Of a DNA stretch of 63,740 nucleotides, positions 1 through 63,740 are shown piece after piece. The DNA is taken from positions 1-63,740 of the forward strand of contig JAPKDL010000009.1 in NCBI GenBank assembly GCA_028822585.1, in the 5' to 3' direction. A program made the position numbers and the translations under genes. Within the stretch, counting starts at the first letter, position 1. Every line of letters starts with the position of its first letter. A model generated the notes under the pieces. It saw nothing but the letters and a program-made list of their open reading frames with translations, did no database searches and was not told the DNA's origin. This DNA is from Alphaproteobacteria bacterium (GTDB taxonomy: Bacteria > Pseudomonadota > Alphaproteobacteria > UBA8366 > GCA-2717185).

Positions 1-39
1 CGACGGATTGATTTAAATTAAGGACGAGGCCATAGCGCA

Positions 40-1136
40 ATGAAGGTCATAATCTATGGTGGTGGCGTGATCGGTACGTCGATCGCCTATTTCCTGAACT
101 AACGCGGCGTTGAAGTGGTAGTGGTTGAACGCACCGGCGTCGCCGATGCGGCGTCCGGCAAGTCGGGCGGGTTTCTGGCGCGTGACTGGTGCGACGGGTC
201 GCCGCTGGCCCCGCTGGCGCGCCGCGGCTTTGATTTGCATGGATTTCTAGCGAACAGCCTGGACCAAGACTGGGGCTACCGCCAGGTCGAAACGTTGAGA
301 GTAATTGCCAGCGTCCCGAGCGACGTTGGTCCATATCGTAATCTACCCTCGCTCGCGTGGCTTGGGGAAGACGCCGCCGTGTACAGCCAACTCGGGTCTC
401 CGGAGACGACCGCACAGATCAGCCCCACCGCCTTCACCAACGCCATGATGGATGCGGCGATAGACGGCGGCGCAAAGCTGGTCGCGGGGTGCGTTGATGG
501 GGTTGTGCTTTCCCCTGACGGCGACAGAGTTACCGGTGTTATGATCGATGGGGCGATATTGTCGGGTGACGCGGTAGTAATCGCAATGGGGCCCTTTGGT
601 CGGTGCTTGCCTGCCAATGGCTGCAGCTGCCGCCAACAGGCGGCGCGAAGGGCCATAGCCTGGTGTTCGACAACACACCGTCGCCAGAATCGCTGTTCGT
701 TGAGCTTGAAAACGGCGATAGAGAGATGACTACACCGGAGATAAACCCACGCCCCAACGGCACAATCTATGCCTGTGGTTTGCCGGGCGACGACCCCCTG
801 CCCGTTGACCCGGCCCATGTAATCCCAGAACCCGAGGCCAGCGAAAAATTGCGTCAGATGGTCGCCTGCGTCTCGCCGGGGCTTGCCGCGTCCCCTGTGC
901 TTGCGGAACAAAGTTGCTATCGCCCGGTGACGTCGGATGGATTACCATTGATCGGGCCTGTGCCAGGCGCCGCTGGTGCGTATGTCGCGACAGGGCACAA
1001 TGTCTGGGGTATGCTCAATGCGCCCGCGACCGGCGAGGCAATTGCTGAATTGATTGTCGGCGGAGCCGCAGCGACAGTTGACCTTGACCCCTTCAATCCC
1101 GCCCGGCTGGCACCTTTAAAGGGCGGGGCTGTGTAA
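40..1136 (+). pseudogene. Broken FAD-dependent (DAO-family) oxidoreductase
   Basis: The product starts MKVIIYGGGVIGTSIAYFLN, a Rossmann FAD-binding fold. Codon 21 is then a TAA (100-102) where this family usually has a residue before RGVEV, so CAA to TAA is likely. The same frame continues with ERTGVADAASGKSGGFLA and DWCDG, typical of TDA3/glycine-oxidase-like DAO proteins. Near 590-600, after the run IAMGP, the coding frame changes. The rest (LACQWLQLP, SCYRPVTSDGLPLIGP, GHNVWGML) is in another frame up to the TGA at 1134-1136. A GPWSV reading would be restored by removing two bases or adding one. With a nonsense codon and a frameshift the gene is very probably dead, unless both are sequence errors. 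It lies just upstream of an LLM oxidoreductase on the same strand. Confidence 0.8.
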
Positions 1137-1159
1137 TCAAAACAATCAAGGAAGAAAAC

Positions 1160-1966
1160 ATGAAAATCGGCGTTGGAATCCGCAACATGGGACCACAGTC
1201 GACGCGTGAATTATTGACCGCATGCGCGAGCGCTGTTGAAGATATTGGGCTTGAATCGATTTGGATCACCGATCACCTCGCCATTCCCCCCGACGACGCC
1301 GAAGGCAGCGGGGGCCGATACCTGGAAATTTTAACAACGCTTGCCTGGCTGGCGGGAATTACCAAACGCGTGAAAATTGGGTCAGCTGTGTTAGTCCTGC
1401 CGTACCGGGCGGCGCTACTAACGGCGAAGCAGATCGCCACCGTCCAAGAACTCAGTGGCGACCGGCTTGTTGTGGGCGTCGGCGTCGGGTGGATGGACCC
1501 GGAGTTTCAGGCGCTTGGCGTAAATCGTCATGCGCGCGGTCGCATTTCCGATGAAACGCTGGCCTTCTTCAATGACTGTTTTGCACAGGACGAGGTGGAG
1601 GCCAACGATCAGATGTTTCTGTTTAAACCGCGCCCGGTAAAGCCGCCATTCTTGATTGGGGGCCGGGCACCACATGCGCTCAAGCGCGCAGCGACATATG
1701 GCGATGGTTGGTTTCCCGTGGTCAAGGGACCGGAAGACATCGCTTCGGCGTTGCCTGCATATCGCGCGTTGACGAAAGCCGCGAACAGACCACCCGGGAA
1801 CATCACCATTTCAACAAGACTACCCCTGGAAGACCGGTCACAAACTCGCACGCTCTATGATCAATATCAAAGCCTCGGTGTCGACAGGCTTGTCTGTGGC
1901 CTGAGCTACGATACGATTGAGACGTTTCAGGATCAGCTTGATAAACTAAGTCGCGCGCTTTCTTAA
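1160..1966 (+). CDS. Luciferase-like (LLM class) flavin-dependent oxidoreductase
   Basis: This 268-residue protein begins MKIGVGIRNMGP and has the TIM-barrel pattern of bacterial luciferase-like monooxygenases: the SIWITDHL segment near residue 33, the KIGSAVLVLPYR strand near 74, the VGVGVGWMDPEF loop near 110 and the PPFLIGGRAPHALKRAA phosphate-binding strand near 165. Members use reduced FMN or F420 with unknown, usually small organic substrates. A GGAAG element lies upstream of the ATG. The gene follows the dead DAO oxidoreductase and precedes a small protein and a methyltransferase with short gaps, so the three downstream genes may be co-transcribed. The substrate cannot be inferred from sequence. 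No flavin reductase gene is seen in the window. Confidence 0.85.
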   Translation: MKIGVGIRNMGPQSTRELLTACASAVEDIGLESIWITDHLAIPPDDAEGSGGRYLEILTTLAWLAGITKRVKIGSAVLVLPYRAALLTAKQIATVQELSGDRLVVGVGVGWMDPEFQALGVNRHARGRISDETLAFFNDCFAQDEVEANDQMFLFKPRPVKPPFLIGGRAPHALKRAATYGDGWFPVVKGPEDIASALPAYRALTKAANRPPGNITISTRLPLEDRSQTRTLYDQYQSLGVDRLVCGLSYDTIETFQDQLDKLSRALS

Positions 1967-1981
1967 CCGTAGGTGAAACGC

Positions 1982-2302
1982 ATGTCTCAATCTTCCTCTA
2001 ACTCATCAGCTCCAGATATTAGCTTGAACGGATTTAGCGACCCGAAGGACGCCCGCATGCTTGGCGTGGTCATGGCGCTAGCCAGCGAGGTGTATGTCCT
2101 TAAAGCCGAAGTTCAACGTCTCACCGAAGCGTTGGGGCAAGGTGACCTCATCGATAATGAGGCGCTCGAAGCGGCGGGGCAGTCGGAGGTGATGGCGGCG
2201 TGGCTTGCGGCTGAACAGAAAAACTTCAGCGCCGCGATATTACAGCCGTGGCTGGAGCCGGACGAGGTCTCTGACGTGCGGCATCTGATGTCCGAAGAAT
2301 GA
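1982..2302 (+). CDS. Small uncharacterised protein paired with a methyltransferase
   Basis: This protein of about 106 residues is not recognised. I chose the ATG at 1982 over a GTG at 1973 because AGGTG lies six bases upstream of it. It opens with a Ser/Asn-rich stretch, then a helical segment (EVYVLKAEVQRLTEAL) suggestive of a short coiled coil, followed by an acidic region rich in Ala, Glu and Asp. There are no Cys residues, signal peptide or membrane segments. It is 18 bases upstream of the methyltransferase at 2321 and 15 bases downstream of the LLM gene. A partner or subunit role for one of these is possible but is only inferred from position. Confidence 0.6.
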   Translation: MSQSSSNSSAPDISLNGFSDPKDARMLGVVMALASEVYVLKAEVQRLTEALGQGDLIDNEALEAAGQSEVMAAWLAAEQKNFSAAILQPWLEPDEVSDVRHLMSEE

Positions 2303-2320
2303 ACGGAAAAGAATGACCTT

Positions 2321-3397
2321 ATGTCAGCAAACATCCGACCAGATCAATCGTTTCAAGCCGCGGCGTTCAACGGATTTATCCATGGCCTGAAAGGCGTGTG
2401 GCGCGAAGAACTCTACAGTAATGTTGTCGCGGAAGCTCGCGAGACCGACGCAAATGACGTCCCGGAATTGGAACGCGCCATGGCTGGCTCCGCTCAATAC
2501 GAGATGTATGCCTGGCTGGAGCGCTTTACCCAGCAGATGTCGCTTGTTGCGCGATGGGGCGCATATAACGATCTCGAACCACAAATGAAAAAACTCTCCG
2601 CGCAATTGGACGCCGCCGCGGCACAACACCCTGAACGTCTAAACCTCGACCCGGCGCTGCCATTGCCATCCTACCTGACCGAACAGGAAACCCACCAATA
2701 TCTCGGAGGGTTGTGGGAAAGCGATATCGGCGGTTACACGTTGGAGAGATTGACCGAGAAGGCGAGTTTTTCGCTAAACTCTCCCGAGCGTCCGCTCTCC
2801 TGGTATGCCGAATTTTTACGCGATACTTTGAAACCGTCGCGCATCCTAGACCTTGGCTGCGCCCGGGCGCGCGGAACGCGGGCGTTAAAAAGAGCCATGC
2901 CGGATACTGAAATTCACGGGTGCGACCTCTGTGGCCCCCTTCTTCGACTGGCGCATTTGCGCAATATCGAAGAAGACCTCGCGATCACCCTATGGCAACG
3001 CAACGCTGAAGACACAAACTTCGACGCAGCAAATTTTGACCTGGTGACATCACACTGGCTCATCCATGAAATGCCACCCGCTGCCATTCGCAACATGATC
3101 GCTGAAGGATGGCGGTTGCTTCAACCGGGCGGAACATTCGCCATGTATGACATGTACCTGACGCCGGGCGGGCTCATTGGTGAATGGCTACATGCAGGAT
3201 ATGCGGCGCGGAACAACGAACCCTTCGCCTACTCGATTACAAATATGGACTTAAAGGCAGACTTGGAAGCGGTTGGCTTTACCGATGTGCAAGTCGAGCT
3301 GTCACAATTGCAGGCGACGCCAGAAGCACTTCGCGGGGAATTGCCCGACGGTCGCCTTCATTACATGTCGGTCATTACAGGACGCAAACCAGCGTAA
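2321..3397 (+). CDS. Class I SAM-dependent methyltransferase
   Basis: This 358-residue protein has a Rossmann methyltransferase core. Motif I is RILDLGCARARGT near residues 174-186, with Ala-Arg where the usual GxGxG has glycines. EIHGCDL follows as the acidic end of beta 2, then FDLVTSHWLIHEMP (motif IV/post-I) and LLQPGGTFAMYDMY (beta 5). The first 130 residues or so are a helical domain I do not recognise, with HGLKGVWREELY and a run of charged residues. The substrate is unknown. It follows the small protein at 1982 and ends 18 bases before a convergent monooxygenase gene. A weak AAACC/GGTTT hairpin followed by T residues overlaps its 3' end and could end transcription. Confidence 0.8.
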   Translation: MSANIRPDQSFQAAAFNGFIHGLKGVWREELYSNVVAEARETDANDVPELERAMAGSAQYEMYAWLERFTQQMSLVARWGAYNDLEPQMKKLSAQLDAAAAQHPERLNLDPALPLPSYLTEQETHQYLGGLWESDIGGYTLERLTEKASFSLNSPERPLSWYAEFLRDTLKPSRILDLGCARARGTRALKRAMPDTEIHGCDLCGPLLRLAHLRNIEEDLAITLWQRNAEDTNFDAANFDLVTSHWLIHEMPPAAIRNMIAEGWRLLQPGGTFAMYDMYLTPGGLIGEWLHAGYAARNNEPFAYSITNMDLKADLEAVGFTDVQVELSQLQATPEALRGELPDGRLHYMSVITGRKPA

Positions 3398-3414
3398 GGC
3401 CGGTTTTTTCAAGG

Positions 3415-5055
3415 TTAGAAGAAACTTAATTCCTTATATCCCCCGGCGGCGACCTCGTCGCACCTGCCACGATATTCCGGCGCGGTGCCGCTGTAACGGA
3501 CAATGGTGCGGGTCTGTTTGCCTTCGACGTTCATATTGACGCCAGTCATCCATGAATCGATTTCATTCGCCAGGAGCCCTTCGGCCTTTTCGTGCACGAA
3601 GGCGTTCCATTCGTCGACCGATTCTGAAAGCGCCTCCGTAACAGTCAAGTTTCGCTCCGACATATGGCCGATCAGGTCGCGAACCCATTCGACATTGTAT
3701 TCGATGCTACGGGGGTTGTTCCCAAGCGCGGCGTGAGGGCCCATGATCATGAACATGTTGGGGAAACCGTTGACCATGACGCCGACAAATGTCTTGGGGC
3801 CGCCCCCCCATGCGTCCGTCAGACGATGATCATCCACGCCGCGAATATCGATGCGGTCAAAGCTGCCGGTCACCGCGTCAAAACCCGTCGCGTAGACAAT
3901 GACGTCAAATTCGTAATCTTGCGCGCTGGTGCGAATACCGGTTTGCGTGATGCGCTCGATTGGTTCGTCCAACATACTGACAAGTGTCACGTTTGGTTGA
4001 TTGTAGACTTCGTAATAATTCGTTTCCTGCGGAACCCGGCGGGTGCCGAAGCCGTGGTCTTTCGGAATCAACATTTCCGCCACTTTTTGGTCTTTCACAC
4101 GACCGCGGATCTTGTCAGCGACAAAGTCCGACATCAACTTGTTGGCTTCACGATCGATCAGCATGTCACGGAAGTTGCCCTGCCAGATCCCAAAACCTTG
4201 CCCGGCGTAACGCTCTTCCCAAAATGCGATGCGTTCCGCCTCGCTCACTTCAAACGTCCCGCGCGGGTCTATATTGTGAATAAAACAGGCCGAGGTCTCA
4301 CGGCAAAGCTGAAACAATTCGGGATAGCCCGCCCGTATTTCAGCCATTTCATCTTTTGAAATTGGCCGATTGTGAAGCGGCGTACACCAGTTTGGCCGGC
4401 GTTGATAGACCGTCAGATGTCCTGCTGTTTTTGAAATTTCCTGGATCGCCTGTACGCCACTGGCGCCGGTCCCAACCACCGCCACACGCTTGCCGCTGAA
4501 GTCTATCCCCTCTTTTGGCCAAAGCCCTGTGTGGCGCCATGCGCCTTGGAAATTTTCAACACCCTCGAACCGCGGCATGGTCGGCGCGGATAACAGTCCA
4601 ATCGCCGTGACCATATATCGGGCGCGATAGCACGCGCCATCGGTCAGTTGAATTACCCAGCATTGACCCGCCTCATCAAAGTGTGCCGCCGTCACCTGGG
4701 CGGAAAATTCGATGTCTTTGCGCAAGTCGAATTTGTCTGCAACGAAGTTGCAATAACGTTCAATTTCCGGCTGTCCGGAAAATTGTTCACTCCAGTCCCA
4801 TTCATCCAGCAACTCCTGGGAAAAGGAAAACCCGTAGGAATAACTCTCCGAATCGAAGCGGGCGCCGGGATACCGGTTCCAGTACCAGGTGCCGCCAACC
4901 CCCGTCCCGGCTTCCAGGACACGCACTCGCAACCCCATCTCCCGCAAAAGGAAAAGCTGATACATCCCCGACATTCCGGCGCCGATGACAATGGCGTCAA
5001 AATCCAATTCCGCAGAACCTTGTACCTGCGTGTCCACATCCTGAATGGCTGTCAT
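3415..5055 (-). CDS. Flavin-containing Baeyer-Villiger type monooxygenase
   Basis: This protein of about 546 residues carries an N-terminal FAD Rossmann motif (VIGAGMSGMY), the GVGGTWYWNRYPGARFD block common to cyclohexanone-monooxygenase-like enzymes, the Baeyer-Villiger fingerprint FQGAWRHTGLW (FxGxxxHxxxW) and a second NADPH Rossmann motif (VVGTGASGVQ). The C-terminus has the usual CDEVAAGGY segment. Such enzymes insert oxygen next to a ketone, or oxidise heteroatoms, using NADPH. I start it at 5055 because GGGGA lies just upstream of that ATG; another ATG is at 5070. It is divergent from the NtaA-type gene at 5176, so a shared control region lies in 5056-5175. A related enzyme is encoded at 18069. 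Confidence 0.88.
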   Translation of the reverse strand: MTAIQDVDTQVQGSAELDFDAIVIGAGMSGMYQLFLLREMGLRVRVLEAGTGVGGTWYWNRYPGARFDSESYSYGFSFSQELLDEWDWSEQFSGQPEIERYCNFVADKFDLRKDIEFSAQVTAAHFDEAGQCWVIQLTDGACYRARYMVTAIGLLSAPTMPRFEGVENFQGAWRHTGLWPKEGIDFSGKRVAVVGTGASGVQAIQEISKTAGHLTVYQRRPNWCTPLHNRPISKDEMAEIRAGYPELFQLCRETSACFIHNIDPRGTFEVSEAERIAFWEERYAGQGFGIWQGNFRDMLIDREANKLMSDFVADKIRGRVKDQKVAEMLIPKDHGFGTRRVPQETNYYEVYNQPNVTLVSMLDEPIERITQTGIRTSAQDYEFDVIVYATGFDAVTGSFDRIDIRGVDDHRLTDAWGGGPKTFVGVMVNGFPNMFMIMGPHAALGNNPRSIEYNVEWVRDLIGHMSERNLTVTEALSESVDEWNAFVHEKAEGLLANEIDSWMTGVNMNVEGKQTRTIVRYSGTAPEYRGRCDEVAAGGYKELSFF

Positions 5056-5175
5056 GTGTCCCCGTTGCATTGAATTGTTTCAATCCTTGACCGCATCATT
5101 TGAGCGGCACCTTTTCTGATCTTGGTTTCGCACATATCATACCGAAGCGGGATGATGAATACAGGGGGCGACATA

Positions 5176-6519
5176 GTGGCGACGCAAACATCAACAAAAG
5201 TACCAATGTTGAGGTTGGGCGCATTCATGCGACCCGTCAGCATTCACACGGCGGCGTGGCGTTATCCGGGCGGCACGCCTGATGCGAATTTCAATCTCGA
5301 CCAAATCGTCCAATACGCGCAGACGCTCGAACGAGGCTGCTTCGACGCCTTCTTCATGGCGGATCACCTGGCCGTCCTCAACATGCCAATGGACGCGTTG
5401 AAGCGAAGCGCAACCGTAACCTCGTTCGACCCGCTGACACTGCTGCCGGCGCTGGCGATGAAAACTCGGCGATTGGGCTTGATCGCGACCGCGTCCACGA
5501 CTTTCGAGCCGCCCTATTTGATCGCGCGGCGCTTTGCATCCCTTGACCATATCAGCGGTGGGCGCGCCGGTTGGAACATGGTAACGACGTCAAATCCCGA
5601 CGCTGCGCGCAATTTCGGGCATACGGAACAGATGGAGCATGGCGAGCGTTATCGCCGCGCGCGGGAATTCTATGACGTTGTAACAGGTCTATGGGACAGC
5701 TGGGCGGAGGACGCGTTTGTTCGCGATGTTGATAGCGGCGTCTTTCTGGACCCGGACCGAATGCATGTCCTCGATCATGAAGGTGAATTTTTCAATGTGC
5801 GCGGCCCGTTGAATATTGCCCGACCCGTGCAGGGCTGGCCCTTGATTGTACAGGCGGGCGCATCGGAGGCGGGCAAACAATTGGCGGCGGAAACCGCCGA
5901 GATGGTGTTTACCTCGCAGCGAACCTTAGAAGACGGAAAGGCTTTCTACGCCGACGTCAAAGACCGAATGGAGTCCGTGGGACGCTCTCGCGACCACATG
6001 AAAATCCTCCCTGGCGCGCTGGTTGTCGTCGGCGATAGCGAAGCCGAAGCGCGGGAGAAACGGGCGCTGCTCGACAGCCTGGTTCATTATGACAGCGGCG
6101 TCGCGTCGCTTTCAATCGCGTTGGGACAAGATGCGTCAGCCTTTGATCCTGACGGTCCATTGCCGCCTATCCCCGAAACCAACGCCGGGAAAAGTGGCCG
6201 GGACCGGGTGATAAAACTGGCGCGAGATGAAGGCTTGACCGTTCGGCAATTAGCGGGGCGCTACGGGGGTCACGCGGGCCTCGCCATGGTGGGCACAGTA
6301 CACAGCATCGCCGATGAAATGGAGACCTGGCTTATGGAATCGGGCTCCGATGGTTTCAATGTCATGTTTCCCTATCTTCCTGCCGGCCTCGACGATTTTG
6401 TCGACAAAGTTGTCCCTGAACTTCAACGCCGTGGTCTATTTCGCACTGAATATGAAGGCGTCACGTTGCGCGAGAACCTTGGATTGCCGCGACCGGAGAA
6501 CCAATTTTTTAAACCCTAA
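5176..6519 (+). CDS. NtaA/SnaA/DszA-family FMN-dependent monooxygenase
   Basis: The protein belongs to the nitrilotriacetate/pristinamycin/dibenzothiophene monooxygenase branch of the luciferase-like superfamily. It shows MRPVSIHTAAWRYPGG at the N-terminus, FMADHLAV, the signature HISGGRAGWNMVTT with the SNPDAARNFG loop, and PLIVQAGASEAG. Known members use FMNH2 from a separate reductase to cleave C-N or C-S bonds. I favour the GTG at 5176 because AGGGGG precedes it, giving about 447 residues; in-frame ATG codons at 5152 and 5155 are alternatives. It is divergent from the BVMO gene and followed by an extended-SDR gene, probably in the same transcript. No reductase partner is seen nearby. Confidence 0.85.
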   Translation: MATQTSTKVPMLRLGAFMRPVSIHTAAWRYPGGTPDANFNLDQIVQYAQTLERGCFDAFFMADHLAVLNMPMDALKRSATVTSFDPLTLLPALAMKTRRLGLIATASTTFEPPYLIARRFASLDHISGGRAGWNMVTTSNPDAARNFGHTEQMEHGERYRRAREFYDVVTGLWDSWAEDAFVRDVDSGVFLDPDRMHVLDHEGEFFNVRGPLNIARPVQGWPLIVQAGASEAGKQLAAETAEMVFTSQRTLEDGKAFYADVKDRMESVGRSRDHMKILPGALVVVGDSEAEAREKRALLDSLVHYDSGVASLSIALGQDASAFDPDGPLPPIPETNAGKSGRDRVIKLARDEGLTVRQLAGRYGGHAGLAMVGTVHSIADEMETWLMESGSDGFNVMFPYLPAGLDDFVDKVVPELQRRGLFRTEYEGVTLRENLGLPRPENQFFKP

Positions 6520-6563
6520 TATCCAATCGCTTATATCGCGGTGACAAATTCAGGAAGAAAGAC

Positions 6564-7439
6564 ATGGCAAAACGACGCATATTGATCACGGGCGCTTCGG
6601 GAGAAATCACGCGGCAACTGCTCCCCACATTCCGGGATCGCTACGACCTTGTCTTGCTCGATACCCGCCCCAGCGAACACGCCAACGACATCATTGACGT
6701 CGATGTCAGCGACCCGGACATCGACAAATACCGCGAACATTTCAAGGGCGTCGACGCCATCGTTCACAATGTTCGGTCGACCAAACCCGGCGTCAAAACC
6801 AACGCGCCGCGGCAATGGCTCAAAGAGCGATCTGGATCAGAGCCCGCTGAGGGCTATTTTGTGGAACGGAAAAGCGTCGATATGGCGTTTAACGTGCTTC
6901 GTCTGGCGATGGAGGAAAATATCCGCCGCGTCGTCATTACATCGTCCAACCACGCCGCCGATTGGTATGAAACCAAGCTGCATAATGGTCAACTCGACAC
7001 CATTGGTCCGGAAATCTACCCGCTATCGGATAATTTTTACGGCTGGGCCAAGGCGACGTACGAGCATCTCGGGTTTTTGTTCGCGACTGGACGGCTGGGC
7101 CACGCGGTGGAAAATGTGCAAGTTCGGGTCGGTGCCCCGCGCCCGATCCGTGCCGCTGATTTCGACGGCGACCAAGTCAGCTACAAGCGTGACCTGGGCG
7201 GCTATATCAGCGAGCGCGATATGCGCCAACTCTACACCAAGGCGATCGAGGCCGAGGATATTCGCAATGAAGACGGCATTCCATTTCAGGTTTTCTATGG
7301 CGTGTCCAACAACACACGCGGGTTTTGGAGCATCGCTAACGCCCGGAAAATAATTGGCTACGCGCCGGAAGACGATTCGGAAATCGAGTTTGGCGATGAA
7401 ATCCGTCAGCATTTAACGACCAATGGTCGGACAATGTAA
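6564..7439 (+). CDS. NAD-dependent epimerase/dehydratase (extended SDR, uronate-dehydrogenase-like)
   Basis: This 291-residue protein starts with ILITGASGEITRQL, a TGxxGxxG-type nucleotide-binding motif in which the last Gly is replaced by Thr. It has SSNHAADWY near residue 130 and a catalytic YGWAK (YxxxK) at about residue 156. The overall pattern resembles the uronate dehydrogenase and NAD-dependent epimerase group. AGGAAGAAAGAC gives a good ribosome site for the ATG. It lies 44 bases after the NtaA-type monooxygenase and probably acts on the product or substrate of that step, although this is only inferred from position. The substrate is unknown. Confidence 0.8.
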   Translation: MAKRRILITGASGEITRQLLPTFRDRYDLVLLDTRPSEHANDIIDVDVSDPDIDKYREHFKGVDAIVHNVRSTKPGVKTNAPRQWLKERSGSEPAEGYFVERKSVDMAFNVLRLAMEENIRRVVITSSNHAADWYETKLHNGQLDTIGPEIYPLSDNFYGWAKATYEHLGFLFATGRLGHAVENVQVRVGAPRPIRAADFDGDQVSYKRDLGGYISERDMRQLYTKAIEAEDIRNEDGIPFQVFYGVSNNTRGFWSIANARKIIGYAPEDDSEIEFGDEIRQHLTTNGRTM

Positions 7440-7455
7440 CGGCGTAGAAGGCCGG

Positions 7456-7828
7456 TTAGCCAGGCATCTTGGAGAAGCCTGTTAAATCAGGATCTATCGG
7501 CGTCGACAAAATGTTGCTGTCCAGATAGACGTTGATCGAGGGTGCCACCAAGGATGTTTGATCCAAAACGGCGGAAAATGGACCCGTCCCCGATGGCTTG
7601 TACGAGATAGTCGCGCATTTTCCCTGAATTTCCGCCCGGCGACTCGTAAGCGACATAGCGCGCCTTGATGCGTTTATCGGTAAAAGAGATGGGTTGCGCT
7701 TCGGCATAACGCGTCACCAACGCCTGCCCCAGCCCGGACCCGCCCGCGACCAGGGTCATGGCGGCCGCGCGACTTAGAAAGTCCCAGCGTTGCATCGCCC
7801 CATGACAATATTCGTCATAGACGATCAT
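7456..7828 (-). pseudogene. Truncated, frameshifted dienelactone hydrolase-like gene
   Basis: Reading leftwards from the ATG at 7828, the frame gives MIVYDEYCHGAMQRWDFLSR, an Ala/Gly-rich signal-like stretch, then ISFTDKRIKARYVAYESPGG and MRDYLVQ. That is the N-terminus of secreted dienelactone-hydrolase-family proteins. At about 7597 the frame slips by one base, and PSGTGPFSAVL continues the match in the next frame. The similarity then stops; the expected catalytic Cys/Asp/His core of this family of about 290 residues is missing. The remaining codons to 7456 give no recognisable sequence. It is a 5' remnant of a lost hydrolase gene, converging on the SDR gene at 6564. The 165 bases between it and the LLM gene at 7994 show nothing coding. 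Confidence 0.65.
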
Positions 7829-7993
7829 ATATCCAGGATTCTATTTTTTCTTGTTCCACCATGCGCCATCCTTTTAGCTCTCGTTATTTGGTACCACTAA
7901 AATATTTGCCCCCCCAAACACGCTACAAGTCCCCAATAGCCATTCGGGATGATCCAAAAATATTTTTCTGGATCTTATTAATTCATTGATGAT

Positions 7994-9058
7994 TTAGTCC
8001 TGGAAGCGGGGGATCACTTTTTCTCCGATGAGGTCGATGGATCGCATCACCTGGTCGTGGGTGGTGTCGCCGGCCTGGATCATGAAGATCATTTGGTCGA
8101 TGCCGGTGGACGCCCAGTTCTCCACAGTCCGGCAGAATGTGTCCGGATCGCCGCCAATCGCCATGCCATTGTCAATCAAATCATCGTTGCTAAGCCCCGA
8201 CATGCGCGCCTTCACCTTTTCGACGCCGCCCGCCGTGGCGAAGCGCACCGGGTTCAGTTCCGCGTCGTTATCGCCGTAATACCAGCGCGCAGCCGCGCAG
8301 CCCACATCGCGGCCTACCTGGTCGTCCTTGTCACAATAGCCAATACCGAAGACAGCCGTTTTGTGGTTTGGTTTTCGGGCAATAAAATTTGCCGAGTCCG
8401 TCGCCTTGACCGTGGCGTGATACTTGGCGACAGCGGCTTTGACGTCGGGAATGGAACTGCGCGTGACGCCGACCACGCCGAAGCCCTGGCTCGCCGCATG
8501 TTCATATGTTTCCAGGTTGGAGGCGGCGGTCCACAGCGGCGGGTGTGGCCGCTGAATATGGCGCGGCACCATATGCCGCGGCGGCAGGTTCACATGTTTG
8601 CCCTGATATCCTTCGAAATAATCCGCGTCGAACATTTTAAGGACCGCATCGAGATGTTCCTGGGCGACCTCGCGGCTCTCCGATGGATCAAGGCCCATGC
8701 CTTCAGCTATATAACCGCTGGTGCCCCGACCGGTGCCAAATTCCACTCGACCATTGCTGAGCACGTCGAGCGTGGCGACGCGTTCCGCGATGCTAACCGG
8801 ATTGTGGATAGGCATGAGAACGACGCCGAGCGCCAACCGCAGGGTCGTCGTGCGCTGACTGAGCGCCGCCAGGTACATATCGGGCGCGGGCGAGTGACCA
8901 ATTTCAATGAAGAAATGCTGTTCCGTGATCCAGTAATACTCAAATCCCGCCGCTTCCGCCGCAACGCCTTGATCAAGCCCATTCCAGAACGCATTACGTT
9001 CAGAGGTTTCGGTCCAGGGCCGCGGTATCTGCAGTTGCGTCATAAAACCGAATTTCAT
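7994..9058 (-). CDS. Luciferase-like (LLM class) flavin-dependent oxidoreductase
   Basis: This 354-residue protein begins MKFGFMTQLQIPRPW and has the long-form luciferase-like pattern: WITEQHF near residue 46, LGVVLMPIHNPVSIAERVATLD near 80, GRVEFGTGRGTS near 105 and PPLWTAASNLETYEHAA near 175. This resembles alkanal monooxygenase alpha-type proteins that use FMNH2. It is one of four LLM enzymes in the first 11 kb and differs from the other three in length. It is transcribed leftwards, downstream of the ectC-like and metallophosphoesterase genes with a gap of 47 bases, so the three could form one transcript. The substrate is unknown. Confidence 0.85.
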   Translation of the reverse strand: MKFGFMTQLQIPRPWTETSERNAFWNGLDQGVAAEAAGFEYYWITEQHFFIEIGHSPAPDMYLAALSQRTTTLRLALGVVLMPIHNPVSIAERVATLDVLSNGRVEFGTGRGTSGYIAEGMGLDPSESREVAQEHLDAVLKMFDADYFEGYQGKHVNLPPRHMVPRHIQRPHPPLWTAASNLETYEHAASQGFGVVGVTRSSIPDVKAAVAKYHATVKATDSANFIARKPNHKTAVFGIGYCDKDDQVGRDVGCAAARWYYGDNDAELNPVRFATAGGVEKVKARMSGLSNDDLIDNGMAIGGDPDTFCRTVENWASTGIDQMIFMIQAGDTTHDQVMRSIDLIGEKVIPRFQD

Positions 9059-9105
9059 TTTTGTGCTCCAATTTTCTTATTTTAGGTGTCTACCGAGCCC
9101 ATTCG

Positions 9106-9498
9106 TTAGCCTGTGTTTTCGACCAACGGATAACCGCCGGACGCGTCCCGTGTCTCCGTGCCTACCAAAGCCGGGTTGAAGACGCAAATCAGTTCAAGCT
9201 CCGTTTCCGACCGCAACACATGCGCGTCGTGTTGGTCCAGGGCGTATATCGTACCTTTTTGGATTGGATGCACCTGGCCCGTGGACTCGTTCTCAATGTC
9301 GCCGCGCCCGGCAACGCAGTACACCGCTTCCAAATGATGTTGGTAGAGCATGCGTATCTCGACGCCGGGTTTCAGCACGGTCACGTTAAGCGAAAATCCC
9401 ATGCCGTCTTCCGCCAACAGCAACCGGGTGCTTTCGCTGCTGGACGATTCTACACGGCGGCTAGTTTGTGCTTCGTCTTCGAGGTTTCGAACAATCAT
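9106..9498 (-). CDS. ectC: Orphan ectoine synthase-like cupin
   Basis: This 130-residue protein matches ectoine synthase along its length: MIVRNLED at the start, STRLLLAEDGMGFS, HHLEAVYCV, YALDQHDAH and CVFNPALVG. The expected iron ligands Glu57, Tyr85 and His93 are present, as are Arg25, Asn38, Thr40, Tyr52, His55, Cys105, Phe107 and Glu115. The positions usually Trp21 and His117 are Ser and Arg here. EctC closes N-gamma-acetyl-diaminobutyrate to ectoine, but no ectA, ectB or ectD gene is in the window, so the natural substrate is uncertain. Its ATG overlaps the stop codon of the metallophosphoesterase (TAATG), implying translational coupling. Confidence 0.85.
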   Translation of the reverse strand: MIVRNLEDEAQTSRRVESSSSESTRLLLAEDGMGFSLNVTVLKPGVEIRMLYQHHLEAVYCVAGRGDIENESTGQVHPIQKGTIYALDQHDAHVLRSETELELICVFNPALVGTETRDASGGYPLVENTG

Positions 9499-10361
9499 TA
9501 CAACGGCGCTCCCTTCAAAAGGGGTGGTAACTTGGTGCTGGAGCCATTCGCCGACATCCAGTTGCGCAAATCGTGATTGATGAAGCGCGGCGGCTCCACG
9601 AGTTCATGACTGAAAGTACGGCCCTGGAACCGGTAGTGGACATACCCAACGCGCCGCGTGAGCTGGGCACCTTCGGACGGAACCAGCGAGTTGATGAAAG
9701 AGGTAGGCGGCGCCCATATTAATCGCGTCCCAGCGTGTCGCGTGCTGCGGTAGCAATGGCGATGGCCGCTTGCCACTAACTTCACACGGTATTGTTTGCA
9801 CAGCGAGAGAAGCCGCTTGCGGCTTTTCGGCCACATGCTGCTGAGGGTGCGCCCGGTTTCACCAACGTCGTGAAGGTAAAGTGGTTTGTGGATCAGTAAA
9901 GCGATGGCACGACCGTCCGCTCTGGCGAGGGCGTTGCTTAAATGCGTCATCTGCAATTTTTCAGCCGCGAGACCGCTCTCCATGAGCTGCGCGTTAAGGC
10001 CTATAAACCGCCAATCGCCCAAATCCTCTACCCAGAAATCTAAACCGAAGCGTCGCAGGTAGCGGGTGCGTCGTGCGGTCGTGATCGGCCCCTTCAACCG
10101 GAGGTCTGGCGACGTGTCGCCAATGTCATGGTTCCCGGGAATAGCACGCCAGGGCGCGGGCAAACGTTCCAACTGGCTAAGAGCATAAGTAAGGTCGTCT
10201 TCGTTCTTCGCGCCATTGAAGCACATGTCTCCGGTGACGAAGATAAAGTCGGGCCGTTCCACCTGCATGGCGTCGATGAAGGCTTCCCAATTGTCTTGGA
10301 AGTAACCCCAACCACGGCTGAGATGCATGTCCGACACTTGGATGATGTTGAGTATGGACAT
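9498..10361 (-). CDS. Metallophosphoesterase (calcineurin-like)
   Basis: This protein of about 287 residues has the complete dinuclear-metal set of calcineurin-like phosphoesterases: SDMH near the N-terminus, VTGDMCFN, IPGNHDIG, the LLIHKPL histidine and the ASGHRHCY motif. The fold and length fit small phosphodiesterases that act on cyclic nucleotides, glycerophosphodiesters or phosphoesters. I use the ATG at 10361; an upstream TTG at 10385 is possible. It directly precedes the ectC-like gene with overlapping stop and start codons, an unusual pairing. It is divergent from the LLM gene at 10551, and 10362-10550 must hold both promoters. The substrate is unknown. Confidence 0.85.
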   Translation of the reverse strand: MSILNIIQVSDMHLSRGWGYFQDNWEAFIDAMQVERPDFIFVTGDMCFNGAKNEDDLTYALSQLERLPAPWRAIPGNHDIGDTSPDLRLKGPITTARRTRYLRRFGLDFWVEDLGDWRFIGLNAQLMESGLAAEKLQMTHLSNALARADGRAIALLIHKPLYLHDVGETGRTLSSMWPKSRKRLLSLCKQYRVKLVASGHRHCYRSTRHAGTRLIWAPPTSFINSLVPSEGAQLTRRVGYVHYRFQGRTFSHELVEPPRFINHDLRNWMSANGSSTKLPPLLKGAPL

Positions 10362-10550
10362 AAATGTGCTTTGTCCCCTGTTCAATGTTTACGCGCCCCT
10401 CGTAATGCCTGACGCCCTGGACAGCTTGACCAAACTCTAGCGTCGAACAAGGCAAATAAAAACATGGGGTCGCCAGGAGGGTGGCCATGGAATAGGCAAC
10501 GCGATACGGTCGACGTAGAATTAGCTGCGACCTATTTGAAAGGATTCGAC

Positions 10551-11393
10551 ATGAATATTGGCGTATCGGTGCCTTTACCCGCCTATAATATTGATCCCGC
10601 CTTCATGGCTAAAAAGGCCGAGGATCTTGACTTTGACTCCATCTGGTATGCGGAACACCCCGCCGTGCCTGTGCATTCCGACAGTCCGTTTCCCGCCACT
10701 GGCGGCGAAATTCCCTGGACCTATTCCCATTTCACCGACCCGTATATTGCTCTGGCACGCGCCTCGGCGGTGACCAGCCGCATCAAGCTGGCGACGGGGA
10801 TCACTTTAGTACCGGAACGCAATCCCCTGTTGCTCGCCAAGGAAGTTGCCACGCTTGATCTTTACAGTGGCGGCCGGTTCTTGTTTGGCATTGGGACCGG
10901 TTGGTTGAAAGAGGAGACCGAGCTTATGGGCGGCGATTTCGCGCATCGGTGGACCCAAACCCGCGAAGCCTTAGAGGTGATGAAGAAGCTCTGGACTCAG
11001 GAAGAAGCCGAACATCACGGCAAATATTTCGATTTTCCCCTCGTGCGATCCTATCCCAAACCAGTGCAGAAGCCGTATCCGCCAATCCTGATTGGCGGCA
11101 TGGCGAAGAATGTGTTGCAACGGGTCGTGGACCATGCCGATGGCTGGATGCCCAACCGGGTGACGCCGAAAATGTTAACCGACAGCCGCCGCCAACTCGA
11201 CGAATTGGCCACCGCCGCCGGGCGTGATCCAAAAGCTATTACCATCACCGTATTCGGCCAGGCACCCGACAAAGCGTTGTGCCAATCTCTGTTGGATGCA
11301 GGCGCGAACAGGGTCGTGGTGAAGCCCGAATACGTCGAGACCGAAGCGGAAATGGGCGCGCAACTGGAACGTTTTGCTGCGGCGCTATTTTAA
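10551..11393 (+). CDS. F420/FMN-dependent LLM class oxidoreductase
   Basis: This protein of about 280 residues begins MNIGVSVPLPAYNIDPAF. It has FDSIWYAEHPAVP near residue 30, IKLATGITLVPERNPLLLAKEVATLD near 80, GRFLFGIGTGWLKEE near 110 and PPILIGGMAKNVLQRV near 180, all typical of the short LLM subfamily often annotated as F420-dependent. AAAGGA lies upstream of the ATG at 10551, which is preferred over any longer reading from 10464. An SGNH hydrolase gene follows 21 bases after its stop, suggesting an operon. Cofactor and substrate cannot be read from the sequence; FMN is as likely as F420 in an alphaproteobacterium. Confidence 0.85.
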   Translation: MNIGVSVPLPAYNIDPAFMAKKAEDLDFDSIWYAEHPAVPVHSDSPFPATGGEIPWTYSHFTDPYIALARASAVTSRIKLATGITLVPERNPLLLAKEVATLDLYSGGRFLFGIGTGWLKEETELMGGDFAHRWTQTREALEVMKKLWTQEEAEHHGKYFDFPLVRSYPKPVQKPYPPILIGGMAKNVLQRVVDHADGWMPNRVTPKMLTDSRRQLDELATAAGRDPKAITITVFGQAPDKALCQSLLDAGANRVVVKPEYVETEAEMGAQLERFAAALF

Positions 11394-11414
11394 CCGTAGG
11401 TTAGGAATGAGGCG

Positions 11415-12575
11415 ATGAATATGGACAGACATTGGGTCGGCACTTGGGCCGCTGCACCGGCACCGAGCGAGGCTGGCGTGGGTTTCAATAACCACACCTT
11501 GCGGATGAACCCACGGATCAGCATCGGCGGCGACACGGTGCGGGTGCGGGTGTCGAACGCCTATGGCGTGGGTCCCCTTGCAATTGGTGCCGCCTCCCTT
11601 GGCATTCGAGATGAAGGCCCGGCGATCCAGCCCAGCTCCGCGCGCACGCTAACCTTTGGCGGCGACGAGTCGGCGACAGTCGCGACGGGATCGTTCGTGA
11701 TCAGCGACCCAATCGCCCTCGACGTGGCGCCGTTGGCTGATTTGGCTATTTCCATCTATCTGCCCGGCGAAATTCCACCCACATTTCAAATCACTGGACG
11801 TTACGCCCGGCAAACCAATTACATTTCACCGCCGGGGAATTTTTCCGCCGACACCAATATGCCCGTGGGCAAGATTACCGATGAATGGTTTTTCGTCAGC
11901 GGTGTTGATGTGTTGGCGTCACAGGAAACCGGCGGCGTGGTTGCACTTGGCGATTCGCTGACCGACGCTAATATCTCAACCCATGATTCGTACAACCGTT
12001 GGCCAGATCAACTTGCCCGGCGGTTGATCACACGGTCTGGGGGGCGGACGGAAGGGCGGGCGCTAGGCGTGATGAACCAGGGTCTCGGCGGCAATCGGAT
12101 ACTGCACGATCTGCGCGGTGACAGCGGGGTGCGACGGTTTGATCGCGATGTGCTCGCGCAGCCCGGCGTCACGCACGCCATCGTCATGTTGGGCACCAAC
12201 GACCTACGCAACCGGCACGCCCGGCCTGGTGAGGAGGTCACCGCCGCGCGAATGATCGCGGGGCTGAACCAGATGGCGATGCGGGCGCAAACACGCGGCA
12301 TCAAATTGATCGGTGCCACGCTGACGCCGTTTGGCAATGAGACATATTTGTCCGGCGCATGGAACCCGGAGCGCGAAGAACATCGCATCGCAGTCAATGC
12401 CTGGATCCGAGACAGCGGCGCGTTGGATGGCGTCGCCGATTTTGATGCGGCGTTGCGCGACCCCGAGCGCCCAACTCAAATGTTGCCCATCTTCGATTGC
12501 GGCGACGGCCTTCACCCCAGCGACCTTGGCTATCGCAAAATGGGCGACGCTATCGACTTAACTTTACTCGATTAA
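11415..12575 (+). CDS. SGNH/GDSL-family hydrolase
   Basis: This 386-residue protein has an N-terminal beta-rich domain (HWVGTWAAAP, VRVRVSNAYG) followed from about residue 175 by an SGNH hydrolase core. Block I is ALGDSLTD with the nucleophile Ser, the Gly block is NQGLGGNRI, block III is MLGTNDLR with Asn, and block V is DGLHPSDLGY with the catalytic Asp and His. Such enzymes hydrolyse esters of lipids or carbohydrates. There is no clear signal peptide, so a cytoplasmic location is likely. It follows the LLM gene at 10551 and probably shares its transcript. Its last 12 bases overlap the end of the convergent dehydrogenase gene. Confidence 0.85.
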   Translation: MNMDRHWVGTWAAAPAPSEAGVGFNNHTLRMNPRISIGGDTVRVRVSNAYGVGPLAIGAASLGIRDEGPAIQPSSARTLTFGGDESATVATGSFVISDPIALDVAPLADLAISIYLPGEIPPTFQITGRYARQTNYISPPGNFSADTNMPVGKITDEWFFVSGVDVLASQETGGVVALGDSLTDANISTHDSYNRWPDQLARRLITRSGGRTEGRALGVMNQGLGGNRILHDLRGDSGVRRFDRDVLAQPGVTHAIVMLGTNDLRNRHARPGEEVTAARMIAGLNQMAMRAQTRGIKLIGATLTPFGNETYLSGAWNPEREEHRIAVNAWIRDSGALDGVADFDAALRDPERPTQMLPIFDCGDGLHPSDLGYRKMGDAIDLTLLD

Positions 12576-13448
12576 CTTGACGCCGCCTTTCGCCGCGACA
12601 TGTTGAATGATGGCGATGGACCATTCTTTGTCGCCGCCATTCTCCAAGGCATCTTTGTAGATATCCAACAGGTGTGCGCCAGTGTCGGTCGGCGTGCCCA
12701 GTCGTTTCGCTTCGTCCAGCGCCGCTTTGGAATCCTTATATGAAATATTCATATTGCCGCCGCCGACCAACGTCCCGGAGCGGATTGCATCTCCGATGCT
12801 ACCCTCGATCTGCTGATTGCGGCCTGTGCTGACACTTAGAACGTCGATCATTGTCTTGGCGTCGAGCCCGAATTTAACGCCCATGGTCAATCCTTCAGCC
12901 GTCGAAATCTTGGCGACATTGCCAAGATAGTTGTTAACCACCTTCATCATTTGTCCATTTCCTGGATTTTCTCCCAGGAAGAAGACATTCTTACCGATGG
13001 CATCGAAAGCGGGTTTGACCGTGTCGAACGCGTTTTTCGGGCCCGATGTCATAACGGACAGCGTTCCGGCCGCAGCGCCCTTGGTCCCACCACTGATCGG
13101 CGCATCGAGCATTTGTATTTGCGCGCCTTCGATGATGTCGCGAACCTCTTTGGCGACGGTTGGCCCCGTTGTCGATTGATCCACATAAATGCGGATCGCC
13201 GAACCGCGCGAGGCCTCTCTCGCGACGTCAAACGCTGCAGCGACCGTGTTCAGGCACACCATCACTATATCGGCTTGATTGGCGACATCCAAAACACTGT
13301 CAGCTTGTTTTGCGCCCGCCGCCACCAAATCATCGACAAGATTTTGCTGAAGATCGTGAACGATTACGTTAAAGCCCGCCTTGACGAGGTTTCGCGCCAT
13401 CGGGCCGCCCATCGCCCCGATGCCAATATATCCAATTGTTTTGTCCAT
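12564..13448 (-). CDS. NAD(P)-dependent beta-hydroxyacid dehydrogenase
   Basis: This 294-residue protein begins with IGYIGIGAMGGPMARNL, the Rossmann motif of 3-hydroxyisobutyrate/tartronate-semialdehyde/6-phosphogluconate-type dehydrogenases. It has the substrate-binding DAPISGGTKGAAAGTL block near residue 118 and a catalytic Lys in GQMMKVVNNYLGN near residue 168. These enzymes interconvert beta-hydroxyacids and semialdehydes. It lies 23 bases downstream of an SDR gene on the same strand, so the two form a likely two-gene dehydrogenase operon. Two other members of this superfamily are encoded at 51672 and 52647, but they are more like each other than like this one. Confidence 0.87.
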   Translation of the reverse strand: MDKTIGYIGIGAMGGPMARNLVKAGFNVIVHDLQQNLVDDLVAAGAKQADSVLDVANQADIVMVCLNTVAAAFDVAREASRGSAIRIYVDQSTTGPTVAKEVRDIIEGAQIQMLDAPISGGTKGAAAGTLSVMTSGPKNAFDTVKPAFDAIGKNVFFLGENPGNGQMMKVVNNYLGNVAKISTAEGLTMGVKFGLDAKTMIDVLSVSTGRNQQIEGSIGDAIRSGTLVGGGNMNISYKDSKAALDEAKRLGTPTDTGAHLLDIYKDALENGGDKEWSIAIIQHVAAKGGVKLIE

Positions 13449-13471
13449 TGCCTAATTCCCCAATTTTTTGA

Positions 13472-14257
13472 TTAGCGCGCCGTATATCCACCATCGACAA
13501 CGACTTCCGAGCCCGTCATGAAGGCCGAATCATTTGATGCCAGGAATAGAATTGCGTTGGCGATATCAAGGGGTTTTCCGAAACGTCCCAGCAAATTCCG
13601 GTTCTCCATGAATTCTTTGATTTCGTTCGGGCTCATATTGCTAGTGGCCAGAATATCGTCCTGCATCGGCGACTCCGTTGCGCCGGGGTGCACTGAATTG
13701 CAGCGTATGTTGTAGCCGCGCCCCCGCACCTCAATCGCCGTCGACTTGGTGAATAACCGAACGCCGCCTTTAGTCATGCTGTATACCGCCGACGTCGCCG
13801 ACCCGACCAGACCCGCGGTTGAAGACAAATTGACGATGGAGCCGCTATCGGCGTCAGGGGGACGGGTCTTCATGGCACCAATCGCATGTTTTGTGCCAAG
13901 GAAGACCCCCTTTAAATTGACGGCACAAAGCTTGTCAAAATCCTCAATCGTGGTCTCCTCAATCACCCCGCGCGCCCAAACGCCAGCGTTGTTAACCAGA
14001 ATGTCAAGGCCGCCATACTGCTTTACCGTTTCGGCGACAACCTGCGCCCATTCGGTCTCGCTTGTCACGTCATGCCGAAAAAAGCAGGCCACGCCGCCTG
14101 CCTCGTTAATTACGTCGGCCATGGCCTTGCCATCGCGTTCCAGCAGATCAGTGATGACAACCTTAGCCCCCGCTTTGGCCAGTAACTTGGCAGTCTCGCC
14201 GCCAATGCCCCGGGCGCCGCCTGTGACAAGCGCTACTTTACCATCCACACGATTCAT
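13472..14257 (-). CDS. SDR-family oxidoreductase
   Basis: This classical short-chain dehydrogenase of about 261 residues shows the cofactor motif TGGARGIG near residue 12, DILVNNAGVWARG near residue 90, a catalytic Ser in NLSSTAG and YSMTKGG (YxxxK) near residue 160, and the C-terminal VVVDGGY segment. The ATG at 14257 is preferred because GGGAGAAGGG lies just upstream; an earlier in-frame ATG at 14302 would add 15 residues. It precedes the beta-hydroxyacid dehydrogenase gene with a 23-base gap, and both may act in one pathway. It is divergent from the GMC oxidoreductase at 14495. The substrate is unknown. Confidence 0.88.
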   Translation of the reverse strand: MNRVDGKVALVTGGARGIGGETAKLLAKAGAKVVITDLLERDGKAMADVINEAGGVACFFRHDVTSETEWAQVVAETVKQYGGLDILVNNAGVWARGVIEETTIEDFDKLCAVNLKGVFLGTKHAIGAMKTRPPDADSGSIVNLSSTAGLVGSATSAVYSMTKGGVRLFTKSTAIEVRGRGYNIRCNSVHPGATESPMQDDILATSNMSPNEIKEFMENRNLLGRFGKPLDIANAILFLASNDSAFMTGSEVVVDGGYTAR

Positions 14258-14494
14258 TAACCCTTCTCCCTTCCCCAAAATGCCGTCACCATATAATAGC
14301 AAGAGCGGTATCTATTTTTAGAGCTCTAAAAAACATTCTCGTTTCAAGGCCCTGAGTTTCACCATTAGAATGCGGCTTGTATTCGTAACAATTGACCAAC
14401 ATCATGTTGATAGACATCGCTCGGCGTCCTTGCTCGGCTTCGAATCGTCGCCAACCGACCGGGACCGCTAGATTTCATGGGAAGGAAGATCATC

Positions 14495-16117
14495 ATGCAA
14501 GCGGATTATGTCATCGTGGGTGCTGGTTCGGCGGGCTGCGTACTTGCAAACCGGCTGACGGAAGACCCCAATACACGAGTGATACTGCTTGAAGCGGGCG
14601 GCAAGGATATCAACCCACTGATCCACATTCCGGCGGGTTACACCAAGTTGCTGGAACATCCCACACTCACCTGGGGTTACAAGGCCGACCGGGATTCGGG
14701 TCTGGACGGCCGCGAAATTCCCTATCCGCGTGGGAAGGTGCTGGGCGGATCAAGTTCGATTAATGGTTTGATCTATATTCGCTCCCAACCCGAAGATTAC
14801 GATCATTGGGCCCAACTCGGCAATCGCGGTTGGGCGGCTGACGACATCTTTCCGTTCTTCCGCAAGGCTGAAAACTGGGATGGGACAGCCGACGCCGTCC
14901 ACGCCAAAGGCGGACCGCTGTTCACATCCATCACGCGCGATCAGCCAGCGCTATGCCAGGCCGCGATCGACGCGGGCCAGCAGCAGGGCTGGGAATTTCG
15001 CGAGGATTTAAATGATCTGCCGCACGGCCTAGATGAACATATCGGGTGGGTTCAGCAGACCCGGGGCGGACGGTTCCGCGCCAGCGCCGCTAGATCCTAT
15101 CTGCGCCCGGCCTCGCGCCGGCCGAACTTGCAAGTCATCACCAACGCCATGGCGCATCGGGTGCTTCTGGACGGTAAGCGTGCGGTCGGAGTTGAATTTT
15201 CGCGCGGCGGCACCATAGAGAGCGCCGATGCGGCGGTGGAAGTGATTGTGTCAGGAGGTGCCATCGGATCGCCCCATCTCCTGCAACTATCGGGCATTGG
15301 CGATCCAGATCATTTGAACGGCATCGGTGTGGACGTGAAACACGCGCTTAAGGGCGTTGGCAAGAATTTTCAGGACCATTTTTTGGTGCGGGTGCAAGCG
15401 GAAGTGAAGAACATCGCGACGCTGAACGAACGCTCTCGCGGCATTCGGTTCGCGGGCGAATTGATGAAATATGTCCTTAGTGGCCGCGGGATGCTGACCT
15501 ACGCCGCGTCGCTGGTGGCGGCGTCGGTGCGCGCGCTGCCCGAATCGGCGACGCCTGATTTGCAGGCGTTGTTCGCCTCCGCAAGCTACGCTCCCGGATC
15601 AAAGCGAGCGCTGGACACCAAACCCGGCATGACGTCTGGGATGTGGCAGATGCGACCGGAAAGCCGGGGCTATGTCGAAGCCCGTTCCGCCGACCCGCGG
15701 GAGCAACCGGCGATCAACCCGAACTATCTGGCGGAAGACCGGGATCGGCGCAGCATCATCGCCGGTATGCGATTGGTGCGGGACTGGTTCAACGCGCCCG
15801 CGCTGAAACAATACCTGGTCGCCGAAACCGTTCCCGGTCCCGATGTTCAAACCGATGATGAGTTCCTGGCTTATGCGCGCCAGACCGGTACGACGGTGTT
15901 TCATGCGACCTGTTCGTGTCGGATGGGACCAGACCCGATGTCCGTCGTCGACGACCGCCTGCGCGTGCATGGAATGGAGAGCCTGCGCGTTATCGACGCT
16001 TCCGTCATGCCCGCGGTGACATCGACCAACACCAACGCGCCGACCATCATGATCGCGGAAAAGGGCGCGGAGATGATTAAAGAGGACGCGCACGCCCAAC
16101 AAGCTGCCGTGGCGTAA
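14495..16117 (+). CDS. GMC-family FAD oxidoreductase (choline dehydrogenase-like)
   Basis: This flavoprotein of about 540 residues has DYVIVGAGSAGCVLANRL at the N-terminus, the GMC signature YPRGKVLGGSSSINGL near residue 80, a second signature VSGGAIGSPHLLQLSGIG near residue 250, and the C-terminal HATCSCRMG and VTSTNTNAPTIMIAEKGA blocks that hold the active-site residues. GMC enzymes oxidise alcohols such as choline or polyethylene glycol derivatives. The ATG at 14495 has GGAAGGAAG upstream; an ATG at 14477 would add six residues. No betaine aldehyde dehydrogenase gene is near, so choline as substrate is not supported. A remnant SDR lies convergent and 12 bases downstream. Confidence 0.88.
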   Translation: MQADYVIVGAGSAGCVLANRLTEDPNTRVILLEAGGKDINPLIHIPAGYTKLLEHPTLTWGYKADRDSGLDGREIPYPRGKVLGGSSSINGLIYIRSQPEDYDHWAQLGNRGWAADDIFPFFRKAENWDGTADAVHAKGGPLFTSITRDQPALCQAAIDAGQQQGWEFREDLNDLPHGLDEHIGWVQQTRGGRFRASAARSYLRPASRRPNLQVITNAMAHRVLLDGKRAVGVEFSRGGTIESADAAVEVIVSGGAIGSPHLLQLSGIGDPDHLNGIGVDVKHALKGVGKNFQDHFLVRVQAEVKNIATLNERSRGIRFAGELMKYVLSGRGMLTYAASLVAASVRALPESATPDLQALFASASYAPGSKRALDTKPGMTSGMWQMRPESRGYVEARSADPREQPAINPNYLAEDRDRRSIIAGMRLVRDWFNAPALKQYLVAETVPGPDVQTDDEFLAYARQTGTTVFHATCSCRMGPDPMSVVDDRLRVHGMESLRVIDASVMPAVTSTNTNAPTIMIAEKGAEMIKEDAHAQQAAVA

Positions 16118-16129
16118 CGCCGGTAGGCT

Positions 16130-16528
16130 TTAGAACGTTCCCGGTGTGATCCCCATTCGTCCCCCGTCCAGCGTAATGACGCTGCCATTAACGTAGGAAG
16201 ACTTGTCGCTGGCGAGGAAGAGAGCTACATCGGCGGAAACGCTCTCCGCAATACCGGCATTGTTGAACAGAACATGGATGACGCTGCGCCATTCCCGGCA
16301 GGCTTGGGCCGTAACCTCAATCGCCGCAGAGTCAGCGAGGTCGGTTTCGATGAAAATCGCATCACCGCCCTCGGCGCGGACCATTGCGGCGGTTTCCGCT
16401 CCCATTTTAGGGTCTATATCGACGCGCGCGATGGCGGCACCTTCGCGCGCGAACAACAGACTGGCCGCCCGGCCCACGCCCGAGGCCGCTCCAGTGACCA
16501 CCGCATTCTTTCCCACAAGTCGTGGCAT
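16130..16528 (-). pseudogene. Internally deleted SDR gene without catalytic core
   Basis: The 132-residue reading frame starts as a normal short-chain dehydrogenase (VVTGAASGVGRAAS) and continues to LFNNAGIAES. It then jumps straight to VALFLASDKSSYVNG and VITLDGG, which normally lie more than 100 residues further on. The catalytic Ser and the YxxxK motif are therefore absent, while the frame stays open. This looks like an in-frame deletion removing nearly half of a gene for about 250 residues. The product might still bind nucleotide, but it cannot be an active SDR. It ends 12 bases after the GMC oxidoreductase gene, in convergent orientation. Confidence 0.75.
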
Positions 16529-16688
16529 CCGTCTCTCCTCTTCAAGTCCTAATTATTGGCGATCATCCGTGCACGAGCGCATTTTGGCAAACGGGCGTCA
16601 GGGCGCGTGTGACTGCCTGTACACGCCGTTTGTACACGGGCTATATAGATTTGGTCCGGGAAACGTGCCTGGTTAGCTTCTTAATGGG

Positions 16689-17960
16689 ATGATCCCGAAT
16701 TTCATGTTGCATCAACTGCGGACCTCTTTGTTCAATTCCCTGGTTGGGAAGGTCTTCTATGGATGGGTCGTTGTTGGGGTGACCTCTCTGGTCATGTTTG
16801 GCAGCGGTCCCGGTCAATCACATCTGATCGGCCTCTTTTTTGACCCAATTTCTGCTGAATTTGGCCTATCTAGAACTTCGATTGCGTTGGCCTATGGCGG
16901 CGCAACGTTGATCGCCGCTTTATTGCTGCCGCAAATGGGAAAATTCGTCGACCAACACGGCCCTACCCGGACACTTTGGATGGTTATCGTCGGCATAGGC
17001 CTCTCCTGCGTCCTCCTCAGCTTCGCCAACAGTTGGCTTTATCTTGCAGTTGGTTTCGCGGCGCTACGCTTCCTAGGACAAGGGTCGCTGATGTTGAATT
17101 GCGCCAATCTTGTCTCCCATTGGTTCGAACGCCGGCGCGGCTTCGCGATCGGCTGCATGGCGTTGGGCTTTCCGGTCTCGATCGCCTTGCATCCACCCCT
17201 GGTGCAAGGAATGATTGAGTGGTTGGGCTGGCGTCAGACCTGGGTCTGGCTTGGCCTCGCCACCTGGGGAATGTTGTTACCCCCGGTTTTGCTGTTGCTG
17301 TGGAACCGTCCGGAAGAAAAAGGCCAACAGCCCGACGGCGCGGTGGCGCCCACCGATGGTGCGCCACCGTTGAAGGTGACGGGCCTGACCTTGGCCGAGG
17401 CACTTAAAACCCCGACATTCTATATTATCGCTGCCGGTCTCGCCACACTGTCCATGCTGGTGACCGCACTTCATGTGGAGAACAAAGGTATCTTGACGCG
17501 TCATGGACTGGACCCACAAATGGCGGCCAACATGTTCGCCGTTACCGGCGTCACCGCCGCAATTGCAATGCCTCTGGTGGGCCGAATGCTGGATCGCTTC
17601 CCAACCAAATGGATGTTTCTCGGCGGGCAGCTTATAGTTGCGGCTTCGCTACTTTCGGTCACCTTCGTTTCCAGTCTTTGGGGGGCCGTCGGGTACGCCA
17701 TGATCTTCGGCCTCTGTAATGGCATTGGCATGACTTACATCTCATTCATGTGGCCCCGTTACTTTGGCCGCAAACATCTTGGAGAAATCCAGGGGACAGG
17801 CCAGATGATTGGCATCGTCGGCGCGTCGCTTGGACCTCTGCCACTCGCCATCGCAATTGACGCCACTGGCGATTATGACATGACCCTACGCTTCCTGGCG
17901 TTCATCCCCCTCACGTGCGCCGTGCTAGCGCTTCGTCTCAAGTCTGAGGCGCCACATTAG
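16689..17960 (+). CDS. MFS transporter (monocarboxylate/oxalate-formate-like)
   Basis: This 423-residue protein has about twelve predicted membrane segments. The FYGWVVVGVTSLVMFGSG opening of the OFA/monocarboxylate branch is present near residue 22, and the inter-helix loop QMGKFVDQHGPTRT follows TM2. A hydrophilic central loop (residues about 205-235, RPEEKGQQPDG) separates the two six-helix halves. The second half contains the repeated loop VGRMLDRFPTKW. It is an inner-membrane permease probably for an organic acid, perhaps a substrate or product of the surrounding catabolic genes. The start at 16689 gives a short N-terminal tail; an ATG at 16704 is also possible. Confidence 0.85.
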   Translation: MIPNFMLHQLRTSLFNSLVGKVFYGWVVVGVTSLVMFGSGPGQSHLIGLFFDPISAEFGLSRTSIALAYGGATLIAALLLPQMGKFVDQHGPTRTLWMVIVGIGLSCVLLSFANSWLYLAVGFAALRFLGQGSLMLNCANLVSHWFERRRGFAIGCMALGFPVSIALHPPLVQGMIEWLGWRQTWVWLGLATWGMLLPPVLLLLWNRPEEKGQQPDGAVAPTDGAPPLKVTGLTLAEALKTPTFYIIAAGLATLSMLVTALHVENKGILTRHGLDPQMAANMFAVTGVTAAIAMPLVGRMLDRFPTKWMFLGGQLIVAASLLSVTFVSSLWGAVGYAMIFGLCNGIGMTYISFMWPRYFGRKHLGEIQGTGQMIGIVGASLGPLPLAIAIDATGDYDMTLRFLAFIPLTCAVLALRLKSEAPH

Positions 17961-18068
17961 GGAATTCATTTAAACCCCATAACGTCGCGCGTCTTTCAAA
18001 TCCAACAGATTTATGTATCTCTACGAACACGTCATCTAATTCGCCCACGATCACCAAAGGACCCCGCC

Positions 18069-19796
18069 ATGAGTACCAGCACAACCAACACCGTCGATGC
18101 TGTGGACGCCATCGTGGTCGGCGCGGGGTTCGCCGGGATGTATATGTTGCATTGCCTGCGCGAACTGGGCTTGTCAGCGAGGGTGATTGAGGCGGGCAGC
18201 GGGGTTGGCGGCACGTGGTATTGGAACCGCTATCCGGGCGCACGTTGTGATGTGGAAAGCATGCAGTATTCCTATTCCTTTTCCGATAAATTGGACCAGG
18301 ATTGGGAATGGTCAGAGAAATATTCGCCGCAGCCGGAAATCTTGGCCTATGCGAACCACGTCGCCGACCGGTACGATTTACGCCGGGATATTCAATTCAA
18401 CACCCGCGTGACAGAAGCCACCTTCAATGAGGCCGCCAACCGCTGGATTGTGGCGACCGATCAGGGCGACCGCATCGACGCGCAATTCTGCATCATGGCG
18501 GTGGGCTGTCTGTCGGCGGCGAACCGACCACCATTCGACGGTCTGGACGACTTTCAAGGTCCCGTCCACCACACTGGCGAGTGGCCCCATGACGACGTGG
18601 ATTTTACCGGACTTGACGTCGCCGTCATCGGCACGGGATCGTCGGCCATTCAGGCCATTCCCATCATTGCGGCGCAGGCCAAATCGCTGACGGTGTTTCA
18701 ACGCACGCCCAGCTATACCGTCCCGGCCTGGAATGAAAAAATGGATCCGGAGTACGAACGCGACATCAAAGAGGATTACCCGGCGTTTCGAGCCAAGGCG
18801 CGCGCCCGACCGACTGGGTTTTATTTTCCGTTCAACATGGAGTCCGCGCTGGACGCGACGCCGGCAGAACGCGAACACCAATATGAAGAAGCCTGGGCGC
18901 GCGGCGGCCTACCGTTTCTGGGGTCCTATGGCGACCTATTATTCGAAACCGACGCCAACGACACCATCGCGGACTTTGCCCGGACCAAAATTCGCGCCGT
19001 GGTGGACGACCCGGCGACGGCGGACTTGCTCTGCCCCGACAACGTATTCGGCTGCAAACGCCTGTGTGTCGACACCAACTATTACCAGACCTACAACCAA
19101 CCCCATGTCACTTTGGTCGACGTATCGGAAAACCCCATTGAACGGTTCACCACGACCGGCGTAGTGACCAACGGCATTGATTACAAAGTGGACACGGCGG
19201 TCTTTGCCACCGGGTTCGCCGCGATGACCGGATCGTTTGACAAAATCAAGATCACCGGGCGCGACGGATTAACCCTGGCCGAAAAATGGCGCGCCGGGCC
19301 GCGAACCTATCTGGGTCTATCGACGGTTGGATTCCCGAATTTGTTCATGATCACCGGGCCCGGCAGCCCGTCAGTTCTGGCTAACATGATTCCATCCATC
19401 GAACAGCATGTGGACTGGATGGTCGATTGCATGGGTCATATGCGCGATGTCGGTGCCGCGACCATTGAACCCACGCTCACATACGAAGATGACTGGGTCA
19501 AACACGTGAACGAGGTCGCGCAAGTCTCGCTGCGGTCCACGTGCAGTTCGTGGTATGTGGGTGCCAACATTCCCGGACGCCCGCGCGTATTCATGCCGTA
19601 TATCGGGGGGTTCCCGATCTACGTCAACAAATGCAACGAGGTCATGACGAATAATCTGGAAGGGTTTATCTTGAAAGGCGCGGCTAAAACGACAACCGCC
19701 CCTCGGACGCGATGGACGGAACGGTGGCGCGTGCCCTTGGACATGGACATCATTTCCCCTGCGGCCATAGCTGCGAAGCGCGTTCCTGTTGTTTAG
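18069..19796 (+). CDS. Flavin-containing Baeyer-Villiger type monooxygenase
   Basis: This 575-residue protein has the FAD motif VVGAGFAGMYML near residue 16, GVGGTWYWNRYPGARCD, the Baeyer-Villiger fingerprint FQGPVHHTGEW near residue 160, the NADPH motif VIGTGSSAIQ near residue 187, and the C-terminal SWYVGANIPGRPRVFMPY segment characteristic of cyclohexanone- and phenylacetone-monooxygenase-like enzymes. It is longer at the C-terminus than the paralogue at 3415, with a Thr/Arg-rich tail. AAAGGA precedes the ATG. It follows the MFS permease with a 108-base gap, so import and oxidation of a ketone are a plausible pairing, but this is inference from position. Confidence 0.9.
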   Translation: MSTSTTNTVDAVDAIVVGAGFAGMYMLHCLRELGLSARVIEAGSGVGGTWYWNRYPGARCDVESMQYSYSFSDKLDQDWEWSEKYSPQPEILAYANHVADRYDLRRDIQFNTRVTEATFNEAANRWIVATDQGDRIDAQFCIMAVGCLSAANRPPFDGLDDFQGPVHHTGEWPHDDVDFTGLDVAVIGTGSSAIQAIPIIAAQAKSLTVFQRTPSYTVPAWNEKMDPEYERDIKEDYPAFRAKARARPTGFYFPFNMESALDATPAEREHQYEEAWARGGLPFLGSYGDLLFETDANDTIADFARTKIRAVVDDPATADLLCPDNVFGCKRLCVDTNYYQTYNQPHVTLVDVSENPIERFTTTGVVTNGIDYKVDTAVFATGFAAMTGSFDKIKITGRDGLTLAEKWRAGPRTYLGLSTVGFPNLFMITGPGSPSVLANMIPSIEQHVDWMVDCMGHMRDVGAATIEPTLTYEDDWVKHVNEVAQVSLRSTCSSWYVGANIPGRPRVFMPYIGGFPIYVNKCNEVMTNNLEGFILKGAAKTTTAPRTRWTERWRVPLDMDIISPAAIAAKRVPVV

Positions 19797-19799
19797 ATT

Positions 19800-20335
19800 T
19801 TAGGCGCTGGAGAGTCGAAGCTTCTCGCGCGCATCGTCGATATCACCAAATTCGATAGCGTCCAACACCTGTTTAATCGCCCACAGATAATTTGGATTGC
19901 ACCGCCAGTTCCGCAGGGTTTCGCGCGATAATTCTGGCGTAATGTCGAGATAAAGCGACGCAATGCGGATCAAATCGCCGCGTTCCAGCACCTCTTCGCC
20001 CGATGTCGCCGTACGTGTTAATCGGTAAATGGTGGCAAACATCTTCGGCTACATATCCGCCAACCGACACGCGATCAACAACCCTTCACCGCCCGGTTCA
20101 AACAGCAACCGTTTCAACAAGGTCAGGCGCAGGCAACCTGTTTACCCGGCAGAGCTTGAAACAGAGGAATTTCTCCACCCCCCAGCAGCTCGACCAGCCG
20201 GTTTCCCGCAACCTCGCTCATCACCAAAAGGTCATCTAAAGAAGCCACTGCGGCTGTCGATGTGTTTCCCGCCACCGCCACGCTCTGATCACTTCCGGTG
20301 ACATCGTGAACCACCGCTTCCATGGCATCATCCAA
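19800..20335 (-). pseudogene. Decayed uncharacterised gene in at least two frames
   Basis: Reading leftwards from 20335, one frame gives MDDAMEAVVHDVTGSD to about 20123. Another frame, starting within it, gives LRLTLLKRLLFEPGG and LLIACRLADM, then a TAG at 20049-20051. The same frame continues as MFATIYRLTRTATSGEE through LRNWRCNPNYLWAIKQVLDA to a stop at 19800-19802. The pieces read like one protein of about 170 residues broken by one frameshift and one nonsense codon. I do not recognise the family; the C-terminal helical part is faintly like DUF2336 proteins, but not convincingly. The last 80 residues could still be expressed as a short protein. It is convergent with the BVMO gene. Confidence 0.5.
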
Positions 20336-20384
20336 CCCCGTTTGGTCGGCATCACCGTTTGACGGCGTTAGTCACTGCCTTTTG

Positions 20385-20981
20385 TTAGCCACCATCTTTT
20401 TCCCGCTCACCTTTTTCTGCTCCGCTTTCTTTCGGTAAAGCTTGATAGCGCGTGATGAGGGGAATCTGGGTCATTGTAAATATCAAGGTGACGCCAATCG
20501 CTCCGAATACTTTGTAATTCACCCAAAACTCTGTCGTCTGTGTCCGCCACACAAATTCGTTCAGGATCGCCATACCGGCAAAGAACAGACCAAACCGCAG
20601 CGAAAGAAGCGTCCAGCCGCGATCCGTCAATTCCCACGCGGCGCTCATGACCGGCTTTAACAAAGGCTTGCCCATCGCCAAGCCACCCAACAGCACAATC
20701 GAAAACAACCCCTGAACAATCGTCGGCTTCATTTTAATGAAACGATCATCGTCGAATATCAGCGTCAAGCCGCCAAACAACATGACGACGGCGGCGGTGA
20801 CGACCAGAACCATCGGCACCCGGCGCTCCGCCCAATACGACACGACGATGGCGACCAGCGTTGTCGCCATCAACGCCCCGGTCGCGACCCACAAGCCCCC
20901 GAACGTGTAGGCGATGAAGAAGACAATAAGCGGTCCGTAATCAACCGTAGGTTTAAGCCAAGGTTTTGCATTTTCAGTCAT
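20385..20981 (-). CDS. yciB: Inner membrane-spanning protein YciB (septation protein A)
   Basis: This 198-residue integral membrane protein has about five hydrophobic segments and the conserved family blocks: KPTIVQGLFS near residue 85, a W-x-L-x-x-RF segment (LLSLRFGLFF) near 127, and NEFVWRTQTTEFWVNYKVFG near 142. YciB acts in the inner membrane in cell-envelope maintenance and septation, and was first described in Shigella (IspA/IspZ). It lies upstream of, and on the same strand as, the decayed gene at 19800, and about 300 bases downstream of ftsY. The C-terminal tail after residue 185 is charged (EKGEREKDGG). Confidence 0.92.
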   Translation of the reverse strand: MTENAKPWLKPTVDYGPLIVFFIAYTFGGLWVATGALMATTLVAIVVSYWAERRVPMVLVVTAAVVMLFGGLTLIFDDDRFIKMKPTIVQGLFSIVLLGGLAMGKPLLKPVMSAAWELTDRGWTLLSLRFGLFFAGMAILNEFVWRTQTTEFWVNYKVFGAIGVTLIFTMTQIPLITRYQALPKESGAEKGEREKDGG

Positions 20982-21283
20982 GCCCGATCATATAAGGTAT
21001 CTAGGCGGCTCGCGAAAGGCCCCCCACACGATCCAAACACGACCTATCTTTGTAAATCACTTGCTACAGATTCCACCAAAGCAGAAAACTCTTCGCATAG
21101 CGGTTGAAAATTCATGACCCTCTTTAAAAGCGCCCCGCATGCAATCCGCCACCGTGCTCATTCGTGATATCTATCGACCCCTAGCGCCGCACTTTATGAA
21201 AACCGATGAATGGCAGTTATCCGCGCATTTGCATGACAGAATCGGCGACGATACAACGGAAGTCATGTGGTAATACTTGATCG
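20982..21283. other. 302-base spacer between ftsY and yciB
   Basis: No gene is supported here. A short plus-strand reading from 21196 (MKTDEWQLSAHLHD) to a stop at 21272-21274 is too short to assign and may be a gene relic. The yciB promoter should lie in the left part; I saw no convincing -35/-10 pair or terminator hairpin. Confidence 0.5.
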
Positions 21284-22207
21284 TCAGTCCAACCCCATGA
21301 GGCTCCGAGCGTAAGCACCCGCTTCGAAAGGCTGCAAATCTTCTGCGCCTTCGCCAACGCCAATGGCGTGCACCGGCAACCCAAACCGTTCCGACAACGC
21401 CACCAAAACGCCGCCCTTCGACGATCCATCCACCTTGGTTAGAACCAGGCCGCTCACCGAGACAATGTCCCGAAAGGCTTCGACCTGATTATGCGCGTTC
21501 TGGCCAATGGTCGCATCCAACACCAACAGGCAGTCATGCGGTGCGGACTCGTCCAGCTTTTTTAAAACTCGGTTTATTTTTTCCAATCCGGCCATCAAGT
21601 CGGCTTTGTTGTGCAACCGTCCCGCCGTATCAATCAACAACACATCTGCGCCCCGCGACGTCGCCTGTTGCAGAGCCTCATAGGCGAGACCGGCGGCATC
21701 ACCTTCCGCTTTTCCTGAAATCACGGGACATCCGGTTCGTTCACCCCAGATTTTCAATTGCTCTACAGCGGCGGCCCGGAACGTGTCACCTGCCGCCAGC
21801 ATCACATCCAAACCTTGCGCTTTGTACAACCGGGCGAATTTGCCGATCGTCGTCGTTTTCCCACTGCCGTTAACGCCAACAACAAGCACCACATGCGGTT
21901 TTCGCGCCACATCAATTTCCAAAGGAATGGCGATGGGCGACAGAATATCGGCAATATCCGTCGCCAGCGCTGCGCGGACCTCTTGATCCGACACTTCCTT
22001 GCCAAACCGGGTTTTCTTCAAATTGCCCACTAAACGCGCCGCAGCGTCTAATCCCAAATCGGAGGTGATAAGCAAATCCTCCAATTCCTGAATAGCCGCA
22101 TCATCAAGCCTCCGCTTACGGAATATGTCTGCGATTCCGCCGCCAATTTGCGACGATGTCTTGGTCAATCCGGCCTTTAGGCGACCCAGCCAACTTGTCG
22201 CGTTCAT
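21284..22207 (-). CDS. ftsY: Signal recognition particle receptor FtsY
   Basis: This SRP GTPase of 307 residues is the membrane-associated receptor that docks ribosome-SRP complexes for co-translational insertion. It has a short N domain and a complete G domain: G1 GVNGSGKTTTIGK near residue 115, DTFRAAA, G3 DTAGRLHNK, G4 TKVDGSSKGG and G5 GVGEGAEDLQPF. The acidic A domain found in enterobacterial FtsY is absent, as is usual in Alphaproteobacteria. It overlaps the mtaB gene by four bases. Its partner Ffh is encoded divergently at 25205, a common arrangement in this class. Confidence 0.96.
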   Translation of the reverse strand: MNATSWLGRLKAGLTKTSSQIGGGIADIFRKRRLDDAAIQELEDLLITSDLGLDAAARLVGNLKKTRFGKEVSDQEVRAALATDIADILSPIAIPLEIDVARKPHVVLVVGVNGSGKTTTIGKFARLYKAQGLDVMLAAGDTFRAAAVEQLKIWGERTGCPVISGKAEGDAAGLAYEALQQATSRGADVLLIDTAGRLHNKADLMAGLEKINRVLKKLDESAPHDCLLVLDATIGQNAHNQVEAFRDIVSVSGLVLTKVDGSSKGGVLVALSERFGLPVHAIGVGEGAEDLQPFEAGAYARSLMGLD

Positions 22208-23472
22208 GCGGTGTTTCTGTTCCTGACGCGTGCTAGGAGTTCACGATCTTCCCGCCTTTCGATAGTGACGTCGATAATTTCATTATTCAGCGCCAGAGAG
22301 ACGTCCTCCAACCGAACCGGCGCGAACTGTTCCGTCCGCCCACGAGCATCTGATTCAATCAGAACCGACGCGGTCTTCCCAATCTGGGCGTCCAGATACC
22401 GGCGTTCCGCATCGACCCCCGCCGCGCGCAAGCGCGCCGCACGTTCCCGGCGCACCGCCATGGACGCGGCCGGCATCCGCGCCGCTGGCGTCCCAGGTCG
22501 CGCGGAATACGGAAACACATGTAACCATGTCAGATCGCAATCTTCGACGAGAGCCAGCGTATCGTCGAACATCGCGTCGGTTTCAGTCGGAAACCCCGCA
22601 ATTAAATCAGCGCCGAAAACAGCGTCGGGGCGACGTTCCCGAATGCGCGCGCAAAGGGCCACGGCATCGGCGCGCAAATGGCGACGCTTCATACGTTTTA
22701 GAATCATATCGCTGCCCGCCTGCAGCGATAGATGAAATTGCGGCATCAACCGAGGCTCGTCTTCGATCAACGCCAGCAGATCATCATCAATTTCAATGCA
22801 GTCGATGGAAGACAGCCGCAATCGGCGAAGCGACGGCGCCTGATCCAGCAATTGGCGCGCCATTTGTCCCAACGTGGTCTCGCCCGGAAAATCCGCGCCG
22901 TAGGCAGTCAAATCGACACCGCTGAGAACAATTTCGCGCACGCCGTTGTCGAGCAAGCGGTCAACCTGCGCCGCTATGACCTCAAACGATAAAGACCGGC
23001 TGGGGCCGCGCCCAAAGGGAATAATGCAGAAAGTGCAGCGGTGATCGCAACCTTGCTGAACCTGGACGAACGCCCGCGCGCGCCCATCGAACCCGTCAAT
23101 CAAATGTCCCGCCGTTTCTGTTGCGGACATGATGTCGCTCACCACCACGGGTTCACAATCCGCATACGCTTTAGCCGTTAGTTTTTCAGTATTACCCAGA
23201 ACCCGATCAACTTCGGGCATGGCGGCGTAACGGGCTGGGTCGATCTGCGCCGCACACCCGGTCACAATGATTTCCGCATCGGGCCGTTCGCGGCGCGCGC
23301 GGCGGATCGCCTGGCGCGCCTGGCGCTCCGCTTCAGCAGTCACCGCACAGGTGTTAAATATCACCCGATTGCCGGAACCACCGGGAACGTCCGCTATTTC
23401 CCGTATCACCTCGGATTCATAAGCGTTGAGTCGGCATCCAAACGTAACGATGTCCGATTTACGATCCGTCAT
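22204..23472 (-). CDS. mtaB: tRNA t6A37 methylthiotransferase MtaB
   Basis: This radical-SAM methylthiotransferase of 422 residues converts t6A37 to ms2t6A in tRNAs that read ANN codons. The N-terminal UPF0004 domain (VTFGCRLNAYESEVI) holds cluster-binding cysteines, including FNTCAVT and VTGCAAQ. The radical-SAM motif GCDHRCTFCIIPFGRG (CxxxCxxC) sits near residue 142, and a C-terminal TRAM-like region follows residue 360. The FxxCRLNxxE start distinguishes it from MiaB and RimO. It overlaps ftsY and dapF by four bases on either side, so dapF-mtaB-ftsY is a tightly coupled operon. Confidence 0.94.
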   Translation of the reverse strand: MTDRKSDIVTFGCRLNAYESEVIREIADVPGGSGNRVIFNTCAVTAEAERQARQAIRRARRERPDAEIIVTGCAAQIDPARYAAMPEVDRVLGNTEKLTAKAYADCEPVVVSDIMSATETAGHLIDGFDGRARAFVQVQQGCDHRCTFCIIPFGRGPSRSLSFEVIAAQVDRLLDNGVREIVLSGVDLTAYGADFPGETTLGQMARQLLDQAPSLRRLRLSSIDCIEIDDDLLALIEDEPRLMPQFHLSLQAGSDMILKRMKRRHLRADAVALCARIRERRPDAVFGADLIAGFPTETDAMFDDTLALVEDCDLTWLHVFPYSARPGTPAARMPAASMAVRRERAARLRAAGVDAERRYLDAQIGKTASVLIESDARGRTEQFAPVRLEDVSLALNNEIIDVTIERREDRELLARVRNRNTA

Positions 23473-24347
23473 GCCGGCGACCCTCCGGAAACATCAAATT
23501 CACCAACATCAATTTCTCCAGTGAAGCTCCAGGCAACGGGGCCGCGCAATACAACCCGACCGTCATCGCGATAGGTGACAAACAACGACCCGCCATCAAG
23601 TTGCACTTCGGCAGTTCGTTCGCAAAGACCGCGCAGATGCGCCGCCACCACAGCGGCGCAAGCGCCCGACCCACACGCCTCGGTCACACCGACACCGCGT
23701 TCCCAGACCCGCATACGCAGCGTCGCACGGTCGCGCATTGTCACGAATTCAACGTTTGTGCGGTCTGGGAATATTAGCGATGTTTCGACTTTGGGTCCCA
23801 CCATCTCAATATCAACAGCCTCGGCGTCATCGACAAAAAACACACAATGGGGATTTCCCATGCCGACCGCGACGGGATCCGACAAACCTTCAACAGACAA
23901 ATTTAGATGTAACGTGTCCATATCGTGGGACAGCGGAACTTCGCGCCACTTCATAAGCGCGGGCCCCATATCAACCAACACCGAGCCATCGGCACAAATT
24001 TCGGCGCTCAACAACCCCGCCTGGGTCTCCACCATAACCCAGTCGTCGCCCGATTCCCGCATCAAATGCGCCGCAACGCAGCGCGCGCCATTGCCGCACG
24101 CGCCCGCCTCGCTACCGTTCGCGTTCAAAAATCGCAAAAACGCCGCCGCCTTCGGAATGTTAGAATCTTCAATAACCACTATTTGATCACACCCAACGCC
24201 GCGCCGCCTATCCGCAAGGTGCCGCACCAAATCCCGCGCAAGGGGAGCTGGCCAACGGGCGCGCTCACCCGCCCCTGGATCTTTCGTTCGGCTATCGATA
24301 ACGACAAAGTCGTTCCCAAGCCCGTTCATTTTTAAAAATCGAACCAT
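23469..24347 (-). CDS. dapF: Diaminopimelate epimerase
   Basis: DapF interconverts LL- and meso-diaminopimelate for lysine and peptidoglycan synthesis. The protein from the ATG at 24347 is 292 residues, starting MVRFLKMNGLGNDFVVID as in the family. The two catalytic cysteines are in GACGNGARC and EACGSGACAAVV. The open frame extends upstream to a TTG at 24650, but the extra 101 residues do not resemble DapF and the family start is clear, so I exclude them. It is the first gene of dapF-mtaB-ftsY. Confidence 0.94.
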   Translation of the reverse strand: MVRFLKMNGLGNDFVVIDSRTKDPGAGERARWPAPLARDLVRHLADRRRGVGCDQIVVIEDSNIPKAAAFLRFLNANGSEAGACGNGARCVAAHLMRESGDDWVMVETQAGLLSAEICADGSVLVDMGPALMKWREVPLSHDMDTLHLNLSVEGLSDPVAVGMGNPHCVFFVDDAEAVDIEMVGPKVETSLIFPDRTNVEFVTMRDRATLRMRVWERGVGVTEACGSGACAAVVAAHLRGLCERTAEVQLDGGSLFVTYRDDGRVVLRGPVAWSFTGEIDVGEFDVSGGSPA

Positions 24348-25204
24348 ACCGGTACTTCCGCGTTGTCGCGGCGTTATATGGCGCTTGACCTTAAAATGTC
24401 CACCGGAATTGGCGTCCTGGGTATTCAGCGCAGCCGGACACGGGCGGTTCGGGTCATTATTTCCCGAAGTGGACCGAGACATCGCTTGGATCATATTAAG
24501 AATTTTTCGCCGAGTTTTAGGATCGAAGATCGCCCAAATTGCCTGCGCCAGCGACATGGACTCAGGGTCCATACGCCATTCTCGCATCAAAGCGGCGTCT
24601 TCACGCGACAAATTCCGCACGTAATTGCCTACAAGGCGCGTTTTTGTCAAAGAAATCCAAAACGGATTTGCCCGACACTATCCTGTATATCCAATAACAT
24701 CCCTGGGTCAATTCGGCGTTCACTGGCTTCGAACCGCACGATCAGACCAACAAAACCGCCCACCCTACCGGCGAAGGTCTTTCATAGATGAGATTCAGAA
24801 ATTCACGGCGTCGCGCAATGCAGCAGCCAACATGGCCGTCGATTTCGTCCACGGGGTCAATCGCGGGCTTTACCCCTTCAAGCATCTCATGCAATTTCCA
24901 TATTCACAATTACACTACTTTAATGCTATTATCTACTATTTATGCCTCTAAAGAGCCTTGCTATTAAGGGGTAATTTGTCGGTTCTGAGGCGGCATTGAG
25001 GCGACGGAGCGAGCACGCCGCAGAACACGGCTATGGCTTGACTTGTCGCCAGACGGGGCGTAAAAGCCGCAATTATTCAGGCAGATTGTATTTGCCGGCC
25101 CCAAGGGGCTCCGCCAGTTCGCGAGTTTCGCGCACTGGTGCCGTCTGTGTTTGAGCGGCGTTTGATACGGGGCTTGACGCGACAGCAGGACCAAAGAAAC
25201 GACG
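24348..25204. other. 857-base divergent intergenic region between dapF and ffh
   Basis: No intact gene is supported. On the minus strand two gene-like pieces can be read. One is an open stretch running into dapF from 24650 (RNLSREDAALMREWRMD, FDPKTRRKILNMIQ). The other is a 48-codon piece starting near 24887 (MLEGVKPAIDPVDEIDG, RREFLNLIYERP) that ends at a TGA. Both look like relics of a protein I cannot identify. Both divergent promoters must lie here; a candidate for ffh is listed separately. No SRP 4.5S RNA signature was seen. Confidence 0.45.
25038..25066 (+). promoter_or_regulatory. Candidate promoter of the ffh-rpsP-rimM-trmD-rplS operon
   Basis: TTGACT at 25038-25043 is followed, after 17 bases, by TAAAAG at 25061-25066. 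The -35 is good and the -10 is weak. It lies about 140 bases upstream of the ffh start and no better pair was seen closer in. Confidence 0.35.
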
Positions 25205-26572
25205 ATGTTCGACTCGCTGACAGGACGTTTATCCGACGTATTCGACCGCTTGAGAAAGCGCGGCGCGCTGAGCGAAGCCGATGTCGACGCGGCGCTGCGC
25301 GACGTGCGGGTAGCATTGTTGGAAGCCGATGTCGCGTTATCCGTCGTCCGCGATTTTATTGCCAAGGCGAAAGCCGACGCTATGGGCGAGAATGTCTTGC
25401 GTTCGGTCACCCCCGGGCAAATGGTCATCAAGGTCGTCAATGACGCGCTGATCGAAATGCTTGGCGGCGAAGCCGAAGAATTGAACATGATGGCGGTCCC
25501 ACCAGTGGGCATTATGCTGGTGGGTCTGCAGGGGTCGGGCAAAACAACGACGGCCGCCAAAATCGGCCTTCGCTTGCAAACCCGGGACCGCAAGAAAGTC
25601 ATGATGGCGTCGTTAGACACCCAACGTCCCGCCGCCCAGGAACAGTTAAAAATTCTTGGTGAGCAGGCCGAGGTCGCAACGTTGCCGGTCATCCCCGGAC
25701 AAGGTCCTGTCGATATCGCCAAGCGCGCTTTGGAGGCGGCCCGGTTAGGCGGTTACGACGTGGTTCTTTATGACACCGCCGGCCGGTTGAGTATCGACGA
25801 GGCCTTGATGGGCGAAATGTCGCAAATTCGCACGGCGGTCGATCCACACGAAACATTGCTCGTCGCCGATGCGATGACCGGTCAGGATGCGGTCAACGTC
25901 GCCGAACGTTTTCACGAAACCGCTGGATTGACGGGCATCGTGTTAACGCGGGTCGATGGCGACGGGCGCGGCGGCGCGGCGCTATCGATGCGCGCGGTCA
26001 CCGGTTGCCCGATCAAGCTGATCGGCGTCGGCGAAAAACTTGACGAATTAGAGGAATTCCACCCAGAACGCATCGCCAACCGTATCTTGGGCATGGGCGA
26101 CGTCGTCAGCCTGGTTGAAAAAGCCGCCGAGACGATTGATCAGGAAGAAGCCGAAGCGCTCGCCAAGAAAATCCAGAAAGGCCAATTTGACCTGGAAGAT
26201 ATGTCAAAGCAGTTGCAGCAAATGCGTAAGATGGGCGGTTTGTCGGGCTTGATGGATATGCTGCCTGGTGCCGGCAAAATGAAAGACCAGATGGCCAAAG
26301 CCAATATCGACGAACGCATGATTGGTCAACAGGAAGCCATCATTTCGTCGATGACCAAGAAAGAACGCAGCCGACCCAAACTAATTCACGCGTCTCGTAA
26401 ACGCCGCATCGCGGCGGGGTCGGGCACCACGGTGCAGGACGTGAACAAGCTGTTGAAACAATTTCAGACCATGAGCAAGGTCATGAAACGGATGAGCAAG
26501 ATGGGTAAAAAGGGCATGATGCGTCAAGGCCTTCAGGGCCTGATGCCAGGCATGTCCAATAGCCCGTTTTGA
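25205..26572 (+). CDS. ffh: Signal recognition particle protein Ffh
   Basis: This 455-residue protein is the SRP54 GTPase that binds signal sequences and SRP RNA. The N domain (MFDSLTGRLSDVFDRLRKRG) is followed by the G domain with G1 GLQGSGKTTTAAKIG near residue 107, DTQRPAAQEQL, DTAGRLSID, TRVDGDGRGGAAL and GVGEKLDELEEF. The Met-rich M domain follows from about residue 300 (QLQQMRKMGGLSGLMDMLPG, GTTVQDVNKLLKQF) and ends in a Gly/Met-rich tail. It leads the operon that continues with rpsP, rimM, trmD and rplS. Confidence 0.96.
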   Translation: MFDSLTGRLSDVFDRLRKRGALSEADVDAALRDVRVALLEADVALSVVRDFIAKAKADAMGENVLRSVTPGQMVIKVVNDALIEMLGGEAEELNMMAVPPVGIMLVGLQGSGKTTTAAKIGLRLQTRDRKKVMMASLDTQRPAAQEQLKILGEQAEVATLPVIPGQGPVDIAKRALEAARLGGYDVVLYDTAGRLSIDEALMGEMSQIRTAVDPHETLLVADAMTGQDAVNVAERFHETAGLTGIVLTRVDGDGRGGAALSMRAVTGCPIKLIGVGEKLDELEEFHPERIANRILGMGDVVSLVEKAAETIDQEEAEALAKKIQKGQFDLEDMSKQLQQMRKMGGLSGLMDMLPGAGKMKDQMAKANIDERMIGQQEAIISSMTKKERSRPKLIHASRKRRIAAGSGTTVQDVNKLLKQFQTMSKVMKRMSKMGKKGMMRQGLQGLMPGMSNSPF

Positions 26573-26628
26573 TCTAGAATTTTGAACCAAACGAACACGC
26601 GAATTTTAAACTAAGGAGTGGAGCCAGC

Positions 26629-27057
26629 ATGTCGCTGAGAATTAGACTAGCCCGAGGCGGCGCGAAAAAACGCCCGTATTACCGTATTGTCGTGGCCGAC
26701 GCCCGGATGCCCCGTGATGGCCGTTACGTCGAAAAGGTCGGCACCTATAACCCAATGTTGGCCAAGGACGATCCTAACCGGATTAATTTACTTGAAGACA
26801 GAATCCGGCATTGGTTGTCCGTCGGCGCGCAACCTTCCGACCGCGTCGCGCGGTTCCTGGGGGCCGCGGAAATTGCGGCAAAGCCCGCCATTCCGTCGCA
26901 AACCAAGCAACACTTGCCCAAAGCGAAGGCGCAGGAACGGTTGAAGGAAGCCGAAGAAGCGGCCACAGCGGCGGCGGAAGCTGCAGCGGCGCCAGCGGAA
27001 GAAGCCCCGGCTGAAGAAGCCGCTCCCGAAGAAGAAGCGAAAGAAGAGTCCGCATAA
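26629..27057 (+). CDS. rpsP: 30S ribosomal protein S16 with Ala/Glu-rich C-terminal extension
   Basis: The first 80 or so of the 142 residues are a standard S16 ([41 protein letters not shown]), a small-subunit assembly protein. Beyond about residue 85 there is a long low-complexity tail rich in Ala and Glu (for example [20 protein letters not shown]), which is common in Alphaproteobacteria. AAGGAGTGGAG gives a strong ribosome site. It lies 56 bases after ffh and 28 bases before rimM. Confidence 0.96.
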
Positions 27058-27085
27058 ACCGGTCTAACGACCAGCGGAACCCAAG

Positions 27086-27646
27086 ATGGCGAAACAGGCG
27101 ATAAATATGGTGGATCAGCGAATCTGCGTAGGCGTAATCACCGGGGCGCATGGCGTCCAGGGGTTCGTGCGCGTGAAAAGCTTCACCGCCACGCCGGAAG
27201 ACGTCGCCGCCTATGGCACCTTGAGTGATGAGACGGGAACACGAACCTTCGGTCTGACATTGACGGGCGCCGCCAAGGGTGTGCTTTTGGGACGCATCGA
27301 CGACGTCACGGACCGCAACGCTGCGGAAGCTTTGCGCGGCGTTGAAATGTGGGTGGACCGGTCGGAATTACCCAACGCCGACGACGACGAATTCTACCAC
27401 GCCGACCTCATCGGGTTGACGGCGGTGCGCAAGGATGGATCCGCATTTGGAACCGTTCGAGCCCTGCATGATTTCGGCGCCGGGGAAATGATCGAATTTG
27501 ATCTTGCCGAGGGTGGGAACGTGTTATTGCCGTTCACCCATGACGTCGTACCGGACGTCGACATTGCGGCGGGCCAGATTGTCGTCAATCCACCCAACGC
27601 AGTTGATGCGACGCGGGAAAAATCATCTGAGGGAGACGGGGAATGA
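27086..27646 (+). CDS. rimM: Ribosome maturation factor RimM
   Basis: RimM helps 30S assembly and 16S rRNA processing around S19. The 186-residue protein has the family opening [19 protein letters not shown], the middle [16 protein letters not shown] block, and the PRC-barrel domain with [12 protein letters not shown] and [14 protein letters not shown] keep the ATG at 27086; an ATG at 27107 would remove seven residues. Its end overlaps the trmD start by four bases (ATGA), showing translational coupling. Confidence 0.95.
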
Positions 27647-28374
27647 ACGGCTGGTCAGCGCGCGTTTTGACAATTTTCCCGGATATGTTTCCCGGACCCT
27701 TGGGCCAATCGCTCGCCGGGCGCGCCCTGGCGGAAGATCTGTGGGACCTTCGCACCGTCGATATTCGTGAATTCGCCATCGACAAACACCACACGGTCGA
27801 TGCGCCACCGTTCGGCGGTGGGCCGGGCATGGTCATGCGCGCCGACGTGCTGGACGCCGCCATCGACACGGTAGAAGGGGAACCGGGACCGCTGGTGTAC
27901 TTATCGCCCCGAGGCCGCCCGTTCGATCAGGATATGGCCGCGCGTTTTGCGGCAGGGCCAGGCCTGACTTTGCTGTGCGGTCGTTTCGAAGGCATTGACG
28001 AACGCGTCATTGAAGCGCGTGCAGCGGGGCCTAACCCTATCGAAGAAGTCAGCGTTGGCGATTTTGTCCTGTCCGGCGGAGAACCCGCAGCCCTTGTCGT
28101 CCTGGACGCCTGTGTGCGTTTGTTGGACGGCGTCATGGGAACGCCAGACTCGCTGTCCGAAGAAAGTTTTTCACGCCACCTGCTAGAATATCCACACTAT
28201 ACCCGACCAGCAATTTGGCGCGATCGCCCAACACCGGAAGTTTTGTTGTCCGGTCACCACGAAAAAATACGCGCCTGGCGTCACGCCCAGGCCGAACGAA
28301 TTACGCGCGAGCGACGGCCCGACCTTTGGGTGCGTCATGTGCAAGACATCAAGAAAGCAAGGACATTATCATGA
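27643..28374 (+). CDS. trmD: tRNA (guanine-N1-)-methyltransferase TrmD
   Basis: TrmD makes m1G37 in tRNAs, which prevents +1 frameshifting. This 243-residue protein has the knotted SPOUT fold markers: [15 protein letters not shown], the conserved [53 protein letters not shown] and the later [10 protein letters not shown]. It overlaps rimM upstream and rplS downstream, each by four bases. Confidence 0.96.
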
Positions 28375-28757
28375 ATATCATCGAAGAACTCGAACAGGAA
28401 CAGGTCGCCAAATTGACCGCCGAACGACCCATTCCTAAATTTCAAGCAGGCGACACCCTGCGTGTTAACGTGAAGGTCGTGGAAGGCACGCGTGAGCGTA
28501 TTCAAGCGTTCGAAGGCGTGTGCATTGCGCGCAAAAATGGCGGCGTCAACAGCGCCTTCACCGTGCGCAAGATCAGCTATGGCGAAGGCGTGGAACGGGT
28601 TTTCCCGCTCTACAGCCCGCGGATCGACTCGATTGAAGTAGTGCGCCGGGGTGCCGTGCGCCGCGCCAAATTGTATTACCTGCGCGGTCGCCGGGGCAAA
28701 TCCGCGCGTATCGCCGAACGCGTCACACACCGGCGTGCCGACAAAGCGAAGAGCTAA
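28371..28757 (+). CDS. rplS: 50S ribosomal protein L19
   Basis: L19 sits at the interface of the ribosomal subunits. The start is the ATG at 28371, overlapping the trmD stop (ATGA) and giving 128 residues. The reading frame is open further upstream to 28215, but that stretch only shadows trmD. The protein has [27 protein letters not shown], the [18 protein letters not shown] core and the basic [12 protein letters not shown] tail. It is the last gene of the ffh operon; leuC begins 51 bases later. Confidence 0.96.
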
Positions 28758-28808
28758 GGCCACGTCGCGCCGCATGTAGTGCGATATTAAAGAACGAGAG
28801 GGAGCACG

Positions 28809-30215
28809 ATGTCGAAACCCCGTACATTATTTGACAAAATCTGGAACAACCATGTGGTCGAAGTCCAGGATGACGGCACCTGCCTGTTGTATATTGATCG
28901 GCATTTAGTGCATGAAGTCACCAGCCCTCAGGCGTTCGAAGGACTCCGCAACAGCAATCGTCCCGTGCGCCGTCTCGACGCCACACTGGCGGTCATAGAC
29001 CACAATATCGCCACCGAACGAAGCGGCGAAATCGAGGAAGATTCGCGAATACAAATTGAAACGTTGCGCGAAAATTGCGCGGCGTTCAACGTCGAGCTGT
29101 TTGAAGTCGACGACCTGCGCAACGGTATTGTCCACATCATAGGGCCAGAGCAAGGCTTTACGCTGCCCGGCAACACCATCGTTTGCGGCGACAGCCACAC
29201 CGCCACCCACGGCGCGTTTGGTGCCTTGGCGTTTGGCATTGGCACGTCGGAAGTCGAACATGTGCTGGCGACGCAGACCTTGTTGCAGATACCGTCGAAA
29301 AATATGCGCATCACCGTCAATGGCGATCTGCCGTTTGGGTGTTCAGCTAAGGATTTGATCCTCGCGGTTATCGGTAAAATCGGCACGGCGGGCGGCACCG
29401 GCCATGTCATCGAGTATGCGGGCCCGGCCATTCGCGCGCTGTCCATGGAGGGCCGCATGACGGTTAGTAATATGACCATCGAAGCCGGCGCACGCGCCGG
29501 CATTATCGCTCCGGACGAGACCACGTTCGACTATGTAAAAGGACGCCCGATGGCGCCCAAAGGTGGCGCGTGGGAACAAGCAATCAACTTCTGGAAGACA
29601 CTGCCGTCCGACGAAGGCGCGGTCTATGACAAGGAAGTCGTCATGGATGTGTCGGAGATCGACCCACAAGTGACCTGGGGTACCAGCCCGGAAAACGTCG
29701 TTGGGATCACCGGCAAAGCGCCCAATCCGAAGGATGCAGAAACCGAAGTCCAACGCGAAAGCATGCAACGCGCGCTCGATTATATGGGCATTCAACCGGG
29801 CACGAACATGACCGATGTTGAAATCGATACGATCTTTGTTGGCGCCTGTACGAATGGCCGGATCGAAGATATCCGCGCGGTTGCGGAAGTCGCCAAAGGC
29901 CGCAGGGTCGCCGAGGGCATCCGCACGCTGATTGTTCCCGGTTCAGGATTGGTGAAGGAACAGGCGGAACAAGAAGGCCTGGACAAAATTCTGATCGAAG
30001 CCGGATTCGACTGGCGCGAACCAGGATGCTCAATGTGTCTGGCGATGAATGTCGATCGCTTGCAGCCCGGTGAGCGCTGTGCGTCCACATCCAACAGGAA
30101 CTTCGAAGGCCGCCAAGGACGCGGCGGTCGCACACATTTGGTCAGTCCCGCGATGGCCGCAGCCGCGGCCATTACCGGGAAGCTCACCGATGTTCGCGAG
30201 TTGATGAAAGATTGA
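28809..30215 (+). CDS. leuC: 3-isopropylmalate dehydratase large subunit
   Basis: LeuC and LeuD isomerise 2- to 3-isopropylmalate in leucine synthesis. This 468-residue aconitase-family protein starts [17 protein letters not shown] and has [30 protein letters not shown] near residue 130. The [4Fe-4S] ligands are in [12 protein letters not shown] and [10 protein letters not shown], and [26 protein letters not shown] is near the C-terminus. The ribosome site is GAGAGGGAG. It is followed by leuD after 13 bases, then leuB. Confidence 0.96.
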
Positions 30216-30228
30216 TAGAGTAAAACCA

Positions 30229-30855
30229 ATGGAAAAGTTTAACAAACTCAGTGGCGTCGCGGCGCCCATGGACATGGTCAACATCGATACCGACAAGATC
30301 ATTCCCAAGCTGCATTTGCGCACGATCAAACGCACCGGCCTGGGCAAGGTTGTATTTGAAGAAATGCGCTTCAATGAGGACGGCTCAGAAAAGCCTGAAT
30401 TCATACTCAATCAAGAACCCTATCGCGATGCCAAAATTATAGTTGCCGGAGACAATTTCGGCTGCGGATCATCCCGCGAACACGCACCCTGGGCGCTGCT
30501 GGACTTCGGCGTCCGCTGCGTCATTTCCACGAGCTTCGCAGATATTTTTTACAGCAACTGCTTTAAAAACGGCATCCTGCCGATCCGCGTATCGAAAGAC
30601 GAACTCGACGCCTTGATGGCTGACGCCCGGGACAAGGAAAACCCAGAACTGACGATCGATCTGGAGACCCTGGAAATCCGTCGCCCAAATGGTGGCGTCG
30701 TAAAATTCGATGTTGAAGAATTTCGCCGAAAATGCCTGCTGGATGGCCTGGATGATATCGGATTGACCATGCAGAAGAAGGAAAGCATCGGCGGATTCGA
30801 GGCGAAGCAAAAAATGTTGGAGCCCTGGCTGTATCGCGAACCAGCCGCAAGTTGA
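30229..30855 (+). CDS. leuD: 3-isopropylmalate dehydratase small subunit
   Basis: This 208-residue protein is the swivel-domain partner of LeuC. The pattern is complete: [73 protein letters not shown], and the [21 protein letters not shown] segment. AGTAAAACC precedes the ATG without a strong Shine-Dalgarno sequence, consistent with coupling to leuC 13 bases upstream. leuB follows after 49 bases. Confidence 0.95.
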
Positions 30856-30904
30856 GCGCGGCTTCCGCCGCAGTTTTACAAGACGCTAACATTAGGAAAT
30901 TGTT

Positions 30905-32017
30905 ATGGCCGCCAACAAATCACTGCTAATTCTGCCGGGTGACGGCATTGGTCCCGAAGTCATGGGGCAGGTTCGCCGGGTCGTGGATTGGTTTGATCAT
31001 CGCCGTTCGGTGACATTTGAAATTACTGAAGGTCTGGTTGGCGGTGCAGCGTATGACGCCCATGGCACGCCGATAACGGACGAAACCATGTCCGACGCCA
31101 TGGCCGCCGACGCCGTGTTGTTCGGCGCGGTGGGCGGACCGCAATACGATGACGCCCCACGCGACCTGCGCCCCGAAATGGGCTTGCTTCACCTGCGCAA
31201 GGAATTAGACCTTTTCGCTAATTTGCGCCCGGCGATCGTATTCGACGCATTAGTCAGCGCCTCGACCTTGAAAGAGGAAGTCGTTCGGGGGCTTGATTTG
31301 CTGATTGTGCGGGAATCTACTAGCGGTGTTTATTTCGGCGAACCACGCGGTGTAGAAACCTTGCCCGACGGACGCCGCCGCGCCTATGACACCCAGGAAT
31401 ACACCGACAGCGAAATCCAACGCGTCGCCGCGCTCGCCTTTGAACTGGCGCGTCAACGCAGCAACCGGTTGATGTCGGTCGAAAAGGCGAATGTGATGGA
31501 GACCGGAATTTTCTGGCGCGGACTCGTCACCGAGATGGGTGCCGAATCATATGCCGATGTCGAGCTCGACCACATGTATGCGGATAACTGCGCCATGCAG
31601 CTGGTGCGTAATCCCAAACAGTTTGACGTCATTGTCACCGACAATTTGTTTGGCGACATCCTGTCCGATTGCGCCGCCATGCTCACAGGCTCGCTGGGCA
31701 TGTTGCCGTCAGCGACGCTTGGCGCGGTGGACGACAGCGGACGTCGCCGAGCGCTCTACGAGCCGGTGCATGGCAGCGCGCCGGATATCGCGGGCAAGGA
31801 TATGGCCAATCCCATCGCCTGTCTGTTGAGCTTCGCGATGCTCTTGAAGTATTCCTTCGGTATGGATGAAGACGCGCAGATAATAGAAGCCGCCGTGCAA
31901 AATGTACTGAGTACAGGTGTGCGGACTGCGGACATCATGTCCAAGGGCGCGGCGCCGGTCTCGACCTCTGTCATGGGCGACGCCATCATTCGCGAAATGG
32001 ACAAACAAGCAGCGTAA
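30905..32017 (+). CDS. leuB: 3-isopropylmalate dehydrogenase
   Basis: LeuB oxidises and decarboxylates 3-isopropylmalate with NAD+. The 370-residue protein has [31 protein letters not shown] (substrate-binding arginines), [32 protein letters not shown] and [25 protein letters not shown] (metal aspartates), followed by [14 protein letters not shown]. It belongs to the leuCDB run; leuA is not in the window. A GC-rich hairpin follows its stop, before asd. Confidence 0.96.
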
Positions 32018-32022
32018 CCGAC

Positions 32023-32051
32023 GGGCCCCTAATCTTAAATCCGGGGCCTTT
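32023..32051 (+). terminator. Terminator-like hairpin between leuB and asd
   Basis: GGCCCC at 32024-32029 can pair with GGGGCC at 32043-32048, with a 13-base loop and TTT after the stem. The T run is short, so it may only attenuate readthrough into asd. Confidence 0.4.
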
Positions 32052-32086
32052 CAACAGGGTTCGCCTAACGGAATTGGAAAAAGGTT

Positions 32087-33112
32087 ATGGGTTACAAAGT
32101 TGCTATTGTCGGCGCCACGGGCAATGTGGGCCGCGAAGTGTTAACTACATTGTCAGAACGCGCGTTTCCAGCCGACGAGGTCATCGCGCTCGCGTCCGAG
32201 CGGTCAACGGGACTGGAGGTCTCGTATGGTGACGGCGGCGTTTTGAAAGTGCAGAGCTTGGAAACCTTTGACTTCGCAGGCGTCGATATCGTGTTGTCGT
32301 CGCCCGGTGCCAAAATATCTGCTATCCATGCGCCGCGCGCCACCAAGGCCGGCGCCGTGGTCATCGACAACACCTCGCAATTCCGCATGGACCCTGACGT
32401 GCCGTTGATCGTGCCCGAGGTCAACGGACACATGATCCATGAGCACAAGAAGCGAAACATCATCGCCAATCCGAATTGTTCGACCATACAAATGGTCATG
32501 GCGTTGAAACCCTTGCACGACGCCGCGACGGTCAAGCGCGTTGTCGTATCCACCTATCAATCCGTGTCGGGAGCCGGCAAGGCGGCGATGGACGAGTTGT
32601 TCAACCAAACCAAAGGCATCTTTGTGAACGATGCGGTGACACGCGAAGAGTTCACCAAGCAAATCGCCTTCAACGCCATTCCTCATATCGATGTTTTCAT
32701 GGATGACGGGTCGACCAAGGAAGAATGGAAGATGATGGTCGAAACCAAGAAAATTCTCGACCCCAAAATCAAAGTCAGCGCCACCTGCGTTCGCGTGCCC
32801 ATCTTCATCGGCCATGGGGAAGCGGTGAATGTCGAATTTGAACGCCCAATTTCCGCCGACGGCGCACGCCTTGCGCTGCGCAACGCGCCGGGCGTAATCG
32901 TCGTCGATCATCAGGCTAATGAAGGCTATGTCACGCCGGTGGAATGCGTCGGCGAAGACGCGGTATATGTCAGCCGCATCCGCGAGGACCCAACGGTCGA
33001 AAACGGCTTGAGTTTCTGGGTCGTGTCCGACAATCTTCGCAAAGGCGCGGCATTAAATGCGGTGCAAATCGCGGAAACACTGATTCGAGGGCAAGTAGGT
33101 AAAGCGGCGTAG
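32087..33112 (+). CDS. asd: Aspartate-semialdehyde dehydrogenase
   Basis: Asd reduces aspartyl phosphate to the semialdehyde, feeding lysine, threonine, methionine and diaminopimelate synthesis. This 341-residue protein has the NADP-binding start YKVAIVGATGNVGREVL, the catalytic Cys in NPNCSTIQMVMAL near residue 130, STYQSVSGAGKAAMDEL, and CVRVPIFIGHGEAVNVEF with the active-site His. AAAAGG precedes the ATG. It is followed by a relic of a glycosyltransferase gene. Confidence 0.96.
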   Translation: MGYKVAIVGATGNVGREVLTTLSERAFPADEVIALASERSTGLEVSYGDGGVLKVQSLETFDFAGVDIVLSSPGAKISAIHAPRATKAGAVVIDNTSQFRMDPDVPLIVPEVNGHMIHEHKKRNIIANPNCSTIQMVMALKPLHDAATVKRVVVSTYQSVSGAGKAAMDELFNQTKGIFVNDAVTREEFTKQIAFNAIPHIDVFMDDGSTKEEWKMMVETKKILDPKIKVSATCVRVPIFIGHGEAVNVEFERPISADGARLALRNAPGVIVVDHQANEGYVTPVECVGEDAVYVSRIREDPTVENGLSFWVVSDNLRKGAALNAVQIAETLIRGQVGKAA

Positions 33113-33159
33113 ACAGTATAGAGCCATTAAGCCATTAAGCCATGACGCCACCCGAACCA

Positions 33160-33620
33160 TCGCTCCCTTCGCCAAATGACCTCCAGCAGTCGCTGGCCAC
33201 ACGACTACCCTGCAAACCTTCATGCCATTGCTGGAACAACCGGACGTGACGTTTTTCAGTCTACAACTTGGGCCCCCATAGCCGACATCGCGCGGTTCAG
33301 CGCAGACGCCTTGCTGCGTGATCTACTACCCCATATCCGGGATTTTTCGGACACTGCCGTCGTTTTGTCAAAATTGGATTTAGTGATTGCGTTAATACGT
33401 CACAGGCGCATTTGGCGGACACCATGGCCCGCCCGGTCTGGACCCTATTGCCTTTCGCACCAGATTGGCGATGGCGGTTAGATAGACCGGATACGCCCTG
33501 GTATCTCTCCATGCGCTTGTTCCGACCAGACAGCCCGCGCGGTTGGCCTGCGTCATAGGCCAAGTGCAAGCGGCGTTGATCGAATACAGAACGACCTTCA
33601 GCGCGTCGCAGTCGGATTAG
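33160..33620 (+). pseudogene. Remnant of a TPR/GT9-like glycosyltransferase gene (copy A)
   Basis: Pieces of one protein appear in different frames. NDLQQSLAT comes first, then LQTFMPLLEQPDV and TFFSLQLGPP before a TAG near 33288. ADIARFSADALL and LLPHIRDFSDTAVVLSKLDLVI follow in another frame. VNTSQAHLADTMARPVWTLL, PFAPDWRWRLDRPDTPWYLS and MRLFRPDSPRGWPA come in the next frame, then IGQVQAALIEYR in another, ending at the TAG 33618-33620. This order matches the C-terminal part of tetratricopeptide glycosyltransferase-family proteins of Alphaproteobacteria (DTSVAHLAG and PDWRW motifs). The N-terminal TPR part is absent. At least three frame changes make it clearly dead. A second decayed copy lies at 53717. 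Confidence 0.75.
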
Positions 33621-33629
33621 ACGCGCTGA

Positions 33630-34460
33630 TCAGAGCTGCTGGGCTGCATATAATTCACGCGGGGCCACGGCGGCGTCGAGCGCTTGGATCAACCGCAAGT
33701 CGCCATCGTTCTTTGCGTCCAGACTCGTCTGCAAAATCGCATGAAGGCCCGACGCCGCGCGGGACAAGGCGTCCGGCGCGTTCCGACTGGCCAGATAGCA
33801 TCCCAGAAACAGCGCCGTGAACGCATCCCCCGCCCCGTGACTCGCCAAACCCAGCTTCGGCGTCATAACAACCCAAGCCAATTCACCGTCCAGAGCAAGC
33901 GTCGCTAATTCCGCGCCACACGAAATGCCGGTGATGACCACAAGGCCGGGCCCCATTGCACGCAACTCTCGTGCGGCGTCACGCGCTGTGTCCAGAGATT
34001 CAATTGTCATTCCGGTCAACCACGCCGCTTCATAGACATTGGGTGTGATGATGTCAGCGGCGGGTACCCCGCGATCTCTGAAAAATTCCGGCAAGCCCGC
34101 CGCAACATAGGACGCGCCGTTGTCACCCATCACCGGGTCGCAACAATAAAGCGCGTCCGGTCGCACTTGCTTTACCGCTGCAACAGCGTCGAGAAGAACC
34201 GGCCCCGTCCCGACCTGGCCCAGATATCCCGACAATACCCCGTCACATTGATCGAAACTGCCGCTCAGCCCCTGGACAAGATCGGCGATCCCCGCAGGGT
34301 CATGAGTCTGGCCGGTGAAGGCGCCATGGGCGGGATGATTGGAAAACATTACCGTGTCGATCGGCCAGACATCAACACCCATCCGGTGCAACAGTGGCAG
34401 GGCGGCGGCATTGCCAACATAACCACGCACGACGGAGGATTGAAGGGAGAGAATAGCCAT
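33630..34460 (-). CDS. pdxY: Pyridoxal kinase
   Basis: PdxY phosphorylates pyridoxal in B6 salvage. The 276-residue protein from the ATG at 34460 starts MAILSLQSSVVRGYVGNAA, as in the ribokinase-like pyridoxal kinases. It has VWPIDTVMFSNHPAHG, DPVMGDNGASYV, IITPNVYEAAWLTGM near residue 165 and SHGAGDAFTALFLG with the catalytic Asp. A GGATAGGA element precedes this ATG; an upstream in-frame start would only add sequence that does not match the family. It is convergent with the glycosyltransferase remnant and divergent from the CitE-like gene. Confidence 0.9.
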   Translation of the reverse strand: MAILSLQSSVVRGYVGNAAALPLLHRMGVDVWPIDTVMFSNHPAHGAFTGQTHDPAGIADLVQGLSGSFDQCDGVLSGYLGQVGTGPVLLDAVAAVKQVRPDALYCCDPVMGDNGASYVAAGLPEFFRDRGVPAADIITPNVYEAAWLTGMTIESLDTARDAARELRAMGPGLVVITGISCGAELATLALDGELAWVVMTPKLGLASHGAGDAFTALFLGCYLASRNAPDALSRAASGLHAILQTSLDAKNDGDLRLIQALDAAVAPRELYAAQQL

Positions 34461-34563
34461 GGCGCATCCTATCCCAGCGTGGGCTGTCTCGAACAGTCCT
34501 GGTTGGCCCCACACAGCCGGTGGTCTATATCAGTCGCGCATTAATTAATCGTTGGAGACTACT

Positions 34564-35466
34564 ATGACGCCCTCGAATAGTTCAGACACCCGGCCCCGGC
34601 GCTCCATCTTGTACATGCCCGGCGCCAACGCGCGAGCGCTGGAAAAGGCGAAAACACTGGCCGCCGATGGTTTCATCTTTGATTTGGAAGACGCCGTCGC
34701 GCCCGATGCCAAGGAACTGGCGCGACATCAGGTACGCGACGCGGTGGATGCGGGCGGTTACGGTGCGCGCGAACGGGTGGTCCGAGTCAACGGGTTCGAC
34801 ACGCCCTGGGGTGCCGACGACATCGCCGCCTTCGCAACCGCCGATATCGACGCGGTGCTGTTGCCAAAGGTCGAGGACCCGGAGACCGTCGAGCGCGCCA
34901 TCGGGTTGTTGGCGTCAAACGGCGCGCCAGACACGCTGTCGATCTGGTGCATGATCGAAACCCCAATGGGGGTCTTACATGCCGAAGCAACCACCACCGC
35001 GTGGGCGTCACGCATTGGCGCATTGGTGTTGGGCACCTCCGACCTTGCGACAGATTTGCACTGCCTGCACACGCCCGGCCGCGAACCTTTTTTATACAGT
35101 CTGTCCCACTGCATCCTAGTCGCCCGTGCCTATGGCACCGCGGTGTTGGACGGCGTGTATCTTGATTTAGCGGACGATTCGGGATTCGCCCAAGCTTGCC
35201 TACAAGGCCGCAAGCTTGGCTTTGACGGCAAAACACTTATCCATCCCAAAACAATCGCAACGGCCAATGAAACCTTCGGACCAAGCGCCAAGGTCGTGGA
35301 CTGGAGCCACCGCGTTATCGCCGCATATGACGCCGCTACGGCCGACGGACAAGGCGTCGTTTTGCTGGAGGGGAAATTAATCGAGAATTTACATGTGGTA
35401 GACGCCCGCCGAATTGTTGCGCTGGCGGAAAGAATCGACGCCCTGCAAGCGGCGCAAGATAACTAG
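34564..35466 (+). CDS. CitE/HpcH-family CoA-ester lyase
   Basis: This protein of about 300 residues belongs to the citrate lyase beta/malyl-CoA lyase family, TIM barrels that cleave or form C-C bonds in acyl-CoA substrates with Mg2+. It has RRSILYMPGANARALEKA, DGFIFDLEDAVAPDAKE with metal-region acidic residues, RVNGFDTPWG with the CoA-contacting Arg, the ICMIETPMGVLHA-type strand (IWCMIETPMGV), and DGKTLIHPKTI near residue 220. TTGGAG precedes the ATG at 34564. Whether it acts on malyl-, citramalyl- or citryl-CoA cannot be decided. It stands alone, followed by 1.1 kb without a gene. Confidence 0.87.
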   Translation: MTPSNSSDTRPRRSILYMPGANARALEKAKTLAADGFIFDLEDAVAPDAKELARHQVRDAVDAGGYGARERVVRVNGFDTPWGADDIAAFATADIDAVLLPKVEDPETVERAIGLLASNGAPDTLSIWCMIETPMGVLHAEATTTAWASRIGALVLGTSDLATDLHCLHTPGREPFLYSLSHCILVARAYGTAVLDGVYLDLADDSGFAQACLQGRKLGFDGKTLIHPKTIATANETFGPSAKVVDWSHRVIAAYDAATADGQGVVLLEGKLIENLHVVDARRIVALAERIDALQAAQDN

Positions 35467-36562
35467 ACCGGCTGAATCGCCAACGGCGATTACGATCAAT
35501 CTTGATTTTCTCTAAAAACCGGAGGCGCTGGGGTTAATCCCAACGCTTCCAGAATCACGGCCGACTTGAGACAAGAGTCCCCAAACCGAAATCATGGCCC
35601 GCCTGCGCACCCCCACCCTTGCGTCGAAGAAACGCCGTCCGCCCTGGCGTGCGGAACACCACTTCATCGCACTGTGATCCCCCGAGGCAGGATCACAATG
35701 GGCGAGGAAAGGCCAAAGTCAATCAGCAGTCCACAACAACACGACCCTCAAACAAAGTTCCGTCCCATAGAATAACACATCCGCAACGCCACGGAGGTGC
35801 GAACGCTAAAGCATCCACATGGGCTGCCTTAGCCGCTTGGCGGGCAGCCGCTTCGCGTCCGGGAAGCGATGGATGCGTCATTTGGGTTGATCCCGACAAT
35901 TAAGCCAGGCCCCCCAGACACGCCAACGACGCGGACTTTCTAAAGCGACGCCTGCGTATCAACGCCGCGCCCCCGAAGCCGAACCAAGTTTACGAGAAAT
36001 CGTTCGCCTAATTTGTGAAACCACCCTATTACCCGCCTTCGAGACATCAAAGGCAAACCTAGCAAAGGCTAAACGCAGCATTCCTGAAAGATCACCAACC
36101 ACAAAGGAAATACACAGTTTCACCACAGTCCCGTGCCAAATTTCATTGGCTGCGGTTATCTTCGTTCCAAGTCTACAAAAATCACGCGTATCCAATAAAA
36201 AAACAGTCCATAATATTGCGCTAAACACACACCCGACACATAAAATATTAACCAGGTTATCCACAATAGTGGTTTATCGGCAACATTCCGGCCCCAAAAG
36301 GCGGACGTTTGCCATGCATTGCAACATCCGACATACTATATTTAAGTCGAAGGCAGTGATGGTGCCTTTTTCACAGTAAGTCGTTATTGTACAAAGGCTT
36401 GACTTCCGGTAACGTGGGCGGAATTTGGACGTGTCTTAAAAGTGCGTCCTATGAATTTAGTCATCGGCAGGCATTGGTTAGGCATCGGCGACGTATTAAC
36501 TGGACGCATGGACGTTCGTTGTTGGGTTAATATTCAGGTGGAATGAAGACGGGGGAGTGATT
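35467..36562. other. 1.1-kb region without an intact gene upstream of sdhC
   Basis: No full gene is supported. The minus strand between about 35510 and 35910 contains readable pieces (LIDFGLSSPIVILPRG, LKSAVILEALGLTPAPP) broken by stops, suggesting a gene relic of unknown family. 35950-36380 is less GC-rich. A minus-strand open frame at 35959-36264 (101 codons) is without recognisable features. The right end must hold the sdhCDAB promoter; TTGACT at 36399-36404 is a possible -35, but no good -10 follows. Confidence 0.45.
35673..35697. repeat. Perfect 8-bp inverted repeat with 9-base loop
   Basis: TGTGATCC at 35673-35680 is complementary to GGATCACA at 35690-35697 across CCCGAGGCA. It could be a protein-binding palindrome or a hairpin. 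There is no T run, so it is not a standard terminator. Confidence 0.5.
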
Positions 36563-36961
36563 ATGGGCAGCAGTGAACGGCCGCTATCGCCGCATCTCGA
36601 CATTTATAAACAAGAATGGACCATGGTCCTGTCGATCACGCATCGGATCACCGGCGCGGGCTTGGCGGGTGGCACATTGCTGTTGGTCTGTTGGCTCTTG
36701 GCGCTGGCCAGCGGACAGGAGGCTTTCGGCGCGGTTCAAGCGTTCATCGGGGCTTGGTATGGCAAGCTCCTCCTCTTCGGCTGGACATGGGCGTTGTTCT
36801 ATCATTTCTGCAACGGTATCCGACATCTCGGCTGGGATCTCGGCAAGGGGTTTGAATTGGATACCGCCCGCAACACAGGATACTTCGTCGCCTTGGCGTC
36901 AGTTGGCCTGACATTGTTAACCTGGGCCGTCGGATATGCGTCAGTGGGAGGGAACTCATGA
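36563..36961 (+). CDS. sdhC: Succinate dehydrogenase cytochrome b556 subunit
   Basis: SdhC anchors complex II in the inner membrane and carries part of the heme b and quinone site. This 132-residue protein starts RPLSPHLDIYKQEWTMVLSITHRITG (the SPHLxIY and SIxHRxTG family motifs), followed by three membrane segments. HFCNGIRHLGWD near residue 85 contains the heme-ligand histidine. I start at the ATG 36563, preceded by GGGGGAG; a GTG lies at 36557. Its end overlaps sdhD by four bases. Confidence 0.94.
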   Translation: MGSSERPLSPHLDIYKQEWTMVLSITHRITGAGLAGGTLLLVCWLLALASGQEAFGAVQAFIGAWYGKLLLFGWTWALFYHFCNGIRHLGWDLGKGFELDTARNTGYFVALASVGLTLLTWAVGYASVGGNS

Positions 36962-37338
36962 ATATGCGCACGCAACTTGGTGAAGTTCGCGGCCTGGGGT
37001 CGGCGAAAACTGGTACCAGCCATTTCTGGATGCAACGGCTGACCGCGCTCGCCCTGATCCCGCTGACCTTATGGTTTGTGGCCTCGTTGGCGTCGATGGG
37101 AAGCGCTGATTACGCTGACGCGGTGGCCTGGGTAAAATCCCCGCTGACATCGATATTGCTGTTAGCGTTGATCGCGGCGACGTTCCATCACATGCAACTT
37201 GGGCTGCAAGTAATCATCGAAGATTACGTGCACGCCGAAGGGTTAAAAATCGCCAGTTTGATCGTGATGAAATGCGGAAGTGTTCTGCTCGGCCTCGCGG
37301 CTGCATTCGCGGTTCTCAAAGTAGCATTCGAAGGGTAG
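36958..37338 (+). CDS. sdhD: Succinate dehydrogenase membrane anchor subunit
   Basis: This 126-residue membrane protein has three hydrophobic segments, the opening GLGSAKTGTSHFWMQRLTAL typical of alphaproteobacterial SdhD, and FHHMQLGLQVIIEDYVH, which holds the heme-b His and the quinone-site Asp-Tyr pair. It overlaps sdhC (ATGA) and lies six bases before sdhA. Confidence 0.94.
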   Translation: MNMRTQLGEVRGLGSAKTGTSHFWMQRLTALALIPLTLWFVASLASMGSADYADAVAWVKSPLTSILLLALIAATFHHMQLGLQVIIEDYVHAEGLKIASLIVMKCGSVLLGLAAAFAVLKVAFEG

Positions 37339-37344
37339 CCGATC

Positions 37345-39138
37345 ATGGCGAAATCATACGAAATTATCGATCACACCTATGATGTTGTGGTCGTCGGTGC
37401 CGGCGGCGCAGGGCTTCGCGCCACGTTTGGCATGGCTGAAAAAGGCTTGAAAACAGCCTGCATCACCAAGGTCTTCCCGACACGCAGCCACACGGTGGCG
37501 GCGCAAGGCGGCATTTCCGCCGCGTTGGGCAATATGGGCGAAGACGATTGGCGCTGGCATATGTACGACACCGTTAAAGGGTCGGACTGGCTGGGTGATC
37601 AGGACGCCATTGAATATATGTGCCGCGAAGCGGTGCCTGCAATTGTCGAGTTGGAACATTACGGCGTTCCGTTCAGCCGCACGCCGGAAGGTAAAATTTA
37701 CCAACGCGCGTTTGGCGGCATGACAACCCAGTACGGCGAAGGACCACAAGCGCAACGCACCTGCGCCGCCGCCGATCGCACCGGCCACGCCATGTTGCAC
37801 ACCTTGTATCAGCAATCGTTGAAACATGACGCGGAATTCTTCATCGAATACTTCGCGCTCGACCTTATCATGGACGAAGAAGGTGCCTGCCGGGGCGTCA
37901 TGGCCTGGAACTTGGACGACGGCACCATTCACCGCTTCCTCGCCAAGAAAGTTGTCCTGGCGACGGGCGGTTGTGGACGAATTTACTTCTCCTGTACCTC
38001 GGCGCATACCTGCACTGGCGATGGTGGCGGCATGGCGCTTCGCGCGGGCCTGCCCATGCAGGACATGGAATTTGTTCAATTCCACCCCAGCGGCATCTAC
38101 GGTTCTGGCTGTCTGATCACTGAAGGGGCACGCGGGGAAGGCGGTTACCTGACCAATAGCGAAGGTGAACGCTTCATGGAGCGCTACGCGCCATCCGCAA
38201 AAGATTTGGCCAGCCGCGACGTGGTGAGCCGATCCATGACGATGGAAATTCGTGAAGGCCGCGGCGTTGGCGGACGAAACGACCATATTCATCTGCATCT
38301 AGAACATCTGGACGCCGCCATCATCATGGAACGGCTACCGGGCATTGCAGAAACAGCCCAGATTTTCGCCAATGTGGATATCACGCGCGAACCTATTCCT
38401 GTCATCCCGACCTGCCACTACAACATGGGCGGCATCCCGACCAATTTCCATGGCGAAGTCGTCACCCTGAAGGACGGCAATCCCGATACGGTGGTGCCAG
38501 GCCTGATGGCCGTTGGCGAAGCCGCTTGCGTCTCAGTGCACGGGGCCAATCGGTTGGGGTCCAATTCACTGCTTGATCTAGTCGTGTTTGGCCGTGCCGC
38601 GGCCAATCGATGCGCGGAAACGGTGGACACCACCGAAGCGCACAAGCCTTTACCGGCGGATGCCGGCGACAACGCGCTGGACCTGCTGGACCGCATGCGC
38701 CACGCGGATGGCGACACGCCAACGGCGCAGTTGCGGGCGGAAATGCAGGACATCATGCAGAACAACTGCGCGGTGTTCCGCACCGGCGAAGTCATGAATG
38801 AAGGCGTCGCCAAGATGACCGAATTGGCTAAAGGAATGCCCGATATCAAAGTCAGCGACCGGTCCATGATCTGGAATTCCGATCTTGTGGAAACCTTGGA
38901 ATTGCAGAACTTGATGGCGCAAGCGATGTCGACCATGCAATCGGCGGCCAACCGGGACGAATCACGCGGCGCTCACGCCCGCGACGACATGCCCGACCGG
39001 GACGACGACAATTGGATGAAGCACACGGTGTCGTGGGTGGATTCAGACTTCAACACCAAGATCGACTACCGCCCGGTGCATAGTTACACGCTGACGGATG
39101 AAATCGACTACATTCCGCCGAAAGCGCGCGTTTACTAA
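37345..39138 (+). CDS. sdhA: Succinate dehydrogenase flavoprotein subunit
   Basis: SdhA oxidises succinate to fumarate with covalently bound FAD. The 597-residue protein has [20 protein letters not shown] near residue 14, the flavinylation histidine in [17 protein letters not shown] near residue 47, [39 protein letters not shown] with catalytic residues, and [11 protein letters not shown] with the second active-site His and the following Arg region. It lies six bases after sdhD and 64 bases before sdhB. Confidence 0.97.
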
Positions 39139-39202
39139 GCAAATGTTTTAACAACTCGATAAGGCGGCACGATAAGTAGCTGAATGTCAAAGGGGAAAAT
39201 TG

Positions 39203-39985
39203 ATGGCTGAATTTACGCTTCCCGCGAATTCAAAGATTAAACAGGGCAAGGAATGGCCCGCGTCAGCCAGTGGCGGGGCGCCGCAAACCTTTCGGATTTA
39301 CCGATGGACGGCGGAAGACGACGAGAACCCAAAAATCGACACCTATACCATCGACACCAGCGATTGTGGGCCGATGGTTCTGGACGCGTTGATCAAGATC
39401 AAGACGGAAATTGACCCGACCTTGACGTTCCGGCGTTCCTGCCGCGAAGGCATCTGCGGGTCGTGCGCGATGAACATCGACGGCACCAATACATTGGCCT
39501 GCACCAAATACATTTCGGATATGAAGGGCGACGTGAAAATTTATCCGTTGCCCCACATGAAGGTCGTGAAGGATTTGGTGCCGGACCTTAACGCCGCCTA
39601 TGCTCAATTGGCGTCCATCGAACCTTGGATGAAGACCGAAACGGCGGCGCCACCGGACCGCGAGCGTCTGCAATCACCGGAAGACCGCAAAAAGCTGGAC
39701 GGCTTGTACGAATGTATTCTGTGCTTCTGCTGCTCCACGTCCTGTCCCAGCTATTGGTGGAACGGCGATAGGTATTTAGGCCCAGCAATTTTGTTGCAGG
39801 CCTATCGCTGGATTGTGGACAGCCGCGACGAACATACCGGCGAACGACTGGATAATCTGGAAGACCCGTTCCGTCTGTACCGGTGCCACACCATCATGAA
39901 CTGTTCCAAGACCTGCCCAAAAGGTCTGAACCCGGCCAAGGCGATTGCCGAAATCAAGAAGTTGATGGTCGAACGGCAGTATTAA
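39203..39985 (+). CDS. sdhB: Succinate dehydrogenase iron-sulfur subunit
   Basis: This 260-residue protein carries the three clusters of complex II: the [2Fe-2S] ligands in [13 protein letters not shown] and the LACTKY Cys, the [4Fe-4S] motif [12 protein letters not shown] near residue 172, and the [3Fe-4S]/[4Fe-4S] pair in [17 protein letters not shown] near residue 222. The start at ATG 39203 follows AGGGGAAAAT. A DUF1185 gene begins only four bases after the stop, an unusual neighbour for sdhB. Confidence 0.97.
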
Positions 39986-39989
39986 CTGC

Positions 39990-40535
39990 ATGGACATCCG
40001 CAAGACCGTCATGATTTGCGAAACCGTATTCGCAGAGGCAGGTAAGCCCGCGCCAACGCCGATCTACCGCGTCGCCGCCATAACCGTTTTTAACAACCCT
40101 TTTGCAGGCCAAGACTATATTGAAGATTTAACGCCCTTGTTTGAAATTGGTGCGGCGGTGGGTGAAAAAATGTCGACGGACGCGGTCGCTAAGTTGGGCG
40201 GCGCACCAGTCAGCTATGGCAAGGCCGCGATTATCGGCGCGGCGGGCGACTTTGAACATGGCGGCGCCATCCTTCATCCCCGGTTGGGCAAACCCATGCG
40301 CGCCGCGACCGATGGCGGCAAGGCGTTGATTCCATCCAATGTTAAGGTCGCCGCACCGGGCGCAATTATCGACGTCCCTCTAGGTCACAAAGACGATCTG
40401 TGGTCGTTTGACCATTTTGATACCATGTCAATCTGCATTCCCGACAGCCCCCGACCACACGAGATCATGATGATTATTGCGTTTGCCGATGGCAGTCGCG
40501 TAAACCCACGTTCAGGCGCGGCCCCCGCCGTTTGA
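39990..40535 (+). CDS. DUF1185 amino-acid-synthesis family protein
   Basis: This 181-residue protein matches the AA_synth/DUF1185 family: MDIRKTVMICETVFAEAGKP, VFNNPFAGQDYIEDL, VSYGKAAIIGAAGDFEHGGAILHPRLGKP and GGKALIPSNVKV. The biochemical role of the family is not settled. It starts four bases after sdhB and is probably in the same transcript by readthrough, but it more likely belongs functionally with the PaiB-like and IlvD/Edd genes that follow. Confidence 0.85.
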   Translation: MDIRKTVMICETVFAEAGKPAPTPIYRVAAITVFNNPFAGQDYIEDLTPLFEIGAAVGEKMSTDAVAKLGGAPVSYGKAAIIGAAGDFEHGGAILHPRLGKPMRAATDGGKALIPSNVKVAAPGAIIDVPLGHKDDLWSFDHFDTMSICIPDSPRPHEIMMIIAFADGSRVNPRSGAAPAV

Positions 40536-40596
40536 CACTTCATTAAAAACGTCTATCACCAACTGGGTTTTGATGACGACGTCCGGAGTTCATCAT

Positions 40597-41226
40597 ATGT
40601 ATTTACCACCCGCCTTTGAGATTAAAGACCGCGATGCGATGCACGCCATTATTCGCGAAAACAATTTCGGCTCACTTTTCAATCAGGTAGACGGCGCGCC
40701 TTTCGCCACACATTTGCCCTTCATGATCGAAGGTGACTTGCTGGTGGCGCACATGGCCCGCGCTAATCCGCAATGGCAGGCCTTCACCGATGGCGCACCC
40801 GTATTGTGCATCTTTCAAGGGCCGCACGCCTATATTTCGCCGACTTGGTACGATTCGGCGAACATGGTGCCGACCTGGAATTATGTCGCCGTGCATGTCC
40901 GTGGAACACCGCGCATCATTGACGATCCCACGCGCGCCTATGCCACGCTTCAACGATTGGTAGAATCGCAGGAAATTCGACTGCCCAATCCCTGGCAGTT
41001 AGACGATCAGGACCGCGACAATATCAACGTCCTGCTACGATCCATCGTCGTGTTTGAGATACCCATTGAACAAATTGACGGTAAAGCAAAGATGAACCAG
41101 AATCGGACAGAGGCAGACCGGCGCGGCGCTATTACCGGTTTACAAGACACAGGCGGTGCGGGGAACACCGCCGTCGCCGAACTTATGACCGAATTTATGA
41201 ATCAACAGGATTCAGAGAAGGAATGA
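40597..41226 (+). CDS. PaiB-like FMN-binding split-barrel protein
   Basis: This protein of about 209 residues has the PaiB-family pattern: MYLPPAFEIKDRDAMHAIIREN, PFATHLPFMIE, GPHAYISPTWYDS and TWNYVAVHVRGTPRII. The last two are the typical FMN/heme-binding split-barrel blocks, and KMNQNRTEADR lies near the C-terminus. PaiB was described as a negative regulator of sporulation and protease genes in Bacillus; here it may be an FMN-dependent enzyme or regulator. CCGGAG precedes the ATG at 40597. Its stop overlaps the start region of the IlvD/Edd gene. Confidence 0.85.
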   Translation: MYLPPAFEIKDRDAMHAIIRENNFGSLFNQVDGAPFATHLPFMIEGDLLVAHMARANPQWQAFTDGAPVLCIFQGPHAYISPTWYDSANMVPTWNYVAVHVRGTPRIIDDPTRAYATLQRLVESQEIRLPNPWQLDDQDRDNINVLLRSIVVFEIPIEQIDGKAKMNQNRTEADRRGAITGLQDTGGAGNTAVAELMTEFMNQQDSEKE

Positions 41227-41228
41227 CG

Positions 41229-42968
41229 ATGACCGACACAAAAAAAACCTACGAAAATTTCCGCAGCAATCGCTGGTTCGGCAGCCAGGACGTTCGCGGG
41301 CACGGTCACCGCTCCCGCGCCATGCAGATGGGCTATAGCGCCGCCGATTGGAGCGGCAAACCGGTCATCGCCATCATCAATACCTGGTCCGACATCAACC
41401 CCTGCCACAGCCATTTCAAGAACCGGGTCGAAGACGTCAAGCGCGGCGTGCTGCAAGCGGGCGGGTTCCCGCTGGAACTGCCCGCCATGTCGCTGGCGGA
41501 AGTGTTCGTTAAGCCAACAACGATGCTCTATCGCAATATGTTGGCCATGGAATGTGAAGAATTGCTGCGCAGCCATCCGGTGGACGGTGCGGTTCTGATG
41601 GGCGGTTGCGACAAAACCGGGCCCGCGTTACTGATGGGTGCCATCAGCATGAACATTCCCGCGATCTTTGTGCCCGCAGGCCCCATGAATTCGGGCTATT
41701 GGCGCGACAAACCACTCGGCAGCGGGTCGGATTCGTGGAAATACTGGGACGAATTACGCGCCGGGAATATCACCGAAGAAGAATGGGGTGAAGTCGAAGC
41801 GGGCATCGCACCATCGCCAGGCCACTGCATGACCATGGGCACCGCCAGCACCATGACGTCGATAGCGGAATCCATCGGCATGACCCTGCCCGGCGCCGCG
41901 TCAATCCCCGCCACCGACGCCAATCACCCGCGCATGGCCGCCGCATCCGGACGGCGCATCGTAGACATGGTGTGGGAAGATTTGAAACCGGGCGATATTT
42001 TGCAACACCAATCCTTCATCAACGCTATCGCCGCCGCCATGGCGATGGGGTGTTCGACTAACGCCATCATTCATTTGGTCGCAATGGCGCGCCGCGCCGG
42101 TCATAATATTGGCCTGGATGATTTCGAGACGCAAAGCCGCCGTGTACCGGTCATCGCCAACATTCGTCCAAACGGCGACAAATACCTGATGTATGATTTT
42201 TATCGCGCAGGCGGGTTGCGGGCGATGTTGAACCGTATCGACTCCCTCCTTGACGGGACGCAAATGACGGTCAATGGGAAAACCCTGGGCGAAAATATCG
42301 CCAACGCCACCGTGCACGACGAAGACGTCATCCGCACCTTAGACAATCCCATCTGCGCCTCCGGGGCGTTGGCGGTGCTGAAAGGCAATCTGGCACCGGA
42401 TGGCTGCGTCATGAAAGTCTCCGCGCTGGACGAACGATTCCTAAAACATACCGGTCCAGCCCTAGTGTTCGACAGCTATCCCGACATGAAGGCGGTCATC
42501 GAAAGTGACGATCTGGACGTGACCGCGGACACCGTGTTGATCTTGCGCAATGCGGGCCCCCAAGGGGGGCCGGGCATGCCAGAATGGGGCATGTTGCCAA
42601 TCCCAGGAAAACTAATTCGCCAGGGCGTGCGTGACATGATGCGCATTTCCGATGCCCGCATGAGCGGCACCAGCTACGGCGCCTGTGCGCTACATGTGAC
42701 GCCGGAAGCCTATATCGGCGGACCGCTAGCGTTGGTGAATACCGGCGACATGATTTCCGTCGATGTGGAGAACCGCTCCCTGACGCTCGACATTTCCGAC
42801 GCTGAAATGGAAATCCGGCGCCAAGCCTGGACGCCGCCGCCGGTGCGCTACGAACGCGGTTACGGCTACATGTTCTCCAACCATATCCGCCAGGCCAACG
42901 AAGGCTGCGACTTCGACTTCCTCAGTACAGATTATGGCGCTCCGGTTGAAGAACCCGCTATTTTTTAA
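41229..42968 (+). CDS. IlvD/Edd-family dehydratase (sugar-acid dehydratase-like)
   Basis: This protein of about 579 residues belongs to the IlvD/Edd Fe-S dehydratases. It begins with FRSNRWFGSQDVRGHGHRSR, as in L-arabinonate and xylonate dehydratases rather than IlvD. It contains NTWSDINPCHSHF and GGCDKTGPALLMGA with cluster cysteines, GTASTMTSIAESIGM, and the C-terminal RISDARMSGTSYGACALHVTPE with the catalytic Ser. Such enzymes dehydrate aldonic acids to 2-keto-3-deoxy acids. An ATG at 41223 overlaps the PaiB stop; I favour 41229, which AAGGA precedes. True branched-chain dihydroxyacid dehydratase is less likely. Confidence 0.87.
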   Translation: MTDTKKTYENFRSNRWFGSQDVRGHGHRSRAMQMGYSAADWSGKPVIAIINTWSDINPCHSHFKNRVEDVKRGVLQAGGFPLELPAMSLAEVFVKPTTMLYRNMLAMECEELLRSHPVDGAVLMGGCDKTGPALLMGAISMNIPAIFVPAGPMNSGYWRDKPLGSGSDSWKYWDELRAGNITEEEWGEVEAGIAPSPGHCMTMGTASTMTSIAESIGMTLPGAASIPATDANHPRMAAASGRRIVDMVWEDLKPGDILQHQSFINAIAAAMAMGCSTNAIIHLVAMARRAGHNIGLDDFETQSRRVPVIANIRPNGDKYLMYDFYRAGGLRAMLNRIDSLLDGTQMTVNGKTLGENIANATVHDEDVIRTLDNPICASGALAVLKGNLAPDGCVMKVSALDERFLKHTGPALVFDSYPDMKAVIESDDLDVTADTVLILRNAGPQGGPGMPEWGMLPIPGKLIRQGVRDMMRISDARMSGTSYGACALHVTPEAYIGGPLALVNTGDMISVDVENRSLTLDISDAEMEIRRQAWTPPPVRYERGYGYMFSNHIRQANEGCDFDFLSTDYGAPVEEPAIF

Positions 42969-43130
42969 CGCCCCAGAAACAGCTACTTGGCGATGTGGGT
43001 CCATATAAAACGCCATTTCCAGCGGACCATTGGTATAGACATTTAATAGGTAAGACGGCATGTATTGAAATCTTCGTTAAGTGAATGTCCTTGACGAATG
43101 ATGAACTCAAATTTCACGAGTAAATGTTAA

Positions 43131-43628
43131 GTGAGCCAAACTAAAAATTCTCAACTTCTTGAATTACATACAGATACGGTCCTCCCGGAATGGATTGACA
43201 ACAACGGGCATATGAACGTGGCGTATTATGTCCTTGCATTTGATTACGTGACCGATGCGTTTCTAGATTACATTGGTCTCACGCGCGATTTGAAGAAAAC
43301 CGTCAATTCCACAACCTTCGCACTCGACGTAAATGTTAGCTATAAGCGGGAAGTTCTGGAAGGAGATCCCTTGCGTTTTACGACGCAATTAATCGATGCG
43401 GATGAAAAACGGCTCCATTTTTTTCATCAAATGTTTCACGCGACGGACGGATACCTGGCTGCAACCTACGAAGTGTTGAGCGTGCATGTGAATTTAAACA
43501 CCCGGCGGATCACGCCCATGCCCGACGAACTGCAGCGTCGGGTGGAAATGTTACGGGACAAGCACCAAATTCTGGCGAAGCCCGACGCTGTTGGACGTAA
43601 ATTAGGCATTCGGCGGAAATCTGATTAA
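43131..43628 (+). CDS. Hotdog-fold acyl-CoA thioesterase (betainyl-CoA-type family)
   Basis: This 165-residue protein has the 4HBT hotdog pattern: LPEWIDNNGHMNVAYYVLAFDYVTDAFLDY with the catalytic-region Asp, DVNVSYKREVLEGDPLRFTTQLID, and HFFHQMFHATDGYLAATYE. The match is to the L-carnitine/betainyl-CoA thioesterase-like family. The start is a GTG at 43131 with no strong ribosome site. The 162 bases upstream show no gene. No carnitine dehydrogenase or BKACE gene is in the window, so the acyl group is unknown. Confidence 0.8.
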   Translation: MSQTKNSQLLELHTDTVLPEWIDNNGHMNVAYYVLAFDYVTDAFLDYIGLTRDLKKTVNSTTFALDVNVSYKREVLEGDPLRFTTQLIDADEKRLHFFHQMFHATDGYLAATYEVLSVHVNLNTRRITPMPDELQRRVEMLRDKHQILAKPDAVGRKLGIRRKSD

Positions 43629-43701
43629 AATTGGACTTCCGTACTACGGGTTGACGTCTATAATGAGTAGCGTGCAAAAGGTTTTGAACTAGTCATCCTG
43701 T

Positions 43702-44091
43702 TTGTCACAGACTGGTATTTTTGATGGTGTTCTCGGCGCAGGAGTTTCCTCGGAGTCCACGGACGCATTCAATCCAGCGGCGGGGTTTGCGCAAAACGTC
43801 ATGGGACGCGATACCGCCGCACGATATGGCAGCGAGGAATTCGCAATTATTCTGCCGAACACAGAATTGGACTCGGTAACAATCCTGGCGAATAAAGTGC
43901 GTGAGGCTGTGGCGTCCAAACGTATTCGCAAGAAACCCACTGGCGAGGATTTTGACGCGATCTCGATATCTATAGGTGTGGCCAAATTCCGCAACGGCGA
44001 ATTATTAAACGAACTTACTCAACGCTCCGACAAGGGCTTGTATCAGGCTAAGGATTCCAGAAGACGAGCTAAAAAATCTGCTGAAAGTTGA
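43702..44091 (+). pseudogene. N-terminally truncated GGDEF domain fragment
   Basis: The 129-residue frame carries only the C-terminal half of a diguanylate cyclase domain: GRDTAARYGSEEFAIILPNTEL (the signature reading GSEEF instead of GGEEF), then TGEDFDAISISIGVAKF and KGLYQAKDSRRRAKK. The first half of the domain, with the phosphate/metal-binding aspartate, is missing. The preceding 30 residues (GVLGAGVSSESTDAF) do not match. It cannot make c-di-GMP and looks like the end of a deleted gene. Upstream stops rule out a longer frame. Confidence 0.7.
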
Positions 44092-44177
44092 CGCATGGGC
44101 GGACAAACTTGACGCGCAGACCTTGTTTCAGGTCTAAATCAGAAGAACCAATTGGCAAATAAACACGGCGAACGGGT

Positions 44178-45980
44178 GTGACCGGCGACATTAAAAATAC
44201 CATTTTTTCCACCATTCGGCGCTCCCGCGAACAAGGGTTGCGGCAACTTGGCCGTTTAGCGCGTCATGAACAAATTATGCTCATGACCTTGGCCGCAATC
44301 CTTGGGTTCGTGGGCGGCGGATCGGCGATAGCATTTCGCGAAGCCATCGAATTTTTTCAGCTTACTTTTCTGGGTTTTCAATTCGGGGGTGGAAACATTC
44401 TCGCGGAAACACCGTGGCATCGAATCATTCTGGTCACCACCGGCGGTGGTTTATTGGTGGGGCTCTGCCTTCGCTTCCTCGTGCAGGGCCGCCACATTCA
44501 CAGCGTCTCGGAAGTGATCGAAGCAGCGACGTTTCAAGGCGGGAAGATCAATCTGCGCACCGGATTGACCTCGGCCGCTGTCAGCGCCTTGTCATTAGGG
44601 ACAGGCGCGTCAGCAGGCCGGGAAGGCCCCGTCGTACATTTGGGAGCGACCCTTAGCGCTTTTATCGCTGATAAGCTGAAACTTGGCCGGTCGCTGAGCC
44701 GAACCCTGCTGGGGTGCGGCGTCGCCGCCGCCGTCGCGGCGTCGTTCAACGCGCCCATCGCCGGGGTGTTCTTTTCACTGGAAGTCGTCATCGGACACTA
44801 CACGTTACGAGCGTTTTCACCCATCGTCATCGCCTCGGTGACCGGAACCATCGTCAGCCGCGCATATTTCGGAAATTTTCCCGCCTTCACCGAACTTGAA
44901 TACCACGTTGTGTCCTTCCTCGAATTTCCAGCCTTCGCCATATTGGGCGTAATTAGCGCATTTACAGCGACAGCGTTTCTACGCTCCATCGCCGTTACTC
45001 AATATGTGGTGCGACACAGCCGTATTCCAGAATGGCTGCGGCCTGCCTGCGCTGGACTAGCCGTGGGATTGATCGCATTACTATACCCACAAGTCCTGGG
45101 CGTCGGCTACGAAGCCACAGACCAGGCACTCAATCAGCAGCTCGCCTTCACTATGTTGGTCGCCCTGCTGATTGCAAAAATCGCAGCAACCTCCATCAGT
45201 ATCGGCCTTGGATTCGGCGCCGGCGTGTTCTCTCCATCACTGTTCATCGGTGCCATGCTCGGCGGCGCCTATGGCATTGTCGCGACGTGGGCGTTTCCCG
45301 ACCTGTCCTCGGGGCCCGGCGCATACACCATTGTGGGCATGGGCGCGGTTGCCGGTGCCGTGCTCGGCGCACCGATTTCGACCATCCTTATGGTGTTTGA
45401 ATTGACGGGGGACTATTCCATCACCGTCGCCGTGATGATTGCGACGGTGATCGCCTCCACAGTGACCCAGCACCTCTACGGACATTCCTTTTTTACCTGG
45501 CAATTGGCCAAGCGGGGACTCAACCCAAAACATGGCGGCGAGCGCCAACTGCTGCGCTCGGTTCGTGTTCGCGACGTCATGGAACAGGACTTCGAAACCG
45601 TCGACCCCGCCGCGACCATGGTTGAAATACGGGGGAAACTACTTCAATCGCACCATGGCGAACTCTTCGTCATCGATGATGGTGGCGCGCTGCACGGTAC
45701 CATCACATTGCCCGACATGTCGGAAACCGCCTTCGACACGTCAATGGACACATTGTTGAACGCTGAAGATGTGTCGCGCCTCCACCCCCCCGTTCTGGAA
45801 CCGCACGACATGTTGGAAAAAGCGATTCGGCGTATGGATGCGGTCCATGAAGAACAAATTGCTGTGGTGAGAAACACGACGTCCATGGAGGTCGTGGGCG
45901 TCGTGCGGCAGGTTGATGTCATGAACGCCTACAATGCGGCCATTATGAAGGCACATGCCGCAGAACGCGGCGAAGATTAG
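44178..45980 (+). CDS. ClC-family chloride channel with CBS domains
   Basis: This 600-residue inner-membrane protein has about ten or more hydrophobic segments. The ClC anion-pathway motif GTGASAGREGPVVHLGA (GxEGP with the gating Glu region) is near residue 140, GFGAGVFSPSLFIGAMLGG near residue 345, and LGAPISTILMVFELTGDY near residue 392. From about residue 455 a cytosolic pair of CBS domains follows (VRDVMEQDFETVDP, HGTITLPDMS, LHPPVLEPHDML). It may be a channel or an H+/Cl- exchanger. The start is a GTG at 44178. Confidence 0.9.
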   Translation: MTGDIKNTIFSTIRRSREQGLRQLGRLARHEQIMLMTLAAILGFVGGGSAIAFREAIEFFQLTFLGFQFGGGNILAETPWHRIILVTTGGGLLVGLCLRFLVQGRHIHSVSEVIEAATFQGGKINLRTGLTSAAVSALSLGTGASAGREGPVVHLGATLSAFIADKLKLGRSLSRTLLGCGVAAAVAASFNAPIAGVFFSLEVVIGHYTLRAFSPIVIASVTGTIVSRAYFGNFPAFTELEYHVVSFLEFPAFAILGVISAFTATAFLRSIAVTQYVVRHSRIPEWLRPACAGLAVGLIALLYPQVLGVGYEATDQALNQQLAFTMLVALLIAKIAATSISIGLGFGAGVFSPSLFIGAMLGGAYGIVATWAFPDLSSGPGAYTIVGMGAVAGAVLGAPISTILMVFELTGDYSITVAVMIATVIASTVTQHLYGHSFFTWQLAKRGLNPKHGGERQLLRSVRVRDVMEQDFETVDPAATMVEIRGKLLQSHHGELFVIDDGGALHGTITLPDMSETAFDTSMDTLLNAEDVSRLHPPVLEPHDMLEKAIRRMDAVHEEQIAVVRNTTSMEVVGVVRQVDVMNAYNAAIMKAHAAERGED

Positions 45981-46036
45981 TTTCAAAAAATAGACGCGTG
46001 CCTGTTTGGCGCTGTATCGTGTGTTATAAACCTGGC

Positions 46037-48331
46037 ATGAGTGATCCTTTCTCCGATGACCCGCTAGATTACGATGCCCCCCCGCCACCGGTTAGTAATT
46101 TGGTGCGGCGCGACGCGCCTGCACCATGGCTGGATGCGCTGAATGGCGCGCAACGCAGCGCCGTCGAAGCGCTCGACGGATCGGTGTTGGTTCTGGCGGG
46201 CGCCGGCACCGGAAAGACTCGCGTGTTAACCACGCGATTGGCGCAAATTCTGCACACAGGGCGGTGCCGCCCCTATCAAATGTTGGCTGTGACGTTCACC
46301 AACAAGGCGGCGCAGGAAATGCGCAATCGGGTTGCAGATTTAGTGGGGCCGGTCGCTGAAGGCATGTGGATAGGCACATTTCACGCCTTGGGGGCGCGCA
46401 TTCTGCGCCGCCATGCCGAAATCGTCGGCCTAAAATCTAACTTTACGATTCTGGACGCGGACGATCAGGTGCGCCTATTGAAGCAATTGCTCCAAGCCGA
46501 GAAAGTTGACGAAAAGCGCTGGCCTGCACGTGCGCTGTCCGCCTTAATTCAACGCTGGAAGGATCGCGGCTTAACCCCGGATAAAGTCAGTGTAGCGGAA
46601 GGCGGCGAATTCGCGGATGGTCAGGCCGCCAAAATTTACACGCAGTACCAGGCGCGGTTGAAAATATTGAACGCCGCCGACTTCGGCGACTTATTACTGC
46701 ACTGTCTGACGATTTTCAACGTACAACCTGATGTGCTAACCGGGTTTCAAAATCTATTCCATTACATCCTGGTCGATGAATACCAGGACACCAATGTCGG
46801 TCAATATTTATGGCTGCGTCTGTTGGCGCAAGGCCATAAGAACATCTGTTGCGTTGGCGATGACGACCAGTCGATTTATGGATGGCGCGGTGCCGAAGTG
46901 GGTAACATTCTGCGATTTGAAAAGGACTTTCCCGGTGCCAAGGTCGTTCGGTTGGAACAAAACTACCGGTCCACACCCCATATTCTTGCCGTGGCCGCCG
47001 GATTGATTTCACACAACGAAGAACGGCTCGGCAAAACTTTGTGGACCGATGTAACCGACGGCGAAAAAGTCGTTGTGCGCGGCGTGTGGGATGGCGAGGA
47101 AGAAGCCCGTGTAATTGGCGAGGAAGTTGAAGCGCTACATCGCCAGAAAAACAGTCTCGATGAAATCGCCATTCTGGTTCGCGCGGGGTTCCAAACGCGC
47201 GAATTTGAAGATCGCCTTCTGACGTTGGGCGTTCCATACCGGGTCATCGGCGGGCCGCGATTTTATGAACGCGAAGAACTTCGCGACGCCCTTGCCTATC
47301 TTCGCGTTATCCATCAATCCGACGACGATCTTGCGCTGGAGCGGATCATCAACAAACCAGCACGCGGCGTCGGCAAAACGACACTCCATGCGATGCACAT
47401 TCTGGCACGGATACAAGACTGTTCGTTGTATTCCGCCGGGTTGCAGCTTATCGATACTGATGAATTACGACCTCAGGCGCGAAGTAAACTAACCGAAATT
47501 CTGGGACATTTCGACCGATGGCGACGCATGGCCGATGGCCTGCCCCATTCAGAATTGGCCGAAACTGTTCTCGACGAATCTGGCTACACCACATATTGGA
47601 TGACCAGCAAGAAACCTGACGCGCCCGGAAAATTGGAGAATTTGAAAGAACTTATTCCCGCAATGAAGGAACGTGAAAACCTCACCGAATTTTTAGAGCA
47701 TGTCAGCCTGGTCATGGAAAACACCGAAAACAAAGGTGGCGAAATGGTCAACATAATGACCCTACACAGTGCCAAGGGATTGGAATTCGATTCAGTCTTC
47801 CTGCCCGGTTGGGAGGAAGACTTGTTTCCCCACAAACGTTCGCTTGATGAAAATGGCGAATCCGGGTTGGAGGAAGAACGCCGCCTCGCCTATGTCGGTT
47901 TGACGCGAGCGCGCGAACGCGCCCATATTTCCTACGCCGCCAACCGCCGTATTTACAATCAGTGGCTAAGCGCTGCGCCGTCCCGGTTCATTGACGAATT
48001 ACCCAAGGATGAAATTGAAATCGCAAGCGAACCTGGCCTGTACGGGACCCGTGACATCGCCTTTGACGGCGCGTTTAATCCGTCACGGGGATTATCGCAA
48101 GGCGGGCCAGGTTTGCGCCGGTTTCAGGGGCGCGCCCCCAGCGCTGTGGTCCTTGAGGCAACTGCCGTGAATGTCGATGGCGGATCCAACGGGTTTGCAG
48201 TCGGGGATCGCTGTTTTCATCAGAAATTTGGCATGGGCTCCGTGCGCGCAACGGAAGGTGACAAGCTCACCATCGATTTCGACAAAGCCGGGCAGAAAAA
48301 GGTCATCGCGGCCTTTGTCCAAAAGCCTTGA
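46037..48331 (+). CDS. UvrD/PcrA-type ATP-dependent DNA helicase
   Basis: This SF1 3'-5' helicase of about 764 residues has motif I LVLAGAGTGKTRVL near residue 50, motif Ia TFTNKAAQEM, motif II VDEYQDTN, motif III GDDDQSIYGWRGA, motif IV LEQNYRST, motif V MTLHSAKGLEFDSVFLPG and motif VI YVGLTRARE. The C-terminal VGDRCFHQKFGMGSV segment is the RNA-polymerase-binding Tudor-like tail of UvrD/PcrA. I take the ATG at 46037 (MSDPFSDDPLDYDAPPPP); the frame is open to 45998. It acts in nucleotide excision and mismatch repair and precedes prmA. Confidence 0.93.
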   Translation: MSDPFSDDPLDYDAPPPPVSNLVRRDAPAPWLDALNGAQRSAVEALDGSVLVLAGAGTGKTRVLTTRLAQILHTGRCRPYQMLAVTFTNKAAQEMRNRVADLVGPVAEGMWIGTFHALGARILRRHAEIVGLKSNFTILDADDQVRLLKQLLQAEKVDEKRWPARALSALIQRWKDRGLTPDKVSVAEGGEFADGQAAKIYTQYQARLKILNAADFGDLLLHCLTIFNVQPDVLTGFQNLFHYILVDEYQDTNVGQYLWLRLLAQGHKNICCVGDDDQSIYGWRGAEVGNILRFEKDFPGAKVVRLEQNYRSTPHILAVAAGLISHNEERLGKTLWTDVTDGEKVVVRGVWDGEEEARVIGEEVEALHRQKNSLDEIAILVRAGFQTREFEDRLLTLGVPYRVIGGPRFYEREELRDALAYLRVIHQSDDDLALERIINKPARGVGKTTLHAMHILARIQDCSLYSAGLQLIDTDELRPQARSKLTEILGHFDRWRRMADGLPHSELAETVLDESGYTTYWMTSKKPDAPGKLENLKELIPAMKERENLTEFLEHVSLVMENTENKGGEMVNIMTLHSAKGLEFDSVFLPGWEEDLFPHKRSLDENGESGLEEERRLAYVGLTRARERAHISYAANRRIYNQWLSAAPSRFIDELPKDEIEIASEPGLYGTRDIAFDGAFNPSRGLSQGGPGLRRFQGRAPSAVVLEATAVNVDGGSNGFAVGDRCFHQKFGMGSVRATEGDKLTIDFDKAGQKKVIAAFVQKP

Positions 48332-48364
48332 AGCACACCTTCGTAACGTTACCTGGAACCGTTT

Positions 48365-49240
48365 ATGTTAATTGAAAGTGGCTGGAAGTTAGCCCTCGTA
48401 ACGCCGGAATCCGCGGTCGAAGAATTTGCAATGGCGCTGGATCCGTTTTGCTACGGACTTTCCGCATTTGAAATAGAAGAAGGCGGGGACTGGCGGGTCG
48501 AAGGTTTCGCGGGCGAAAAGCCGCCGCAGGATAATCTCACCGCCGCCGTGGCGCTCGCGGCGCTTCGGGCCGGCGTTCCCGAGCCCAGGCTTGATTGCGT
48601 CCCTATTCCCGCCACCGACTGGGTCGCCAAAACGCAAAAATCGTTTCAGCCACTGCGCGCCGGCCGGTATTTCATTCAGCCCTCGCATTACGATGGCGCA
48701 ATTCCTGCCGGATCAATCGCATTGACGATCGACGCCGGCGCCGCGTTTGGCACTGGCGAACACGCCACAACGAAAGGATGCCTGCTGGCGCTGGACCAAC
48801 TCGCCAAACGGCGCCGATTTGCCCGCACGCTGGACCTTGGCTGCGGGTCCGGCATTTTGGCCATGGCCATGGCGGCCACATGGCGACGCAAGGTGTTGGC
48901 GGGGGATATTGATCCGGAGGCGGTCAACGTGGCGCGTCAAAACTTTCAAATCAACCGTTTGACGCCGCTCACCCACGCCTATGTTAGTCGTGGGTTTTCA
49001 GCAAGCGCGCTTCGTGCGGGCAGACCCTATGATTTGATCACCGCCAATATTTTAGCAAGACCTCTAATTTCATTGGCGGGTGCCATTCGACGCCACACCA
49101 CCCCGGGTGGCGTGGTCATCCTGTCTGGCCTTTTAAACCATCAGGAAAACATGGTCGCGGCGGCATACCGCGCCGCCACATTCCATTTGGTCCATCGCAT
49201 CACAATCGACGAATGGCGAACACTCGTATTTGTGCTGTAA
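48365..49240 (+). CDS. prmA: Ribosomal protein L11 methyltransferase
   Basis: PrmA trimethylates ribosomal protein L11. This 291-residue protein has an N-terminal substrate-recognition domain and the C-terminal SAM domain with IDAGAAFGTGEHATTKGCLLAL near residue 120 and TLDLGCGSGILAMAMA near residue 155. ANILARPL follows where the related family has NILA-type post-motif residues. It follows the helicase by 33 bases and ends three bases before the convergent DUF1127 gene. Confidence 0.9.
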   Translation: MLIESGWKLALVTPESAVEEFAMALDPFCYGLSAFEIEEGGDWRVEGFAGEKPPQDNLTAAVALAALRAGVPEPRLDCVPIPATDWVAKTQKSFQPLRAGRYFIQPSHYDGAIPAGSIALTIDAGAAFGTGEHATTKGCLLALDQLAKRRRFARTLDLGCGSGILAMAMAATWRRKVLAGDIDPEAVNVARQNFQINRLTPLTHAYVSRGFSASALRAGRPYDLITANILARPLISLAGAIRRHTTPGGVVILSGLLNHQENMVAAAYRAATFHLVHRITIDEWRTLVFVL

Positions 49241-49243
49241 CGG

Positions 49244-49471
49244 TTACCGCCGAACGGCTGAGTTATGTAACTCCTCTATCGTCGTCGCCCGTGCGATATT
49301 CGCCCGATTGAGGCCAATGTCGTCGAGAACATGATCGTTCAACAAGGACAGTTCGTAAGTAGTACGGTTGAATCGATAGCTCGCCATGGTCGCCTTGAAA
49401 AAGGCCAAGACCTTATGCGTCAGGTTCCGGCTCGCCGGGTGAATCAGGGAAACATCAGTCATTGTCATCAT
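49244..49471 (-). CDS. DUF1127 small protein
   Basis: This 75-residue protein has the DUF1127 core near its C-terminus (LSLLNDHVLDDIGLNRANI), found in many small alpha- and gammaproteobacterial proteins; some act in phosphate or carbon metabolism and RNA turnover. Three ATG codons at 49471, 49468 and 49462 follow AAGGA, so the exact start is uncertain. The 179 bases upstream, rich in A and T, must contain its promoter and that of the convergently-read M24 gene's opposite strand; no further gene is seen there. Confidence 0.8.
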   Translation of the reverse strand: MMTMTDVSLIHPASRNLTHKVLAFFKATMASYRFNRTTYELSLLNDHVLDDIGLNRANIARATTIEELHNSAVRR

Positions 49472-49650
49472 TCCTTCTTTTTAATTTACTGTTTTAAATC
49501 CGAACACATTCATTGATGCATTCTCGTCACCTTATATATTTGTTATAATGAGATTTTATAGTGGTTTTTTCGCAGTGCAGCATATCAAAAACTGCATGGC
49601 TTGCCGACCTTGACGCAACCCATTAGCTTGGACGCAACGGAGGAATACAG

Positions 49651-51675
49651 ATGGTTGGGCAACGTTCCAAAACATTCGACGACGATTTGGCGTCGACGCT
49701 GGCCGACGCTGGCGTCACGATGAGCCGTCATGCCGCACGCGATCTCCTGGCTGGAGTGGCGGGCGCACCCCTGACTCGGAATCCAGACTCATGGGTCGAC
49801 CTTATTGCGCCGGGCGTGGACGCGGCGTTACGGGCGCGGCTGCATAGCTTCGCCAAACAGATCACGCAAGAAACGACAGACGGGTTGGACCAAAGCCCCG
49901 CGCCGCCGGAACGGCTCAACAATTTGCGCGCTGAATTGGCGCGCCAGAATCTGGACGGCTTTATAGTGCCGCGCACCGACGAATATCAAGGCGAATACGT
50001 ACCGCCGCATTCGGACCGACTGCGCTGGCTGACTGGTTTTTCCGGGTCCGCCGGGGTCGCGGTCATTTTGGCGAACAAGGCCGCCATTTTCATCGACGGT
50101 AGGTACACGCTACAGGTGCAGTCGGAAGTCCTTTCGGACCTTTTTGAACCGCAACACCTTGCCGATGCGCCTCCGGGCGCCTGGATTTTTGAACATCTTC
50201 CCAACGACGCTAAGGTGGGTTTCGACCCCTGGCTACACACCCAACAATCCGCCAAGACCCTGCGAACGGCAGTGGAAAAGGCTGGTGGTGAATTGGTCGC
50301 AGTCGCCGACAATCCTATCGATACGATCTGGGACACCCAACCCGCGGCCCCTATCGCGCCAACCGTGCCGCACCCGATGGAATATGCAGGCAAATCAGCC
50401 GCGGAAAAACGCCGCGACCTTGGTGCCGCTTTGCAGAAAGACGGATTGGACGCCGCTGTGTTAACCGCACCTGATTCCGTTGCCTGGCTGTTGAACATTC
50501 GCGGTGGCGACGTCTCCCACACGCCGTTGCCGCTCTCCTACGCCATCGCCCATTCTTCCGGGTCGGTGGATCTGTTCATTGACCCACGCAAATTGGCACC
50601 GGGATTAGGCGCCCATTTGGGCAATGGCGTTTCCGTTGCGACGCCAGACGCGTTTCCCGCCGCCCTCGACGCGCTGGCGAGCAAATCGGTTCGGATCGAC
50701 CCCAGTGCCACCGCATCAGCCGTATTTGAACGCTTGGAGGCTGGCGGCGCCAAAGTGGAGACAGGCGCGGACCCCTGCGCACTGCCCAAGGCGTGTAAAA
50801 ATGAGGTTGAGTTAACCGGTGCCCGTAACGCCCATGAACGCGACGGTGCCTCACTGACGCGGTTTCTAGCCTGGGTGGCTGCCGAAACCCCCAAGGGCAA
50901 TCTGCGGGAAATTAAAGCGGCGGACCAATTGCAAGCCTATCGCTACGAAAGCGACATGGCCCAAGATTTAAGCTTCCGCACGATTTCAGGATCTGGCGCA
51001 AACGGGGCGATTGTTCATTACTCCGTGTCCGAAAAAACCGACCGCACGCTGCAGGACGGGGAACTCTTTCTGGTCGATTCCGGTGCTCAATATCTAGACG
51101 GCACGACCGATGTCACACGCACCATCGCCATCGGCACACCCAGTGCAGAAATGATGGACCGCTTCACGCGTGTGCTCAAAGGTCACATCGCCATCGCCAC
51201 GGCGCGGTTCCCCGAAGGCACGACGGGATCGCAACTGGACCCGATGGCGCGTCGCGCGCTCTGGGATGTCGGGCTCGACTTCGACCATGGCACAGGGCAC
51301 GGTGTCGGCAGTTATCTGGGCGTTCATGAAGGACCGCATCGTATTTCAAAAGTCGGCAGCACCGTCGCCCTTCAGCCAGGCATGATCGTATCCAACGAAC
51401 CCGGATACTACAAAACCGGCGAATATGGCATCCGTATTGAAAATTTAGTGACGGTGATTGCGTGCGAAATAGACGGTGCGGAACGGTCGATGTTGGCGTT
51501 CGAAACCCTGACCCTGGCGCCCATCGACCGGGCTCTAGTCAAACCTTCGATCATGACGCCGTCGGAACTAAGCTGGCTGAACAACTACCATGTCCGGGTG
51601 CGCACTGTCATGACACCGAAACTCGACGCCACGACGGTACACTGGTTGGAACAGGCGACTGAACCTATCGGTTAA
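49651..51675 (+). CDS. Xaa-Pro aminopeptidase (M24B) with N-terminal extension
   Basis: The 674-residue protein removes N-terminal residues before proline. It has two creatinase-like N-terminal domains (LDGFIVPRTDEYQGEYVP near 110, LTGFSGSAGVAVI) and a pita-bread catalytic domain with metal ligands in FLVDSGAQYLDGTTDVTRT (Asp, Asp), HGTGHGVGSYLGVHEGP (His), SNEPGYYKTGEYGIRIENL (Glu, Glu). Residues 1 to about 85 (MVGQRSKTFDDDLASTL, MSRHAARDLLAG) precede the usual family start at ERLNNLRAELARQ and have no recognised homologue. GGAGGAAT precedes the ATG at 49651. Its stop overlaps the convergent dehydrogenase gene by four bases. Confidence 0.9.
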   Translation: MVGQRSKTFDDDLASTLADAGVTMSRHAARDLLAGVAGAPLTRNPDSWVDLIAPGVDAALRARLHSFAKQITQETTDGLDQSPAPPERLNNLRAELARQNLDGFIVPRTDEYQGEYVPPHSDRLRWLTGFSGSAGVAVILANKAAIFIDGRYTLQVQSEVLSDLFEPQHLADAPPGAWIFEHLPNDAKVGFDPWLHTQQSAKTLRTAVEKAGGELVAVADNPIDTIWDTQPAAPIAPTVPHPMEYAGKSAAEKRRDLGAALQKDGLDAAVLTAPDSVAWLLNIRGGDVSHTPLPLSYAIAHSSGSVDLFIDPRKLAPGLGAHLGNGVSVATPDAFPAALDALASKSVRIDPSATASAVFERLEAGGAKVETGADPCALPKACKNEVELTGARNAHERDGASLTRFLAWVAAETPKGNLREIKAADQLQAYRYESDMAQDLSFRTISGSGANGAIVHYSVSEKTDRTLQDGELFLVDSGAQYLDGTTDVTRTIAIGTPSAEMMDRFTRVLKGHIAIATARFPEGTTGSQLDPMARRALWDVGLDFDHGTGHGVGSYLGVHEGPHRISKVGSTVALQPGMIVSNEPGYYKTGEYGIRIENLVTVIACEIDGAERSMLAFETLTLAPIDRALVKPSIMTPSELSWLNNYHVRVRTVMTPKLDATTVHWLEQATEPIG

Positions 51676-52628
51676 TTGGGTTTCGGGTTGTCATTCGCCG
51701 CCCCGTCGCGCTCCAGCGCCGCACGAATGTCATCCTTATCAACAGCGATTTCGACCCCAGCGCGCTCCAATTGCAGGATCATCGGCGAACGCGAATCGCG
51801 GTTTCCCCACCCCCGATTCATCGCTTCGGTCATTTCTTCCAGCGCCAGGTTTGCCATACGCATCGGCACACCAATTTCACGGCCCAACGCCGTCGCCAAA
51901 GACACGTCTTTATGTGCCAATCGCAAGGCAAAATCCGCCGGATCATATTCACCGGGCAGGAATTGGTTGATCAACCCGTCATAAGTTCTGCGTCGACCTT
52001 GCGCGCCTTGGCGCACGGCTTCCCACAATGCCAACGGCTCCACCCCGGCCTTAACACCTAAAGTGAAAACTTCAGCCAAGGCGCATTGCATGGCGTAGCC
52101 GCTGCAATTATGCACTAGTTTAGCTACCGATCCAGCACCTATATCGCCAATGTAATTCGCCCGGTCGCCAATGGCGTCGAGTACGCTTTTGTGTTTGTTG
52201 TAGACAGCTTCAGGACCGCCAATCCATAATGCGAGCTTGCCGCTTTCCGCGCCGTGGGGGCCGCCGCTGACCGGAGCGTCCAGCATATGCACGCCCTTTT
52301 CCGCAAAGACCGCATGGATGCGCCGCACCACGGTTGGGGAATTGGTCGACAAATCAAAATATGCGCCGTCCTTGCTCATACCGGCCAAAAGTCCATTTTC
52401 ACCCAGCGCAACGGCTTCGACTTCAGGCGGTCCAGGCAGCGAGGAAAAAACGACATCCACCGCCTCACCCAATGCTTTAGGCGAGTCAGCCCATGCCGCC
52501 CCGGCGGCTATATGGGGCTCCGCCGCCGCTTTGTTCAAATCATGAACCACCAGATCGAAGCCCTTCTCTTGCAGATTGGCCGCCATGAACTTGCCCATCA
52601 TGCCAAGTCCAACAAATCCTACTTTCAT
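51672..52628 (-). CDS. Beta-hydroxyacid dehydrogenase (3-hydroxyisobutyrate-type), copy 1
   Basis: This 318-residue protein has the NAD-binding MKVGFVGLGMMGKFMAANL, the substrate block LDAPVSGGPHGAESGKLALWIGG near residue 117, and the catalytic Lys in GAGSVAKLVHNCSG near residue 170. It is nearly collinear with the gene at 52647, sharing long stretches (LPGPPEV, DLSTNSPT, DAPVSGGP, AEVFTLGVKAG), so the pair is a tandem duplication. They are on the same strand, 18 bases apart, and probably co-transcribed with copy 2 first. The hydroxyacid substrate is unknown. Confidence 0.88.
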   Translation of the reverse strand: MKVGFVGLGMMGKFMAANLQEKGFDLVVHDLNKAAAEPHIAAGAAWADSPKALGEAVDVVFSSLPGPPEVEAVALGENGLLAGMSKDGAYFDLSTNSPTVVRRIHAVFAEKGVHMLDAPVSGGPHGAESGKLALWIGGPEAVYNKHKSVLDAIGDRANYIGDIGAGSVAKLVHNCSGYAMQCALAEVFTLGVKAGVEPLALWEAVRQGAQGRRRTYDGLINQFLPGEYDPADFALRLAHKDVSLATALGREIGVPMRMANLALEEMTEAMNRGWGNRDSRSPMILQLERAGVEIAVDKDDIRAALERDGAANDNPKPN

Positions 52629-52646
52629 CTCACCTGCTCCTTTACT

Positions 52647-53600
52647 TTAATTATCATTCGCGGCGCGTTCCGTCGCCATTTTCGCCACCGCCGCATCAAC
52701 CCGGCCATCATCCACCGCGATGTGGACGCCGGCGCGTTCCTGTTGCAGCACCATCGCCACACGCGCATCGCGTTCGGCCCACCCGCGGCTCATCGCTTCG
52801 GTAATTTCTTCGAGCGCCATGCTGGCAAAGCGCATGGGCACGCCAACCTCGCGCGCCAATTCCAGCGCCATCGATACGTCCTTTTGCGCCAACCGCAACG
52901 TGAAATCCGGCGGGTCGTAGTGATTGCGTAGAAAGTGCCGGGTGAGACTATCGAAAGGATTCTCCCGACCGATGATCCCTTGACGAACGGTTTCCCACAA
53001 TTTCAACGGCGGGATTCCCGCTTTGACACCCAAAGTGAATACTTCGGCGAGCGCGCATTGAACTGATTTTCCGCCACAATTATGCACCAGCTTCGCCACC
53101 GACCCCGCTCCGATAGCGCCGATATACGCCGCCCGGTCACCGATGGCGTCGAGCACGGGTTTATAGGTGTTGAACGCATCTTCGGCGCCACCAATCCACA
53201 AGGATAGCTTGCCACTTTCCGCGCCACGCGGGCCACCACTGACCGGCGCGTCCAGAAACTCAACGCCTTTTTCCACAAACGTCGCGTGCAACTGGCGCAC
53301 CAGCGTTGGCGAATTGGTCGAAAGGTCAAAACAGGCGGAACCGGGCATCATGCCGGATAACAGACTTTTGTCACCTAACGCCACGGCTTTAACTTCGGGC
53401 GGACCCGGTAACGACAAAAAGACCACATCGGAATCCGCGCCTACCGCTTGTGGCGACTCCGCCCAAGTTGCGCCCGCTGCGATATGTGGGTCCGCCGCAT
53501 CCTGGCGCATATCATGAACGATCAGGTCATGCCCCGCCTTTTGCAGATTGGCCGCCATATGCGCGCCCATCGTGCCCAATCCTATAAATCCAATCTTCAT
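52647..53600 (-). CDS. Beta-hydroxyacid dehydrogenase (3-hydroxyisobutyrate-type), copy 2
   Basis: This 317-residue protein has the motifs of copy 1: MKIGFIGLGTMGAHMAANL, LDAPVSGGPRGAESGKLSLWIGG and the catalytic Lys in GAGSVAKLVHNCGG. By eye it is around 60-65 percent identical to copy 1 but differs in the substrate-facing C-terminal half (for example NPFDSLTRHFLRNHY against RTYDGLINQFLPGEY). That suggests different substrate preferences after duplication. It is the upstream gene of the pair; the region beyond its start contains a glycosyltransferase relic on the same strand. Confidence 0.88.
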   Translation of the reverse strand: MKIGFIGLGTMGAHMAANLQKAGHDLIVHDMRQDAADPHIAAGATWAESPQAVGADSDVVFLSLPGPPEVKAVALGDKSLLSGMMPGSACFDLSTNSPTLVRQLHATFVEKGVEFLDAPVSGGPRGAESGKLSLWIGGAEDAFNTYKPVLDAIGDRAAYIGAIGAGSVAKLVHNCGGKSVQCALAEVFTLGVKAGIPPLKLWETVRQGIIGRENPFDSLTRHFLRNHYDPPDFTLRLAQKDVSMALELAREVGVPMRFASMALEEITEAMSRGWAERDARVAMVLQQERAGVHIAVDDGRVDAAVAKMATERAANDN

Positions 53601-53716
53601 AAAATTCCCTAACCCCTAATGCAAAGACGGAATTATGCTGCGAGTCACCCACGCTTCTCCTGTTGTTCCACCTTCGAGCTTAGGCCGCACGTTGCCGTTT
53701 AGCAATTCAACTGGCG

Positions 53717-54569
53717 TCAGGGACGCCAAGCCGTCAACGCTACGACAACATCATCGACCACTGGGGGCCAATCGACCGCCTTGCCTTGTCGAAACAATCG
53801 CATTGTTGGATACTAGGAACTAATCGTACGATCCCGGAACCAACGCCAATCCGCGTCAAAAGGCAGCATCAACCAAATCGGAGACCCTCTCGCACCCGCC
53901 AGATGCGTGACAGAAGTGTCGACGGTTATCACCCGGTCGAGGGCGGCGACAGCCTGGGCGCTCTCCAGAAACGTCTCCATAGCGACGCTCCAGTCACGAT
54001 GAAATCGGAGCGCGAGGCCCGAATTGAGTCCACCGTCGCGTTGCAAGGTGTGAAATTAGATATCCGGGACATCGGACAGCAACGGGATCAACCCTGCGGG
54101 CATTTCAATGATAATTTCAGCATCCATAGCGTACATATGTTGCAAATACCGGGCGAACTGAACCATATCGGTATGACCTTGTTCGAATTGCACCAGAAAC
54201 CGACAACCTTCCAGAGGCTCCCCAGCCCAACGTGGTTACGGCAGCGCGCGATGTCCCATTCGGGCCGCATCCAATCTGGCTTCATGGGCGGGCCATCCAA
54301 CGTATAAATTTCCTGCCGCCAACAACGCCAAGGATTGATGACATCGCACCGATGCGCCGTCGCCCCGCGCTGCAACCTCCAACATTACCGCCGCACGACC
54401 AAAGGCGGCGGCCGTCAAGTCACGTAAATCATCAAAGACTTTGCCCAACCTGTTCCACGCGACGCCAGACGCCGGGACGCCACGGCGGCACCGCCGAGTT
54501 GCCGTACCAATAAATTATTGCACAGCGCCAACGCGCCCACCGGATCATTGGATTCGGAACAGGCGTCAA
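53717..54569 (-). pseudogene. Remnant of a TPR/GT9-like glycosyltransferase gene (copy B)
   Basis: Reading leftwards, a TPR-type region (FDDLRDLTAAAFGRAAVM, SLALLAAGNLYVGWPAHEAR) is followed in another frame by GEPLEGCRFLVQFEQGH, TDMVQFARYLQHMYAMDAE and GLIPLLSDVPDI, ending at a TAA. After a region missing most of the domain core come [38 protein letters not shown], a TAG where a Trp is expected, then YPTMRLFRQG in the same frame to the TGA at 53717-53719. The match is to tetratricopeptide glycosyltransferase-like proteins. A frameshift, stop codons and an internal deletion make it non-functional. Copy A is at 33160. Confidence 0.75.
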
Positions 54570-54757
54570 TTTAATGAAGGTTCATCTATTTTCCTTATCC
54601 CCACGTCCAAACACTACATGCTTTGCGACGCCTTCTGAAACCGTTGCTTTCGTCCCCTAAAGCGACCTTGACCTGACTCCGCTGGCAAGACACTTTGTCG
54701 GAAGTAGTCCGGATAAACTGGCAACCCCCGCCAAGACGACAAAAGGAAATTCACACC

Positions 54758-55561
54758 ATGGAATATCGGCATATTCTGTTCGACGTAAGCGACGAAATCG
54801 CAACTATCACGTTAAATCGGCCCGAAGCGCGTAATGCGCTGAGCATGCCGATGCGCGAAGATTTGGACCATGCCCTGGCGCATGTGAAAGAAAATGCAGG
54901 CGGCGACATCAAGGCCATGATCGTGACCGGCGCGGGTGGTGCCTTTTGCGCAGGCGGCGACGTCAAGGCGATGAATAACCGAACCGCGCGCGCGCCGGAA
55001 GGCCACAAGGCCATGCAGTCCAGCCATGACCGCGTGTACAATTTATTGAACATGCCATTGCCGGTCATCAGCTTAATCGACGGTCCGGCGGCAGGCGCGG
55101 GCGCGAACTTAGCCCTGGCGGCGGATTTCGTATTGATGACGCCAAAATCTTTCATCATGCAAGCGTTCGCGCGTATCGGTCTGGTGCCGGATTGGGGTGG
55201 GTTTTATATCCTGCCGCGCCTGGTCGGCCTGCAAAAAGCCAAAGAACTGGTTTACACTGGTCGGCGCGTTTACGCTGAAGAGGCCAAGGAAATGGGCCTG
55301 GCGTATGACGTGGTGGAAAAAGAAACCGCTATGGATGAGGCGCGGAGCTTCGCTCGCAAGCTATGTCAGGGCCCAACAGCAGCCATCGGCGTATCGAAAA
55401 ACATTCTCAATCAATCCTACAATCAGGACTACCGGACCATGCTGGAACTGGAAGCGATGGGACAAACGATCTGTCGCGACACTGATTTCCACAAAGAGGC
55501 GGTGCGCCGGTTCGCCGCCAAGGAAACGCCGCTATACGATTGGGAAAGCATGAAGGATTAA
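54758..55561 (+). CDS. Enoyl-CoA hydratase/isomerase family protein, copy 1
   Basis: This crotonase-fold protein of about 267 residues starts MEYRHILFDVSDEIATITLN with RPEARNALSMPM near residue 20. The first oxyanion-hole block is VTGAGGAFCAGGDVKAM near residue 60, and the second block is DGPAAGAGANLALAADF near residue 107. The position of the usual catalytic Glu-containing segment is occupied by ARIGLVPDWGGFYILPRLVG. AAAAGGA precedes the ATG at 54758, chosen over an open frame from 54695. A second crotonase is at 56773; their substrates are unknown and could be isomerase or hydratase substrates. Confidence 0.88.
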   Translation: MEYRHILFDVSDEIATITLNRPEARNALSMPMREDLDHALAHVKENAGGDIKAMIVTGAGGAFCAGGDVKAMNNRTARAPEGHKAMQSSHDRVYNLLNMPLPVISLIDGPAAGAGANLALAADFVLMTPKSFIMQAFARIGLVPDWGGFYILPRLVGLQKAKELVYTGRRVYAEEAKEMGLAYDVVEKETAMDEARSFARKLCQGPTAAIGVSKNILNQSYNQDYRTMLELEAMGQTICRDTDFHKEAVRRFAAKETPLYDWESMKD

Positions 55562-55585
55562 TCCGATTCCCTCCAATTCGCTATT

Positions 55586-56716
55586 TCAGGCGGGTTGGGG
55601 AAACCGGCCAATCGAAAACGCGTCGAGCGAAATCTGGCTGGCCCCGGTGACAATCCGTTCCGCCAGGGTTCGCCCGACGGCGGGACCCAACTGAAAGCCA
55701 TGTCCGGAGAACCCGAAGGCATGATAAAAATTGTCCGCCGCCATACTAGGCCCGATCACGGGAATAGTGTCCGGCATAATCGCTTCAATCCCAGCCCAGG
55801 CACGCACCATGCGGGCCGCAGCCATGTGCGGGAAGACCGCGACAACGGTACGGGCACTGGCGGCCAGCCCCGCCGGATCCAATATCGTCGTGTTGGTGTC
55901 ACGCTCTGCAACGCCGCGATGACCACCGCCGATCACCACGGTCCCATTCGGTGCCTGCTTAAAGGACAACTTTCGTCCAACCATCCCTACCACGGGATCG
56001 AGAAAATGCTTGATCGGTTCGGTGACGATCATCATCGGCGCAGACGGTGCCACTGGCGCGAAATCCCCAACCATGGCCGCAATTTTATCGGCCCAAGCAC
56101 CCGCGCAATTCACAACGATGTCGGCGGTGAATGTTTCCGTGGATGTCTCAACGCGCCACCCCGCCCCGTTCCGCTTCACCGCCATGACGCCGTCGCCAAT
56201 ATGAAATGCCACGCCTTGCGCTTGCGCAGCACGATAATACGCTGTCGTCGTTCGATATGGATCAGCGAACCCATCCGCGCGGCATACCACCGCGCCCACG
56301 CAATGGTCCGCGCTAGCCGGAACCAGGCGACGCAATTCCTGTCGGCCGACCAGTTCTTCATGGTCATAGCCAAGCGCGCGCAATTCATCCACGCGGTCGG
56401 ACAATTCCTGCATCTCCGCATCGGTTTCAGCGATACGAATTTGTCCCGTGGCATGAAACCCACAATCATCGCCCACCAAATTCGGCAGGTCTTGCCACAA
56501 TTCCAGCGACGCCAGCGACAACGGGATTTCCGCAAGATCACGGTTCAAACGCCGCACCCCGCCCGCATTCACGCCCGAGGCGTGACGTCCCGGCGCATCC
56601 TTTTCAACCACACAGACCGAAACGCCACGTAGACGTAAATTCAACGCAACCGAACAACCATGCAGACCGCCGCCAATCACCACCACTTCGCTCGAAATTT
56701 CACTGTTCGCCGCCAC
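55586..56716 (-). CDS. DAO-family FAD-dependent oxidoreductase
   Basis: This 376-residue protein has the FAD motif VVVIGGGLHGCSVALNLRLRG near residue 12, EKDAPGRHASGVNAGGVRR, VNCAGAWADKIAAM near residue 200, and a C-terminal DTIPVIGPS and GFSGHGFQLGPAVGRTLAE block. It resembles sarcosine/glycine oxidase- and D-amino acid dehydrogenase-like enzymes. It is intact, unlike the DAO gene at 40. It is convergent with crotonase copy 1 and divergent from crotonase copy 2 with only 56 bases between starts. Confidence 0.88.
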   Translation of the reverse strand: MAANSEISSEVVVIGGGLHGCSVALNLRLRGVSVCVVEKDAPGRHASGVNAGGVRRLNRDLAEIPLSLASLELWQDLPNLVGDDCGFHATGQIRIAETDAEMQELSDRVDELRALGYDHEELVGRQELRRLVPASADHCVGAVVCRADGFADPYRTTTAYYRAAQAQGVAFHIGDGVMAVKRNGAGWRVETSTETFTADIVVNCAGAWADKIAAMVGDFAPVAPSAPMMIVTEPIKHFLDPVVGMVGRKLSFKQAPNGTVVIGGGHRGVAERDTNTTILDPAGLAASARTVVAVFPHMAAARMVRAWAGIEAIMPDTIPVIGPSMAADNFYHAFGFSGHGFQLGPAVGRTLAERIVTGASQISLDAFSIGRFPQPA

Positions 56717-56772
56717 ACCTGAACCCCTTTTTACGCATTCGCTTAAATTAGACTATCGAAGGAAAAAACATA

Positions 56773-57594
56773 ATGGAAAATTCCGATATCCTTTTCGACG
56801 TCACCGACGGCATTGGAACCCTTACTTTCAATCGACCTACAAAGTTTAACGCCCTAACGCCAGACATGCGCGACAATGGCATTCCAAACGCCCTAACCCG
56901 AATTGAAAACGATCCAGACATTCGCGTATTAATCCTGACGGGTGCTGGCGGTAATTTCTGTTCCGGTGCCGATGTCGGACGTATGGGCGGCAACGCCCCG
57001 GCGTCACCCGAAGACCGTAGCATTGGATTGCGCCGCACGCTCGATTGGGTGTACCGACTGGTCAATCTGGACCGACCTGTCATTGCCGCTGTCGATGGCG
57101 TTGCGTTCGGCGGCGGGTTTTCCGTTGCATTGACCGCTGACTTCATCTTGGCGACGCCGCGCGCCCGGTTCTGTCAGGTATTTGGCAACATCGGATTGAT
57201 CCCCGATATGGCTTCGGGCTATCTGCTGCCACGCGTCATTGGCCCGCGCAAGGCGAAGGAACTGGCGCTAACCGCTCGCACTCTTGACGTGGACGAAGCG
57301 CAGGAATTGGGCATTGTGCACGAAGTTCACAATCCCGACGCCTTGATGGACGCCGCGCGCACAATGGCGTTGCGGTTTGCAAAAGGGTCCGCTACATCAC
57401 AGGCGGGGGCGAAATATCTGATGGATCGCTCCATCTACAGCACCCAGGCGGAAATGATCGAAGCCGAGGTCGACGCCCAGTTCAAATGCCGGTCAACAGA
57501 GTTTCACCTCGAAGCCGTGCGCCGGTTTGCGGCCAAGGAACCGCGCCTGTTCGACTGGGACGTGATGGTAAAAGCAGCTGCTAATTCCGCCTGA
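56773..57594 (+). CDS. Enoyl-CoA hydratase/isomerase family protein, copy 2
   Basis: This 273-residue crotonase begins MENSDILFDVTDGIGTLTFN and has RPTKFNALTPDM, TGAGGNFCSGADVGRM near residue 58, DGVAFGGGFSVALTADFILA near residue 112, and GNIGLIPDMASGYLLPRVIG. The last block aligns with ARIGLVPDWGGFYILPRLVG of copy 1. It shares the C-terminal AVRRFAAKEPRLFDWD block (copy 1: AVRRFAAKETPLYDWE), so the two arose by duplication. GAAGGAAAAAAC precedes the ATG. Substrate unknown. Confidence 0.88.
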   Translation: MENSDILFDVTDGIGTLTFNRPTKFNALTPDMRDNGIPNALTRIENDPDIRVLILTGAGGNFCSGADVGRMGGNAPASPEDRSIGLRRTLDWVYRLVNLDRPVIAAVDGVAFGGGFSVALTADFILATPRARFCQVFGNIGLIPDMASGYLLPRVIGPRKAKELALTARTLDVDEAQELGIVHEVHNPDALMDAARTMALRFAKGSATSQAGAKYLMDRSIYSTQAEMIEAEVDAQFKCRSTEFHLEAVRRFAAKEPRLFDWDVMVKAAANSA

Positions 57595-57602
57595 TTCTAA
57601 AC

Positions 57603-57920
57603 TTAATAGGTCGTGTAGCCACGCAAGCGATTGTAAGTCTTAATCTGGCCTGGCGTTAAAATTTCCGGTGTTCCCAAATGGGTCGCGAGATAAACAAACC
57701 GACGGTCGCCGCGCACGGTCGCTATTTCCGACAGCAAGGCCATTAATATTACCCTATCATGGCGCGGTTGGCGAAGGCCTGCTCCAGCCGGGCTTTCAGT
57801 TTGACCCGACCTGTTTCTGGCGTTCAACGGTCAGGATTGTCGCGTCGCCGTCTTTGATTGCGCGGGCCTTCACATTGACGCGTTGGCTTGCGCCGCCGCA
57901 AAAATATAATCACAATCGCC
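57603..57920 (-). pseudogene. Remnant of a Spy/CpxP-like periplasmic protein gene
   Basis: Reading leftwards, VKLKARLEQAFANRAMIG ends at a TAA near 57750. A few bases later, in another frame, MALLSEIATVRGDRRFVYLATH and ILTPGQIKTYNRLRGYTTY run to the stop at 57603. The order matches the C-terminal half of Spy/CpxP-type (heavy-metal-resistance-like) periplasmic proteins with a final LTPEQ..Y..LRGY segment. The N-terminus and the signal peptide are lost. The remainder could be an expressed fragment only in principle. Confidence 0.6.
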
Positions 57921-58297
57921 TATGATGTTGTTTGCGCCAAAATGCGTTCTTGCACCAACCGCCATTCGCCATCTAGTTCTTTTTCAACGAACATTTCCAA
58001 CTGCATGGTCGATTCGCATCCGTCGGCGTCGATGATGGATTCGGTTGTTTCAAACGCAATCAACGTTTCGGTCTCCACCTTCATGTCGAGACCTTCAAAC
58101 CCGATTTCCACCAATGTCCCGGTTTTGAATTCATGGGCGCATTGCTGAAACCAATCGTCGTAGGTGATGGTGTCGAACCCCGGTACGCCATGCACCATAA
58201 CCTTGCGGGAAATCATCGCCATATGGGCGTCCAAATCCCGCGCACTAGCAGTTTGCGCATACCGGGTGAGAAAATCCTTCGCGAACGCGATATTCAT
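57920..58297 (-). CDS. NTF2-like (SnoaL/DUF4440-type) protein
   Basis: This 125-residue protein has the alpha-plus-beta cone pattern of NTF2-like proteins: an N-terminal helix with FLTRYAQTASARDLDAHMAMI, a DTITYDDWFQQCAHEF helix, and antiparallel strands ending in DGEWRLVQERILA. Many members are small enzymes or ligand-binding proteins; no catalytic set is recognised, so no function is assigned. It lies 13 bases downstream of the phosphodiesterase gene on the same strand. Confidence 0.7.
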   Translation of the reverse strand: MNIAFAKDFLTRYAQTASARDLDAHMAMISRKVMVHGVPGFDTITYDDWFQQCAHEFKTGTLVEIGFEGLDMKVETETLIAFETTESIIDADGCESTMQLEMFVEKELDGEWRLVQERILAQTTS

Positions 58298-58310
58298 AAC
58301 TTGAGTTTCT

Positions 58311-59066
58311 TTAGTTAGGCACGATGCGAGAGTGCGTCGTTACCTTACCATTCGCCGCGACATCATGCAGTTGGTAAATCGGGACCGCCTGTAAATGTGC
58401 AGCGTCGACACCCCACCGCAGATCGCACGCGACGCTCGCCATTGTCGTCGCCTCGGACTCTGCCCATAATTGTTGAGATGACCGATGACAATGGCCGCAC
58501 ATTAACCGTTGAACCTGACGGTGTTTCGCAACAATCTTGGCCAATGCAGCTTGATCCGCCGCATCTTCATACCCATCGACGTAATGCGTTCCAACGTTAA
58601 ACGGCGGGTGGTGAATGAACAGAATTGTAGCGCGATCAGGTTCCGCCGCCAACGTGTCGTCCAGCCACTGAATTCGATCCTGACAAAACGCGCCTTTCTG
58701 GCGCCCAGGGATAATGGAATCCAATGCAATGAGACGAGTCGGAAAACCATCAAACACATGATGCAGAAAAGGCTCCTGGCCATCAGCGTCGCGAAAAAAT
58801 GTACGGAAATTATCACGATCATCCCGATTGCCCGGCGTCAGATAGATTGGCGGTTTGAGGGGTCTCAACAAATCGGCGAGATGTTCATAGTCCGCAACTG
58901 CGCCGGTTTGCACCGTGTCGCCAGTATGGATCACAAGATCAGGGGTCACGTCGAGGCGGTTAATGTCAGCCACACAGCGACGCAACCCCTCGGCTCGTGT
59001 CGCCGCCTCGGGAAGCTCCGATGACAACGCCAATATATGAGTGTCAGAAATTTGTGCGATCCGCAT
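58311..59066 (-). CDS. Metallophosphoesterase (CpdA/GpdQ-like phosphodiesterase)
   Basis: This 251-residue protein has the dinuclear-metal motifs MRIAQISDTHIL, VIHTGDTV, TPGNRDDRDNF, FIHHPPF and MCGHCHR. GNRD replaces the usual GNHD, as known in GpdQ and CpdA-type class III phosphodiesterases. It probably hydrolyses cyclic AMP or a glycerophosphodiester. It is followed by an NTF2-like gene. A strong terminator separates it from the aprA gene upstream on the same strand. Confidence 0.88.
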   Translation of the reverse strand: MRIAQISDTHILALSSELPEAATRAEGLRRCVADINRLDVTPDLVIHTGDTVQTGAVADYEHLADLLRPLKPPIYLTPGNRDDRDNFRTFFRDADGQEPFLHHVFDGFPTRLIALDSIIPGRQKGAFCQDRIQWLDDTLAAEPDRATILFIHHPPFNVGTHYVDGYEDAADQAALAKIVAKHRQVQRLMCGHCHRSSQQLWAESEATTMASVACDLRWGVDAAHLQAVPIYQLHDVAANGKVTTHSRIVPN

Positions 59067-59080
59067 GGGTCTACAATATC

Positions 59081-59118
59081 AAAAGGCCGATCTAGTTGCT
59101 TCACCAAATCGACCTTTT
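59081..59118 (-). terminator. Strong bidirectional intrinsic terminator after aprA
   Basis: AAAAGGCCGAT at 59081-59091 and ATCGACCTTTT at 59108-59118 form an 11-bp stem with a single G-U wobble and a 16-base loop. Read leftwards it ends in TTTT. It sits 27 bases past the aprA stop and closes the aprMBA transcript. Confidence 0.75.
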
Positions 59119-59144
59119 ATTCAGTTGTTCATCGAGGAAGGTTG

Positions 59145-60989
59145 CTAATCGATGATGTGATAGACGGGGGCTTTCTCCATCGCCCAATTCCCGGACTCCC
59201 GGTCGTATTGGGAAAGAGTGAAGCAATGCCAGTCTGTGTCGTCCAATTTCGGATGATCGGCGCGGTAGTAGTACCCGGGCCAACGTGTTTCCGTCCGGAA
59301 CATGGTGTGATGCGTCACGCACTCCGACGCCAGAACCCGATGTTGCAATTCCCAGGCGCGTTGTAATTGGTGCAGGTCCTCAGCGCCCAAATGATGGAGG
59401 TCTTCCTTCAACATGCCTAGCAATTCAAGCCCACGCGTAAGCAATGGTTCGTTGGTCGTGTAGTGGGCGCTGATGCCGCCAACGTATTCGTCCATGATCT
59501 TCTCAAGGCGCTGAAGACCGCTGATTGGCAGCAGATAGCTCGGTGAAACGGTGCCCCCCGTAATCTCATTGCGGCCGACCTTATAGGTCTCCAACGGTTG
59601 GAAAATAACTTTCTCCAGGCTTTCGTACTCCGCCTCGCTGACCTGCGGAACATCGTTGCCTAAATCTTCTACATATTTAACCGCGGCTTTGCCCGCGATC
59701 CGGCCTTCGGTGAAGGACCCAGACGAGAACTTGTGCGCTGTGCCACCAATGGTGTCGCCCGCACCGAACAGGCCTTCGACCGTCATCATCCGGTTGTAAC
59801 CCCATTGGTATGCGTCGGGGGCATAGTCTTCCGGCCCACTTGCCCATGCGCCTGAACACGTCGCGTGGGAGCCCATGACATAGGGTTCCGACGTAGTCAG
59901 CTCCGGGTTAGTTTCCTTCGGATCAATGTTCTGCGACGCCCAGACCACCGCTTGGCCAATCGTCATGCCCAGGAAGTTTTCCCAGCCCACTTGTTCCTTG
60001 TGCGGATCCTGGAAGGCTTCCTTGGTCACCATGCGGATCGGTCCACGACCGGCCTTGATTTCTTCCAAAAACGCGTGGTTCCGAAGGCAGGTTGGCACTG
60101 GGTGACGGTCAATATAATCGCCGACCAGTTCCTTCGTGTTTTCATACCATGTGGGTTCGTAATTTTTCCCATAGGCGTTTTCGGTGTATGTTTTCAGATG
60201 CAGGAAGTACGCGCCCACCGGCCCATAACCATCCTTGAACCGTGTTAGAACGATCCGGTTTTCCATCTGCGTCATCTTCGCGCCCGTAAGAATCGGCAAG
60301 GCGTACGCCGAGGCGCTGCTCCACGGGGCGTACCAGGTCCGGCCCATGCCTTCACCGACCGCGCGGGGCTTAAAGATATGCGACGCGCCACCGGCGGCGA
60401 CGATCACGGCCTTTGCGCGAAATACATAATAATCACCCGTGCGGACATTGAACCCGACGGCACCTGCGACGCGATTGGCTTTGGTTTTGTCCATCAACAG
60501 ATGGGTCACCATGATGCGGTTGTAAACTTCCGTGGCGGCCTTGCGCGCGGCTTCGGCGACGATCGGCTTATAACTTTCGCCGTGAATCATAATCTGCCAC
60601 TGGCCTTCGCGCAGGTAGCGCCCGGTTTCCGGGTCCTTCATAATCGGAAGGCCCCATTCTTCAAACTTATGCACGGTGGAATCGACGTGACGCGCGATGT
60701 CGTAACCAAGATCTTCCCGGACCAGACCCATGAGATCGTTACGGGCGTAGCGAACATGGTCTTCGGGTTTGTTTTCATCCCACTGCATGCCCATGTAACA
60801 GTTAATCGCATACAAGCCCTGCGCGACGGCGCCGCTGCGCTCTATATTCGCTTTTTCAACGACGACGACTTTTTTGTCACGTCCCCAATAGCGGGATTCA
60901 TACGTAGCGCCACAACCCGCCATGCCGCCGCCAACGACGAGTACGTCAGAATCGACAAAAACTGTTTTTCTATTCGAGAACAGGCCCAT
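59145..60989 (-). CDS. aprA: Adenylylsulfate reductase alpha subunit
   Basis: AprA is the FAD subunit that, with AprB, interconverts sulfite plus AMP and APS; here the oxidative direction is likely. The 614-residue protein has DVLVVGGGMAGCGATYESRY near residue 14, VEKANIERSGAVAQGLYAINCYMG, AAGGASHIFKPRAVGEGMGRTWY, NRIVLTRFKDGYGPVGAYF with active-site residues, and GGTAHKFSSGSFTEGRIAGKAAVKY near residue 420. The start overlaps the aprB stop (TAATG). It is the last gene of sat-aprM-aprB-aprA. Confidence 0.97.
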   Translation of the reverse strand: MGLFSNRKTVFVDSDVLVVGGGMAGCGATYESRYWGRDKKVVVVEKANIERSGAVAQGLYAINCYMGMQWDENKPEDHVRYARNDLMGLVREDLGYDIARHVDSTVHKFEEWGLPIMKDPETGRYLREGQWQIMIHGESYKPIVAEAARKAATEVYNRIMVTHLLMDKTKANRVAGAVGFNVRTGDYYVFRAKAVIVAAGGASHIFKPRAVGEGMGRTWYAPWSSASAYALPILTGAKMTQMENRIVLTRFKDGYGPVGAYFLHLKTYTENAYGKNYEPTWYENTKELVGDYIDRHPVPTCLRNHAFLEEIKAGRGPIRMVTKEAFQDPHKEQVGWENFLGMTIGQAVVWASQNIDPKETNPELTTSEPYVMGSHATCSGAWASGPEDYAPDAYQWGYNRMMTVEGLFGAGDTIGGTAHKFSSGSFTEGRIAGKAAVKYVEDLGNDVPQVSEAEYESLEKVIFQPLETYKVGRNEITGGTVSPSYLLPISGLQRLEKIMDEYVGGISAHYTTNEPLLTRGLELLGMLKEDLHHLGAEDLHQLQRAWELQHRVLASECVTHHTMFRTETRWPGYYYRADHPKLDDTDWHCFTLSQYDRESGNWAMEKAPVYHIID

Positions 60990-61450
60990 TAGATCACTCC
61001 TTGCTTGAGTTGATCCGGCGTCAAGGCGGGCAACTTTTCAATGTTAAGCGCATCAGGTTCGTGCGCAAGCTCTTGGGATTTCAAAGCCTCTTTGCTCGGT
61101 GCCGCATACTCTTCCGCAGATTTGATCGAGCCCCATGGGGTTGTTCGGATTGGCGATTCAAAATTCTTTTCTCGGCCATCACGAAAAATAAGCTTCCAGG
61201 AAATAGTGCCTTTTTCCGGTTCCCGAAGCACCCGGACGCTGTGGCCCAAGGGGGCGAAGTCGGCGTATCCTCGAGCATCTATAGCGTTTTGCGGACAAGC
61301 CTTCACACAGGAATAGCACTCCCAACACATATTAGGCTCGATATTATAAGCGCGACGGTTCGTCTTATCGATATGCATAATGTCGGACGGGCAAATATCA
61401 ACGCAGTGTCCGCAACCGTCGCAACGAGTCATGTAAACGAATGTAGGCAT
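60989..61450 (-). CDS. aprB: Adenylylsulfate reductase beta subunit
   Basis: AprB is the ferredoxin-like partner that passes electrons from AprA to the membrane. This 153-residue protein has the two [4Fe-4S] motifs RCDGCGHCVDICP and MCWECYSCVKACP, followed by the beta-rich PEKGTISWKLIFRDGREKNFESP segment and a tail that wraps AprA. It is transcribed ahead of aprA with overlapping codons (TAATG) and 54 bases after aprM. Confidence 0.96.
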   Translation of the reverse strand: MPTFVYMTRCDGCGHCVDICPSDIMHIDKTNRRAYNIEPNMCWECYSCVKACPQNAIDARGYADFAPLGHSVRVLREPEKGTISWKLIFRDGREKNFESPIRTTPWGSIKSAEEYAAPSKEALKSQELAHEPDALNIEKLPALTPDQLKQGVI

Positions 61451-61504
61451 AATAGTCCGTACCTCTGTATTCTGGACGAATGAAGGGCTAATTTATAGCT
61501 CTGT

Positions 61505-62290
61505 TTAGTAATTTCGAGGCAACCGCTCGACACTACCAAATATTTTCGGCTTATCAGCAGGGGCGGGCAAGTTGCTCCGCGACCCGTCCGCTTCCGCCAC
61601 CCGTTTTTGTAAGGCCGCAGCAGGCTTGAAGAACATGTGGGAGAATTTCGACCACGGAACGGATCCGAACAGCAAGGTTGACGTGAGGAGGTACAAGCCA
61701 AGGAAGACGCTCACCCACGAACTTCCGCTCCATTGCGCCCAACCCCAAATTAGGCCAAAGGTCACGCTCGCCAGAAGCGAGAGTATGAACAAATCGGCGC
61801 GGATAAGACGGAAGGGTGAATTGCCCTCTGCGGCGACATCGACGCGGATGAAAAACCAGAACCAGTAGCCGCCCAGACACACCAAAAGTCCACTGACATA
61901 CCAGAGTATCGGCAATATCGCGGGCGTAGGCGTAGCAAGCGTGGGATAGCCGAACACCATGATAACAGTAGTGATCAAGTAGACCACGAAACCATACATA
62001 CTAAGAAGATGGGCGATGCGGCGCCGTGCGTTACAGAATTCTGCAGATGTCAGCCCTTCAACAAGTGCGGTTTTAACCGCCAAGCCGGCAATCTCAACGC
62101 CGCCGACATCCCGTGTCCCCTTACTTTTTGCTTTGCGCCAGTTGTTGAAGAAATACGTGCCACTCTGCTTATGAAGCACATCATACAACGTGCCGCCCGC
62201 AACCAGAATTATCATAATGACTACGTAGGTCTGCATGACACTCGGTGATATGGACGCCGAAAGTGCGGCGAAGGGATTACTGGTGTACAT
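61505..62290 (-). CDS. aprM: Membrane anchor of adenylylsulfate reductase (AprM)
   Basis: This 261-residue inner-membrane protein has about five hydrophobic segments (TYVVIMIILVAGGTLYDVLH, HLLSMYGFVVYLITTVIMVFG, ILPILWYVSGLLVCLGGYWFWFF, LFILSLLASVTFGLIWGWAQW, VSVFLGLYLLTSTLLFGSVP). Histidines in RRIAHLLSMYG and SKFSHMFFKP are possible heme b ligands, as in HdrE/QmoC-like cytochromes. It has no cytosolic Fe-S domain. In sulfur oxidisers AprM replaces QmoABC as the quinone-linked electron acceptor of AprAB. GGGGTAATTTC precedes the ATG, and a candidate promoter lies about 120 bases upstream. Confidence 0.85.
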   Translation of the reverse strand: MYTSNPFAALSASISPSVMQTYVVIMIILVAGGTLYDVLHKQSGTYFFNNWRKAKSKGTRDVGGVEIAGLAVKTALVEGLTSAEFCNARRRIAHLLSMYGFVVYLITTVIMVFGYPTLATPTPAILPILWYVSGLLVCLGGYWFWFFIRVDVAAEGNSPFRLIRADLFILSLLASVTFGLIWGWAQWSGSSWVSVFLGLYLLTSTLLFGSVPWSKFSHMFFKPAAALQKRVAEADGSRSNLPAPADKPKIFGSVERLPRNY

Positions 62291-62408
62291 GAAATTACCC
62301 CAAAGTTAGCCTATTATGATCAAGAGAAGAGCCGATCGTGGCGTCGCGAACCCTGCGCCATCTATTTCAACATTTGCAGGATATAATATAAGAAAAGTCG
62401 ATTTGAAT

Positions 62409-62437
62409 TTAGTAATATACGGTGAAAGGACTGTCAA
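62409..62437 (-). promoter_or_regulatory. Candidate promoter of aprM-aprB-aprA
   Basis: On the minus strand TTGACA (62432-62437) is a perfect -35, followed after 17 bases by TACTAA (62409-62414) as the -10. It lies about 120 bases upstream of the aprM ATG and would give a leader of about 110 bases, so aprMBA may be transcribed separately from sat. Confidence 0.5.
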
Positions 62438-62497
62438 TCCGAGACGCTGAAATTTTGCAAAACTAATTATATTATCATGAAGTTATCAGGCTTTATT

Positions 62498-62516
62498 AAG
62501 AATGATTATCATTATC
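62498..62516. promoter_or_regulatory. Fur-box-like palindrome upstream of aprM
   Basis: The 19 bases match 17 of 19 positions of the classical Fur box; AATGATTATCATT is a perfect palindrome apart from its centre. It lies 61 bases upstream of the candidate -35 of aprM and 49 bases after the sat stop. In Alphaproteobacteria Fur-family proteins (Fur/Mur, Irr) regulate iron or manganese genes. The region is AT-rich, so chance is possible. Confidence 0.45.
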
Positions 62517-62565
62517 ATGCAGGTTTAGGCGCAGTTCCCGAGCTACTTTGTAGCCAATCCAATTG

Positions 62566-63735
62566 TTAATCGAGTCTATCGTAATACGCTTGCAGCACTT
62601 CAACGGCTTCCGGACGGCTGAATTCGGCCGGAATGGTTTCATTATTGGCGAACATCTCGCGCAACCGTGTACCAGAAATATTGAGTCGATCTTCCTCTCC
62701 ATGCGGACAGGTCTTGCCCGTCGCCATGCCGTCACATTTATGACAGTAAAACGTGATGTCGATCTTCAACGCTTCGATGACTAACGCATCCGATGGGATT
62801 TTATCGAAGATATGGTGCGCATCAAATGGTCCGTAATAATCGCCGACACCTGCATGATCGCGCCCAACTATCAAATGGGAACAGCCAAAATTTTGGCGAA
62901 ACACAGCATGCAACAACGCTTCGCGCGGCCCGGCGTAACGCATTTCAATAGGATAGCCCGCCTGCACCACTGTGCCTTCCACAAAATAATTTTCAACCAG
63001 CGCGTCAATGGCCGCGACGCGAACATCGGCGGGAATATCACCCGGCTTCAACGCGCCCAACACCTGATGCACCAAGACGCCGTCGCCTATTTCAATGGCG
63101 ATCTTGGCCAAATGTTCATGACTGCGATGCATAGGATTGCGGGTCTGGAAAGCCGCGACTTTCGACCAGCCCAGCGCCTCGAACATCGCGCGGGTTTCCG
63201 CCGGGCGGAAATACAAACCTTTATAGGTCTCCGGGAAATGTCCTTCGGACAACGCGATAAGCTTGCCCGCAAGATTGATTGGGCCCTGCTCTAGAACCTT
63301 CTGAACGCCAGGGTGTTTCGGGTCCGCCGTACCGTAGACACTTTCACATTCCAACGTCTTGTCGATGACGTATTTTTCGCTGACCGTCAAAATGCCCAAA
63401 ATAGCGCCGTCTTCATCCGTTAACGCAACGTCGTCGCCGACCGCAATTGTATTGGCCACGGCGTCGGAACACGACGCGGTGATGGGGATCGGCCAGAACA
63501 ACCCGTCCGCAAGTTTCATATCAATGCACGCGCCACGCCAATCGGCCTCCCCCATGAACCCGTCCAGCGGCGTATAGGCGCCCATAGCGAACATAAACAA
63601 ATCCGACACCTCTCGGCTCGACAATGGAACCGATGTCAAATTTTCTGCACGCGCCAAACCCGCCGCACAGTCCGCCTCGGACGCCAAAAGCGGTTTCAAC
63701 GTGGGTCCGCCATGCGGGGGAACGAGCTGCGCCAT
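62566..63735 (-). CDS. sat: Sulfate adenylyltransferase (ATP sulfurylase, dissimilatory-type)
   Basis: Sat forms ATP and sulfate from APS and pyrophosphate in the oxidative direction. This 389-residue single-polypeptide enzyme has the active-site motifs [11 protein letters not shown] near residue 197 and [11 protein letters not shown] near residue 292, plus [21 protein letters not shown] near residue 42. A C-terminal Cys-containing segment ([18 protein letters not shown], four Cys) is like the zinc-binding loop of many bacterial and archaeal Sat. It is not the CysDN type. The start ATG is five bases from the window edge. Downstream is a 275-base gap with a promoter for aprM. Confidence 0.95.
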
Positions 63736-63740
63736 TAAAA

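Follow-up and report, generated by a model that had tools for sequence, protein, structure and literature searches.

An orphan ectoine synthase-type cupin with a Ser21/Arg117 signature and its conserved monooxygenase neighbour

Ectoine synthase, EctC, closes the ring of ectoine, a stress protectant. The role of orphan ectoine synthases, that is, EctC proteins encoded without EctA and EctB, is described as an unsolved question in PMC5924519 and PMC6344544. The window analysed here, the whole stretch of 63,740 nucleotides, comes from the draft genome of an uncultured alphaproteobacterium (G000; 3.8 Mb, 265 contigs, 95.7% complete) and raises this question through an ectC-type gene on the minus strand. 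The gene follows one for a metallophosphoesterase and is itself followed by one for a luciferase-like flavin monooxygenase, LLM (Table 1). A sequence-only reading of the locus had proposed that the protein, together with the phosphoesterase, may close the ring of another N-acetylated or phosphorylated compound. We ask here which neighbour persists with ectC and on what its product may act. Positions used in the argument were derived from tblastn or from frame-aware ORF picking. The region around the locus (1160-11393) is rich in oxidation genes, with four LLM genes and a Baeyer-Villiger-type flavin monooxygenase within about 10 kb, and a GDSL lipase and dehydrogenases adjoin the oxygenase genes.

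Table 1. Features of the ectC locus in the window
Feature	Positions	Strand	Remarks
Calcineurin-like metallophosphoesterase	9498..10361	-	ATG, 287 aa; 295 aa if possible TTG start at 10385
TAATG overlap between the phosphoesterase stop and the ectC start	9496..9500	-	one base common to both
EctC-type cupin, Ser21/Arg117 variant, iron ligands kept	9106..9498	-	ATG start, 130 aa
Luciferase-like flavin monooxygenase (LLM)	7994..9058	-	354 aa; same strand, 47 bases downstream of ectC

The orphan cupin and its substitutions

In profile searches, the window EctC scored 168.7 bits against Pfam Ectoine_synth (PF06339, cut-off 27) and 168.2 bits against the NCBIfam model PRK13290 'ectoine synthase' (NF009806, cut-off 128), which agrees with its original description as EctC-like. 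It aligned over its full length with the solved EctCs 5bxx and 5onn (133 and about 124 bits, respectively). A Foldseek search with its AlphaFold2 model (mean pLDDT 89.1, with a C-terminal lid of low confidence) returned solved ectoine synthases as matches 1-8, and the DMSP lyase DddK came next.

Residues were compared with those of 5bxx, 5onn and 145 other EctC domains in a table of 148 rows. Duplicate loci of one gene and LLM-only or EctB-only loci were dropped beforehand; two of the 147 domain matches, which did not span the model, were left out, and some five genes remain represented by two rows. The iron ligands Glu57, Tyr85 and His93 are present in the window EctC and are invariant across a 35-row alignment. 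Ser23, Arg25, Asn38, Thr40, Tyr52, His55, Cys105, Phe107 and Glu115 are kept as well. The protein has Ser21 in place of Trp, Arg117 in place of His and Ala119 where most have Glu, and its N-terminal part contains no Trp. The retained ligands and the changes at positions 21 and 117 had been read correctly from the sequence beforehand. The combination of Ser21 and Arg117 was found in 6 of the 148 rows: the window, G003 and G004 (family f1, in a genus other than the window's) and G037, G038 and G039 (family f4). Outside this six-member clade, every row with a residue at position 117 has His, except for one tandem domain with Tyr.

All six clade proteins keep the iron ligands, Glu115 and His55. 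Trp21 and His117, described as conserved in functional EctCs in PMC6344544 and PMC4795551, are replaced by Ser and Arg in all of them, and of the six residues that contact the substrate according to Czech 2019, five are present (R25, N38, T40, Y52 and E57) and Trp21 is missing. According to PMC6344544, Trp21 is conserved in 437 cluster-borne EctCs and also in 145 orphans, in places shifted by two residues. Table 1 of PMC4795551 gives 26% activity for the Trp21Ala mutant and 44% for the His117Ala mutant of Sphingopyxis alaskensis EctC, and PMC6344544 gives 9.7% for Trp21Ala in the Paenibacillus lautus enzyme. Since these single mutants are partly active, some residual ectoine synthesis by the window EctC is conceivable.

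The window EctC is a true orphan. It is the single EctC of its genome, and tblastn detected neither ectA nor ectB in the 63.7-kb window, in line with what had been noted at first sight. The genome-wide searches of G000 that had then been advised returned no EctA (G000 being the sole genome searched in this way for EctA) and no EctB above the cut-off; the best EctB-like match scored 169.4 bits where 552.2 are required, and matches below that cut-off occur in all 14 control genomes as well. EctB above the cut-off was found in none of the six clade genomes vs all five canonical controls. By type of EctC, ectB was located near ectC at 72 of 77 Trp21 loci, 0 of 6 Ser21/Arg117 loci, 0 of 5 tandem-domain loci, 0 of 36 shifted-Trp loci (with two weak matches) and 1 of 7 Trp-less loci, several loci including no more than some 1.5 kb of flank to either side. 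Ectoine catabolism was considered for the window genome and rejected, as no DoeA ectoine hydrolase was found in G000 above the cut-off (best match 28.8 bits vs 613). Among 120 records of plasmid EctCs, three regions were opened: those of Sinorhizobium fredii and Sphingobium have ectB beside ectC, and that of Rhizobium sp. N1314 carries a solitary ectC without the partners seen at the clade loci.

In a phylogeny of 137 non-identical rows, the six Ser21/Arg117 EctCs formed one clade with support of 100/99. The best tree places this clade next to 42 mostly alphaproteobacterial EctCs of the Trp21 type (95/89), so that descent from canonical EctC appears favoured. The deeper placement is not firm, because the alignment has 130 columns and the AU tests reject none of the alternatives, namely a position outside all Trp21-type rows (p 0.33), a grouping with the shifted-Trp orphans (p 0.33) and one with the Trp-less rows (p 0.15). 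Comparison of the window ectC with that of G004 gave a dN of 0.17 and a dS of 1.16, with no stops, while G003 and G004 are nearly identical (dS 0.11). The gene evolves under purifying selection, and a two-residue signature fixed in a clade under such selection fits a substrate other than N-gamma-acetyl-diaminobutyrate (N-gamma-ADABA).

The searches also retrieved EctC proteins of about 280 aa that carry two EctC cupin domains in one chain. Arrays of such domains occur in L143 (G346:C81, 35-3340; eight successive domains) and L144 (G377:C106, 9090-13095; six domains), and tandem-domain genes were also seen in G001, G155, G257, G301, G421 and others. Those included in the tree are devoid of the N-terminal Trp and lie on one side of a branch supported by 100/99. 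Genes for AstE/AspA-type deacylases lie beside them, three in tandem in L144 (5151-8480) and two in L205 (G301, 11519-13766), and one such deacylase weakly matches DoeB, the ectoine-breakdown deacetylase (26.7 bits, cut-off 402.7). In L148 (G155:C55, 2796-8657), a tandem-domain gene lies less than 6 kb from genes for an M24 hydrolase, an NtaA-like LLM and an arginase-family protein; the best match of this M24 hydrolase is ectoine hydrolase, at 143 bits and below the cut-off. No report of tandem-domain EctC proteins was found in the literature searched, most subscription papers lying outside its scope.

Neighbours of ectC across the order

The phosphoesterase ORF matched Pfam Metallophos with 63.2 bits and contains the D-x-H, GNHD and GHxH motifs. 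Its stop codon overlaps the ectC start codon by one base, just as the sequence-only reading had described. The search that this reading had advised, for EctC-phosphoesterase pairs in other genomes, showed the pair to be unique to the window genome among the genomes seen. Orthologues of the phosphoesterase (E at most 1e-20) were detected in 10 of the 43 genomes of the order, the window's included. In the other nine they are encoded on contigs without an EctC of the Ser21/Arg117 clade; all five remaining clade genomes carry the gene on another contig, and four genomes (G032-G035) have it with zero EctC matches. The pairing is, therefore, local. The phosphoesterase was rejected as a functional partner and, to judge from this distribution, is a bystander. 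The case also shows that what looks like translational coupling at one locus may be misleading if relatives do not keep the two genes together. A second ORF resembling a calcineurin-type phosphoesterase (CpdA-like by eye) is located at 58311-59066 of the window, unlinked to ectC.

The neighbour on the other side, which the sequence-only reading had not mentioned, is the more informative one. It scored 141.4 bits against Pfam Bac_luciferase (PF00296, cut-off 27.9) and reached no subfamily cut-off among its best 25 NCBIfam matches. Orthologues with 53-88% identity were present in 7 of the 43 genomes, comprising the six clade genomes and G002; matches of 36-37% in other genomes were excluded from this count as members of a separate subfamily. 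The LLM gene adjoins ectC in all six clade genomes, which belong to two families. In the window, G003 and G004, the two genes are co-directional, with a gap of about 50 bases. They are divergent in G037-G039, where an EmrB-type efflux gene follows ectC and where, in G038, a LysR gene lies between the pair; an operon is, thus, not universal. Apart from LLM paralogues, no other flanking gene was common to the window, f1 and f4 loci. Across the 43 genomes, six contained both EctC and the LLM orthologue, one had the LLM alone, none had EctC alone and 36 lacked both (Fisher p 1.1e-6, with no correction for kinship). Two genomes of the same genus, G005 (62% complete) and G006 (90%), are among those lacking both, indicating that the pair is accessory.

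The LLMs paired with the six EctCs do not form one clade (AU p 7.0e-5, or 0.0018 with G002 added). Given that the EctCs do, either the pairing was renewed, the LLM having joined EctC twice, or the LLM was replaced in place, and the association is not one unchanged inherited block. LLM genes are very numerous in the window genome (71 first-look candidates, 48 of them scored), as the cluster around the locus illustrates. Such neighbours are, therefore, cheap, and the argument from linkage rests on orthology over six genomes. On this basis, the LLM gene, not that of the phosphoesterase, is the lasting conserved neighbour of ectC. No report of the EctC-LLM pair was found in the literature searched, a scope that excluded most subscription papers. 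Flanking the pair on the side of the LLM gene, L137 (G039, 3103-8337) and L135 (G038, 702-7643) contain conserved UbiX/UbiD-like, glyoxalase-like, alpha/beta-hydrolase and old-yellow-enzyme genes; in L137, a cupin-like protein (by eye, with no Pfam match) adjoins a second LLM at 11543-13095.

LLM orthologues without a Ser21/Arg117 EctC are commoner than paired ones. Besides that of G002, eight such loci were found in seven of the 385 genomes of the class, the window's not counted, and none of them lies beside an EctC; the search of 398 genomes of the phylum added no further orthologue. In G266 and G409, both EctC-free, an M24 hydrolase gene is located directly upstream of the LLM gene on the same strand. 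The two M24 proteins are 67% identical. Of the NCBIfam models, that for ectoine hydrolase fits them best (143 and 154 bits), with scores so far under the cut-off of 575 that they indicate a relative of that enzyme, not a member of its family. The M24 gene beside the LLM gene at these two loci is suggestive in that ectoine hydrolase works on the same ring as EctC; at the other seven of the nine LLM-only loci, the stretch fetched contained no M24 gene. The contexts vary otherwise, with an agmatinase-family gene near two of the orthologues and a Cupin_2 gene beside one, the last lying divergent from the LLM orthologue in L189 (G163, 9109-10954). The orthologues outside the order were, therefore, rejected as a guide to the substrate, no single pathway being common to the eight loci.

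Candidate functions

We tentatively propose, at somewhat less than even chances, that the clade consists of neofunctionalised, iron-dependent EctCs acting on a substrate other than N-gamma-ADABA in one pathway with the adjacent FMN monooxygenase. The evidence consists of the fold family, the residue changes, the orphan status, purifying selection, the adjacency of the LLM gene and the non-conservation of the phosphoesterase; from it we infer catalysis, its direction and substrate, a catabolic role and a pathway common with the LLM. Iron-dependent EctC chemistry would be kept, with an N-acyl diamino compound cyclodehydrated to a cyclic amidine or, in the reverse direction, a ring opened. EctC is promiscuous in both directions, forming ADPC from glutamine and hydrolysing homoectoine, in work cited in PMC6344544. 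The substrate is probably not N-gamma-ADABA, given that all clade members carry Ser for the Trp21 'piston' and Arg for His117 in the lid. Loss of the piston would leave a roomier pocket, and Arg117 may meet an anionic group of the substrate. The LLM would oxidise the heterocycle or its open form, EctC and LLM forming an accessory module that is probably catabolic or modifying. That this module is an undescribed route for an ectoine-like cyclic amidine, in which the EctC-derived ring-forming or ring-opening cupin feeds the LLM or is fed by it and an M24 ectoine-hydrolase-like protein takes the place of the cupin elsewhere, is a more specific idea that we regard as rather doubtful.

Other explanations concern the cupin itself. 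It could still be an ectoine synthase using N-gamma-ADABA imported from outside the cell, an idea put forward for Pseudomonas syringae; according to the review PMC5924519, the solitary ectC of this species enabled a Halomonas ectC mutant to produce ectoine. The kept ligands and five substrate contacts would allow this, as would the 10-44% activity of the published single Ala mutants at positions 21 and 117. We nevertheless consider it improbable: all six proteins share the fixed Ser and Arg at these two positions, EctAB is absent from the window genome and EctB from the other clade genomes, and the consistent pairing is with an LLM, an enzyme type without a known role in ectoine synthesis. Alternatively, catalysis may have been lost; the protein could then be a cupin with a role in binding or regulation, or the decaying remnant of an ect cluster. 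Trp21, His117 and Glu119 are gone, the modelled lid is of low confidence, and PMC4795551 describes a flexible lid in S. alaskensis EctC structures; set against the low dN relative to dS, the intact reading frame and the retention of the iron ligands and Glu115/His55 in all six proteins, such a loss seems quite unlikely.

The remaining explanations concern the neighbours. EctC and LLM may be functionally unrelated and adjacent through inherited synteny or by chance in LLM-rich genomes, which would agree with the abundance of LLM genes, the near identity of G003 and G004 and the origin of the six genomes in two families only. This is unlikely in our view, given that the pair persists while other common neighbours were lost, that its orientation differs between the families and that the LLMs come from different branches. 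As for joint action of EctC and the metallophosphoesterase on a phosphorylated compound, the TAATG overlap suggests translational coupling in the window genome, but in none of the five relatives does the gene lie beside ectC, its orthologues being on other contigs and four of them in EctC-free genomes; we hold this to be very improbable. Of the substrates first envisaged, one other than N-gamma-ADABA, thus, fits the signature, while the phosphorylated alternative had been drawn from adjacency in this genome. Read as neofunctionalised EctCs working with the LLM, the clade offers a testable lead on orphan EctCs: the two signature residues and the oxidative partner gene are both fixed, which points to a defined class of substrate and to two genes that can be co-expressed.

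Relation to known systems

The closest known system is ectoine synthase itself, solved from S. alaskensis (5bxx/5by5) and P. lautus (5onm/5onn/5ono). The window EctC resembles it in the cupin fold over the full length, in the iron ligands and in Arg25, Thr40, Tyr52, Phe107 and Glu115, and differs in Ser21, Arg117 and Ala119, in the absence of ectA and ectB and in the LLM gene beside it. Orphan EctCs of Pseudomonas, Burkholderia, Rhizobium and others (groups 1-3 of Czech 2018) are likewise encoded without EctAB. The 36 orphan loci seen here, most of them from actinomycetes such as Streptomyces, encode proteins that retain His117 and a Trp in shifted position, whereas the window EctC has neither, and in the best tree they branch apart from its clade, a joint group not being rejected by the AU test given above. 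RutA is an LLM oxygenase that opens the pyrimidine ring of uracil, and ectoine is a tetrahydropyrimidine; the likeness of RutA is one of chemical analogy, for the window LLM does not belong to the RutA family, which is absent among its 25 best NCBIfam matches. The ectoine hydrolase DoeA/EutD, an M24 protein of a fold unrelated to EctC, opens the ectoine ring, and its distant M24 relative adjoins the LLM orthologues of G266 and G409.
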